A DNA stretch of 43,446 nt from a virus: positions 1 through 43,446 of IMG/VR virus record IMGVR_UViG_3300022928_000052; one strand, written 5' to 3'. Made by a program: the position numbers and the translations under genes. This document shows, piece after piece, positions 1 to 43,446 of this stretch. The notes under the pieces are model-generated. The model did not search any database. It worked only from the letters and a program-made list of their open reading frames with translations, and was not told the origin of the DNA. The stretch's first letter is position 1; the number at the start of each line of letters is the position of its first letter.

Positions 1-427
1 ATTCGGATGTTACGATACGAGAAGTAAGTCTGTCGGCAAGGGTATCTACTTCAGCCGAATCCAGTTCGTGAACTTCTGGTGTTCCACCGTTGTCAACAAA
101 CTCTGTGGGGTATCGAAATGCAGCTGAAGCTGAATCTCCTGAGAAATCAGCGACACCTTCTCTTTGATATAAAGAAGTTGTTGTTTGTGTAACAGGAACA
201 GTACCACCCGCAAATCCATGTGTGCCAGGCGCATCATCAAATGTAGTATCAGTAAATGTACCGATTAGGGTATTACTGGTACTGACTTGAGTTAATGTTG
301 CGACATCACTAGAATCCAACGCAGACAGATGCAACCCTGCCTGATACGCAAGGTAGTTCTCTTCTGCGGTTGTTATCTCCTTGAGGTCACCATTGGTGCC
401 TTCAAGTTTTAGTGTTGTAGTTCCCAT
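1..427 (-). CDS. Virion fibre-like protein, N-terminal part (runs off the window)
   Basis: The reading frame starts at the ATG complementary to 425-427 and stays open to the left edge, so only about 142 N-terminal residues are visible. It begins MGTTTLKLEG and shares the segment EENYLAYQAGLHL, and a later SRI-x-TS segment, with the N-terminus of the next upstream gene (438-3008). The two are therefore paralogues with a common N-terminal, probably virion-attachment, domain. It is the last visible member of the late structural block. A CATAAATA box lies just upstream at 435-442. No function can be assigned beyond likely structural or fibre protein; the missing C-terminus would decide. Confidence 0.7.
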   Translation of the reverse strand, partial: MGTTTLKLEGTNGDLKEITTAEENYLAYQAGLHLSALDSSDVATLTQVSTSNTLIGTFTDTTFDDAPGTHGFAGGTVPVTQTTTSLYQREGVADFSGDSASAAFRYPTEFVDNGGTPEVHELDSAEVDTLADRLTSRIVTSE

Positions 428-434
428 ATCAACC

Positions 435-442
435 TATTTATG
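435..442 (-). promoter_or_regulatory. Possible variant late promoter (CATAAATA)
   Basis: The minus strand reads CATAAATA, one mismatch from the T4-type late box TATAAATA. It lies 7 nt before the ATG at 427 and overlaps the stop codon of the preceding gene. The placement resembles the perfect boxes before gp25 and others in this window, but the mismatch lowers confidence. Confidence 0.35.
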
Positions 443-3008
443 CTGTTCTTACATAGAGAGTATAAGTCTCAATGGTTGAATTCGTAGCCCCTATAGTGGC
501 ACCTGCGTAGTTGCCTGTGAATGTTCGATTGTAGTTTCCAATGAAGTTACGTGCATAGTTACCAATGTAATTACCCACAAAGTTTCTGGAATAGTTACCT
601 ATAAAGGTTGTTGTGAAGTTTCGACTGAAATTACCAATATAGTTACCAAGATAGTTATTTGTGAATCCATCAAGTCCAGTATAGACTGTCACACGAGTAC
701 GTTGATAGTTTCTACTATACTCACCAATAAAACTTCTTTGATAATCACCCGTAAAGTCGCCAACAAAGTTTCCAAGGAAATCACCAATAAAGTTACCAAG
801 GAAGTTAGTAGTAGAAGTTCTAGTACTGTTTCTGAGAAAATCCCTTGCAAAGTTTCTGGAGTAATTACCAAGGAAGTTACCACTAAAGTTACCGACATAA
901 GATGTCAGTGTTCTTCTTCTTACAGAATAAAGAGCATTATCTAACTGGCCGTCCAGTCCACCATCACCATCAAGTGCTTGAAAGTCTCCTTTTTCATACT
1001 CATATCCATCCGCATCATCCTTTATTCGGGTAATCTTCGACAACATTGTATGAAAATCTAGTAAACTCGCTGTCATAAAGGCTTCGTATGTCGGAACCAC
1101 AGTACTTGCAGTATCTGGGTCATAATAACCAGTTATCAATTCATACTGAGCATAAGTCAGATTAAACCCGCTTGTCAATACGTTACCATCGGCATTGGGG
1201 TCATAATAAGCTAGAGCAACCGCTACTTGGCCAGGAGATGGCAATACGCTTGTTCCCCAGTATACTCTAAATATTTTAGTGTTAATGTTATCACCATCAG
1301 CAATCGGGACTTGCCAGAATATATCACCACTGGAAATATAATCAAGACTCACTTTACTGTAATAGTATGCACTACTTGTACCAGTTGCCGTAACACTATG
1401 TCTAACATATTGATTGGTGCCTAGATAGTTACCAGTATAGTATGTAATGTCACCAGCCTTTACTGTACCTCGTGAGTAAACAGTAACATAGGCCATTTCG
1501 TCCAAAGAGTTTCTAGTAAATGCGCCAGAAAAGTTACGTGAATAGTTACCAGTGAAATCACCAGTAAAGTTGCCGATATCAGTTCTTTGAGAATCTCTGG
1601 TAGACGTTCTAGTAGAGTCTATTAAAGTGTTTCTTTGATAATTAGAATTACGAGTACGAAGGAAGTTACGTGAATAGTTACCAACAAAGTTGCCAGTAAA
1701 GTCAACTGCTGGGACTCTTTGACTATCACGAGTGTATTCGCCCAAGAAATTGCCAGTATAATTACCGAGGTAAGTTACACTTCGATTATAATTACCAACA
1801 AAAGTATTAGTAGAGGTTCTACCATATGTCGATACTCTGGTAGAATCTCTAAGAAAGTTTCCGCCCACACCTGAATAGTTACCAGTAAATCCTAATAAAC
1901 GAGAATAGTTACCTACAAAGTTACCTACATAATCACCAGCATAATCGAGAGTAGCCAGACGACTTCGAGTATAAACTCCACTCGTTGTTCTTTGATAATT
2001 ACCAATGTAGTTTCCTATGAAACCATTAGTGGTGAATGAACTAGTTCTTGGTAGGGAATATGTTGCTGAGTATGTACTGGTACGAGTAACATCATTAGTA
2101 CTAGCATAGGAACTACTTCTTGTTCTGTTATATGCAGCACTATAAGTAGATTCTCTTAGACGAGAGTAAGTAGATACACGTCCTCTAGTATAGTTTGCAT
2201 CAACAATATCTTGACGAGTATCTGTTGCAGTACCTTTAGATTGCCATGTACCAGACAAACCATTGTTGGTTGGAGTACCAGCAGAAGCACTGTAAATCTT
2301 ATATGAACCTACAGAATTATCAGTACCCGCAATCTTGTTTTGTAAACGAGTACCAATAGAATATTTGACTTGGTCGTCAGTCATTAACTGAAGACCTTGA
2401 TATGTACCAGTATCACCACTAGAACGTTTGATAGAAAATGGCAACACTTTAGTTGGTGGTGTCATTGAAGTTCTTCTATACAGATTATATTGTATAGATG
2501 TTCCATCAGTTCTAGTATCAGTCGTTACATTTGATAAGACTGTCGAATATCCACCAGACGGAGTTGATGTTGAAAGTTTATATGAGCCAGGATAGTCAGA
2601 TGTAAAGATACGTGAACCGACTCTATCGAGTAATGCACTCACATCAGAATCATTCATCTCACGAATAACTCTTTGTCCGTCACTGTCCCTCTGCATCACG
2701 GGAAGACGGTTATTACTTCCAGCAGGAGTAATGGTTCCTTTGGTTTGTCTAATCGGAGTCGTAGTTGTGGTGAATGATAAGAACGAACCATCACCGCCTG
2801 TTCCTACAGCAGAGTCATATGACGTATCAACCACGGAACCGATTGTATTAACAACCCCATGAATATTGAACGCAAGAGAACCTACGTCTGAACTATCGCC
2901 AGACGCAAGGTGTAGACCCGCTTGGTATGCTAAATAATTTTCTTCTGTCGATGAGAACTGAACAAAATCGGCACTAGCACTGTCTTTTAGTTTTACTGGA
3001 ACAGTCAT
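438..3008 (-). CDS. Tetrapeptide-repeat virion fibre-like protein (856 aa)
   Basis: The N-terminal domain (residues 1-140) is paralogous to the partial gene at 1-427. Residues about 140-260 are non-repetitive. Residues about 272-500 and 703-835 are dominated by a four-residue unit: aromatic (F/Y), any residue, G or R, then N, D, S or T, as in FVGN or YSRN. About two dozen copies of G-N-(F/Y) are present. A non-repetitive, probably globular segment (about 504-700) separates the two repeat blocks. A GGAGA ribosome site precedes the ATG. It lies at the distal end of the baseplate operon, where marine T4-like phages keep fibre genes. I recognise no enzymatic domain; a fibre or adhesin role is inferred from position, repetition and paralogy. 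Confidence 0.75.
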   Translation of the reverse strand: MTVPVKLKDSASADFVQFSSTEENYLAYQAGLHLASGDSSDVGSLAFNIHGVVNTIGSVVDTSYDSAVGTGGDGSFLSFTTTTTPIRQTKGTITPAGSNNRLPVMQRDSDGQRVIREMNDSDVSALLDRVGSRIFTSDYPGSYKLSTSTPSGGYSTVLSNVTTDTRTDGTSIQYNLYRRTSMTPPTKVLPFSIKRSSGDTGTYQGLQLMTDDQVKYSIGTRLQNKIAGTDNSVGSYKIYSASAGTPTNNGLSGTWQSKGTATDTRQDIVDANYTRGRVSTYSRLRESTYSAAYNRTRSSSYASTNDVTRTSTYSATYSLPRTSSFTTNGFIGNYIGNYQRTTSGVYTRSRLATLDYAGDYVGNFVGNYSRLLGFTGNYSGVGGNFLRDSTRVSTYGRTSTNTFVGNYNRSVTYLGNYTGNFLGEYTRDSQRVPAVDFTGNFVGNYSRNFLRTRNSNYQRNTLIDSTRTSTRDSQRTDIGNFTGDFTGNYSRNFSGAFTRNSLDEMAYVTVYSRGTVKAGDITYYTGNYLGTNQYVRHSVTATGTSSAYYYSKVSLDYISSGDIFWQVPIADGDNINTKIFRVYWGTSVLPSPGQVAVALAYYDPNADGNVLTSGFNLTYAQYELITGYYDPDTASTVVPTYEAFMTASLLDFHTMLSKITRIKDDADGYEYEKGDFQALDGDGGLDGQLDNALYSVRRRTLTSYVGNFSGNFLGNYSRNFARDFLRNSTRTSTTNFLGNFIGDFLGNFVGDFTGDYQRSFIGEYSRNYQRTRVTVYTGLDGFTNNYLGNYIGNFSRNFTTTFIGNYSRNFVGNYIGNYARNFIGNYNRTFTGNYAGATIGATNSTIETYTLYVRTA
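503..902 (-). repeat. Coding tetrapeptide repeat block 2 (12-bp period)
   Basis: This encodes residues about 703-835 of the 856-aa protein. Degenerate 12-bp units encode F/Y-x-G/R-N/D, for example FIGN, YSRN, FVGN, YIGN, YARN. The units differ at synonymous and second-residue positions, so this is an old, diversified array and not a recent perfect expansion. Confidence 0.8.
1508..2195 (-). repeat. Coding tetrapeptide repeat block 1 (12-bp period)
   Basis: This encodes residues about 272-500 of the same protein. It mixes R-x-S-T-Y units at the N-terminal side with F/Y-x-G-N units towards the C-terminal side. The register slips by two residues in places, for instance around YNRS-VT-YLGN. Confidence 0.75.
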
Positions 3009-3019
3009 GTTCTCTCCGA

Positions 3020-4507
3020 TTAATTAAGTTGTGTTCCATTCTCATCAAATATCAGTGGTATATCCGCTCGTAATGCATTTAAAGCTGCAACAAAATTATC
3101 TCTTTCTGCACCAACAAAAGCTACGTCTAAATCATTCAATGAACCCAGTCTTGCACTCTGTAACGTTGAATCCGAATCCAAGAGGAGGATATCGTCCGCA
3201 AGAGAGTTGATTGCTCTAACCAGATTAGTTCTATTTGCAATAGAACCGTCACTGTTAAGAATACCTAAATCACCTACTGCACTATCTAGTAAGTTTAAAG
3301 ACGAACCAATATTACCTGTAGTAAGATTATCACCACTTATTGCGTCCCCTACTTCAGTATGTAGTTCGTTAATTGCACCACGTAGAGTTGTTGCAGAAGT
3401 ATTTAATGCAGCAGCACCGATTTCGGTATCGTGTTCGTTGATTGCACCCGTCAGAGTCTTGGCAGTGGTTGTTAGATTAGTGTGTGGTCTCGCACCAATA
3501 TCACTATCCAACTCATTGATTGCGTCTGCGTGTGAGTTTGCAGTTGTTGTTAATACTTGAGTAGGTTCAACTGCGGTATTAAGAGTATCAATCTCTTGTT
3601 CTAATTCAAAGACTGCACCAGATACAGTTGATGCGGTAGTGCCCATCGCAACAGCAGTAATTGTTCCTAGTTCCGCATCAAGTTCATTAACCGCAGATGT
3701 AAGATTTGATGCACTGGTTGTTAGGTTAGTATGGGGTCTCGCACCAATATCACTATCAAGTTCATTGATTGCGTCAGCAACAGTTGTTGCAGTTGTATTG
3801 ATTGCCTGTTTAGGTTCAACAAAAGTAATAAGAACGTCACGGTCACTATCCAGTTCCGCAATCGCACCACTTACTGTAGATGCGATTGTTCCCATTGCAC
3901 CTGAAGTGATTATACCTAACTCTGCATCATGTTCATTGATTGCAGCTGTCAGATTCTTTGCAGATGTTGTTAGTGTTGTGTGTGGTCTTGCGCCAATATC
4001 ACTATCCAACTCATTTGCAGCAGCAGTTAGATTTTTTGCAATTGTCGTAAGATTAGTATGGGGTCTCGCACCGATATCACTATCAAGTTCGTTAACACCC
4101 GACACAAGGTTATTTGCAATAGTTGTAAGGTCAGTTGCGACCAGATTGTTTGATGTTCCTCGGATACCTACTTCTAGTTCATTAATACCTGATACGATAT
4201 CATTCGCATTAGTGGTTAAGTCAGCCTTAGCATTACCACCACCAGCGCCATGAAGGTCACTGTCGAGTTCATGCAGTGCAGATACGATGTTATCAGCACT
4301 AAAGTCTGCAAGGTCAGTTAAGACTAGATTATTAGAAGTACCACGAATTCCTAATTCAAGTTCGTTAATAGCTGCGACCGCACTAGAATCTTGATTAGTG
4401 TTTAGTCTACCAGTCGCACCTAAGTCTAAGGACACTGTATTGGTATTGGTCACCAACGTAGTGAACGTATCCTGAATCGTTGTAATTGTCGGTTGATTTG
4501 TTGCCAT
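3020..4507 (-). CDS. Repetitive fibre-like structural protein (495 aa)
   Basis: Nearly the whole protein consists of degenerate units of about 24-30 residues ending in A-(I/V)-N-E-L-D-S-D-I-G. Four copies are followed by ARPHT-x-LTT and others by less similar linkers. Spaced leucine, isoleucine and alanine residues suggest short helical or coiled-coil rods. No Cys and no enzymatic motif is seen. The start codon overlaps the stop of the 68-aa gene as TAATG, which implies translational coupling. Position and composition point to a tail-fibre shaft or baseplate-linked fibre. Similar INELDSDIG-repeat proteins occur in marine T4-like phages, from memory and not searched. Confidence 0.75.
   Translation of the reverse strand: MATNQPTITTIQDTFTTLVTNTNTVSLDLGATGRLNTNQDSSAVAAINELELGIRGTSNNLVLTDLADFSADNIVSALHELDSDLHGAGGGNAKADLTTNANDIVSGINELEVGIRGTSNNLVATDLTTIANNLVSGVNELDSDIGARPHTNLTTIAKNLTAAANELDSDIGARPHTTLTTSAKNLTAAINEHDAELGIITSGAMGTIASTVSGAIAELDSDRDVLITFVEPKQAINTTATTVADAINELDSDIGARPHTNLTTSASNLTSAVNELDAELGTITAVAMGTTASTVSGAVFELEQEIDTLNTAVEPTQVLTTTANSHADAINELDSDIGARPHTNLTTTAKTLTGAINEHDTEIGAAALNTSATTLRGAINELHTEVGDAISGDNLTTGNIGSSLNLLDSAVGDLGILNSDGSIANRTNLVRAINSLADDILLLDSDSTLQSARLGSLNDLDVAFVGAERDNFVAALNALRADIPLIFDENGTQLN
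3420..4175 (-). repeat. In-gene direct repeats of the 495-aa fibre-like protein
   Basis: Near-identical stretches encoding DSDIGARPHT recur around 3478-3515, 3730-3765, 3977-4012 and 4050-4085. They are embedded in longer imperfect repeats. They are coding repeats, in frame throughout. Confidence 0.75.
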
Positions 4508-4713
4508 TACAGTTTCTCTACTAGTTTATTGAGGAGTTCTTTTATCTCACCGACTTCATTCTTTAATTCGTCAAACTCTCTATCTTTATTCTTTCTTCGT
4601 TGTTTAGCATCTCGTGCTTTGTTAATCTCATCTTTATTTATATTAACTATGGCACCAGTTCTTGGGTCTCTTGCCAAACTAGAACTTCCGTCTACCATTA
4701 TATACCTACTCAT
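4507..4713 (-). CDS. Small conserved virion-associated coiled-coil protein (68 aa)
   Basis: It starts MSRYIMVDGSSSLARDP and is followed by TGAIVN, a short conserved-looking N-terminal half. The C-terminal half (residues about 30-68) is a Lys/Glu-rich helix with heptad leucine, isoleucine and valine residues, probably a coiled coil. Its ATG overlaps the stop of the 1733-aa gene as TAATG, and its own stop overlaps the next start, so it is translated inside a coupled series. I associate the RDPRTGAIVN-type start with small proteins in the same place in marine T4-like phages. The function is unknown; it may be a small structural connector. Confidence 0.7.
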   Translation of the reverse strand: MSRYIMVDGSSSLARDPRTGAIVNINKDEINKARDAKQRRKNKDREFDELKNEVGEIKELLNKLVEKL

Positions 4714-7700
4714 TATACTGCCAACGCAATTGCTCGGAAGTCTTTGAAGACAGGAATCTTAGATGAGTTATTTGAACGCATCACAATTTTAAATTGATAT
4801 TGAGTGAACGGGTCAACATCACCACCATCACCACCAATCAAGTAACGATATTCACGATAGTTATTAGGGTCTGGTGCAATAGTTGTTTCTGTTGATTGAA
4901 GTGTCCAATCCTTATCAAAGATATTTTCACCATCATTCGCAACTCTGAAATATAAATCAAAGTCAGCATTAGATGGTCTTAGTGCAGATACCAGTACTTT
5001 CATACCAACAGCATCTGCTTCAAGTTCATTCACCGAGGTGATATGTTTAGCCAAAGCGGAACCGCCAAACGGTGTTGTCTCGTCCGTATATGTTAATGGA
5101 ACATTATATCCATTAGCAGCAGATGAGACTTGATTATCAATCAAGTTTGACGTGGTAGTAAGAGACGCTCTTTGTGCATCAATAACAGGAGATACATCCG
5201 AACGAACCGTTCCCATATCAATCTTAAAGGTTGTTGAACGAACACCAGAACCCAGTTCCGTAGTTTCATTTGAGGCTTTCGCAACAAGTCTTGGTGCAGT
5301 AAAGAAGTTCTCTTCACCCACCACAATATCGGCACTATATGTCGCATCTTTCTGATAACGAGTCTGTTGACCAGCAACAGCTGCCAGAGATTTACCTGTA
5401 GTAAACTTAGCACCAAAGGATAAACTTGTATCGTCTGGTTGCATTGTGGTAAAGTTTGGTGTTGCAATATCAAATTGAACTTGTTGGTCAACTATGATAT
5501 CTGTTCCACCAAATCTACCCGAAGATGTTGCAGCACTATCAGCTTCAAATCTTAGACCAAATCCATCAATTGCGGTAACTGTTCGGCTACCAAGGAGACT
5601 AGTTCCAAGAATACCGTTATAAGTTGTTGCACTATCCAATCCAGCAATAGTTACTGTATCATTAACATCATAACCATGATTTGGGAACAACATAGTAACG
5701 GTTGCGTCCGCATTGTTCATGAAGAATGGATTGTTTTCTAAAACCTCATCTTCTACGTCACGGTTCTCAAATATCGCATAACCTCCAGCAGTATCAAACT
5801 CTGCTTGGAAAATCTTGAACGACAAGTCTTTTGTTTGGTCTGGTTCCCAAGTCTTACCATTTTGTGACTTGAAGAGTGAACCCATTGAAGGTTGTCGTGA
5901 TACACGTTTCTCGGTAGAACCTAGTTCAAACGCATAGGTCTCAGCAACATAGGCTTCATACTCAACCGACTCCGCAAGTAGAACAATTGCATAATCCGTT
6001 TCGGGATTCAGATAGATTGGTTCATCAAACTCAAACGTAGTAGGAGCGGCAAGTACCGCAGCCTGTGTCTGTGATGCTGGTAAGTTAACTTGTGACGGTG
6101 ACAGGAATTTAATCGCATTACCGATAATATCAGTTGCAGACGGGACACCATTGACCATAGGACGAATCTGTAGTTCAACAGGAACACTGGAATCCTTACT
6201 CTTAAAGTAACACTGAACTTTAGTTACAAACATACCTGAAGGTTTTGTGACAGTAAATGACTGAGCAAGTGGGTCACGGTTACGGACACGAGTAGTTTCT
6301 GTCCACTTACGGGTTCTCTTCTGAGTGATACGAGTAGAGGTAATGGTCTTCTGTCTTGTATCTAATGTACCTTGTGCAACATAGTTAATTGATGCATGAG
6401 ACAATGCAGCTGCATCATTGTTGATACTGATATCAAGTAGTTTAAACTCACGAGTACCTGTACGGAAACGATTAGTAGTTGAAGATGGGATGAAGAATGA
6501 ACCTTCAATCACACCATTTGCATTTGATTCTAAGTTACTCGAACCCTGTGGGTGCGAACTAGAATTGCGGAATCTGTTACCATAATAGATTCCTGAAGTT
6601 CCACCTAACGAAAATCTTTCGAAAGACTCTTCACGACAGAAATTCGATACTAGTTTACCATCAAAGAATGGGAAGAATTGTGTATTAGGTCGGAGTCCTT
6701 CTGCACGGAAGAACACTTTACGTGAACGGATAAATGGTAAGAATGTCAGAGATACTGTTTTATCACCAACTACTTTACGAACAGTTCTTGTTCCAACAAC
6801 AACACGTTGCGAAAATGAACGGGTCGTTGTGGTTCCTGCACGGTCTCTGTTAGTTGTAACACCACCTCTAGCAACACCGTCTGACTGTCTGTTTGTAGCA
6901 AGTGGTACACCACGCCAGTTCCAATCAGCAACACCTCTCCAACCATTGAAGATTGGAAGTTGCATAAATCCAAATCCACCGATAGGTGCAAATGGGCGAC
7001 CACTCCATACGAATTCGTTAGCTACGCCTCTTCTTACTGCCGTTCCTACCGCAAGGTTACCTTCGTTAATTGTACCAAGGTCTTCTTCCGCAGTCTTGTT
7101 AATTACGTTCGCTGGTTTATATTTTGTCTGTTGCCATTCATCCGAAGCGGGAGAAAGAGTAATATTACCCTCTCCAGTAATAACCGCAAATGGGTTAACA
7201 TTCTCAGTACCAGAAACAACTGGTTGAGTGATTGCTTCTTTATGTGCATAATTAAGGAAAATGGTATCGCCTTTCAAGATAGTATTGCTTGAAAGCGCAC
7301 TATCATAGATAAGTCCGACATTATCTTCAATTGTTTGTGGTGCTAAGAAGTTTCTAGATGGGTCAATCGCAGCACGATACTCAGAGTTCTGTGCATCCGA
7401 GAAACTTCTATCTTTGAAGTTATCAACAAAGAATCCAGATTTACTTCTAGGGTTACCCGAAGAATCAAGAACCAACAGAGCCGATGTATCGACTTCAAGA
7501 AGAGATAGTGAAGTAACTTCTTCTAGTTTATCAATTCTTTTCTCAATCTGTGAGATATCTTTCATCGTGAAACGTTTTGCTTCAATCGGAGTTACAACGA
7601 TATCTGAGTCACTTAGACCATATGGGTTAAGTTCTAATTCAAAGAGGGGCAATGTATTTTCGGGAGTAAAGGGTACTTGTGAAGTAAAGCCAGGTTCACC

Positions 7701-9914
7701 TTTAATGTTCTTTATATCACCTTGTGTGGTAATAACAATTTTATCTGCACGAGGAACATAGTATTCTACGTCACCTTGGAAGATGTCACCGTTAGTAGGT
7801 ATTTCGTTAAATGCAGCGTCACCGCCAGCAAATAGTCCGTCAGAATCAACCGATGAACGGAAGTCAATCACATCACGTAGATTGATTGAACTACGAGGGC
7901 CAATCTGAAAGTTAGGAATATTTTCGTAAGCAACCTGACCCGTGTAAGAGTTTACTGCGAAGTAATCACCTGCACCGTGGGTAAAGTGTTTGAATCTTGT
8001 AAACACCGAACCAGCTGGAGCAGTAGCGCCACCCTCAAGTACTAGACGTGCATTATCATAGAAACCAGCACGTTGACCATCGTCAACAGTAAACAGATAA
8101 GAAATATCCGAACCACTAGAATCCGTTTGTTTGATTGATAATACATCATATACATCTGTTGCGTGTAGATTAACAAATTTAGTTCCTGTGCCATCGGATT
8201 CTACTGCACCACTAAATGTGGTTTCTACCAATGTTTTTTGACGCACCGATGGTTGTGCTTTGTTAACTTTAAGATATACGGTAACTGCTGTAGAGTTTGG
8301 AAGTCCACTAATAGTAGTTGACTGAGTACCTGTGCCAGTAATACCAGAAGGAGAAACCACCGCACCAGTATCATTACGAGTGACAATCCATTGAGAGGTG
8401 TTTACAAATGTTTCGCCAGTTGCCGACAAAGAAAGCGTCAGTGAACCAGAACCACTTGATGTACCTGTACGGATACGTTGAACCTCAAAGTCTACGTCAC
8501 TAATAGTTCTTGGTCTTGGATTAGGAAGAGGATACACCAAAGTTGTTTTGGTTGACTCTTTAATAACAGCTTTACTATTTTCAAGAATTGGGTTAGCAAA
8601 ATCAGCTGCACCAGTACCAAGAGATTTAACATTACGTAAAGACTGACCACTGTTCATTTTAATGTCGAACAAGTAGACTCGATAGTTCGCACCATCTTCT
8701 TCTACATAACGGACTCTTGCAGTACCAATGGTAGAACCACCATATGATGCAGTGCTACGTAAATTTAGTGTCGCAAATGCTGATACGTTAAGATTACCTT
8801 CAAGCGTATCACATATAAAATATTGACCGTAAGTAATACCAGCAACTTCGTTTGTTAGAGTTTCGGTCTGTCTTGGTTTTGCGATTATTAGAGGTGTAGG
8901 TTTTGGAGCGTCAGCACGGTAACCATTTACATATGCGGTTCCGTCTGAAACAGAAGCAAGGAAATCATTCGCAGAATCACCAAAGTCAACCGTGAATGGC
9001 TCTACAATATAATTACCTGATTCTTCCTCAGTTCTGGTCGCAAGAAGTTTATTAATTGCGTTATAATTAGATTCGCCTTTTGCCTCATCGACAATTAACC
9101 CGTCAGCTACATCACAGTAGTAAACAAAGTTTTCGTCCGAAACAATTTGGTCTTTAGTAGTAAGAGTAAGTTTGATGCGATAACGGTCTGCGCCAGGCGA
9201 AGACAAGTTAGGAGTTGCACCTTGATTATCATACAGGGTATTGGTGTCAGTAACAGTAACGATATCTTCAGTCACTTTAAAACCGACAACCTTAGTAGGG
9301 TATCTTGAGTATTTGGAAAGGATTAGACTCTGTTTACCGTTAAAGACAAAGTGTCCACGAGTAAAGAAGTCACCTTCCGCAGATGAAATTTGACAACCTC
9401 GACCAACAGCAGGGTTGTTAACTGTGTTGGTTGATTGTACAGTAAGTGTATCTGTGCCATTAGAGATGTCTTCACCAGCACCCATGCGAATAGTATTTTC
9501 ACCCGCAGTTGCACCAGAGGTATTGGTGTATTGTACATATAAGGTTGCGGGGTCTGAACCTGACGCAACAAGAACTTCGAGAACTCTTGCTTTTACAGTG
9601 GAAGTCTGACCAGTAAATTCTGTTCCGACCAGAGTGGTTAAATCACTAGGTAAAGTATTAACCGAAGTATTCAGTTTAATAAATTCGTAATCATTGTTTA
9701 TAGATGGGCCGCCAGGATTTACTGCAGCACCTTCTGTAAATACATTCCTACCAAAGCGACCAATTTCTTCTTGGATGATTGTTTGCAACTGTGTAAGTTC
9801 ACGTGCTTGAAGCGCTCGTCCACTGTTGAATAGGATACGGTGATAATTATCACTATCCTTGAAATCATCCTTGTAAGATGAGTTAAATACGTTAGATGTA
9901 AATGTCTTTGGCAT
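4713..9914 (-). CDS. Giant DUF4815-type virion structural protein (1733 aa)
   Basis: The N-terminus (residues about 20-70) has the DUF4815 signature: DNYHRILFNSGRALQARELT followed by a QLQTI helix and an FGRNVF-x-EG segment. A central part (about 960-1090) has an Arg/Thr-rich stretch, then a PFIRSR-x-VFFRAEGLRPNT motif and FFDGKLV that recur in large virion proteins of marine myophages. The rest is beta-rich with many Asp/Ser-Gly turns, as expected of a multidomain baseplate-periphery protein. It sits next to gp8. T4 gp7 and gp10 have no obvious homologues here, so this protein may do part of their wedge or fibre-attachment work (inference from position). At 1733 residues it is the largest gene in the window. 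Confidence 0.85.
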   Translation of the reverse strand: MPKTFTSNVFNSSYKDDFKDSDNYHRILFNSGRALQARELTQLQTIIQEEIGRFGRNVFTEGAAVNPGGPSINNDYEFIKLNTSVNTLPSDLTTLVGTEFTGQTSTVKARVLEVLVASGSDPATLYVQYTNTSGATAGENTIRMGAGEDISNGTDTLTVQSTNTVNNPAVGRGCQISSAEGDFFTRGHFVFNGKQSLILSKYSRYPTKVVGFKVTEDIVTVTDTNTLYDNQGATPNLSSPGADRYRIKLTLTTKDQIVSDENFVYYCDVADGLIVDEAKGESNYNAINKLLATRTEEESGNYIVEPFTVDFGDSANDFLASVSDGTAYVNGYRADAPKPTPLIIAKPRQTETLTNEVAGITYGQYFICDTLEGNLNVSAFATLNLRSTASYGGSTIGTARVRYVEEDGANYRVYLFDIKMNSGQSLRNVKSLGTGAADFANPILENSKAVIKESTKTTLVYPLPNPRPRTISDVDFEVQRIRTGTSSGSGSLTLSLSATGETFVNTSQWIVTRNDTGAVVSPSGITGTGTQSTTISGLPNSTAVTVYLKVNKAQPSVRQKTLVETTFSGAVESDGTGTKFVNLHATDVYDVLSIKQTDSSGSDISYLFTVDDGQRAGFYDNARLVLEGGATAPAGSVFTRFKHFTHGAGDYFAVNSYTGQVAYENIPNFQIGPRSSINLRDVIDFRSSVDSDGLFAGGDAAFNEIPTNGDIFQGDVEYYVPRADKIVITTQGDIKNIKGEPGFTSQVPFTPENTLPLFELELNPYGLSDSDIVVTPIEAKRFTMKDISQIEKRIDKLEEVTSLSLLEVDTSALLVLDSSGNPRSKSGFFVDNFKDRSFSDAQNSEYRAAIDPSRNFLAPQTIEDNVGLIYDSALSSNTILKGDTIFLNYAHKEAITQPVVSGTENVNPFAVITGEGNITLSPASDEWQQTKYKPANVINKTAEEDLGTINEGNLAVGTAVRRGVANEFVWSGRPFAPIGGFGFMQLPIFNGWRGVADWNWRGVPLATNRQSDGVARGGVTTNRDRAGTTTTRSFSQRVVVGTRTVRKVVGDKTVSLTFLPFIRSRKVFFRAEGLRPNTQFFPFFDGKLVSNFCREESFERFSLGGTSGIYYGNRFRNSSSHPQGSSNLESNANGVIEGSFFIPSSTTNRFRTGTREFKLLDISINNDAAALSHASINYVAQGTLDTRQKTITSTRITQKRTRKWTETTRVRNRDPLAQSFTVTKPSGMFVTKVQCYFKSKDSSVPVELQIRPMVNGVPSATDIIGNAIKFLSPSQVNLPASQTQAAVLAAPTTFEFDEPIYLNPETDYAIVLLAESVEYEAYVAETYAFELGSTEKRVSRQPSMGSLFKSQNGKTWEPDQTKDLSFKIFQAEFDTAGGYAIFENRDVEDEVLENNPFFMNNADATVTMLFPNHGYDVNDTVTIAGLDSATTYNGILGTSLLGSRTVTAIDGFGLRFEADSAATSSGRFGGTDIIVDQQVQFDIATPNFTTMQPDDTSLSFGAKFTTGKSLAAVAGQQTRYQKDATYSADIVVGEENFFTAPRLVAKASNETTELGSGVRSTTFKIDMGTVRSDVSPVIDAQRASLTTTSNLIDNQVSSAANGYNVPLTYTDETTPFGGSALAKHITSVNELEADAVGMKVLVSALRPSNADFDLYFRVANDGENIFDKDWTLQSTETTIAPDPNNYREYRYLIGGDGGDVDPFTQYQFKIVMRSNNSSKIPVFKDFRAIALAV

Positions 9915-9923
9915 GTCTCTACC

Positions 9924-11282
9924 TTAAATTTGGATTACGATTTTAATGTCTTCGGTCTGTTCGGCACTACGAGTAACTGACCCACGATTGTCAATATACA
10001 AAACCACACCGCTGAAAATATCAACTTCAGGAGTTATATATGGAGCAAACGTAGCGTTAAGACTACCTGTACCATTACCATCAATTTCTGAGATAGATTC
10101 TCCCGCATCAAAGTTACCAAATCCAGTAACTTCTGTTTGGTGATACCAAATACTGTTAGAGTCTACTTTATCAATATATGCCTGTACACCAGAGGTTCCA
10201 CCTTCAATAATATTGTCTGTGGTAAATCCAGTCACCACACTAGACAACCTAAGTTGTTTGAGTGCAATACCAGTAGATTCTGTAAAGAGTGTTGAACCAG
10301 AACTATCCATTAGGTTCTTAATCAAACCGACTTGACGGAAATCATTACCAATAATAAAGTCATTGCCTTCAACACCTTCGGGTTTTGCGTTAAACATAAT
10401 AGCAGTAGAACGTAAGTCATCTCTTGGGTCTGCACCTAAACCTAAAGGTGTCGAGAGAACGGCTCTTACTGAAGCTGGTTTACTTGGTGAACCACCACCA
10501 GTGACAGCAACATCCGCAAAATTATACCCACTACCAAGTGTGTAACTACCAGAACTATCGATGAGTTCTACCCTAGTAACCTGTCCACCAGAAATCGTTG
10601 CACCAGCTTTTGCCTTTATTCCATCACCTGTGACGGAAATTGTAGGTGTTGAGGTATATCCTGTTCCACCCGAATCAACAACATAACCGATAATCTGACC
10701 AACAACAGCTGCATTCTGAACCAATTCTTGTTCCACATCAGCAGCAGGAGAATCCGAGTCCGTACCAGTAATAAGTTGTACAGGAAGATAATTTGCAGAG
10801 ATATATTTGTTTGCGTCCAAGGCACCAATAGAATACAAGAACTTCCAGATGTAACCATCTGCGGTATCAAACGGAGTACCTGTAGTATTACCACTTGGTT
10901 GAACCGTGGATACTTGGGCTTGACCCGAATTGTTTTTTGCTTGTTGAAGACACATATAAACTTGGTTGTTATCGTTCATGACATAGTATGTCTGAGTAGG
11001 ATAACCAACTTGTGCATCATCATATGCAGAATATATTGCACCAGATGCCCAGTTGTAACGAGGAATAACAAAAGAATGGTCAACAATATTTTTTACTGAC
11101 TGTAAACCAAGACGGAAGTTTCTTTCCTCTCTTGCGCTGTTTAGAACAGTTGGTGCGATATCAGAATCGTTCCAATCCTCGGAACGTCCAATCGCTATAA
11201 AGTAATTAGTATCAGAGTCCGAAATGTCGGTTTTGATTGATTCGATTACTTGTTTTTTAATTTTTCGAGTTACAATTGCCAT
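9924..11282 (-). CDS. 8: Baseplate wedge protein gp8-like (452 aa)
   Basis: The N-terminus contains the gp8 pattern FIAIGRSEDWND, then VIPRYNWASGAIY and an aromatic YVMNDNNQVYMCLQQ strand. The C-terminus has SGVVLYIDNR followed by AEQTEDIKIVIQI, matching the end of T4 gp8 (M-E-N-R near D-Q-T-E-E-I-N-I). In T4, gp8 is a dimeric wedge component contacting gp6, gp7 and gp10. This version is longer than the 334-residue T4 protein, with an insertion of small, Gly/Ser-rich beta segments in the middle. It lies 9 nt upstream of the DUF4815 gene in the same operon. Confidence 0.88.
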   Translation of the reverse strand: MAIVTRKIKKQVIESIKTDISDSDTNYFIAIGRSEDWNDSDIAPTVLNSAREERNFRLGLQSVKNIVDHSFVIPRYNWASGAIYSAYDDAQVGYPTQTYYVMNDNNQVYMCLQQAKNNSGQAQVSTVQPSGNTTGTPFDTADGYIWKFLYSIGALDANKYISANYLPVQLITGTDSDSPAADVEQELVQNAAVVGQIIGYVVDSGGTGYTSTPTISVTGDGIKAKAGATISGGQVTRVELIDSSGSYTLGSGYNFADVAVTGGGSPSKPASVRAVLSTPLGLGADPRDDLRSTAIMFNAKPEGVEGNDFIIGNDFRQVGLIKNLMDSSGSTLFTESTGIALKQLRLSSVVTGFTTDNIIEGGTSGVQAYIDKVDSNSIWYHQTEVTGFGNFDAGESISEIDGNGTGSLNATFAPYITPEVDIFSGVVLYIDNRGSVTRSAEQTEDIKIVIQI

Positions 11283-11286
11283 CTTA

Positions 11287-12318
11287 TTATCCTGTTGTTA
11301 CACCGTTGTTGCCAACGATAAACCATTTACTCTTTCCATTATTCCAGATAAGTTGACATCCGTCACCCTCACCAAAACTTAAAAATCCGTTGCCAGAATC
11401 AACACCAAAGATATTTGATGTTCCGCCTTGTGGAGTAAGTCTTACTTCACCCGCACCAACATTACTAAAGAATTTGGTCTCTGCCTGAATTGTTCCATCG
11501 TTAATAATAGGAGAAATCAAACTACCAGAATTAAATACTGTCATCGGTTTTGTTAGGTCTATTGCACTACTTGTTGCAACGTCTGTTCCTTTTTCAAGAA
11601 CAAATTTGTTTTTAATTTCAACACCACCTGTACCTTTCGCAGCAAGTTCAAGACTGATATTAGTATCATCACCATCGACATCAATTGCAGGGCCATTACC
11701 TGTAGCCGCATTAGTAATCATCACATAATTTACAGCACTTGATGTAGATACAAATTCAAGGTATTCATCACCAGCACTGTCAAAAAGTTTTGAACCACCA
11801 CTAAGACCACCCAGTTCTGGATTCTCAATGTGTGGACTACTAATAGTTTTATTGGTTAGTGTTTGGGTTGCATCTGCAAATACAAAAGTATCATTCGTTG
11901 TGAGTAATGGAAGTGTAATATTACGATTTGCACTTAGGTTACTCACCACAACATTGTATGTATGACTTGAATCTGCATCTTTAATAGATGGAGTAGTTAA
12001 ACTAGGACTTAGAATAGTTTTATTAGACAATGTCTGTGAAGCAGAGTCTAATAAGAGTGTCCCACTGGTATCTGGAAGATATACAGTATTATCTTGGGTG
12101 GGTTCAATTGATGTTAATGTGGTCTCAAAATCATTTTCAGCGAGACCTTCAAACACCGCACCAAGTTCTGTAAGTGTTACAGACGTAGACGCAGAATCTC
12201 CACCGATTGAAGTGTACAATTCAGCGAAGTTTTCATTAATTTTTTGGGCAGCTACACGCAGAGTATCCCCTGTGCCGTCATTTGCCGCTGTACCTCTGTT
12301 TAGAGTCTGTCTTGCCAT
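11287..12318 (-). CDS. Fibre-like structural protein (343 aa)
   Basis: The N-terminus MARQTLNRGTAANDGTGDTL, followed by a KINENFAELY helix, is typical of fibre or whisker-like proteins in marine T4-like phages. The rest contains two related segments with QTL-(S/T)-NKTI-(L/S)-SP and many beta-strand and turn residues, as in trimeric fibres. It is the first gene after a perfect late promoter at 12342-12349, with a leader of about 20 nt and gp8 directly downstream. The receptor-binding or decoration role is inferred from the family pattern and position. Confidence 0.75.
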   Translation of the reverse strand: MARQTLNRGTAANDGTGDTLRVAAQKINENFAELYTSIGGDSASTSVTLTELGAVFEGLAENDFETTLTSIEPTQDNTVYLPDTSGTLLLDSASQTLSNKTILSPSLTTPSIKDADSSHTYNVVVSNLSANRNITLPLLTTNDTFVFADATQTLTNKTISSPHIENPELGGLSGGSKLFDSAGDEYLEFVSTSSAVNYVMITNAATGNGPAIDVDGDDTNISLELAAKGTGGVEIKNKFVLEKGTDVATSSAIDLTKPMTVFNSGSLISPIINDGTIQAETKFFSNVGAGEVRLTPQGGTSNIFGVDSGNGFLSFGEGDGCQLIWNNGKSKWFIVGNNGVTTG

Positions 12319-12341
12319 TTTTAAATCCGTCTTGTTTTATC

Positions 12342-12349
12342 TATTTATA
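12342..12349 (-). promoter_or_regulatory. Late promoter TATAAATA
   Basis: A perfect T4-type late box on the minus strand lies in the gap between the 332-aa and 343-aa genes, 23 nt before the ATG at 12318. It would start a second late transcript covering the fibre-like gene, gp8 and the DUF4815 gene. Confidence 0.75.
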
Positions 12350-12360
12350 AGCATTATTAA

Positions 12361-13359
12361 CTAAAGTGTGAAACTTTTTATATACTGGTCGGAGTCCGCA
12401 CTGTACCATTTGTTGATATCTTGGTCTAGTGTTTCCCATCTGAAGTTGTTACTCAAGTCCATACCATTAGTCTCGAATTCATCCGAATCATCAAATGTAG
12501 GTGATGTAGCCGTCTGCGCTTCACGTAATGATGAGTATTGATTTTCAATTGTTTGAATGTTGTAACCAAAATCTTCTATACTTGTAAGTTCCGCATTGAT
12601 TCTATTCAATACACCATCTGAATCACTATATAGGTCATCGACAAGAGCGGTTAAGTCCATGTGTGCGAAGTCTCCGAATACACCTGTTCCCTCTATTGTG
12701 ATAGGTGGTGGTGGTTCAAGAACAACTAGTGGCGCTGTCACAGTATCTATAACTTCAGATACAATCTGAACCTCACTGCCAATAAACATACCAGCGGGAT
12801 GGGTAAACAATTTGTATGGTTCTTTCCATTCACTAAAAGCAATGTCAGACTTGATAAGGATAGCGAAAGTCTGATATAATTTATTATCAGTAAGAAACTT
12901 CTGAGAGTTCAAACCAATCTGAGAATCCTCTTCTCCAACTTTAAATACATTTTCTTTGGTATAAATCACATCGGGGTCAATACCAAAGAAAGTTCTGAAG
13001 AACTGTTGAATAGAATACTTTGTTCCTTTAGAACGATAAAGAGTGCTTGAGTATTTTGAAGCTGCACGTTTGTCTGTAAATCCTTCAAAGTAAGATTGAC
13101 CCAAAAGTAGTTCATCTTCGATATAGGATAATAATTCTATATCAGTTTGGGTAATATCACGATTATAGAATAGTTCATTTACTAATTTTGATGGCGAAGT
13201 ATCACCATCCTCAAAGTGATAGTATTCGTTAAGAAGAGTAATTAATTTGGGATACTCAGACTTGAAAAACTCAGGCAATACTTTTTCGACCTCATTACGA
13301 GGAAAAGAAATATTTCTTCGATTCAAGTCGTTTAGTGTATCATCACTCTTGTGTGTCAT
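12361..13359 (-). CDS. Probable baseplate structural protein (332 aa), unassigned
   Basis: The first 150 residues are acidic and aromatic, with the segment ISFPRNEVEKVLPEFF, then YPKLITLLNEYYHFE, and YSIQQFFRTFFGID. This looks like a conserved tail or baseplate protein of marine T4-like phages. Its start overlaps the stop of gp6 (TAATG), so it is co-translated with gp6. Position directly after gp6, where T4 has gp7, makes a wedge role plausible, but no sequence similarity to gp7 is visible and it is far shorter. The C-terminal 100 residues are low in complexity and rich in Asp/Ser. Confidence 0.72.
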   Translation of the reverse strand: MTHKSDDTLNDLNRRNISFPRNEVEKVLPEFFKSEYPKLITLLNEYYHFEDGDTSPSKLVNELFYNRDITQTDIELLSYIEDELLLGQSYFEGFTDKRAASKYSSTLYRSKGTKYSIQQFFRTFFGIDPDVIYTKENVFKVGEEDSQIGLNSQKFLTDNKLYQTFAILIKSDIAFSEWKEPYKLFTHPAGMFIGSEVQIVSEVIDTVTAPLVVLEPPPPITIEGTGVFGDFAHMDLTALVDDLYSDSDGVLNRINAELTSIEDFGYNIQTIENQYSSLREAQTATSPTFDDSDEFETNGMDLSNNFRWETLDQDINKWYSADSDQYIKSFTL

Positions 13360-15185
13360 TAGTTAGTAATCCCAGTATCAATTTCAACAACACGTGAGAA
13401 TGTGTTGGATGGGTCTAGTTCTAAAACGTCTTCTCTTAATGGAGAGATTGCACTCTCGTTTGCAGGTTTGGCAGAAATCTTAATAAATCCATCCGAACCA
13501 ACAAAGTTATCAATCTGAAGACCTACAATAAATACGGTATCACCCGTATAGTTACCGACATTGTCCACAATAACTTCGTTACCTTCGGTGTTGAAGACTT
13601 CTAGTTTATTGGTGTTCAGTTTGTTTCTCAGAATACAAGTTTGGTTTTTGTATCTAAATGCTGAAGATGTGATTGTATAGAAAACATCATCAAATGCTTT
13701 TAGAGGAGCCGCAAATCTGAGTGTGTGGTCTTGAATCTTAGTTAACGTAGGAGTAAATCTTCTCTGCATAAACACATCTGTACGAGATGAGAGAACCGAA
13801 GGACTCACATCATCGACTAAAGTAAGAAGGTTTGAACGTCTAAACGATTGATTGAACTTACCAAGGTTATTGGTAAAGTAATTAGTAATAACCTCATTGA
13901 CCGAATCTTGGATAGTATTCCTAGAAAGTGTGGTCAAACTAGGATTAAATTGGAAGAATGTTCTAGTCTCAATAAAGGTCTTGATAGGGTCACTAAACTT
14001 GACATTAAAGGAAGCGACCGATAACTGAGCTGCAAGGTCAACAATAGAATCTTTTGTTGTTGCAATTGTAGTATCATCAACGTCTGCATTAAACAGAATT
14101 GAAAGAAACACTGTTCCGAACTCAGGGTCAAGAGCTTCCTCTCCACCAAATGATTGAATGTCTTTTATGAGTGTAGAAAAGTTACGTAGGACAAGAGATG
14201 AATAGTCTACCGCAGTTACCATTCGATTCTGAGATGCGTATTGGAAAGGCGCATTCTGACGAATTGATTCGGTAGTTTCTTTTGCAGAACCACCAACAGC
14301 AGCTGCGACTGTGGCCACACTCATGGTATAGTTACTCCCACCAACACTGATTTGTGCTTGTGGTTCAAAAACCTTTGCGGTATTAGCGGATGCACCACTA
14401 GCAGCAAGATATGTTGCCGTAACTTTAGAACCTGTTTTGGGTGCAGCGCCTAGAGTGCTACCATTACCAAATGACAATTCAAAGAATCCATTCGGAGACT
14501 CTTTGAGAATGTATAGGGTAGAGTTTGCATTAATGGTAGTCGCTTTTAGAATACTAGTATATGCAGTAAATGTTGAAGATGACGGAACTTCATAAACACG
14601 AATGATTGCAGTATCAATATCCATCGTTCTGTCTGGAACTATGTAAACCGCATTATCTTCTGCTCTCGACACAAGGAACGTCTTTACTCGTTCAATTCCC
14701 TCGAAAACTTTTATGTTTTTGCTACCCGCAATGTTTTTAAATTCATATAGACCAGAACCATTATCTGTTGCGCTAATGTTTTCTTGTGTTTGAAAAATAA
14801 ATTCTTCATTATCAACAGTAGCGTTAAACTTATATCCAGTTGGGATTTGAATCTCTGGAGTTCTGTCAGTAACACCAGAAAGATTTAATGTTAAGTTTAT
14901 AATCGCTTGAGCAGAAGTCATAGAATCAGGAATGTAACCGATACCTTCTGCAAGTGATAAAATAGAACTACGTAACTGTGCGGTTCCAAGAAAAGATTCA
15001 TTCAACGCAAAATTGGCAGTCAGTGCATTATAATGAGTATTATATGCAAGTACATCCAAGATATTAGACAGACCAGACGCTTCAAAGTTATAATCCGCAA
15101 ACTCTTCTTTTTCAGCGAGAAATGTTTTTAGGTTATTCTTGATTGCGTCAAAGTCTAATGATGTCGATTTAATTGTTGTTGCCAT
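13359..15185 (-). CDS. 6: Baseplate wedge protein gp6-like (608 aa)
   Basis: The N-terminus (SLDFDAIKNNLKTFL, then a G-L-S-N-I-L-D-V-L-A-Y-N-T-H-Y-N segment and NFALNESFL) is the hallmark of T4 gp6 and baseplate J-like wedge proteins, as is the AS-QNRMVTAVDYSSLVL region at mid-length. In T4, gp6 dimers form the continuous inner ring of the baseplate and interact with gp25 and gp53. The length fits the family (T4: 660 aa). The start is 1 nt after the gp25 stop, and the next gene overlaps its stop. Confidence 0.93.
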   Translation of the reverse strand: MATTIKSTSLDFDAIKNNLKTFLAEKEEFADYNFEASGLSNILDVLAYNTHYNALTANFALNESFLGTAQLRSSILSLAEGIGYIPDSMTSAQAIINLTLNLSGVTDRTPEIQIPTGYKFNATVDNEEFIFQTQENISATDNGSGLYEFKNIAGSKNIKVFEGIERVKTFLVSRAEDNAVYIVPDRTMDIDTAIIRVYEVPSSSTFTAYTSILKATTINANSTLYILKESPNGFFELSFGNGSTLGAAPKTGSKVTATYLAASGASANTAKVFEPQAQISVGGSNYTMSVATVAAAVGGSAKETTESIRQNAPFQYASQNRMVTAVDYSSLVLRNFSTLIKDIQSFGGEEALDPEFGTVFLSILFNADVDDTTIATTKDSIVDLAAQLSVASFNVKFSDPIKTFIETRTFFQFNPSLTTLSRNTIQDSVNEVITNYFTNNLGKFNQSFRRSNLLTLVDDVSPSVLSSRTDVFMQRRFTPTLTKIQDHTLRFAAPLKAFDDVFYTITSSAFRYKNQTCILRNKLNTNKLEVFNTEGNEVIVDNVGNYTGDTVFIVGLQIDNFVGSDGFIKISAKPANESAISPLREDVLELDPSNTFSRVVEIDTGITN

Positions 15186-15186
15186 T

Positions 15187-15636
15187 TTATCTTAACCTTG
15201 CGAGTGTGGTAGTGAACGTTACTTCTTCTTCTGTGTTGACTACTTTAAATTTTATTGTTACTGATAAACTATTAGTATCTGGTTGTAGTGATACAATAAC
15301 TTCAAGAACTTGCGCTCTTGGTTCGAAGTATTCGATATTTTCGATAACACCTCTACGTAACACGTCCGACTGGCCCCTATCAGCCAATTCAAATAATTGA
15401 CCTCTAAGGTTTCCACCATATTGAGGACGAAACGGTTTCTCTAGTCTATTTGTCTGAACTAGATTCTTTACCGCTTGTCGCACCGCAGCTGCATCCGTCT
15501 TCTTGTAGATTTCTCCACTAGACGGTTTTGCCCTAAATGCAAGGTCGATATCGGTATACTGTCTTACACGAGTGGTCGTTACTGACGCAGTCTGTAAGTT
15601 AGTATCTTCTTGTGCGAACGCTCTACGTATTGCCAT
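15187..15636 (-). CDS. 25: Baseplate wedge protein gp25-like (149 aa)
   Basis: It shows the gp25/lysozyme-like wedge fold pattern: DIDLAF near residue 30, V-K-N-L-V-Q-T, E-K-P-F-R-P-Q-Y-G-G-N-L, then YFEPRAQVLEV and a C-terminal beta pair. T4 gp25 is 132 aa and joins the wedge to the sheath. The start ATG lies exactly 5 nt after a perfect late box (15642-15649) with no Shine-Dalgarno sequence, so its mRNA from that promoter would begin at the ATG. Confidence 0.93.
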   Translation of the reverse strand: MAIRRAFAQEDTNLQTASVTTTRVRQYTDIDLAFRAKPSSGEIYKKTDAAAVRQAVKNLVQTNRLEKPFRPQYGGNLRGQLFELADRGQSDVLRRGVIENIEYFEPRAQVLEVIVSLQPDTNSLSVTIKFKVVNTEEEVTFTTTLARLR

Positions 15637-15641
15637 AGTTC

Positions 15642-15649
15642 TATTTATA
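15642..15649 (-). promoter_or_regulatory. Late promoter TATAAATA, 5 nt before the gp25 ATG
   Basis: The minus strand reads TATAAATAGAACTATG. Late transcripts of T4 start about 6 nt past the box, which here is the A of the start codon. The same 16 bases occur before the 89-aa gene at 34143. Confidence 0.75.
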
Positions 15650-15656
15650 TGACTTT

Positions 15657-16250
15657 TTAGTCACTTTCCTTAATTTCTATTAATTCATCTGAACTCATTA
15701 ACTCATTATTAAAATAAGTTGCAACATCACCAGAGAACTCAATATCAAAGGAATCTGGTGTTTTTGGAAACTCTAAACCAATCTGTGCAGTAAGACTTCC
15801 GTCTGGATTGTAGATGTCATAATCTAGATACAGTTTTCCAAACTTGATATAATCTTTCCAATACTCAGCAACATCAAAGGTTTGTTCCAGATTAATTTCT
15901 CCATCCTGACCAATCACTTGATAATAAACCAAACGACCATCGGATTTCTTTTCCATTATTTCGTTACCGTCATCAATCTCTTTGAGGTCATAGATACCTT
16001 CTGACACAATCAAACGAACATCATTAAAGTTTTCGGTGTTGCCGTTGATGATTCTCATTGCTTCAGCTTGGAGGTAGAGATGTCTTGCAATTTCCTTTCT
16101 CTTCGTTTCACTGGTCACGTGGTTGAATGGTGTTCTATCACCATACGCACCAAGGAACTTGGCAACAGTAATGCCAGGCGCAAGTTTAGTTGCGGACGTA
16201 ATGTTTGTCCGAAACTGTGGATTATATACTGGGTCAACTAAAATTATCAT
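15657..16250 (-). CDS. Unassigned baseplate-operon protein (197 aa)
   Basis: The N-terminus MIILVDPVYNPQFR is followed by GAYGDRTPFNHVTSETKRKE and a helix ARHLYLQAEAMR. The C-terminal half is an acidic beta-rich domain ending in SSDELIEIKESD. It lacks the SxHxxG and HxH metal ligands of an M15 peptidase, so I do not call it a peptidase. Its ATG overlaps the stop of the beta-helix gene (ATGA), coupling it to the gp5-like cluster. It may be a spike-tip or hub accessory protein (inference from position only). Confidence 0.6.
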   Translation of the reverse strand: MIILVDPVYNPQFRTNITSATKLAPGITVAKFLGAYGDRTPFNHVTSETKRKEIARHLYLQAEAMRIINGNTENFNDVRLIVSEGIYDLKEIDDGNEIMEKKSDGRLVYYQVIGQDGEINLEQTFDVAEYWKDYIKFGKLYLDYDIYNPDGSLTAQIGLEFPKTPDSFDIEFSGDVATYFNNELMSSDELIEIKESD

Positions 16251-17737
16251 CGTGTAAATCTCTTTCCTCTATTTTCAATTGCATTACCAATCGGTTCAAA
16301 TCCGAATCTTGAAGACGGTGATTTCTTCACAGTCCTACCAATCGCTGGAGGAGTCCTTGTTTTGTACTCGGAATTTAGTCTTTCTTCTGAAACAAGCACA
16401 CCCGCAACTACATCACGAGAACCAGAGTTTCTGAAAGCAGAACGAATCTCTTGGGTCGTTGGTATCTTATCAAACACATCAAAGTAATCATCGGTCAATA
16501 GTGTCTTGTTCTTTAACACATCCCCACCATCAATTACTACTGTTCTGATTGCATAGTCACCATTGGTAGAGTGTCCAACAACAAACTCACCGTTGATTGG
16601 CCCTTCCCCCGCACCAGAACTTGTGTATTGTTGTTCCGAAGTAAATGATGGAATATGAACAGATGCGGCTAATAGTGTCGGAACAGTCGATGCTCCCAAT
16701 GCGCCAGCGGTCACAGCAGTTAATGCGGATGTAGCATTAGTTGCATACCAAGACCTAAGTGCCAAGTCTGCTTTATCCGCATTGTTGGCCAATAGTGCTT
16801 CAGACGCTTTACCAAACAGTGTACCATAGAATGCAGCACCAGAGTTAAACGGAACCGCACCTTCACCACCCATAAATGCGTTACCTGTGAAGTCAACCAT
16901 TCGTCCACCAATCGCACCTTTCTGACCCATCACCGACACATACTTTGCACCAGTGATATTGGTATTCTTACTCGTTGCAGCAAATCCTTCTTTAGCCGTA
17001 ATAAGAATGGTCTCTTCAGAAGATAGTTGAATATTACCTTCCGCAAGTGTTTTCATATCAAACTTGACAAACTGGTTGAAATCTGATAACATGACATCGG
17101 TACTTGTACCAACAGTCTTAGTTGTCTTGGTCTTCTTGGTAATATATTCTGAGTTACCTGTTACCGTTGTCTTATGATTATGTTCGATAGTTTCATTCTG
17201 ACTACCCGCAACGTTGACATTGTAGTTACCTCCAACATCAACATTATAGTCACCCGTAACCTTTAGATTCAGATTACCTTGATACACAAGGTTACCATTA
17301 CCCTCAATGATTACAGTCTGGTCACCACCCGTTATTTCTACCTTGTTATTGACAGCAGAGATAATAACAGAACCATCGGCCCTCATCTCTACACCCGCAC
17401 CTTTACGATGTCTAATTAGTACACGTTCACCGCCAGGCGTATCATCCATTTCAACAACATGTCCAGAGGTAGTCTCTTGAACTTGATTGAATGGATATTC
17501 GGATGGACGTTGTGGTTCAATGTTGAGTGGTACACCATAGTCACCACCCCCAACATAGAGGTCATTTATCTTAGTTCCACGAGCAGCTTTGTTGATTGAA
17601 GAACCAAAGTTATACTCTCGTTTAGGATACTCACCTGTGGGGTCTTGCATCCCATCTTCGGGTACTCCGAGTGTGTTCTCTAGTCCTTCTCCGAGTTTGT
17701 CTACTCGAATTTTAAAATTATCTTGTTTAGTCGTCAT
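16247..17737 (-). CDS. gp5C-like beta-helix spike protein (496 aa)
   Basis: Residues about 75-215 have the triple-stranded beta-helix pattern of the T4 gp5 C-terminal domain and VgrG proteins: runs of V-x-I, G-D-x-N-V-x-V and G-N-Y-N-V-N-V, with GERVLIRHRKGAGVEMRADG as the entry strand. In T4 this needle is the C-terminal part of gp5. Here it is a separate gene placed after the OB and amidase genes. Residues about 215-500 add an Ala-rich region and an Arg-rich tail absent from T4 gp5. The start overlaps the amidase stop (ATGA). No OB fold or lysozyme is present in this polypeptide. Confidence 0.82.
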   Translation of the reverse strand: MTTKQDNFKIRVDKLGEGLENTLGVPEDGMQDPTGEYPKREYNFGSSINKAARGTKINDLYVGGGDYGVPLNIEPQRPSEYPFNQVQETTSGHVVEMDDTPGGERVLIRHRKGAGVEMRADGSVIISAVNNKVEITGGDQTVIIEGNGNLVYQGNLNLKVTGDYNVDVGGNYNVNVAGSQNETIEHNHKTTVTGNSEYITKKTKTTKTVGTSTDVMLSDFNQFVKFDMKTLAEGNIQLSSEETILITAKEGFAATSKNTNITGAKYVSVMGQKGAIGGRMVDFTGNAFMGGEGAVPFNSGAAFYGTLFGKASEALLANNADKADLALRSWYATNATSALTAVTAGALGASTVPTLLAASVHIPSFTSEQQYTSSGAGEGPINGEFVVGHSTNGDYAIRTVVIDGGDVLKNKTLLTDDYFDVFDKIPTTQEIRSAFRNSGSRDVVAGVLVSEERLNSEYKTRTPPAIGRTVKKSPSSRFGFEPIGNAIENRGKRFTR

Positions 17738-19635
17738 TCTACATTAATCTCCGCTGGACTCAATGGCGCTTGTGTTGATGGTTCAGTAAGAATATTCTTT
17801 TTCCTGAATACCGATTCAACATAGTCCACTACATCAAAATATGGGTCAAGTTCACTTTCATCTACATCGTTATGTCCAAAGACTTGTCCGCCTGGATATT
17901 TTCGGTAGAAACTTCTCAAAAACTTTTCTAGTGTCGTATACTGTTGGCGAGTAAATGATTGTGAAGACTTATAATCTGTCGGATTATCATCTCCCGCAGA
18001 TATATTTAGACCACCAACTAAAGCGATACCAATAGAATATACGTCATGGCCATTAACCACGGCATGTTCACCGACACGGTTAACTGGTCTACCACGTTGC
18101 AGTCTACCGTCTCTACGAATGACATAATGATAACCGATACCGTCTTGTCCCAATTCAATTTGCATATTATTCACTTCAATGGAACCGATATTTTTATTGG
18201 TGTAAGTTTCGGTTGCATGAACAATAACTTCAGTGATATCTCTTTTCACCGAGGCAAATTCAGCATCAAGTTCTTCGACAGATGCGATATAGGTAAATGT
18301 ATCATCGGGAGTATTTCGACCACTCCATTTCTGATTATTCTCATCTACTGGTACAGATTCATCAAATAAACCAGCATCAATAATAACAGAACCACTAATA
18401 GTAGTATCTAGTTTTTTCATCCTATCATCAATGGTCGCAAGCTCTTCGGACGCAGCTGCAATCTCTGATTCTGGAATACCTCTTCTTCGTGCTTCATCCA
18501 CAACAGCATTGTTCAAGTCTGTTGCGGTTGGTTGTCTTCTTGCATCTTCTAAAACAGATTTCATTTTTTCAGATACGTTGGGTGATTTAGTAACCAGTGT
18601 TTTTACTGCATTGACTTTATCGGTGTCATTACCCAAAGAGAATTCTTTTAGAATTGCTCGTCTCTCACTCTCTGTAGCAGAAATACCGCCAGGCACTAGG
18701 TTCTCAATATAACTTGATGCTGCACCAGAAATACCTTCGGTTAGATTCTGTAGAACACCACCTAAACCCTCACCAATTCGTTCATCAAAATCACCAACAA
18801 AACCATCAACTTCTTTGGTGAAGTCATTTATAGCAGAAAGAGTATCGCTTAATCCAGTGGGCAATACACTACTTACTGACGGGAAGGTCTTCAGTTCAGC
18901 TTTAATTCGTTTTACGTCAGCAATCATTCCTTTGATGCCAGTATCGTTTATGACTTGGTCACCAACACCTTCAAGTCCAGAGAACAATTCATTACCGAAA
19001 TCTTTTATACCTGCTTCAATTTTATCTTGGAATCCTTTGACCTTATCATTTAACTCTCGAATTGGAGCGAGCGCTTCTATTTCTGGTAATAGGTCACCAA
19101 TCGATAACACGGATAATGCGGCAGATATTGCACCAAAGAATCCACCACCACCACCCAATCCAGTAGCGTTTTGTGCTTCAATAATCTCGGTGAATGCAGA
19201 TATTTCTTTTAGTGAGTCGGCAGTTTTAGATTCGACCAAAGAGGCACACTCAGCAATACTCTGAGGTGTTCCGTCTGATACAGCTTCCATTCCTGAATTG
19301 GGGTTGTTACACTTGATTGCAGGAAGACCTGTCAAAGAAGTGATAGTCGTTCCAGACTGATTAATACTTGGTTTCTTAATACCACTGAGACTAGGCATCT
19401 TGTCTGTCAACAAACCGATACCAGCACTAATTGCTTCTTCGGGAGAACTTGCAACTTGACCAATAGTCTTAATACCACCCAATACTTCACCATCAACTTT
19501 ACCGACTAGGGTCGAAGTCTTGACAAACTTTTCATCTATTGCCTTTGTGGCTTTATCTTTGAATATATTATTCTCGGCAGCCTTCTTTCGTGCTTCCGCT
19601 TTTAGATTAGTATTCAAATCATCTTTTAATATCAT
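17734..19635 (-). CDS. Tail-associated N-acetylmuramoyl-L-alanine amidase (633 aa)
   Basis: The C-terminal domain (about 470-620) is an Amidase_2/AmpD-type zinc amidase. It has VIVHATET with the first zinc His (about 473), GIGYHYVIRRDG with the conserved Tyr (about 502), a GRPVNRVGEHA strand, and GHNDVDESELDPY with the second His (about 588) and an Asp (about 597) as third ligand. AmpD-type enzymes usually have Lys two residues before that Asp; here it is Glu. The N-terminal 450 residues are predicted helical and Gly/Ala-rich, with no recognised domain. The enzyme would cut the peptide-glycan bond during tail penetration. It sits between the OB gene and the needle gene, where T4 gp5 has its lysozyme domain. 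Confidence 0.85.
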   Translation of the reverse strand: MILKDDLNTNLKAEARKKAAENNIFKDKATKAIDEKFVKTSTLVGKVDGEVLGGIKTIGQVASSPEEAISAGIGLLTDKMPSLSGIKKPSINQSGTTITSLTGLPAIKCNNPNSGMEAVSDGTPQSIAECASLVESKTADSLKEISAFTEIIEAQNATGLGGGGGFFGAISAALSVLSIGDLLPEIEALAPIRELNDKVKGFQDKIEAGIKDFGNELFSGLEGVGDQVINDTGIKGMIADVKRIKAELKTFPSVSSVLPTGLSDTLSAINDFTKEVDGFVGDFDERIGEGLGGVLQNLTEGISGAASSYIENLVPGGISATESERRAILKEFSLGNDTDKVNAVKTLVTKSPNVSEKMKSVLEDARRQPTATDLNNAVVDEARRRGIPESEIAAASEELATIDDRMKKLDTTISGSVIIDAGLFDESVPVDENNQKWSGRNTPDDTFTYIASVEELDAEFASVKRDITEVIVHATETYTNKNIGSIEVNNMQIELGQDGIGYHYVIRRDGRLQRGRPVNRVGEHAVVNGHDVYSIGIALVGGLNISAGDDNPTDYKSSQSFTRQQYTTLEKFLRSFYRKYPGGQVFGHNDVDESELDPYFDVVDYVESVFRKKNILTEPSTQAPLSPAEINVE

Positions 19636-20492
19636 TAAACTATCCTATCCATCATACGTCTTGCGAGTAGTTCTATTTGTTTTACTGTTGCGGCATTATT
19701 CAAATAGTATTTACCGACAATGTGACATATGCCTTTACTCTCAAGTTGTTTTGATTGTAACAATCTAATGTTTGCGTTAGATTGCGAACCATTCAACTCA
19801 TATGCAATAAATGATAACTGTGTTAAAAAATTCTCAAACTTCGGAGAAAACTTTTGAAGTTCAGCATAACGGGTTATGTTAAAGTTTGCCAGACCTTTTG
19901 ATTGTGTATTGACACCAGTACGCATTCCCGAAGAATACGATAGTCCAGCAGTAAGACCGATAGACTGTTTTATCGAGTATCCCAAATTTAAAAAGAATTG
20001 TACTGCGGTCTTCTCTCGCTGTTGTTTGACCAAAGTAGAGATATTACCCGAATTTGTATTATCAATATCAATATCTTTAGGTTTTACGGCTGCAACAAGA
20101 TTCTCCCAAACGGTTTCTGGTTTATTATCTTGACCGACATCCTCTTTCTTCTGACCTTTTTGTACGGTAGTTGGGAACTCTATATGGGGAAGAGAACCAA
20201 ATACAACAGGTGTCTGTGAGTTCATGCCATCGACAAAGAAACCAAATACCAATGCATTAGGTTGTAATTGTGGCATTCTACCGATACCAGAGATTCCGCC
20301 TTCGGTAGTTGGTGTGAGACATTGCGCCCAAGGTAGGTCTGCTTGTGGGATGAGTCTGGTCGATGGTGTATGTAATCCGTGTACACGAATCTTCACTCTA
20401 CCCTCATAACCGTATGGGGGTGATGCGTCAATAACAGTTGCAATGAACCATCTTGTATTGTCACCATAGAACTCTGATAGAATGGGTTTCAT
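19635..20492 (-). CDS. 5: gp5-like hub protein: OB fold plus lysozyme-like domain (285 aa)
   Basis: Residues about 10-110 form the gp5/VgrG OB fold: FYGDNTRWFIATVID, GRVKIRVHGLHTPST, DLPWAQCLTPTTEGGISGIG and GFFVDG with PVVFGSLPHIE. Residues about 155-285 follow the Phage_lysozyme2 layout: AVQFFLNLGYSIKQSIGL at the start, GLANFNITRYAEL in the middle, and F-L-T-Q-L-S-F-I-A-Y-E-L-N-G. Where the family has an E-S pair as catalytic site, this protein has GLSYSSGMRTG, so the lysozyme is probably inactive. It ends without the T4 beta-helix, which is encoded two genes later. The start overlaps the gp27 stop (TAATG). Confidence 0.82.
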   Translation of the reverse strand: MKPILSEFYGDNTRWFIATVIDASPPYGYEGRVKIRVHGLHTPSTRLIPQADLPWAQCLTPTTEGGISGIGRMPQLQPNALVFGFFVDGMNSQTPVVFGSLPHIEFPTTVQKGQKKEDVGQDNKPETVWENLVAAVKPKDIDIDNTNSGNISTLVKQQREKTAVQFFLNLGYSIKQSIGLTAGLSYSSGMRTGVNTQSKGLANFNITRYAELQKFSPKFENFLTQLSFIAYELNGSQSNANIRLLQSKQLESKGICHIVGKYYLNNAATVKQIELLARRMMDRIV

Positions 20493-21862
20493 TATTTAAG
20501 TCTCTCCATCTTACACAGATTCAATGCGACCGAATGTTGTGTTCCAGCAAATGTATGTCTGGTGTCATAGATGATAAAATCACCTGATTTGTTCTTGTCT
20601 ATTAGGTCATCTTCGGTAGCTGTTATAGACGATTCAACATTGTCATTAACAACTTTTAGATTTATAACATCACCGACACTTGCTTTAGAAACAATAAAAC
20701 CAGCCCCTTCTACCACAATATTCATCATATTTTTGTACAGACCATTTAATATTGCACGTCTTTCCAGTTTCTTTTTAAATTTACTTCCGTCATATTCGTC
20801 ATGATAACTCTTATGTCTACCATAAGTTCCAGTAGAAGTTACTGTGTGATAGATATGTGAATTAAATTCATCCGAAAGAATTCCGTTTAACTTGAACTCT
20901 GGGTCAAATATCGCTTGACTGTCACCAATGATTTGATTCTTTTCTAGTCTATCTAATGTTTTTCTCATACTATGATGACCAGAAAATATCTGACCAGTGT
21001 TTAGATTGGTGTTTTGTAATTGAGAACCAATCGCACCTTCCTGAATAAGTTTCAGAGTGTTTGCTTGTTTACTGGTAGTTAGTGATTTGATTGTAAACGT
21101 TTTCTCAAATTCTGTTTGTGTTTCTGCGTTGGCAATGTTGGCTGGGTTATATGTATAGGGCAACATTGTGTTAAACGCTTTTTGTGATAACATGGAATCC
21201 AGATTACCGAGACGTAGATTGTCATCATGCATCGAAGCATAGGCAAAGAACGGAGAACCTGTGACTGTTGTTGCTCTTGTGGTTAACCACTTGATTGCTT
21301 CAATAGGACTTAGATTGGGAATGATACCTTTCAAGTTAGTTTGTATAGGCACACTCTTCGACCCATTAGGTAAAAATAGATATGAAAGGTCGATATCAAG
21401 TTTCATTTCGGTGGCTAGTAGTCGAATCAAAATCTCATCAATACGACCATTAAATGATTTACTAATCTTCTTTACACTGGATATAAACGCATGTTCGTCC
21501 AAGAGTGTAAACACAAACATACTAGATTTTGCGTTATCATTTGACTTGACAGAACGTTCAATACCTGTCATAATAAAGATACGTTCAAATACCGTATCTA
21601 AATCATTATCTACGGATGCCATTGTGATTTTGAATCTTTCGGTGCCTTGGAAGTTGATTCTATCAAACAATGCTTTGTCATCAAGAATAACAACCTGTCC
21701 TGTTAGATAAGGTTTATCCAAACTTTCAAATACCGTAAACTCCGCAATAGAGGTTCTGACATCAAAGGAGTTTGACTCAAAACCGCCAAAGCGGTCTGAA
21801 CTAATAGACGCTTCAGTTATCTTAAACTGTTGAGACTGTGATGGTTTAGATGAACCAACCAT
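20492..21862 (-). CDS. 27: Baseplate hub protein gp27-like (456 aa)
   Basis: It is located directly before the gp5-like OB gene, as hub genes are. The sequence has the hub pattern of two tube-like beta domains: VRTSIAEFTVFESLDKPYL, GQVVILDD, RFKITMAS, a MFVFTLLDEHAFIS strand, and a late GDFIIYDTRHTF with SVALNLCKM. T4 gp27 (391 aa) forms the trimeric ring that carries gp5. Similarity is at pattern level only, so the assignment rests partly on gene order. The start codon directly follows the gp53 stop. Confidence 0.8.
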   Translation of the reverse strand: MVGSSKPSQSQQFKITEASISSDRFGGFESNSFDVRTSIAEFTVFESLDKPYLTGQVVILDDKALFDRINFQGTERFKITMASVDNDLDTVFERIFIMTGIERSVKSNDNAKSSMFVFTLLDEHAFISSVKKISKSFNGRIDEILIRLLATEMKLDIDLSYLFLPNGSKSVPIQTNLKGIIPNLSPIEAIKWLTTRATTVTGSPFFAYASMHDDNLRLGNLDSMLSQKAFNTMLPYTYNPANIANAETQTEFEKTFTIKSLTTSKQANTLKLIQEGAIGSQLQNTNLNTGQIFSGHHSMRKTLDRLEKNQIIGDSQAIFDPEFKLNGILSDEFNSHIYHTVTSTGTYGRHKSYHDEYDGSKFKKKLERRAILNGLYKNMMNIVVEGAGFIVSKASVGDVINLKVVNDNVESSITATEDDLIDKNKSGDFIIYDTRHTFAGTQHSVALNLCKMERLK

Positions 21863-22612
21863 TTATCTGGCCTGTTTTTGGAAGTTGATGAATTCGGCTA
21901 CTACCTTATCAATGACGGATGCTTGTAAAACAGTAATTAGTTTTAAATCATCGTTGGACATTTCCATTCGGCCTCTATGGGTGATAGGTAACCAAGTAGG
22001 GTTTGGAGTACCAAAGTCGAATAATGGTAAGTCTTGCCAAACACCATCAGCATCTTCGTAGTGATGTATTGCATTGTATTGTTCAGACTCTTTTATGAGT
22101 GTTGCACTATAAAATGCACCCTCTTGAGATGTGTAAGTTATTTGTTCGGTAGGACTAAAGTTATTACCACCTACAGTATCAATAATCAGTTGACCAAAGT
22201 CTAAACGTCTTGCAACGATAGTTCCTACCGTATCACTAACAGTACCCGTCACAGTTGTCCCGACAGGAAAGTTTTTCGCAATTTCTGAATTCGTTGTTAC
22301 TGTTCGGTTTGGATACTTAGACTTTGCTGTTGATAGAATTTCGGTGTAGTCTATAGGCCATCCGTTTTGACGAATATTATCATTCATCAAATAAAAAGTC
22401 CAATAGTAATCAGTTGTTCCATATAACTTATATGATAGAGTATCAGGTCTTTCTCCTGAAATAATAGTGTATGGATTATAAAAAGAAATGTTGTCCTTTA
22501 TGCCGTCAATTAAATCAACATACTGAGACAAGTCATCAAACATGACTGGTTTCTCGTTGTCACCAAACTTATAAGCTACGGTGTTGAAGTTACGGAAATA
22601 TTTTGTAGTCAT
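21863..22612 (-). CDS. 53: Baseplate wedge protein gp53-like (249 aa)
   Basis: The first 110 residues match gp53: FRNFNTVAYKF, then YTIISGERPDTLSYKLYGTT followed by DYYWTFYLMND, then GWPIDY. T4 gp53 has the same G-x-x-R-P-x-x-L-A-x-x-x-Y-G-x-x-x-x-Y-W-V LysM-like segment. It clamps the wedge to the hub and has 196 residues. Here an inserted beta domain (about 115-180: TVTGTVSDTVGTIVARR and ITYTSQEGAF) accounts for the extra length. It is coupled by TAATG to gp48 upstream. Confidence 0.9.
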   Translation of the reverse strand: MTTKYFRNFNTVAYKFGDNEKPVMFDDLSQYVDLIDGIKDNISFYNPYTIISGERPDTLSYKLYGTTDYYWTFYLMNDNIRQNGWPIDYTEILSTAKSKYPNRTVTTNSEIAKNFPVGTTVTGTVSDTVGTIVARRLDFGQLIIDTVGGNNFSPTEQITYTSQEGAFYSATLIKESEQYNAIHHYEDADGVWQDLPLFDFGTPNPTWLPITHRGRMEMSNDDLKLITVLQASVIDKVVAEFINFQKQAR

Positions 22613-23691
22613 TAGAATCCATCCTCATCAACATCTTTTCTGTTGAGTGTTCTTGTTTCTTGGAACGCAAGAGTCATTTCAATCTCTTGGAAGTTACCAT
22701 CCGAATGCATAGACATCGCAGTATTGTTATACGTAACACCAACATCTCTCAAGAAACATGGTTTGATTTTGGTTGCGATTTCTTTACCGTCATACTCAAC
22801 ATCAATTCTAAACTTATTCGGAAACTTATAACCAATAGAGATTTCACTATCACCGATAGGAATATTAATGTTCTCTGGATATAGTTCTGTTCTGAATAAC
22901 TTAATAATTTCTTTTATTTCTTCGGCTTCTTTTGCTGAGGTTGAGATAAACTTAAATGCGAAAGAGAACTCTCTTAACCCTACAGATTTAAATAGTACAC
23001 GAGTATTGGGGTTTGATGTTACACCCGTTGCAGACCTAAACGCACCCGAAACTTCGTCTGGGAAATTACTCATGATTTTTACGGTAGCAAGTTTTGCAAC
23101 GTCTTTGTTTGCGCTACCCATTAGTCCCGCACCAAGAGTCTTTAATCCACCCTCCATCAATCCTTTGATTGCGCCTTCACCGCCCTTCAATCCAGCTTCA
23201 GCAGCTGCACCCATACCACCCAAGTCCATATTATCATATGCAACGTTATCACGATACTGTAGACCGACTGGTAAATATAAGGACACACGTCTACCCGTCT
23301 CGGACAATCCTTTAGGTTTTGTGACGGTTTTGGTTTTTGACTCTTCACCTTTGTGTTTAGTCACAGCTTCTTGTATTTCGGCTGGATTTTCAGACCCGAT
23401 GGCATCTTTTATCTGTTCGACAAATCCTTTACCAAACTCAACAACTGTCGAAAGTGCGTTACCGATATCTGTCTCAGCTTCCTCCATCACATTAAAAACA
23501 AGTCTGCCTTTATAATCATCCGCATTGTTTAACGGATACTCAAGGTTTTTTACTGCTTTTGCTTCTTCAACTCCCTGAGTGGGTGGGGGGCTGGTGACCT
23601 TTCTAGGTTCCCTACCTTCAGAACGAGCAGCATTATTTTCTGCTATTTGTCTGAGAGCAAGGGTTTGGTCTTTTGTTATGGAATCAACCAT
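22612..23691 (-). CDS. 48: Baseplate tail-tube cap gp48-like (359 aa)
   Basis: Similarity to the gp48/gp54 tube-cap family is seen in KGRLVFNVMEE, VSLYLPVGLQYRDNVAYDN, a Gly/Ala-rich helix (about 165-205), then VLFKSVGLREFSFAFKF followed by AKEAEEIKEIIKLFR and a closing MTLAFQETRTL strand. In T4, gp48 caps the hub and starts tail-tube polymerisation. The length is close to T4 gp48 (364 aa). It is the first gene of the minus-strand late block, 37 nt after the late box at 23728-23735. Confidence 0.85.
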   Translation of the reverse strand: MVDSITKDQTLALRQIAENNAARSEGREPRKVTSPPPTQGVEEAKAVKNLEYPLNNADDYKGRLVFNVMEEAETDIGNALSTVVEFGKGFVEQIKDAIGSENPAEIQEAVTKHKGEESKTKTVTKPKGLSETGRRVSLYLPVGLQYRDNVAYDNMDLGGMGAAAEAGLKGGEGAIKGLMEGGLKTLGAGLMGSANKDVAKLATVKIMSNFPDEVSGAFRSATGVTSNPNTRVLFKSVGLREFSFAFKFISTSAKEAEEIKEIIKLFRTELYPENINIPIGDSEISIGYKFPNKFRIDVEYDGKEIATKIKPCFLRDVGVTYNNTAMSMHSDGNFQEIEMTLAFQETRTLNRKDVDEDGF

Positions 23692-23702
23692 TGTTTGTGT
23701 CC

Positions 23703-23710
23703 TATAAATA
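23703..23710 (+). promoter_or_regulatory. Late promoter TATAAATA for the plus-strand block
   Basis: A perfect late box lies 33 nt before the gp4 ATG at 23744. It faces the minus-strand late box at 23728-23735, so the two transcripts overlap for a few bases at their 5' ends. Confidence 0.75.
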
Positions 23711-23727
23711 CAATCAGTGTTTGTCTT

Positions 23728-23735
23728 TATTTATA
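23728..23735 (-). promoter_or_regulatory. Late promoter TATAAATA for the baseplate block
   Basis: A perfect late box on the minus strand lies 36 nt before the gp48 ATG at 23691. It probably starts the main baseplate transcript. Confidence 0.75.
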
Positions 23736-23743
23736 AGGTTTGT

Positions 23744-24229
23744 ATGGCATATTCAGGAAGATATCGAGTAAAAAATACTAAGAAGTATGATGGTGACTAT
23801 ACAGCTGTAGTTTATCGTTCGTTATGGGAGAAACACGCCTTCAAATGGTGTGACGATAATCCCAAGGTAAAGAAGTGGTCTTCCGAAGAAGTCATTATAC
23901 CATATCTATATGAAGTTGACAAGCGTTATCATAGATATTTTATGGACTTGAAACTACTCATGGACGATGGGTCTACTTGGTTGGTCGAGATAAAACCAGA
24001 CAAGGAACGTAAACCACCTACAGGTAGAAACAAGACTAAGAGATATTTGAACGAAGCGATGACCTTTGTTAAGAATCAAAACAAGTGGAAAGCAGCCGAA
24101 GAGTTTGCGAAAGACCGTGGATGGCATTTTGTTATATGGACAGAGAAGAACGAACCACTCAAGACTCTTATTCCCAAATCAACAAAACCTCTGAAAAAAC
24201 TTAAACCTTTTCAAAAACGTAAAAAATGA
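23744..24229 (+). CDS. 4: Head completion nuclease gp4-like (161 aa)
   Basis: The sequence begins MAYSGRYRVKNTKKYDG, matching T4 gp4 (MAYSGKW...KYRGD). It continues with VYRSLWEKHAFKWCDDNP, EEVIIPYLYEVDKRYHRYFM, DGSTWLVEIKPDKE and P-P-x-G near residue 85. The fold is a PD-(D/E)xK-type nuclease with FMDL and E-I-K-P as the likely catalytic Asp and Glu-x-Lys. T4 gp4 (also 50/65) has 150 residues and is needed for head completion before tail joining. I chose the ATG at 23744 over the upstream GTG at 23717 because it matches the family start and has an AAGG site 5 nt upstream. The stop overlaps the next start (ATGA). Confidence 0.92.
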   Translation: MAYSGRYRVKNTKKYDGDYTAVVYRSLWEKHAFKWCDDNPKVKKWSSEEVIIPYLYEVDKRYHRYFMDLKLLMDDGSTWLVEIKPDKERKPPTGRNKTKRYLNEAMTFVKNQNKWKAAEEFAKDRGWHFVIWTEKNEPLKTLIPKSTKPLKKLKPFQKRKK

Positions 24230-25920
24230 ATCACGCACTAATTATCACTGGAGCTAATATAACGTATCCAGTCGGATACAGTGGTCGTGATATACCTGTT
24301 CGTGGAACAGGAGCACACAGGATTGCTTCACATTTAAGAGAAGCGAGGGGATGGGACGTTGAAGTTTTGGACTTTGTTGATGCGTGGTCAGACGAAGAAC
24401 TAAAAGATTTTGTTGATAGTCGGGTTACTCATGATACAAAATGGATAGGATTCAGTGTGTTCTTTACATACTCTATTTTTTCTGCACCACCGTTAGTAGT
24501 AAAACACAACAGGCTTATAAGATACATTAAAAAGAAATACCCTTGGATTAAAATTGTCGTGGGTGCAAATAAACTTGTAAATGTTATACGTCACGAGAAT
24601 GTAGATTACTTTTCCGTAGGTAATGGAGAACATGAAATCGTTGCTTTGTGTGATTACTTTGTTGGTAATGCATCTGAACCAAACGTCAAAGAGATGACCA
24701 ACCCATTTAATCTTATTGATATGACCAATAAGAAATTTAAAATCATTGATTGTTTCAAAGACTATCCCGCATTTCCACACAAGAACCCAAGAACATCATA
24801 CGAGGAAAGAGACTTCATACAAAAGAATGAAGTGTTAACTATAGAGTTATCACGAGGATGTATGTTCAAGTGTACATTCTGTGACTATGCACCACTGGGT
24901 GTCAAGGGAGACCATACCAGAGATGCAATAAACTTTGAAGAAGAGTTGCGAGAAAACTACGATAGATGGGGAGTGACTCGTTACGTGCTTGCGGATGAGA
25001 CTTGTAATGACCGTTCAGAGAAGATTGAGAAGTTTGCTAATGTTGTAAAGACATTACCCTTTCAACCTCAGTTTCATGGATTTGTTAGAGGAGACTTGTT
25101 TGTAAAACGAGCGAGAGAAGACTGGGATAATATGATTACTATGGGATTCACCAGTCACTCTATGGGACTTGAGTCGTTCAATCATGCGTCTGCAAAGTCA
25201 ATCAGAAAAGGAATGTCCCCTCTTATAATACAAGAAGGGCTGTTGGCAGGAGAAGAATACTTTAGAAAAAATGTATTATCGGGTAATCATTATAATGGAA
25301 CACTATCAATGATTGCGGGATTACCACACGAAACGTTTGAGACTCTTGACAATACTGCGGATTGGTTGAACAAGTATTGGAAGAACCAAGTAACAATGCA
25401 TGGACTATACATATCGCAACACGTGGGTCATGATGGTATTGATGCGGTATCTGAAATAGAAAAAGACCCGTCAAAGTACGGATACACATGGAGAAATAAG
25501 ACCCCTATTGATAGGATAGTTGAATCGTATTATTATACCAATTGGGAAGTAAAACGAATAATACCAGATAACGTTTCAATACATGATATGATAGAAAATA
25601 AAAATGTTGATTGGTTGAAACAAGAAGAACTAAAAGACCGAGCAAAAGAAACTATGCAACGTACATGGGTACATCCAAGTGGAGATTATGATTTTATTGA
25701 TATGGTAGAATGGAGTGCCAAGTTTCAATCTGATAGAATACAAAAACTAGGAAGACCAGAGAGTCTAAGTGGCTGGCACATGCACTGGTACAGTGTATTA
25801 GGATACGACTTAAATGATGTATATTCGGGCAACCCCCCAATTATAGGTCAGGATGATGTTGACCGATACTATGATTTTATTGAAAACTATAAAAAATCTA
25901 AGATAAATTGGTATAAATAA
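24226..25920 (+). CDS. Radical SAM enzyme with B12-binding-like N-terminal domain (564 aa)
   Basis: Residues 1-150 look like the Rossmann-type cobalamin-binding domain found before many radical SAM cores (ALIITGANITYP, WDVEVLDF, WIGFSVFFTYSIF, KIVVGANK, FSVGNGEHE), but the DxHxxG cobalt-ligand motif is not evident. The 4Fe-4S motif CMFKCTFC places Cys at about 212, 216 and 219, followed by a core with YVLADETCNDR, GFVRGDLF, MGLES and MIAGLPHET strands. The C-terminal 130 residues are not recognised. The substrate is unknown. It overlaps gp4 by 4 nt and is followed by virion genes, so it should be expressed late. Confidence 0.85.
   Translation: MNHALIITGANITYPVGYSGRDIPVRGTGAHRIASHLREARGWDVEVLDFVDAWSDEELKDFVDSRVTHDTKWIGFSVFFTYSIFSAPPLVVKHNRLIRYIKKKYPWIKIVVGANKLVNVIRHENVDYFSVGNGEHEIVALCDYFVGNASEPNVKEMTNPFNLIDMTNKKFKIIDCFKDYPAFPHKNPRTSYEERDFIQKNEVLTIELSRGCMFKCTFCDYAPLGVKGDHTRDAINFEEELRENYDRWGVTRYVLADETCNDRSEKIEKFANVVKTLPFQPQFHGFVRGDLFVKRAREDWDNMITMGFTSHSMGLESFNHASAKSIRKGMSPLIIQEGLLAGEEYFRKNVLSGNHYNGTLSMIAGLPHETFETLDNTADWLNKYWKNQVTMHGLYISQHVGHDGIDAVSEIEKDPSKYGYTWRNKTPIDRIVESYYYTNWEVKRIIPDNVSIHDMIENKNVDWLKQEELKDRAKETMQRTWVHPSGDYDFIDMVEWSAKFQSDRIQKLGRPESLSGWHMHWYSVLGYDLNDVYSGNPPIIGQDDVDRYYDFIENYKKSKINWYK
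25912..25919 (+). promoter_or_regulatory. Possible late promoter TATAAATA, 5 nt before an ATG
   Basis: The box overlaps the last codons and stop of the radical SAM gene (TGG TAT AAA TAA). It is exactly 5 nt from the ATG at 25925, which lacks a Shine-Dalgarno site. The same 5-nt spacing is seen at 15642 and 34130. Confidence 0.55.
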
Positions 25921-25924
25921 AGAC

Positions 25925-26518
25925 ATGAGTAATATATTCAACAGACTAGAACTACAGGCATTCCGTGCAGGAGTTACTCCCCGTACCAAGGAATCTCGTG
26001 AATGGTTCAGAAAGAAAGCATCTAACATGCGTTCTATCAACCGTGAAGCGTTGATGAAAGAAGAACAATTGCGACAGAAGGCAAAGAGTGGTGTGGTCGG
26101 AACAATGCAGATGTTCTTTTACGACCCCAAATATAAAGACACGCTTCCCTACTATGATGCGTTTCCACTAATCATCGTGGTTGGGCCAGCAGAAGGCGGG
26201 TTCTATGGAATCAATCTTCACTATCTACCACCCATCCTTCGTGCGAAGATGTTGGACGCATTGATGGAAGTTGCATCTAGTAAGAAGTCTGACGATGCAA
26301 AGTTTAATATTACGTACAAAAGATTACAGAGTATTGCAAAACTAAAATACTACAAACCATGTTTCAAACATTACTTGAACAAACACGTAAAGAGTAAGTT
26401 CGCAGAAGTCCCTACTCCAGAGTGGGAGATTGCAACATTCTTACCGACTGCTCAGTTCCGTAAAGCAAGTTCGCAGAAAGTGTTCTATGATTCAAGGCAG
26501 ATGATAGGTAAAGACTAA
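25925..26518 (+). CDS. Putative DNA end protector gp2-like head protein (197 aa)
   Basis: The core segment MFFYDPKYKDTLPYYDAFP followed by LIIVVGP and GFYGINLHYLPP-x-LRAKMLD is a pattern I associate with proteins labelled DNA end protector (gp2) in marine T4-like phages. In T4 the gene order 2-4-53-5 also places gp2 beside gp4. The N-terminus is basic (RKK, KEEQLRQKAKS), compatible with DNA binding. It overlaps the next gene by one base. The identification is from remembered pattern and context, and similarity to T4 gp2 itself is not evident. Confidence 0.5.
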   Translation: MSNIFNRLELQAFRAGVTPRTKESREWFRKKASNMRSINREALMKEEQLRQKAKSGVVGTMQMFFYDPKYKDTLPYYDAFPLIIVVGPAEGGFYGINLHYLPPILRAKMLDALMEVASSKKSDDAKFNITYKRLQSIAKLKYYKPCFKHYLNKHVKSKFAEVPTPEWEIATFLPTAQFRKASSQKVFYDSRQMIGKD

Positions 26519-27219
26519 TGGCAATTCGTATTGACGATTTCAAATCAGCGGTAGGTGCTGGTGGTGGTATAGCTCTGGGGAGTCTGTACAAGATTTTCCT
26601 ACCCCCGATTAGGGGTGATGCAAGAACACTAAACATGTTATGTAAAGCAACCTCTTTGCCTGGCAGACAAATCCTATCAACCGAAAAACAAATGGGTCTT
26701 GATACTACTAAGATTGCATATGGTTATGCTGTCGAGGATGTTCAGTTGACATTCCATTGTCTTAATGATATGAAAATAAGAGAATACTTTGAGACATGGC
26801 AGAACCTTGCGGTCAATCAAGAGACCAAGGAAGTCGGATACTTTAACGATTATACACACCCCGTGATTATTCAACACATTAAGAAAGGTGTATCGTTTCC
26901 GATTAAAAAGAAAAAGATTTTTGATTCTGGTAAATTACCTTCGTCTATTGCGGGTAGATTACCAAGACTAGGGCCACTCGACCTTGCACAAGGTGAGTTC
27001 GATTTGAACGCAGTATTTGGTGATGATATCACTTATACTTTAGTCCTAGATAAGGCATACCCAACAACATTGAATTCAATTGAGTTGAGTGATGACGGAC
27101 AGTTACTTGAAGTGTCGGTACAATTATCGTACAAGAACTGGAAGTCTAAAAAAGGTGACAGCGTAGAAAATGATTTCATTGAAGGTCTTGCTGGTGAACT
27201 GATTAGGAAATTTTTATAA
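26518..27219 (+). CDS. 54: Tail-tube initiator or cap protein, gp54/gp19-like (233 aa)
   Basis: The tail-tube fold pattern is visible: SLYKIFLPPI, LNMLCKATSLPGRQILSTEK, YGYAVEDVQLTFHCLNDMK and REYFETWQNLAVN, ending with a beta strand LLEVSVQLSYKNW. T4 gp19 and gp54 share the C-K-A-T-x-L-P and E-x-x-x-x-W-Q elements. A separate tail-tube gene would be expected with the sheath outside this window, and gp48 is present, so gp54 (which binds gp48 and starts the tube) is the better guess. It is shorter than T4 gp54 (320 aa). Confidence 0.65.
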   Translation: MAIRIDDFKSAVGAGGGIALGSLYKIFLPPIRGDARTLNMLCKATSLPGRQILSTEKQMGLDTTKIAYGYAVEDVQLTFHCLNDMKIREYFETWQNLAVNQETKEVGYFNDYTHPVIIQHIKKGVSFPIKKKKIFDSGKLPSSIAGRLPRLGPLDLAQGEFDLNAVFGDDITYTLVLDKAYPTTLNSIELSDDGQLLEVSVQLSYKNWKSKKGDSVENDFIEGLAGELIRKFL

Positions 27220-27234
27220 CATTTGGAGAATATA

Positions 27235-27936
27235 ATGGCATTACCTAAGTTAAATAGTAACCCAAAGTATGAGATGGTAATTCCATCGAAACAACAGACG
27301 GTAAGATTCCGTCCATACTTGGTAAAAGAAGAGAAGGTTCTTCTTATGGCGTTTGAGAGTCAAGATACTGTTCAAGCGATGAAGGCAATCATTGATACAA
27401 TTGAAGTGTGTGTTGACGATAAAATTAATAAACAAGAACTCACTACATTTGATGTTGAGTATATGTTTACCAAACTTCGTAGTAAGTCAGTCGGAGAACG
27501 TAGTAATCTAAACGTTTCTTGTTCTGAGTGTAAGACTGCAAACGAAGTATCAATTAATATTGATGACATTGAAATTGAGATGGATAATCCAGTACAGACC
27601 ATCGAACTTCAAGAAGACATTAGTATTGAGATGGGATACCCGTCAGCTTCTGTTCTTATGAACATGAAAGAAGGTATGTCTCAGACCGAACAATTGATTG
27701 AATTAATTGTCTATAGTATTAAAAGTATTATGACTGAAGAAGAACAGATGAATGCAAGTGATGTGTCGAAAAAGGAATTATATGAATTTGTTGACTCTAT
27801 GACTGGTGACCAGTTCAAAAAAGTTAGCGAGTTTGTTTCGACTATTCCAACATTAACCAAAGAAATTGAGTTTGATTGTAACGAATGTGGCACAGAAAAT
27901 AAACATACGTTATCAGGCTTTACTGATTTTTTTTAG
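27235..27936 (+). CDS. 26: gp26-like baseplate hub/tail chaperone, zero-frame product (233 aa)
   Basis: It resembles the T4 gp26 family: LPKLNSNPKYEMVIPS, RFRPYLVKEEKVLLMA and an acidic middle. Two CxxC pairs (about 96/99 in SCSECK and about 215/218 in DCNECG) look like a zinc ribbon. The ATG at 27235 is chosen over the TTG at 27223 because GGAGA lies 5 nt upstream of it. It ends in GFTDFF then TAG, where the codons TTT TTT TAG carry a slippery run. It lies directly before the tape measure gene, the place of lambda G/GT-type tail assembly chaperones. Confidence 0.85.
   Translation: MALPKLNSNPKYEMVIPSKQQTVRFRPYLVKEEKVLLMAFESQDTVQAMKAIIDTIEVCVDDKINKQELTTFDVEYMFTKLRSKSVGERSNLNVSCSECKTANEVSINIDDIEIEMDNPVQTIELQEDISIEMGYPSASVLMNMKEGMSQTEQLIELIVYSIKSIMTEEEQMNASDVSKKELYEFVDSMTGDQFKKVSEFVSTIPTLTKEIEFDCNECGTENKHTLSGFTDFF
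27927..27936 (+). other. Probable programmed -1 ribosomal frameshift site (T TTT TTT)
   Basis: The zero frame reads GAT TTT TTT TAG. The heptamer at 27927-27933 is a canonical X XXY YYZ slippery sequence, with TAG as the next codon. The -1 frame has a TGA at 27924-27926, immediately upstream, and is then open for 63 codons to 28121. The two frames can therefore be joined only within this run of eight T. Confidence 0.75.
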
Positions 27937-28121
27937 TAAACCTTTCCCATGATAGTTTGATTAATTATTATCAAACTAATTTTTCGTTAATGCAACATCA
28001 TCACTATGGTTTAGGTGAACTAGAAATGATGATACCGTGGGAAAGGGAAGTTTATGTTTCTCTTCTTACTGATTATATTAAAGAAGAGAACGAAAAAATG
28101 AAACAACAACAGGGTAGATAG
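27933..28121 (+). CDS. gp51-like frameshift extension of the tail chaperone (62 codons, -1 frame)
   Basis: After the slip the frame reads LVNLSHDSLINYY, then QHHHYGLGELEMMIPWERE, VYVSLLTDYIK and a charged tail, ending at TAG 28119-28121, one base before the tape measure ATG. The first in-frame ATG (27990) has no Shine-Dalgarno site, so an independent start is less likely. The predicted fusion has 233 plus 62 residues. In lambda and many phages the tape measure is bound by just such a G-T fusion. In T4 the gene after 26 is 51, also needed for hub assembly. Confidence 0.7.
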   Translation, partial: LVNLSHDSLINYYQTNFSLMQHHHYGLGELEMMIPWEREVYVSLLTDYIKEENEKMKQQQGR

Positions 28122-30032
28122 ATGGCCGAGGAAATGCATCCCGCAAAAGGGGCAGGTAGAGACAGCGATTCTCAGAAGAACCTTCTGAGGAAAGTAATCA
28201 ACACGCTCAAAGAAAACCATACTCAAGATACAAACTATAATGTAGAAAAGGTGAGTATTGCCAAGGAAACCAATACACTATTAGATAGTTTGGTTGGTAT
28301 GGGTACGGATGCAGAAAAAAGAGACCAGAGTGAAAGGGGTGATAAGAAAGAAGAAGAGATAGAAAGAAAAAGTCTCTTTAAGAAACTTGCAAATCTACCA
28401 TCATCATTAAAGGCAGGACTACAGACAGCAAAAGACGCTCCTAGTAACCTCATGAGTTCTCTTGGCAAGAAGGTCAAGGGATTCGGTGGTATGCTTGGCA
28501 GTCTAGCAAAAGGTGCTGGTATCGGCATCCTTGCGATTGTTGCTGTTGCTGGTCTTATGTCGTCTGGTCTGATTGATGGTGAGAAGGTCAAAAAGAATGT
28601 TCTGAGTCTACTCAGTATCGGTGATGAGATGAACTTGGCCAAGTTGGCCACTCTTATTGCATTTCCTACTGCAATGAAACAAATTGCAACTGGTTTAGTA
28701 TACTTCTCTGCTGGTGGTGGTATCGCTGGTATGACTCAAGGGATATTAGATAAGTTTGACCAAGGTAACTGGGCAGAGACCACAAAGAAAAATGTTCTAA
28801 CCTTATTGAGTATCGGTGAATCACTAGACGCTCCTAAACTTGTAACACTTGCGTTATTCAAACCCGCAATGATGGCATTGGGTCTTGGTCTTGCGGCATT
28901 CGGTATTGGTGCTGGGATTACTGGTGTCTCACAATTAATAGATTTTGATGCACATAAAGTAAAAGACCAAGTTGGCACATTACTATCCATCGGCGAACAC
29001 GTAGGTAGTATTGGTGATGCCGCATGGTTAACTGCATTTGCTCCTGTTATGACTGGACTAGGTCTCGGTCTGGCCGCTTTTGGTATTGGTACTGGTGTTG
29101 GTGGTATCACACAATTAATAGATTTTGATGCACAATTAGTAAAAGACCAAGTACTCACACTGTTAAGTATTCCCGAAGGTCTCGATAAGAGCGCTCTAGG
29201 AATGTTGGCAGAGGGAGGCGCTGTTGCTCTCGCATTAGGTGGTCTTGGTGTTGGTCTTGCTGTGTTTGGTGGCGGTCAAGTAGTTAAAGCACTTGGCGAC
29301 TTCTTCTCAAAGGATGACTTTGCAGAAAAAACTAAAAACCAAGTAAACACACTTTTGTCTATTGGTGGAGAAGACTCCTCTAATATGTTGACAAGGGCGA
29401 ATAATGTAAGAGACGCTATGGTATCATTAGGTGCTGGTCTCGGTGTATTTGGCGCAGGTAACTTTGTATCCTCTCTTGCAAATGCAGCTTCTGGTATTCT
29501 GAACTTCATGACTGGTGGTCAATCACCTATAGAACAAATGTTGTCAATTGCTGACAGAGAGACTGAAATCAATAAGGCATCTCGTGGTCTCACTCGAATG
29601 GCAGATGCACTGCAAAAGATGTCTGGTATCAACATCGGGTCTGGTTCAATAGACATCGAAGGTATGTTAGATAGTTTTGGTCATCTTCCTGCTCTATTGG
29701 GTGGACTGGCAAATGGTGGTCAAGTCGAATTTGAAACAGCAGGTTTTAACAAAAAAATTGACTTTAAGAAAGGTATTCTTGACCCATCACTTAAAGTTCC
29801 AGAGATTACCGCAACGATGAATCAGGTTAACTCTGCGTTGGGTCTTGGCCCTGTAAGAAATGCAGAAGTTAATAATCAGTCTAGCCAGAACGCAGAACTG
29901 AAACAACAGTCTAGTGCCTCATCTACTGCTGTTGTTGATGCCTCAAGTAGGTCAACAACCTCTAATACAACAAACAACTCCTTAGTGTCTGACCCGACTC
30001 CAGCGGTAGACCAACTAGACCGAGTAGCATAA
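28122..30032 (+). CDS. 29: Tape measure protein, gp29-like (636 aa)
   Basis: The N-terminal 100 residues are charged and helical. A hydrophobic Gly/Ala-rich stretch (about 118-150) follows. Then come six units of about 59-65 residues, each starting near LLSIG (about residues 163, 228, 287, 347, 411, and a weaker MLSIAD at 473) and containing LGLGLAAFGIG-type glycine-rich helices with QLIDFDA. The C-terminus (540-636) is Ser/Asn/Gln-rich. Length is close to T4 gp29 (590 aa), which sets tail length. The position directly after the tail chaperone frameshift supports the call. It could be mistaken for a membrane protein, but the context argues against that. Confidence 0.8.
   Translation: MAEEMHPAKGAGRDSDSQKNLLRKVINTLKENHTQDTNYNVEKVSIAKETNTLLDSLVGMGTDAEKRDQSERGDKKEEEIERKSLFKKLANLPSSLKAGLQTAKDAPSNLMSSLGKKVKGFGGMLGSLAKGAGIGILAIVAVAGLMSSGLIDGEKVKKNVLSLLSIGDEMNLAKLATLIAFPTAMKQIATGLVYFSAGGGIAGMTQGILDKFDQGNWAETTKKNVLTLLSIGESLDAPKLVTLALFKPAMMALGLGLAAFGIGAGITGVSQLIDFDAHKVKDQVGTLLSIGEHVGSIGDAAWLTAFAPVMTGLGLGLAAFGIGTGVGGITQLIDFDAQLVKDQVLTLLSIPEGLDKSALGMLAEGGAVALALGGLGVGLAVFGGGQVVKALGDFFSKDDFAEKTKNQVNTLLSIGGEDSSNMLTRANNVRDAMVSLGAGLGVFGAGNFVSSLANAASGILNFMTGGQSPIEQMLSIADRETEINKASRGLTRMADALQKMSGINIGSGSIDIEGMLDSFGHLPALLGGLANGGQVEFETAGFNKKIDFKKGILDPSLKVPEITATMNQVNSALGLGPVRNAEVNNQSSQNAELKQQSSASSTAVVDASSRSTTSNTTNNSLVSDPTPAVDQLDRVA
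28590..29560 (+). repeat. Tape measure repeats (six units of about 180-195 bp)
   Basis: The units are in frame and diverged. Each encodes KDQVxTLLSIGE followed by a Gly-rich helical segment. Units 3 and 4 are the most alike, with an identical stretch encoding ITQLIDFDA or VSQLIDFDA followed by VKDQV. Confidence 0.75.
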
Positions 30033-30056
30033 AAAAAGGGTCTCCGAAGAGACCCT
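30030..30056 (-). terminator. Rho-independent terminator with C(UUCG)G loop
   Basis: On the minus strand an 8-bp perfect stem AGGGTCTC/GAGACCCT closes a TTCG loop and is followed by seven T. The extra-stable cUUCGg loop is common in T4 terminators. It lies 37 nt after the gp32 stop and would end the gp32 transcript. On the plus strand the hairpin begins 4 nt after the tape measure stop and may block readthrough, but it lacks a T run there. Confidence 0.85.
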
Positions 30057-30092
30057 ATAACCATAACGGTTTATCCTAAGGCAAGGATTCTT

Positions 30093-31013
30093 TTAGTCCT
30101 CAGCAGCCAACTTAGCAAAGTATGACAACGTATCATCCTCATCCGTAGATGCGGTGATTCTTGGTTCAGGTGCAGACGCAATAACTTGCGGTTCTTGTTC
30201 CTTTGAACTAACCACTTCCGCAGTTTGTGTCAAAGAATCATTCTTCACCGTAGAACCTTGACCAGTCGATTGACCAAGAACAACTTCAAGACGTTGCTTG
30301 AGTTCATCATAAGACTTGTATGAAGACTGTGCAACAAACTCAGACACATCATGTAACTGATTATAAGTTGCTTCTAGTTTAGTCTCATCCGCTTCCAATA
30401 GTGGAGCAGCTGATTTAAACTCAGACTTATCATAGTTTCTGTAACCAGCAACGTTACGAATCTTCAACTGAAAGTCAGCACCAGACCAGAAATCAAACGG
30501 GTTGATTGGTTCTTCGCCTGGGAACTCAGGTTGCATCTTATCCATAACCTTATCAAAGATTTTCTTACCGAAGTCGTAAAGGAATACTTTACCTTCGTTT
30601 GCAGGATTAGATGGGTCACTCAAGACCATGATGTTTGCAACATAGTGAAGTCTACGCTTCTGTTTACGTGCAGTCTCTTTGTCTTCCTCAATGCCAGAAT
30701 TCCAGAGACGTGAGTTATATTCACTCACTGGGTCATTGTTACCTAGAGTAGTCAGAGACTTCTCAACATACCATTGACCAGTAGGGCCTTTAAAGAAATG
30801 GTCAAAGTAACGTACCCAAGGTAGTTCTTGACCTTCTGCGGCAGGAAGGAAACGAACAACTGCGTAACCGTTACCACTGTCATCTACAGTAGGTTTCCAG
30901 AAACGAGTATCTTCGTATTTGTTATTGGTTTGCTTACCACCAGACATTTCTGAGGCGGCATTAGCGAGTTTGGACACATCAGTCCGATTATTTTTTAGAT
31001 TTGCAAAAGACAT
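30093..31013 (-). CDS. 32: Single-stranded DNA-binding protein gp32-like (306 aa)
   Basis: The core (about 30-220) has the gp32 pattern: YEDTRFWKPTVDDSGNGYAV, VRFLPAAEG, WVRYFDHFF-x-GPTGQWYVE, SLTTLGNNDPVSEYNSRLWN, KRRLHYVANIMVLSD, VFLYDFGKKIFDK and NPFDFWSGADF. The N-terminus is the basic cooperativity segment and the C-terminus (about 250-306) is acidic and Ser/Thr-rich, ending in LAAED, as in proteins that recruit partners by their tail. It contains no cysteine, so the zinc site of T4 gp32 (His plus three Cys) is absent. It has its own sigma70-type promoter (31058-31086), a GGAGA site and a terminator. Confidence 0.95.
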   Translation of the reverse strand: MSFANLKNNRTDVSKLANAASEMSGGKQTNNKYEDTRFWKPTVDDSGNGYAVVRFLPAAEGQELPWVRYFDHFFKGPTGQWYVEKSLTTLGNNDPVSEYNSRLWNSGIEEDKETARKQKRRLHYVANIMVLSDPSNPANEGKVFLYDFGKKIFDKVMDKMQPEFPGEEPINPFDFWSGADFQLKIRNVAGYRNYDKSEFKSAAPLLEADETKLEATYNQLHDVSEFVAQSSYKSYDELKQRLEVVLGQSTGQGSTVKNDSLTQTAEVVSSKEQEPQVIASAPEPRITASTDEDDTLSYFAKLAAED

Positions 31014-31057
31014 TGTATTCTCCGTATATTTGCGTATTAGTAGTATTTTGAGTATTC

Positions 31058-31086
31058 ATTGTATCATAATCAAAAGGTTTTGTCAA
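31058..31086 (-). promoter_or_regulatory. Sigma70-type promoter for gp32
   Basis: On the minus strand TTGACA (31081-31086), a 17-bp spacer and TACAAT (31058-31063). The predicted start is near 31051, giving a leader of about 38 nt with GGAGA before the ATG at 31013. The stretch 31014-31091 holds nothing else that I can see. Confidence 0.8.
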
Positions 31087-31091
31087 CTCTT

Positions 31092-31367
31092 TTATTTATC
31101 AATAGGGAGAGCTTCACCCTTGGTGAGAAAGTTAAGTTTCATTGCTTCCAACTCAATTTTCTCTTTTATCGAGACTGTGATATATTTCTTCACATCCTCA
31201 ATTTCTAGATTGTTTTCATCACAGAGATAAACAACCGTATCCATGTAAGACATAGATTTTGTTCTAACCGTATCTTCAACCATACGGGTAAATTTCTTTT
31301 TGTTCATGAAGTTGGACTCTTCTTCCGAAGAATCTACCCCACCCATAATCATATCAACTTTCGCCAT
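31092..31367 (-). CDS. 33: Late transcription co-activator gp33-like (91 aa)
   Basis: The pattern KKKFTRMVEDTV, SMSYMDTVVYLCDENNLEIE, then KEKIELEAMKLNFL resembles gp33 of T4-like phages, where the middle segment corresponds to MSYLEATTAFLEENSI in T4. gp33 binds the RNA polymerase beta flap and, with gp55 and the sliding clamp, activates TATAAATA promoters. Several such promoters are present in this window. The ATG at 31367 is preferred over 31370 because GAGG then lies 6 nt upstream. The start overlaps the end of the 209-aa gene, so the two are co-transcribed. Confidence 0.78.
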   Translation of the reverse strand: MAKVDMIMGGVDSSEEESNFMNKKKFTRMVEDTVRTKSMSYMDTVVYLCDENNLEIEDVKKYITVSIKEKIELEAMKLNFLTKGEALPIDK

Positions 31368-31983
31368 CATCGACCTCTTCGTTTGTACGAATATTTACCT
31401 TGAAGGAACTTACATATTCTTCATCTTTTGCAAACTCTTCTTCAAGTTCAGGAGTCCAGACTTGTGCGATATCAGGATACCATGTATTGTATTGACGTTT
31501 TGGTGTTCCGTCATCATGGTATGCCATTGCAACACACACTTTTTGAATTCTAGATTCCCTTTTCTCACCATAGCGAAAGTCCATCCATATACCATTAGCC
31601 AAATACTTTTTCATATTTGAGACATATGTTTCTAGGTCTTGGTATTCTGCTCGCTCCTTAGAAACCTTAGAGGTCTTGTACGACCTCATTGCTTTCAGTT
31701 CATCTTGGTTGGATTTCAACCATTGTTTAACTTTCTTCCAATGCAGGAAATGGTCTTCGGGTAAATCTCTAATGTCCTTGTGGACAGACTTACTACCGTC
31801 TGCACCCCTAGCTTCACGTGCTTTAGCAAGACGTTCGACTGCCGCTGCCTTCTGTTCAGGAGACATAGGTTTACGTGTACGTTTCACTTTCTTACGTTCG
31901 AAACCAAGAGCATCTAGACTCGCCTGTTTCTTGGCTTCTCTAGTTGCTTTTGCTTTCTCTTGTGGTGTTAGTTTCTTGACCAT
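31354..31983 (-). CDS. Lys/Arg-rich conserved phage protein (209 aa), unknown
   Basis: The first 60 residues are a basic helix rich in Lys, Ala and Arg (KLTPQEKAKATREAKKQ, KRTRKPMSPEQKAA), likely nucleic-acid-binding or partner-binding. The middle contains HFLHWKKVKQWLKSNQDEL, ETYVSNMKKYLANGIWMDFR and YGEKRES. The end is acidic. It sits before gp33, an arrangement I associate with marine T4-like phages. The ATG falls only about 3 nt after the predicted transcription start of its sigma70-type promoter and has no Shine-Dalgarno site. The function is unknown. Confidence 0.7.
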   Translation of the reverse strand: MVKKLTPQEKAKATREAKKQASLDALGFERKKVKRTRKPMSPEQKAAAVERLAKAREARGADGSKSVHKDIRDLPEDHFLHWKKVKQWLKSNQDELKAMRSYKTSKVSKERAEYQDLETYVSNMKKYLANGIWMDFRYGEKRESRIQKVCVAMAYHDDGTPKRQYNTWYPDIAQVWTPELEEEFAKDEEYVSSFKVNIRTNEEVDDGES

Positions 31984-31992
31984 ATATTATAT

Positions 31993-32021
31993 AGTATAAC
32001 TTATACTGCACTAAAAGTCAA
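31993..32021 (-). promoter_or_regulatory. Sigma70-type promoter for the 209-aa gene and gp33
   Basis: TTGACT (32016-32021), a 17-bp spacer and TATACT (31993-31998). The -35 box lies inside the last codons of the upstream gene. The start is expected near 31986, almost on the ATG at 31983. Confidence 0.65.
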
Positions 32022-32255
32022 GAGCGAATCTACACGGAATGAACGCCAGTCATTAATATCCAAATCAAATACACGCACTGCAAGTTGATTCTTTTCAGTG
32101 TTTGCGTTTGCATCGGTCTTAGGCATTTTGTCCGTTGGAATCATATCAGATACCAAGGTTGCTCTCATTTCACGAACTCCACCGTCCTTTACTTTTGTAA
32201 AAGACAAGTTCACGACACCTTCACGTAAGGTGTTAACGATTTCTTCATAAGTCAT
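32001..32255 (-). CDS. Small SH3-like beta-barrel protein, WYL_2/DUF2693-like (84 aa)
   Basis: The sequence MTYEEIVNTLREGVVNLSFT, then VREMRATLVSDMIP and VFDLDINDWRSFRVDSL fits the short SH3-barrel family in which a basic V-R-x-x-x-A-T-L segment leads to M-I-P. The start is set at 32255 because GGAGA lies 5 nt before it and the previous gene stops one base upstream; a longer frame to 32267 lacks a ribosome site. The family is common in phages and has no known function. Confidence 0.68.
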   Translation of the reverse strand: MTYEEIVNTLREGVVNLSFTKVKDGGVREMRATLVSDMIPTDKMPKTDANANTEKNQLAVRVFDLDINDWRSFRVDSLLTFSAV

Positions 32256-32256
32256 T

Positions 32257-32481
32257 TCATTCTCCATTATTAAGGGTCTCTTTATTTTCCAATATATGAG
32301 GGGCAATTTCCGCAAGGTCTTCTAGATACATATCCCAAGGGTAGTGTCGAAGGCAACTTGATGCCATCTTACGTATCTCAGTCATGTTATCTCTTTTGTA
32401 TATACCTCTAGGGTTCTGCAATTCTTTTAGAAAGGTTGCAGTTCTCTTGAGGGCATGATACCGTTCATCGGGCATAGTCAT
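32257..32481 (-). CDS. Small BPSL0761-like protein (74 aa)
   Basis: MPDERYHALKRTATFLKEL followed by IRKMASSCLRHYPWD matches the short family with an MP-x-ER start, a helical FL-x-L and an LRHYP motif. The start overlaps the previous stop as TAATG (32481); a second ATG at 32475 is also possible. The function is unknown. Confidence 0.65.
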   Translation of the reverse strand: MTMPDERYHALKRTATFLKELQNPRGIYKRDNMTEIRKMASSCLRHYPWDMYLEDLAEIAPHILENKETLNNGE

Positions 32482-33032
32482 TAAGCGACTCCTTCAGAAA
32501 ACCATTGAGGTGTCTCAACGTTCTTCCACTTTGCGAATTCTACCTTCTCATTTATATAGTAGAAACGGTATGCTTCTACTGGGTCTTCACGTTTGCAATA
32601 CTCAGGCATTGCTTGTGCGAATCTTGTTAGTCTTACGACTTGTTTAATGTTGCGTGGCGCAAACCACAGATAACCACCTAACTTATCGTAGGTAGCATGA
32701 ACACGTTCGTATCGTTTCTCATACTCCTTTGCGGTTGCTTGGAAGTGTTTGAACAACCATCGGTAGTTCTTATCGTTCTCACGTGTCCAGATGTTAGATG
32801 GGTGATTGACATGTGATGCTTTGTACAAGTCACGTTCTTGTGCAGCCCCCCTCAGTCTCCACCGTTTGATGTTACGACCATTCTTGGTCTTGTCGGTATA
32901 CAACTCACCATCTAGTACACGATGTGCGGTAGACAACATCTGACCGTACTCAGTGACCATCTTGACCACGTGTTTGTCACACATCATCTCTGCGGCAATC
33001 TTAGGGTCATTGTCTAAGTGAAATATATTCAT
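32481..33032 (-). CDS. Conserved phage protein (183 aa), possibly Pyr_excise-like
   Basis: The N-terminus MNIFHLDNDPKIAAEMMCDK is followed by HVVKMVTEYGQMLSTAHR, later NHPSNIWTRENDKNYRWLF and PEYCKREDPVEAYRFYYI. The order D-x-x-x-A-x-x-x-x-(D)K-(H/R)-x-x-K-x-x-x-E-x-x-Q-x-L, then H-P-x-x-x-W and a Y-x-W-L helix recalls the pyrimidine-dimer glycosylase family, but I cannot confirm the catalytic residues. Treat it as a conserved phage gene with a possible DNA-repair link. It overlaps both neighbours by 1-4 nt. Confidence 0.6.
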   Translation of the reverse strand: MNIFHLDNDPKIAAEMMCDKHVVKMVTEYGQMLSTAHRVLDGELYTDKTKNGRNIKRWRLRGAAQERDLYKASHVNHPSNIWTRENDKNYRWLFKHFQATAKEYEKRYERVHATYDKLGGYLWFAPRNIKQVVRLTRFAQAMPEYCKREDPVEAYRFYYINEKVEFAKWKNVETPQWFSEGVA

Positions 33033-33274
33033 AGGTGTGATATCTCCACAAGTAATTTATCGACTTCACCCATTGTAAGACGCCCAATTACATCTTCAGT
33101 GATTGGTGAATCATAACATAACCCACCATCTTTGTCAAGCACTTCAAGTTCATACAGGCCTTTCTCACCGCCGTAAGAGAAGTTGTGTTTGACTACAGAT
33201 GCGCCATAATCATTATCAAATTTATAAACGAGTTGGTAACCGTCTACTCCAGGCATGTCGAATTTCTCGACCAT
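33029..33274 (-). CDS. Small conserved hypothetical protein (81 aa)
   Basis: The sequence MVEKFDMPGVDGYQLVYKFD, then YGASVVKHNFSYGG, EKGLYELEVLD, CYDSPITEDVIGRLTM and EVDKLLVEI forms a compact alpha/beta domain of the kind common in marine T4-like phages. The start at 33274 is preferred because AAGG lies about 8 nt before it; the frame also has ATGs at 33289 and 33310. The stop overlaps the next start (ATGA). The function is unknown. Confidence 0.62.
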   Translation of the reverse strand: MVEKFDMPGVDGYQLVYKFDNDYGASVVKHNFSYGGEKGLYELEVLDKDGGLCYDSPITEDVIGRLTMGEVDKLLVEISHL

Positions 33275-33293
33275 ACACCCACCCTTCATTTCT

Positions 33294-33542
33294 CTAACTT
33301 CCGATTGCATTATAATAACCCTTCGCTTTTACACGCATGTCTCCAAAGTTTGGTTCATTCACTTGTTTGACAACATAAAGTTTGGAACCAGTAAACCACT
33401 CACATGCGTCACGATAATCATCCAGTTCACGGATTGGAACTACCGTATCAATAGGCATCTTCCAATTATCCATACCTTCGGTCAACTCATCAAATTTTTC
33501 TTTTAGAACGTCAATCCGTTCTTGTGTTGCAAAAGTAATCAT
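33294..33542 (-). CDS. Small hypothetical protein (82 aa)
   Basis: It begins MITFATQERIDVLKEKFDEL and contains W-K-M-P-I-D and V-P-I-R-E-L-D-D-Y. It is acidic with no recognised domain. It is the first gene after the sigma70-type promoter at 33575-33603, with GAGG about 7 nt before the ATG. The function is unknown. Confidence 0.6.
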   Translation of the reverse strand: MITFATQERIDVLKEKFDELTEGMDNWKMPIDTVVPIRELDDYRDACEWFTGSKLYVVKQVNEPNFGDMRVKAKGYYNAIGS

Positions 33543-33574
33543 ACATACACCTCTTTCTCATTATCAATACAAGT

Positions 33575-33603
33575 ATTATATCAGAGTTCTCTGAATTTGT
33601 CAA
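33575..33603 (-). promoter_or_regulatory. Sigma70-type promoter, full consensus
   Basis: TTGACA (33598-33603), 17-bp spacer and TATAAT (33575-33580) on the minus strand. The -35 and spacer lie inside the last codons of the 57-aa gene. The predicted start near 33568 leaves a 26-nt leader before the ATG at 33542. Confidence 0.85.
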
Positions 33604-33754
33604 GCAAAAACTTCATGTTTTTTTCGACATATTCGTCATATGTCAACAATGGTTCTTTGAACGTATCACGTTCTGAACAATTTTCTAGAAACATATCACG
33701 AGCAAACACCTCAAATTTAGTGCGAGTATCGGGGTTTAATAAGGGAGTTTCCAT
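33581..33754 (-). CDS. Very small conserved-looking protein (57 aa)
   Basis: The frame reads METPLLNPDTRTKFEVFARD, then MFLENCSERDTFKEP, TYDEYVEKN and FLLDKFREL. It fills the gap between two annotated genes on the same strand. AGGA lies about 8 nt before the ATG at 33754; an ATG two codons earlier (33760) overlaps the previous stop. The F-E-V-F-A-R-D-M-F-L-E-x-C pattern resembles tiny proteins of marine T4-like phages, from memory. The function is unknown. Confidence 0.62.
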   Translation of the reverse strand: METPLLNPDTRTKFEVFARDMFLENCSERDTFKEPLLTYDEYVEKNMKFLLDKFREL

Positions 33755-33756
33755 AA

Positions 33757-34053
33757 TCATTTTCCTATATGTTTAACATCACCACGGGGGATGACTTGGT
33801 ATGCACCTTTATTGTATGCGGGTGCGACAGTAAACTTCTTGGACTCTTCTAGTTTGTAAGAGTTGTCTTTTTGTGGGACATAGCCCATTTCACTAGCTGA
33901 CGGGTACTTCTTACGATGGTCTTCACCATTACCTATAGAGTAACTTTCAAGAGGTTTAAATTCGGGGTTATGTTTGGGGGTCTTTTTCCATGCATTGGTC
34001 TTACGTTTGCGACCATGAATATCATACTTCATTGAACCGTGAAAGGTTTGCAT
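33757..34053 (-). CDS. Basic conserved phage protein (98 aa)
   Basis: It starts MQTFHGSMKYDIHGRKRKTN and ends KKFTVAPAYNKGAYQVIPRG followed by DVKHIGK. It is rich in Lys, Tyr, Pro and His and probably poorly structured in the middle. The start at 34053 is set by AAGGAG exactly 6 nt upstream; longer frames to 34059 or 34107 run through the promoter. It is read from the sigma70-type promoter at 34079-34107. The C-terminal A-Y-N-K-G-A-Y-Q-V-I-P motif is one I associate with marine T4-like phages. The function is unknown. Confidence 0.68.
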   Translation of the reverse strand: MQTFHGSMKYDIHGRKRKTNAWKKTPKHNPEFKPLESYSIGNGEDHRKKYPSASEMGYVPQKDNSYKLEESKKFTVAPAYNKGAYQVIPRGDVKHIGK

Positions 34054-34069
34054 CTTCATCTCCTTACTA

Positions 34070-34077
34070 TATAAATA
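34070..34077 (+). promoter_or_regulatory. Possible second late box TATAAATA
   Basis: A perfect late box on the plus strand lies 73 nt before the 89-aa gene and next to the minus-strand sigma70 -10 box (34079-34084). It may add late transcription of the 34143-36734 operon and could oppose the minus-strand gene. Confidence 0.45.
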
Positions 34078-34078
34078 C

Positions 34079-34107
34079 ACTATACATGAATAAACATGCT
34101 TTGTCAA
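34079..34107 (-). promoter_or_regulatory. Sigma70-type promoter for the 98-aa gene
   Basis: TTGACA (34102-34107), 17-bp spacer and TATAGT (34079-34084) on the minus strand. The predicted start is near 34072, giving a leader of about 19 nt that contains AAGGAG. Confidence 0.8.
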
Positions 34108-34129
34108 GCGTTATTTAATTTAAATGAGG

Positions 34130-34137
34130 TATAAATA
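34130..34137 (+). promoter_or_regulatory. Late promoter TATAAATA, 5 nt before an ATG
   Basis: The sequence TATAAATAGAACTATG repeats base for base the one before gp25 on the other strand. A GAGG lies upstream of the box (34126-34129), 13 nt from the ATG and so outside any transcript started here. Confidence 0.75.
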
Positions 34138-34142
34138 GAACT

Positions 34143-34412
34143 ATGAGTAACGAACTATTCGATTTTGGGTTTACCCTTGTAGACGAGAACGAACTGGAGG
34201 CAGTGCAACAAGCACAGTCCCAAGTCGCCAACGTGTCTACTTCTGTGTCCGAAACCCAAGATAAACTGGACAAACTGTACAATGCGGTTCAACCCCTATT
34301 GAACAATCTCAAACAAAACCCCGAAAAGGAATATATCTTGTGGCCTAACCGTCTTGAGAAGATTGAACAGTTTGAAGACCATATACAGACAATTTATCAG
34401 GGTACAAAGTAA
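34143..34412 (+). CDS. Conserved small phage protein (89 aa)
   Basis: It starts MSNELFDFGFTLVDENELEA and has a helical centre with heptads (VSETQDKLDKLYNAVQPLLN), then NPEKEYILWPNRLEKIEQFE. It is mostly helical, probably a coiled-coil dimer. It is the first gene of a four-gene operon behind a late box, with each gene overlapping the next by one base (TAATG). The start of the next gene depends on translation of this one. I recall similar proteins in marine T4-like phages but no function. Confidence 0.68.
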   Translation: MSNELFDFGFTLVDENELEAVQQAQSQVANVSTSVSETQDKLDKLYNAVQPLLNNLKQNPEKEYILWPNRLEKIEQFEDHIQTIYQGTK

Positions 34413-35206
34413 TGTTATTATACCGCACTCAACCCAAGAATGGCAAGCAAAGTAACATCATTAATCTTGATGCGAAAGAAAGATTGATAAGTATGTTGGG
34501 CGACTTTAATCGTTTTAACAATAAGCGTATAACTGTAACTGACTTCACAACACTTATCACTGACGCAAGTATCGTTGATGCACTATTGTGTTGCGGTGGA
34601 TACAGTAACATCCTTGTGGTGACTTCATTCGAAGACTCGGTGTATGACCGATTGAGAGACCGTAACTACAGAGCGGTTAAAAGTGCGGGTGACCATTTCT
34701 TACCTATTGTTCATAAGTTTAACGAAAGTGACGGTAAGATGACGGTCACTTCAACCAAAGGTGGTACTAATTTCTTCAAACCAATCTATGAGAAGTTTGG
34801 AGTTGATACCATAGATGTTGATGGTCATTTCAGAGTTGATGGTGATTTTAAAATTAAGACTGACGAGAAATTTGATGTAGTAGTTCTTCTTGGTTCAGAA
34901 TCATTCAAGAAAGGTAGTTTCAAAGCTTCGGATGTTAAAAAGAAATTCGCAAGATATTGTACATCTACTTTTGACCTAATTGATATATATCGTAACGATT
35001 TAAGAGACCTCAAGGGTGGTGCAGACAATTTAGAAGACCACATAGAAAGAGTCATTGAGTGTGTAAACACTCCAACAAAAGTTTATGATAAAACAACTCG
35101 TCTTGTAACTAGTGCTGGTTATATGAAAAACCTGAGACAACAACTATTGTTTTATAGACTTGCATTGAATCTCGAAAACGTGAATGAATATTATAAGGTG
35201 TACTAA
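34412..35206 (+). CDS. Unknown protein A of a tandem paralogous pair (264 aa)
   Basis: I do not recognise a family. Features are a strand YSNILVVTSFEDSVYDRL (about 68-85), a segment KFDVVVLLGSESFKKGSFKA (about 152-171), then KKFARYCTSTFDLIDIYR. It ends E-Y-Y-K-V-Y. The same elements occur in order in the next gene, so the two are paralogues. The alternating hydrophobic strands and polar loops suggest an alpha/beta (Rossmann-like) fold, but no glycine-rich cofactor loop is visible. It is coupled to both neighbours by TAATG and should be expressed late. Confidence 0.65.
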   Translation: MLLYRTQPKNGKQSNIINLDAKERLISMLGDFNRFNNKRITVTDFTTLITDASIVDALLCCGGYSNILVVTSFEDSVYDRLRDRNYRAVKSAGDHFLPIVHKFNESDGKMTVTSTKGGTNFFKPIYEKFGVDTIDVDGHFRVDGDFKIKTDEKFDVVVLLGSESFKKGSFKASDVKKKFARYCTSTFDLIDIYRNDLRDLKGGADNLEDHIERVIECVNTPTKVYDKTTRLVTSAGYMKNLRQQLLFYRLALNLENVNEYYKVY

Positions 35207-36054
35207 TGAATAATTTATACGATGTCTTCATCGAAAAGACCGATAGTAAAACAAGAGCATTGTTACTTGACGAAAATAGTTATGGAAGTCTATGGAAAAA
35301 GATACAAGATTTCATGGCATCTGACCCCACCTATGATTATACTGTAGAACAAGACAGTATCAATGCGATGATAATGTGGTCTATTATTATAAACAATATT
35401 ATTGTGCGATTAAGATACAATAATGTTTTGGTAGTGCCTTCGTTTAGAGACAGTAACTACCCAAGTCTATGGGACAATACTGTTGATAGAATTATGCCTA
35501 ACGTACAGAGTAATATTTGGCCTATAATTAATAAACACTTTTCGGTATCGACCAACGTATATGTCGCATATTCAGAAACACATCAAAGTTTCGCACGAAG
35601 TTTAATGAGACATTTCAATGTAAATCGAATTGCTGCGAACAAACCATATGTCATGGGAGATAGTACCTATATGGTTGACGTTCCAGATGACATAAAATTT
35701 GACGCAGTCTTCTTAGCAGGCATTCCGATGAATTCGGACGAGACTTTTGAAGCAAACGATATAAAGACGGATTTCTCTCCAGTTTGTACAATCGGGTTTG
35801 ACCTAATCGACTTGTACGAAACTCGTCATGATGGTGGAGACCTAGCCCAATCAGTCATTGACGGTACACCTTTACCTGCAACTCAACTCAGAATTACGGG
35901 TGACACAAAAGATATGTCTGAGATATCAGAACATATAAATAATACCATACATACTATGTCGCATTTACAAGAAAACGAAGAGTCTATAGGTAACCTAGAC
36001 GTTATCCTACAAAGACTGTCCGAAGTAATCAGAAAAGAATTCAAGGTATACTAA
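35206..36054 (+). CDS. Unknown protein B of a tandem paralogous pair (282 aa)
   Basis: It aligns with the previous gene through YNNVLVVPSFRDSNYPSL, then KFDAVFLAGIPMN-x-DETFEA followed by a CTIGFDLIDLYE segment, and ends E-F-K-V-Y. It has extra N-terminal residues (MNNLYDVFIEKTD) and a longer region after the FDLIDLY motif. Overall identity is low, so the duplication is old or the pair diverged in function, for example as a heterodimer. No catalytic motif is recognised. The start is coupled to the upstream stop by TAATG. Confidence 0.65.
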   Translation: MNNLYDVFIEKTDSKTRALLLDENSYGSLWKKIQDFMASDPTYDYTVEQDSINAMIMWSIIINNIIVRLRYNNVLVVPSFRDSNYPSLWDNTVDRIMPNVQSNIWPIINKHFSVSTNVYVAYSETHQSFARSLMRHFNVNRIAANKPYVMGDSTYMVDVPDDIKFDAVFLAGIPMNSDETFEANDIKTDFSPVCTIGFDLIDLYETRHDGGDLAQSVIDGTPLPATQLRITGDTKDMSEISEHINNTIHTMSHLQENEESIGNLDVILQRLSEVIRKEFKVY

Positions 36055-36734
36055 TGATTAAGTTTAAAAAGTTTATAACAGAGGGTGTTGATGACCCCGC
36101 TATTTTCAAAGCAGTTTTCCTTGCTGGTGGGCCTGGGTCTGGTAAATCATTCATCGTAGGTAAGACTGGTCTTCCCGCACTTGGTTTGAAAGTTATAAAC
36201 TCAGACGATGCCTATGAAGTTGCAATGAAGAAAGCAGGACTGGAAATGTCTCCTGAAAATATCTTCTCAGTTCAAGGTCAAGATATCCGTGGTCGTGCAA
36301 AAGCGCTCACAGGTAAAAAACAAGCACTATACCTTATGGGTAGACTTGGTGTTGTGGTTGATGGTACAGGTAAAGACTTTGATAAGGTCAAGAAACAAGC
36401 AAAGGCAATGAAAGACTTGGGTTATGATATCGCAATGATATTTGTTAACACTGACCTTGATACTGCAATTGCACGTGATAAAGCACGTGACCGTACTATT
36501 GGTGAGAAGGAAGTTACAAACTACTGGAAGACTGTTCAAAAGAACATTGGTGCATTCCAGACTTTCTTTGGTAAAAAGAATATGTTAATTGTTGATAACT
36601 CTGAAGGTAAGGATTACCAGAAAGAGACTCTCCGTGCATACAAAGATGTTCGGAAGTTCTTAGATAAAGAACCAGAGAATGCCAAAGCAAAATCTTGGAT
36701 TAAGAAAGAAAGAGAAAAGAAGAAAAGAACCTAA
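36054..36734 (+). CDS. P-loop kinase (zeta-toxin/AAA_33-like) with capsid-targeting-like N-terminus (226 aa)
   Basis: Walker A GGPGSGKS is at residues 25-32. LGLKVINSDDAYEVAMKKAG follows, then GVVVDGTGKDFDKV as the second nucleotide or substrate strand, IAMIFVNTDLDTAIARDKAR-x-RTIG with the arginine lid, and a Lys-rich C-terminus. The layout fits small-molecule or polynucleotide kinases of the zeta-toxin type. The first eleven residues, MIKFKKFITEG, resemble the targeting peptides of T4 internal head proteins (M-K-x-F-x-E-F-x-x-E), including an I-x-E-G site like those cut by the prohead protease. Packaging into the head is therefore possible but inferred. Confidence 0.78.
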   Translation: MIKFKKFITEGVDDPAIFKAVFLAGGPGSGKSFIVGKTGLPALGLKVINSDDAYEVAMKKAGLEMSPENIFSVQGQDIRGRAKALTGKKQALYLMGRLGVVVDGTGKDFDKVKKQAKAMKDLGYDIAMIFVNTDLDTAIARDKARDRTIGEKEVTNYWKTVQKNIGAFQTFFGKKNMLIVDNSEGKDYQKETLRAYKDVRKFLDKEPENAKAKSWIKKEREKKKRT

Positions 36735-36737
36735 GTT

Positions 36738-36812
36738 TGGCGCCCCCGCATGGAATCGAACCACGAGTTATGCGTTCGTAGCGCATCGTTTTATCCGTTA
36801 AACTACGGAGGC
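36738..36812 (-). tRNA. tRNA-Arg (anticodon ACG)
   Basis: A complete cloverleaf is visible on the minus strand: 7-bp acceptor GCCTCCG/CGGGGGC with one G-U pair, a 4-bp D stem GTTT/AAAC, a 5-bp anticodon stem ATGCG/CGCAT with loop CTACGAA, a T arm CGTGG/CCATG with TTCGATT, discriminator G, and an encoded CCA. The ACG anticodon (inosine after host editing) reads CGT and CGC. It is 75 nt long and its 3' end lies 4 bases from the stop of the convergent kinase gene. Confidence 0.93.
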
Positions 36813-36822
36813 AGTGATTGAT

Positions 36823-36898
36823 TGGCCGACCTACAAGGACTCGAACCTTGAACCCAAGTTTAGAAGACTCGTATGATATCCAGTTTCACCATAAGTCG
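36823..36898 (-). tRNA. tRNA-Arg (anticodon TCT)
   Basis: The cloverleaf has acceptor CGACTTA/TAGGTCG, D stem GTGA/TCAT, anticodon stem CGAGT/ACTTG with loop CTTCTAA, T arm CAAGG/CCTTG with TTCGAGT, discriminator G and an encoded CCA. It reads AGA. It is the first RNA after the consensus promoter at 36918-36946 and lies 10 nt from the second arginine tRNA. Confidence 0.93.
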
Positions 36899-36917
36899 TA
36901 TTCCCAATCATTTAATA

Positions 36918-36946
36918 ATTATATCAGTCTTGATATAAATTGTCAA
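36918..36946 (-). promoter_or_regulatory. Sigma70-type promoter for the tRNA pair, full consensus
   Basis: TTGACA (36941-36946), 17-bp spacer and TATAAT (36918-36923) on the minus strand. The expected start near 36911 is about 13 nt before the first tRNA. The -35 overlaps the last codons of the 208-aa gene upstream. Confidence 0.9.
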
Positions 36947-37569
36947 GTTCTTTTTGCACGAATCTTTACATTGTCACCAATAGGAATCTTGATGTTATTA
37001 TGAGAGTGGTATAGATTAAACTCAACATTAGGAAACTCCTTAAACATATTAGTCCATATGGGTCTCCAGTTGTTTGCGAGTCTAACAGTGTTACCAGTAC
37101 TGCGGTCTGACTCTAGAAGTAGGTCAGTGAAACTCTCTAGGTTCATATCAAAAATACTATCAAACCCATAGATGTGAACCTCGGTAGCCCTCATCTTTGC
37201 ACATGCATAATGGACTGCCATGTGGCCACAATTGAAGTTAGTTGCAGCCATCTTGGGGTCACCCTTTCCTGCCGCATATGGGGGAATATGAGTATAGAAT
37301 CCCTTGATAAGATGTGAGTATTTCATATAGAATGTTCCAGACTGTTCCATCCAGATTTTAGGTCTTTGACCCAATACCCAATCATACATGTCCAGTTTGA
37401 TGCGACCCTCTTGAAGTGCCTTCATCATCTTGAAGTCAACCATACAAGTTGCGTGTACTTCACTACGAGGAATTTCAAATGGGGGCATATTGCAAATCAA
37501 CAATTTGCCTGGCGTTCCTCTCTTAAAGATTCCCGCATGGTCACCATTACCTAGAACATTAACTCTCAT
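36943..37569 (-). CDS. Rossmann-like protein, possibly glycosyltransferase or MptE-like (208 aa)
   Basis: It begins MRVNVLGNGDHAGIFKRGTP, a nucleotide-binding-like strand and loop. Later NCGHMAVHYACAKMRATEVH, then IYGFDSIFD, resembles the S-G-x-x-A-x-x-x-A-x-x-x-G-A-x-x-I-x-L-x-G-x-D segment of DUF115/MptE-like proteins and some sialyltransferases. It sits at the end of the sugar cassette, 3 nt after the GroES-like gene. The identification is tentative; the substrate is unknown. Confidence 0.55.
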   Translation of the reverse strand: MRVNVLGNGDHAGIFKRGTPGKLLICNMPPFEIPRSEVHATCMVDFKMMKALQEGRIKLDMYDWVLGQRPKIWMEQSGTFYMKYSHLIKGFYTHIPPYAAGKGDPKMAATNFNCGHMAVHYACAKMRATEVHIYGFDSIFDMNLESFTDLLLESDRSTGNTVRLANNWRPIWTNMFKEFPNVEFNLYHSHNNIKIPIGDNVKIRAKRT

Positions 37570-37572
37570 GTT

Positions 37573-37827
37573 TTACTCTACAATCAACTTAATATCTAAT
37601 TGGTTTATTACCGCACACTTCAAACCATCAATCTCTACTGGCATGGATTTACTCCAGTCAAGAAATACTTTGTTCTTGGGTTTGATATCCTCAACCGTAT
37701 CACCAACTGCGATAACGATTGCTGGCTTATTACCAGACGTGACATCACCCGATAGGATAATACCACCTGCGGTTTTCTCTTCAACTTCTGCTTGTGTCAC
37801 TAGGACGTTGTTGTGTAATACTTTCAT
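37573..37827 (-). CDS. GroES-like co-chaperonin (84 aa)
   Basis: It begins MKVLHNNVLVTQAEVEEKTA, followed by GGIILSG at the position of the GroES mobile loop, whose I-V-L tripeptide contacts GroEL. Here it is I-I-L. VIAVGD and K-x-K-N-K-V-F follow, ending in D-I-K-L-I-V-E like the L-A-I-V-E end of GroES. It is about ten residues shorter than GroES and much closer to it than to T4 gp31 in visible sequence. A role in GroEL-dependent folding of capsid protein, as for gp31, is inferred. It overlaps the nuclease gene by 4 nt. Confidence 0.85.
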   Translation of the reverse strand: MKVLHNNVLVTQAEVEEKTAGGIILSGDVTSGNKPAIVIAVGDTVEDIKPKNKVFLDWSKSMPVEIDGLKCAVINQLDIKLIVE

Positions 37828-38231
37828 AGTTGTACTAATTCTCTATTTGCCAAATGTTGGTCTTTAATAATTTCTTTAGATTGTCCATTATACTCTACTG
37901 CATGGTAATTGTCAACCAAATATTGATTGATATCAATCCGACTACCATCGTCATATTCAACAACAAATGTACCAAGGATACGTCCGAACTTACCCTTACC
38001 ATCCTTTGTTGTTTTAAGAATAGGGGTTGTTCCTAAAGCTTTCTTGAGGAATGCTTTTGCAGCCAATCCATATTTCTTTTCAACTTTATCACGTGTTCGT
38101 GATTCGGGGGTGTCGATACCAAGTAAGCGAATACGTTCTTTTCTTAACCAGACACCAAAACCTAAATCGATGTCAACGTCAACGGTATCACCATCAACGA
38201 CACGTACTACTTTTGTTCTGTATTCATGCAT
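37824..38231 (-). CDS. Staphylococcal-nuclease-like (thermonuclease) protein (135 aa)
   Basis: The SNase fold pattern is clear: VVRVVDGDTVDVDIDLG, RIRLLGIDTPES with Arg35, Asp40 and Glu43 at the classical catalytic positions, KYGLAAKAFL, GKGKFGRILG with Arg84 in place of Arg87, and INQYLVDNYHAV. The start at 38231 overlaps the previous stop. The frame runs upstream to 38312, but that part belongs to the overlapped gene. No signal peptide is visible, so it would act in the cytoplasm, on host DNA or RNA. Confidence 0.88.
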   Translation of the reverse strand: MHEYRTKVVRVVDGDTVDVDIDLGFGVWLRKERIRLLGIDTPESRTRDKVEKKYGLAAKAFLKKALGTTPILKTTKDGKGKFGRILGTFVVEYDDGSRIDINQYLVDNYHAVEYNGQSKEIIKDQHLANRELVQL

Positions 38232-38439
38232 TCCTTTTTCCAAATCCAAAATGTTCAAGACAAACATTGAGTTTATCTTCTGCTTCTGCAATCTTACCGA
38301 TTTGCACTTCAATCGCTTCTACGATATCAGAGTGTTCTCCGATACCAGCAGGATTCTTTTGGTACACCGTAATGTTTGCTTGTGCAACCGCAATCTCACC
38401 TTCTAGTTTTTTAACCAATGCTTCAATTAGATAATTCAT
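38224..38439 (-). CDS. Small coiled-coil protein (71 aa)
   Basis: It begins MNYLIEALVKKLEGEIAVAQ. The sequence is mostly two helices with regular hydrophobic spacing and a short N-P-A-G-I-G-E loop between them, so a helical hairpin is likely. The start is fixed by AAGGAG 8 nt upstream, inside the end of the glycosyltransferase gene. The function is unknown; it may be a structural partner of its neighbours. Confidence 0.62.
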   Translation of the reverse strand: MNYLIEALVKKLEGEIAVAQANITVYQKNPAGIGEHSDIVEAIEVQIGKIAEAEDKLNVCLEHFGFGKRNA

Positions 38440-39088
38440 TCATTTGACTCCTTATTACTTCATTACCCTTCTTACCCGTGTGATGGATAATCTTTGGATT
38501 CTTTACTTGTATGTTATCTATGTAGTCTAATCTTAAAGTGTTATATGAGTGTGGTATAGGTTGAATGCATGATAACTTCTTGAGGGCATCACCACCCATC
38601 ATAAGATATAAAACCTCTTGGTCACCCTGTACAGGATTGCGAATACATTCGTCTGCCCACGCACGTAGGATATTAGGCGTTCCTTCTACTGCGACTACAC
38701 CAGAGTTATACCATTCTCCAAGTTCATCTCTACGAGTAGACCAAGGCCTGTCTTTGACCATACCCAGTTTACCCTTTTCGGTCAAATCAAAAATAGTTGA
38801 GATGTCATCGGTAACTTCACAATCAGTGTCCAACCAACAAACCTTTTCAACATCATCTAGTTTGGTTGCGTCCAGAATTGCACGAGGTTTCTTGAACCAC
38901 CCTTGTGCTTCACTCATGATACCAATAACCAAATCAAAGTGTTCTTCTGCAAGTTTACGACCGTCCTTGCTCATACCAAAGTCAGCACAAATAATTGGAG
39001 TCGTATTGTGTTCTCTATACTTCTTAATAAACCACGGCAATTGCCATTCGGTGTTTACGTCACACCCTGTTAAAAATACTTCACGCAT
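38423..39088 (-). CDS. Glycosyltransferase, GT8-like (221 aa)
   Basis: It begins MREVFLTGCDVNTEWQLPWF. The strand VCWLDTDCEV holds a D-T-D (DxD) metal and sugar-nucleotide motif, followed by EWYNSGVVAVEG and GDQEVLYLM, and IIHHTGKKG at the end, where GT8 enzymes have H-x-x-G. These are the usual landmarks of retaining GT-A transferases. The start is uncertain: ATGs at 39088 (overlapping the previous stop) and 39100 are both possible and neither has a well-spaced ribosome site. Confidence 0.75.
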   Translation of the reverse strand: MREVFLTGCDVNTEWQLPWFIKKYREHNTTPIICADFGMSKDGRKLAEEHFDLVIGIMSEAQGWFKKPRAILDATKLDDVEKVCWLDTDCEVTDDISTIFDLTEKGKLGMVKDRPWSTRRDELGEWYNSGVVAVEGTPNILRAWADECIRNPVQGDQEVLYLMMGGDALKKLSCIQPIPHSYNTLRLDYIDNIQVKNPKIIHHTGKKGNEVIRSQMNELSN

Positions 39089-39728
39089 CGATGATTTCAT
39101 ATCCTTCTTTCCAATTATGTTTTGCTTTACAACCTTCTTCAACTTGAATAGTCGTGAAAGTATCTCTAGCTTCTGCAACGAAAGGATAACACTCTTGTAA
39201 CCAAGGGAATGTGGTCAGATTTAAATAAACGTCAGTTGGTTTTGCATACAGTGGCGCATTCTCCACCAATAGTCTTGCACCAGCTGGAGTCACCATGTAC
39301 GCATGAGCGCCAGGAAAATATCGTTTAGTTGTTAACGGATTAATCCCTAACATTGGTGGAGTGTTCCACTTACCGTAAGATGGTTTTCCCATATTCATCA
39401 CATAGTTAGGAAACACAAATGGTAGTGGTGCCACCATCACGGCATCATGTTCAAAGATAACAAAGTTCTCGTTACCCTTGGAACAGGCTTCCCACAATGC
39501 GTAGTGTGATAGGAATGCCGAAATACAATTCAAGTTACGAGAATACTTCTCATCAAATTGTACGGGGTCAATACCCCTTGTCTTTAATAGTTCTACAGGA
39601 TTATCTTTAGGAGTAATGGCATCAAACATTTTAATTTGAAGTTCATGTCTCCATCCAGATTCGATACAACGTTCCGCAACCTTTAATGATTGTGGATTGT
39701 CTTTAATTGTAATTACAAATGCTTTCAT
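39081..39728 (-). CDS. LPS-type glycosyltransferase, GT25-like (215 aa)
   Basis: It begins MKAFVITIKDNPQSLKVAER. The middle reads NCISAFLSHYALWEACSKGN followed by FVIFEHDAVM, the GT25 pattern of S-H-x-x-x-W then E-D/H-D-A. The end has AYMVTPAGARLLVE. The start overlaps the previous stop (ATGA, 39728). GT25 enzymes add sugars to lipooligosaccharide. The next gene upstream is a paralogue with the same M-K-A-F start. Confidence 0.78.
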   Translation of the reverse strand: MKAFVITIKDNPQSLKVAERCIESGWRHELQIKMFDAITPKDNPVELLKTRGIDPVQFDEKYSRNLNCISAFLSHYALWEACSKGNENFVIFEHDAVMVAPLPFVFPNYVMNMGKPSYGKWNTPPMLGINPLTTKRYFPGAHAYMVTPAGARLLVENAPLYAKPTDVYLNLTTFPWLQECYPFVAEARDTFTTIQVEEGCKAKHNWKEGYEIIDA

Positions 39729-40438
39729 TGTGTTGTGGTTGACTTCAACCCCCTCTGTATAGTTGTATAATAAGGATACACAACCTGTAACCACGGAAAC
39801 ATCTGTTTACACATCAATGCATCATTAGGCCACATTCCGATATCTTTCACCTTATCTAGTAGTTTCTTAGCACCCTTGGGTGATATCATATATGCGGAAT
39901 TACCCGCAAGACCTTGGGGTACGTCCCAGTCATCTACACTAGGAACTGGTTGTAGGCCAACGAATGATGATACTTTTCTATGAAACTCTTGAGACCTTCT
40001 AGTTGCACCTCTTGGGTCATTAAGCCCTATTATACCACCTTTCCACTCTTCTGTCAAGTCATTAGGTTTTAATTGTCTGGCAAACAGTGCATCATGTTCC
40101 AGTACAACAATGGTCTCATCAAGGTCGATTGCTTTCTGCCAACATCTCATATGAGATATCATACACGCAACTCGATTTGGATGGTTCGCAGTTTTGTAAT
40201 GAGTAAGACGCAGGCCTGTTTTCATATCAAGACCGTCTTGGTGTTCGTCCAAAGGATATGTCCAAGCTATACCAGACATCTCCAAAGACTCCATTCCGTC
40301 ACCTATTGTCATAGGCGTAGTTGCGGGTAGAATAATTGGTTCTAATTTACTTTTAGTTTTCTTAATAGATTCAATAACCATACGAGTCGCAACTGTGGAC
40401 TCATGGTTGTTTATCATACTAATTATGAAGGCTTTCAT
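39725..40438 (-). CDS. Second GT25-like glycosyltransferase (237 aa)
   Basis: It begins MKAFIISMINNHESTVATRM and has ACMISHMRCWQKAIDLDE then VVLEHDALF, and AYMISPKGAKKLLDKV, so it shares the order of motifs of the neighbouring GT25-like protein. The tandem pair probably arose by duplication. The first ATG of the frame (40444) is two codons longer. It overlaps the upstream gene by about 20 nt. Confidence 0.76.
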   Translation of the reverse strand: MKAFIISMINNHESTVATRMVIESIKKTKSKLEPIILPATTPMTIGDGMESLEMSGIAWTYPLDEHQDGLDMKTGLRLTHYKTANHPNRVACMISHMRCWQKAIDLDETIVVLEHDALFARQLKPNDLTEEWKGGIIGLNDPRGATRRSQEFHRKVSSFVGLQPVPSVDDWDVPQGLAGNSAYMISPKGAKKLLDKVKDIGMWPNDALMCKQMFPWLQVVYPYYTTIQRGLKSTTTQ

Positions 40439-41177
40439 CAACATCTCTCACATACTCCCATCTCTCTGATAGGTAACATCCACCATGATAACTCTCATGA
40501 TAAAATCCAAAGGGTTCGGATAGTATTTGATACCATCCCTCTTCTGCACTTTTTAACTTCTTATCCTTATATAGAGAATCCACTAAGTCCGTATCCCAAC
40601 ACTCTCTTGGATGGATTATCAACGCATCATTGATATAGTAAGTAGTCTCCTTACTCATACCTTTAAGTTTATTGAAGTCATGAGTGCCATAGTAGTTCAT
40701 ACAATTGAATCCTTTCGGAATTATTCTTTCGTATGCATCTTTGATAATATCATCCCAAGGTAATTGGTCAGATACTATTACATCAAATCGTGTACGAATA
40801 ATCATATCGTATTCTTGTGGTACTGACTTCATCATCTCATTGTGTATGAGAATCTGTTTGTGCCAGTTCGCAGATGCATGTGCGTGTTTCAACTGACTAT
40901 GACTAGTGTCTCCCTCTTCGGCATTTTTAAGTAGTTTAGGAAAGATATCCCGTCTTAAACGAGACGCATCATCAGGATAGGCTTCAGTATCAAATACAGG
41001 ATGATATTTGTTTTCGGGTTCATCAAAATAGAAATCTACGGTGGTATCCACCGCACTTTGACCATTCCATAAACCAGTGAACATCTTATCGTGAGGAAGA
41101 ATTTCCCTCGAACGTTCTACCCACTTTGAATCACAAAACTCATTCCATCTACCCGATAGACACAATGCAATCTTCAT
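40419..41177 (-). CDS. Glycosyltransferase-like protein (252 aa)
   Basis: It begins MKIALCLSGRWNEFCDSKWV and contains the segment EYDMIIRTRFDVIVSD, a pattern common in small sugar-transfer or surface-polysaccharide proteins with an R-x-R-x-D core. The C-terminal part has YYINDALIIHPREC and Y-L-S-E-R-W. The precise family and sugar are not clear. The start at 41177 overlaps the previous stop as TAATG. Confidence 0.65.
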   Translation of the reverse strand: MKIALCLSGRWNEFCDSKWVERSREILPHDKMFTGLWNGQSAVDTTVDFYFDEPENKYHPVFDTEAYPDDASRLRRDIFPKLLKNAEEGDTSHSQLKHAHASANWHKQILIHNEMMKSVPQEYDMIIRTRFDVIVSDQLPWDDIIKDAYERIIPKGFNCMNYYGTHDFNKLKGMSKETTYYINDALIIHPRECWDTDLVDSLYKDKKLKSAEEGWYQILSEPFGFYHESYHGGCYLSERWEYVRDVDESLHN

Positions 41178-42523
41178 TAGCAACCACGTAAGTATGTCTC
41201 TAGGTCTTCGGGTGTACCAAGTCCCCACATCTCAGATGCTTCATGAATAAAGATTTTCTTACCCATTAGAATTGCCTGATTGAATACAGGACACACATAG
41301 AACTCACCGTTCACTCGTTTCTGCATAGCAATCATATCTTTTGCAGACTCAACATAATCCTCACCACGTTTCCAGTAATAGAAACCAACAGTCGCATTAT
41401 CACTGATTGGGTCTTTTTCGGCAACCTTGGTTACCATGCCATCATTATCAACTTTTGCATAACTCCACTTAGGGTGTGTTGCTTTAAAAGTAACAATACC
41501 ACCATCTGCGTTTAGTTCTTGCATCTTATACATAAACTCAATTGGATTCCAATCTACCCATTGGTCAGAGTTTGCAATAATCAGTGGTTGTTCATTGGCA
41601 ATATACTCTTCTGCAAGTAATGTCGTGCAAGCTGCACCTTCGGTAACACCATCTACTTCAATGATTCTACAGTTTGGTGCAATCAAATTTAACATAGAGT
41701 CTAAGTTATACTTTTCTCGGTGTTCCTTCTGTACAATAAAGATATAGTTTGCATCAATACCAAGGTTCTCGACCACAGTCTGAATCATTGGTTTACCATT
41801 GACATCAATCAAAGGTTTGGGAAAACTATATCCAGCTTTTGCAAATCGACTACCCGCACCCGCCATAGGAATCAATACGTTCATCTTTGGGTCAACCCAT
41901 TTAAGTGTCGTATTTTTGCCATTTTGAATTCTATCAACCAAACTTAGAGTAACATCTTCGGGAGAACTAACTCGTAGAATTTGATGTTCAGGTACACCAC
42001 TAGAATATGCAGACATCAATCCTGTCGGAGAATCTTCGATGATGATACACTCAGAAGGATGTACACCCAAACCTATCATTGCATTCCACCAAATCTCAGG
42101 GTGTGGTTTTGGGTTGGTAACATCGTAACTACTCAGAACAACATCCACATACTCATCAAGTTGTAACATCTCTACGCATTTTTGTACAGTCTTACCGATA
42201 GCATTAGAACAGATACCAATAGTAAATCCAAGTTCTTTAAGTTTACCAAAGACTTCAGTAATGTCCTTGTTCGGTTTGATAGTGTTCATTTTGTAGTAAG
42301 TGACAGATTGTTTGTGTATTTGAAGTTTATCAATCACGTCCTTCGATACACCCAGCCTTTCCAACTTATCTTCTGTAGTCAGACCGTCATACTTAGATAG
42401 ATGTTCCTTTACTGTTATTTGTGGATAACCAAACTTATCCAACGCTTCATTCAAAGCATCGAAATGTATTTTCTTAGTACTGACCAGAACACCGTCTAGG
42501 TCAAATAGAATTGTCTTTATCAT
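41177..42523 (-). CDS. Bifunctional HAD phosphatase / sugar nucleotidyltransferase fusion (448 aa)
   Basis: Residues 1-205 form a HAD hydrolase of the beta-phosphoglucomutase type: ILFDLDGVLV with Asp8 and Asp10, GICSNAIGKT (Ser/Asn motif II), NPKPHPEIW (Lys) and IIEDSPTG (acid motif IV). Residues about 214-448 are a sugar-phosphate nucleotidyltransferase: NVLIPMAGAGSRF, SFPKPLIDVNGKPMI, IANSDQWVDWNP and GLGTPEDLETYL. The pairing suggests dephosphorylation or phosphate transfer plus activation to an NDP-sugar, feeding the neighbouring glycosyltransferases. The start overlaps the methyltransferase stop (ATGA). Confidence 0.88.
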   Translation of the reverse strand: MIKTILFDLDGVLVSTKKIHFDALNEALDKFGYPQITVKEHLSKYDGLTTEDKLERLGVSKDVIDKLQIHKQSVTYYKMNTIKPNKDITEVFGKLKELGFTIGICSNAIGKTVQKCVEMLQLDEYVDVVLSSYDVTNPKPHPEIWWNAMIGLGVHPSECIIIEDSPTGLMSAYSSGVPEHQILRVSSPEDVTLSLVDRIQNGKNTTLKWVDPKMNVLIPMAGAGSRFAKAGYSFPKPLIDVNGKPMIQTVVENLGIDANYIFIVQKEHREKYNLDSMLNLIAPNCRIIEVDGVTEGAACTTLLAEEYIANEQPLIIANSDQWVDWNPIEFMYKMQELNADGGIVTFKATHPKWSYAKVDNDGMVTKVAEKDPISDNATVGFYYWKRGEDYVESAKDMIAMQKRVNGEFYVCPVFNQAILMGKKIFIHEASEMWGLGTPEDLETYLRGC

Positions 42524-43137
42524 TTATTTACCGCTATAATATAAGTGTCACCACACTTAGTTTCCTTGCGTCTATCGTATGTCTTGTGACTATATTCTGA
42601 GAGTTTAGTCATAAGACGGTTATGTTTCAACATGTCATACAGGTCTAATCTATTCTGAATCCAAGGGTGTTGTAACTCTGCTTGACTCATACGATGCATA
42701 GGCCATATATCTTCGATAAAGTATGTTCCATCATCTTTTAGGAACGGGATACAGTTCTCAAAGGTCAGTCGATTAGCTTCGGGCCAGTGAGCGCCATCAT
42801 CGATAATAAAATCAAACTCGACATCACCCCACGCATTCCTCATTTTCGTACCAAGAGATGCGTCCATAGAATCTGCTTTTAACCACTTGACACGTTCTTC
42901 ACTCAGAATATCTAGGTCTTTGGGATTGGTGCGAGTAAAGATATCAATAGTGTAAATTGTTCCGTTAGGAAAGTATTCATGAAATGCACGAGTAGAAGCT
43001 GCCTTAAACGTACCAATCTCAAGAAGATTGATAGGTTCTTCTCTTACAGACTCCATGTATGGTTCATACTCTTTATAGTAATGATGTTTCTCTGTGCCCT
43101 TATCGCACTTGTATTTGTCAAATAATTGTTTAAGCAT
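42520..43137 (-). CDS. SAM-dependent methyltransferase (205 aa)
   Basis: It begins MLKQLFDKYKCDKGTEKHHY. Motif I is NLLEIGTFKAAST (about 38-50), then TIYTIDIF, FDFIIDDGAHWPEANRLTFE with the D-D-G-A-H of macrolide/sugar O-methyltransferases (MycE and MycF type), and YFIEDIWP. The ATG at 43137 fits the family start and overlaps the previous stop by 8 nt; the frame continues to 43188 without support. In this cassette an O-methylation of a sugar is likely (inference). Confidence 0.8.
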   Translation of the reverse strand: MLKQLFDKYKCDKGTEKHHYYKEYEPYMESVREEPINLLEIGTFKAASTRAFHEYFPNGTIYTIDIFTRTNPKDLDILSEERVKWLKADSMDASLGTKMRNAWGDVEFDFIIDDGAHWPEANRLTFENCIPFLKDDGTYFIEDIWPMHRMSQAELQHPWIQNRLDLYDMLKHNRLMTKLSEYSHKTYDRRKETKCGDTYIIAVNK

Positions 43138-43446
43138 TCCAATAGTTCCTCGTTGCACCTGTATCAAAGTCAAATCCCCAATGGTCAATGTCCTTTTGAT
43201 ACCAATCGGCTACAATCTGTATAGTTTCTTTAGTGTATATATCCCTGTAAGATATATCGTATCCTGTAACATTACTAGGTGTCACATTATGTTTTAAATT
43301 AAAATATAAATTTATGTCCTCATCATAGTTTTCAAAACGAAGAATGTTACTATTAATTTTTTCGTCTTCTTCAACAACATAATCGTATTGAGTTAACCAA
43401 CTACGAATAGGGCACATATAAAAATCCTCGGTTGGAAATTCATTTC
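43130..43446 (-). CDS. Sulfotransferase-like protein, C-terminal part (runs off the window)
   Basis: The frame is open to the right edge, so the N-terminus and the PAPS-binding loop are outside the window. The visible part has C-P-I-R-S-W-L-T-Q-Y-D-Y, then NILRFENYDEDINLYF and ISYRDIYTKETIQIVADWYQ with K-D-I-D-H-W-G-F-D-F. This matches the end of sulfotransferase-like proteins (L-R-F-E-x-L, then Y-R-x-Y-Y-x-x-x-T, then D-I-x-x-F-G-Y). A role in sulfating a glycan is likely from the cassette, but the fold is inferred from the C-terminus alone. Confidence 0.6.
   Translation of the reverse strand, partial: NEFPTEDFYMCPIRSWLTQYDYVVEEDEKINSNILRFENYDEDINLYFNLKHNVTPSNVTGYDISYRDIYTKETIQIVADWYQKDIDHWGFDFDTGATRNYWNA

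Follow-up and report, generated by a model that had tools for sequence, protein, structure and literature searches.

What is encoded by the gene for a four-residue aromatic repeat near one end of this viral DNA, and what do the repeats and the non-repetitive stretch between them do for the phage? The window analysed here is the whole 43,446-nucleotide stretch of IMG/VR record IMGVR_UViG_3300022928_000052, and in it the gene, designated A, is followed by the start of a paralogue, B (Table 1). We propose, with a probability of roughly 65%, that the gene A product is a baseplate-attached tail fibre, one of a pair, with a regular shaft of tetrads and an exchanged, receptor-contacting module. This reading rests on the baseplate/tail-fibre locus, a fibre-assembly homologue downstream, the swapping of the module, the existence of a module family and the regularity of the shaft; the predicted pLDDT below 50 in the repeats, an N-terminal domain without a fold match, a conserved C-terminus and window runs too irregular to display the family's 12-residue superperiod count against it.

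Table 1. Features of the repeat gene, its paralogue and the adjoining upstream genes (window coordinates)
Feature	Position	Strand	Remarks
Paralogue B start, first 142 aa	2..427	(-)	truncated by window end; 10 bp after gene A
Putative repeat fibre gene, paralogue A, complete	438..3008	(-)	856 aa, ATG start
C-terminal tail, aa 826-856, conserved	441..533	(-)	...GNYAGxTIGxxxxxIETYTLYVRTA; 43-84% identity in family including paralogue B
Repeat block 2, aa ~704-839	492..899	(-)	most regular tetrad block of the protein
Embedded non-repetitive region, aa 501-703 (~200 aa)	900..1508	(-)	swapped/deleted among close relatives
Module core inside embedded region, aa 545-703	900-1376	(-)	leave-one-out HMM
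Repeat block 1, aa ~271-500	1509..2198	(-)	degenerate Y/R/S/T-rich stretch, then [FY]-x-[GR]-[ND] tetrads
N-terminal domain, aa 1-270, conserved	2199..3008	(-)	identity ~40-82% among BLAST-found family members
Tail-fibre-like protein, 495 aa, directly upstream	3020..4507	(-)	phrog_25848 tail fiber protein, E=1.9e-14
Virion structural protein, 68 aa	4507..4713	(-)	phrog_473, E=3.6e-15
DUF4815 / phrog_358 baseplate-region protein, 1733 aa	4713..9914	(-)	conserved upstream neighbour of family

An earlier note on this DNA had placed the feature at 438-2195 and described two repeat blocks with a non-repetitive stretch of about 200 residues between them. The architecture was confirmed, and the interval does hold the repeats, the insert and the C-terminus; it omits the N-terminal 270 residues (2199-3008), which define the family. 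The protein contains 26 GN[FY] units, against a mean of 0.96 and a maximum of 5 in 2000 composition-shuffled versions, and 24 successive spacings among its 40 [GR][ND][FY] units are exactly 4. Autocorrelation maxima fall at lags 4, 8 and 12 in both blocks (0.26, 0.30 and 0.30 in block 2, versus about 0.02-0.07 at most other lags), with none in the middle region. Two kinds of tetrad occur, x-G-N and x-R-N, with a consensus that is mostly [FY]-[TVASLI]-[GR]-[ND]; many units of the window protein are x-R-[NDT]-[FYS] and not G-N, and block 1 opens with a degenerate form of the repeat that is rich in Y/R/S/T (aa ~280-330). The same note had held a period of four to be unlike collagen or pentapeptide repeats, which agrees with our results: the observed periods are 4 and 12, there is no Pfam match, and the sequence fits neither the collagen-like (period 3), the pentapeptide (5) nor the octapeptide gp5/VgrG (8) consensus.

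The second of these periods is a property of the family. Across a set of 56 family proteins (clustering at 85% identity), the two tetrad types, G and R, recur with a period of three, that is, a 12-residue superperiod: correlations at lags 3, 6 and 9 are 0.20, 0.24 and 0.33 (z=7.4, 4.8 and 4.6), and those at lags 1, 4 and 8 are negative; the runs of the window protein are too short and irregular to reveal it alone. R tetrads start with Y more commonly than G tetrads do in all 46 of the 46 testable proteins, and the aromatic that follows an R tetrad is mostly F; this Y-x-R-N-F coupling is detected in the window protein by itself (p=0.026 and 0.003). The usual family unit is F-x-G-[ND]-Y-x-G-N-Y-x-R-N. 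Since superperiod and aromatic coupling are kept while TRF finds no tandem DNA array in the window gene, we infer that the repeats are under selection for a regular structure and are not the product of recent duplication.

The strongest competing explanation is that the repeats form an intrinsically disordered, sticky Tyr/Phe/Arg/Gly/Asn linker, whose period would record only its duplication history. In composition, the repeats are similar to sequences made of aromatic/Arg stickers and Gly/Asn/Ser spacers. AlphaFold2 lends it further weight: in the monomer model of the window protein (20 sequences), aa 1-235 are fair to good, the N-terminal pLDDT being mostly 70-95, and the repeats score 20-39; in that of a paralogue B from locus L003 (58 sequences), the N-terminal domain is mostly at 80-96 and the repeats at 33-45, giving 20-45 across the repeats as a whole. 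A monomer prediction is nevertheless a weak test of intertwined trimeric fibres, and the low-confidence repeats of the L003 model give a hint of order, with 23/32 residues of the aromatic-x pairs predicted in short (2-residue) strands and 28/32 G-N residues in turns. Several properties of the sequence also argue against disorder: relatives hold a near-continuous four-residue register for up to about 200 tetrads, tetrad position 2 is largely confined to T/V/A/S/L/I in the family, the superperiod and the coupling outlast DNA identity, and length changes are often in register. We therefore regard a disordered linker as unlikely. As for the N-terminal domain, it is predicted to contain three helix-plus-beta segments, with helices near aa 23-35, 120-136 and 211-228, and is probably the part that attaches to the virion. 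Foldseek found no credible counterpart for its fold (best PDB match E=1.2; best BFVD match E=0.005, TM 0.14) and nothing credible for the full low-confidence model. Sequence comparison likewise gave no credible match, whether the whole protein or profiles of the N-terminus and module were run against the PDB, or the protein, the N-terminus and the insert against Pfam and PHROGs.

The genomic context points to a tail fibre. The window phage is T4-like, encoding gp6-, gp8-, gp9/10-, gp53- and gp32-like proteins, and the gp6-, gp8- and gp9/10-like baseplate genes, the DUF4815 protein and the tail-fibre gene lie directly upstream of the pair, so that the repeat gene sits within a tail-fibre/baseplate locus and the earlier description of its product as fibre-like gains support. 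By baseplate, the nearest named relatives are C48C1, Melnitz and HTVC008M, and in the last two the corresponding genome region carries fibres. Our scan of IMG/VR found relatives at 62 marine viral loci, and an HMM of the N-terminal domain recovered 101 proteins among the retrieved family loci, that of the window included. A DUF4815-like protein is encoded just upstream and on the same strand in all 53 of the 53 loci that show it. In locus L004, genes for a fibre-assembly homologue (phrog_3304, E=5.5e-15) and for a tail-fibre-like protein of 1749 aa follow the pair downstream. Family genes are paired in tandem at 40/60 loci, mostly 8-11 bp apart. The start of B in the window is 40% identical to the N-terminus of A (E=1.6e-19), and A and B have this domain in common; most members that are complete also share the final ~31 residues. 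The only GenBank phage with a homologous N-terminus, among 50,697 records, is C48C1 (Kyanoviridae), and a pattern scan of 84,980 prokaryote species genomes found no relatives of the N-terminus. Matches in Enterococcus phages were rejected as translated DNA repeats whose frames differ from the annotated genes, and an apparent excess of contigs ending inside family genes (about 20/62 by eye) was discarded as roughly what contig sizes predict.

Could the protein be another virion fibre, such as a neck or whisker fibre, a head-attached fibril or some other structural element, with no part in host recognition? The protein does combine a conserved end, the presumed attachment part, with a hypervariable module, as a tail fibre would, but this module lies between two conserved ends and not at the usual C-terminal tip. 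Moreover, the annotation of a tetrapeptide-repeat protein of Synechococcus phage S-RIM2, described below, says no more than 'structural protein', and its gene adjoins neck genes. We judge this explanation improbable, given the constant place of the family directly after baseplate and tail-fibre genes, the fibre-assembly homologue downstream, and a pattern of module replacement in near-identical relatives that fits host recognition.

Pairs of close relatives illustrate that pattern. In loci L002 and L012, the DNA of gene A is 96-100% identical except at aa ~480-680, where identity falls to 45%; in L013 and L020 (93-100% identical elsewhere), about 118 aa are missing from one gene in the module region; and L014 and L036 differ at the same site. 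Replacement or deletion in relatives that are otherwise 96-98% identical points to receptor binding, and the module is most likely the receptor-contacting part of the putative fibre; its exchange is probably a way in which the virus alters what it binds. The module belongs to a divergent family with a faint signature (YYWxV ... VxWxGxxV ... DGxxYxRGxF ... YYxIRR), and non-repeat segments bearing it sit at other shaft positions in some family proteins. The embedded domain proposed earlier is thus a real module, recurrent and swapped. In leave-one-out HMM searches, 17/20 segments ranked first against 571 decoys and shuffles; as the segments had been selected by eye on the basis of this signature, the family can be delimited only approximately. 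Judged by sequence profile, the window insert is firmly tied to this family (E=3.6e-5, rank 1 of 572, with a profile built without its orthologues), and the tie is weak for some of its kin, several orthologues with a large insert reaching only E=0.03-1.7. The module of one relative matches phrog_650 (function unknown; E=2e-4). Origin of the hypervariable stretch from a diversity-generating retroelement (DGR) was rejected: the substitution spectrum is mixed and not adenine-specific, and the whole module is replaced.

Repeat number behaves differently. The earlier note saw in the slippage of 12-bp units an easy way to alter length and host range. Repeat lengths are equal among contigs at least 99% identical, blocks are equal in most pairs at least 96% identical (including gene B of L002 and L012, at 96%), and it is the module that varies instead. 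Slippage fares better over greater distances in paralogue B: at 95% identity, gene B of L013 and L020 differs by one 4-aa unit, and at 80-88% identity all gaps are multiples of 4 aa in two pairs (8/8 in L003/L006 and 8/8 in L010/L030), a pattern that is less clean in other pairs of this range and, because the aligner favours in-register gaps, is supportive only. TRF periods are multiples of 12 bp in 357/384 cases, which partly follows from the peptide period, and some arrays in relatives contain 100% identical copies. Over longer times, 12-bp slippage or unequal recombination, mainly in B, is plausible. That repeat number is the main adaptive variable is highly improbable, since the in-register indels and identical copies in relatives that would favour it are outweighed by the equal block lengths and by the lack of a DNA array in the window gene.

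How does the family compare with known systems? The protein of C48C1 (OQ984149; WJE88074.1) shares the N-terminal domain (35% identity, E=2e-37), the tetrad repeats, the C-terminal ETYTLYVR tail and the kind of locus, but it is four times longer (~3347 aa) and annotated only as 'hypothetical protein'; we found no paper on this phage. The four-residue G-N period itself is already known and is not unique to this family. Large proteins of structural or fibre-like type with the same period, and with G-[ND] at positions 3-4, occur in two other marine phages, S-RIM2 ('structural protein', AGH06777.1) and Marine virus AG-345-D19. In these, position 1 is aliphatic ([VL]-T-G-[ND]) instead of aromatic, and R tetrads are lacking; the S-RIM2 protein also lacks the N-terminal domain, the HMM of which finds only C48C1 among four reference loci. 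The triple-stranded beta-helix of the T4 gp5 C-terminus and VgrG (octapeptide V-x-G-x5) is likewise a periodic, Gly-containing beta needle, with a period of 8 and a Val interior; it gives a weak sequence match to the S-RIM2 repeat and none to the window protein, which has no credible PDB match. Most tail fibres differ in carrying a variable receptor-binding tip at the C-terminus, which in the window protein is conserved. In crAss-like phages, BACON domains are repeated in tandem and horizontally exchanged in a tail-associated protein (PMC6949934); the recurrence of exchanged domains in such a protein is a point of likeness, and the differences are the domain itself and a tandem array versus single modules within a tetrad shaft. 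Our search for literature on tetrapeptide-repeat tail fibres returned nothing relevant, and neither the aromatic form of the repeat, R tetrads included, nor the N-terminal domain nor the inserted module turned up elsewhere in the libraries searched.

To return to the tail-fibre reading, we propose that a marine T4-like phage makes two baseplate-attached fibres from the gene pair. The protein would be located in the virion, as its locus context suggests, and the N-terminal domain would anchor it there. The tetrads may build an elongated, regular shaft from triplets of the form F-x-G-[ND] / Y-x-G-N / Y-x-R-N, each structural unit spanning about 12 residues; the 12-residue periodicity is observed in the family, and a three-dimensional shaft is what it suggests. 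On this shaft would sit the compact module, which is exchanged, gained or lost between close relatives and which may contact the receptor, and the shaft would slowly lengthen or shorten as 4-aa units are gained or lost in register, for the most part in the paralogue. The family may thus be a kind of tail fibre with a new aromatic/R repeat, and possibly a new fold. More tentatively, and with the odds somewhat against it, we suggest a new beta-helical fibre fold of ~12 residues per coil with aromatic and Arg ladders, a rod carrying a mobile receptor-binding module at varying heights, in a widespread marine group that is nearly absent from phage genome collections. Pfam, PHROGs and the PDB miss the family, as does every GenBank phage record except one, and its simple, testable grammar of 4 and 12 residues could yield such a fold. 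In uncultured marine phages, the module that is swapped offers a specific candidate for the receptor-binding site, and in metagenomic data it could serve as a marker of differences in host range.

Other observations concern the family, its neighbour and the rest of the window. A short family member (L054:10001-11314) has the same conserved ends with other repeats between them (NYAGPT units and GAVNYLGEA-like units), which implies that the shaft type itself is replaceable, and in a 2344-aa relative (L041:12998-20032) an insert that is not of tetrad type (YSRFSPNYGGGGVWIDY) recurs along the shaft in near-identical copies. The 495-aa neighbour (3020-4507) is itself built of longer repeats (NELDSDIGARPHTNLTT... 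and variants). Beside T4 baseplate-like genes lies a gene (24226-25920) for a radical SAM protein, which shows a weak B12-binding match. A Zeta-toxin/AAA kinase-like protein (P-loop kinase; 36054-36734) adjoins two tRNA-Arg genes (36738-36898), and the minus strand at 36943-43188 carries a group of genes for glycosyltransferase-like (families 8 and 25), HAD/nucleotidyltransferase and methyltransferase proteins, possibly an island in the phage that makes or modifies surface sugars.
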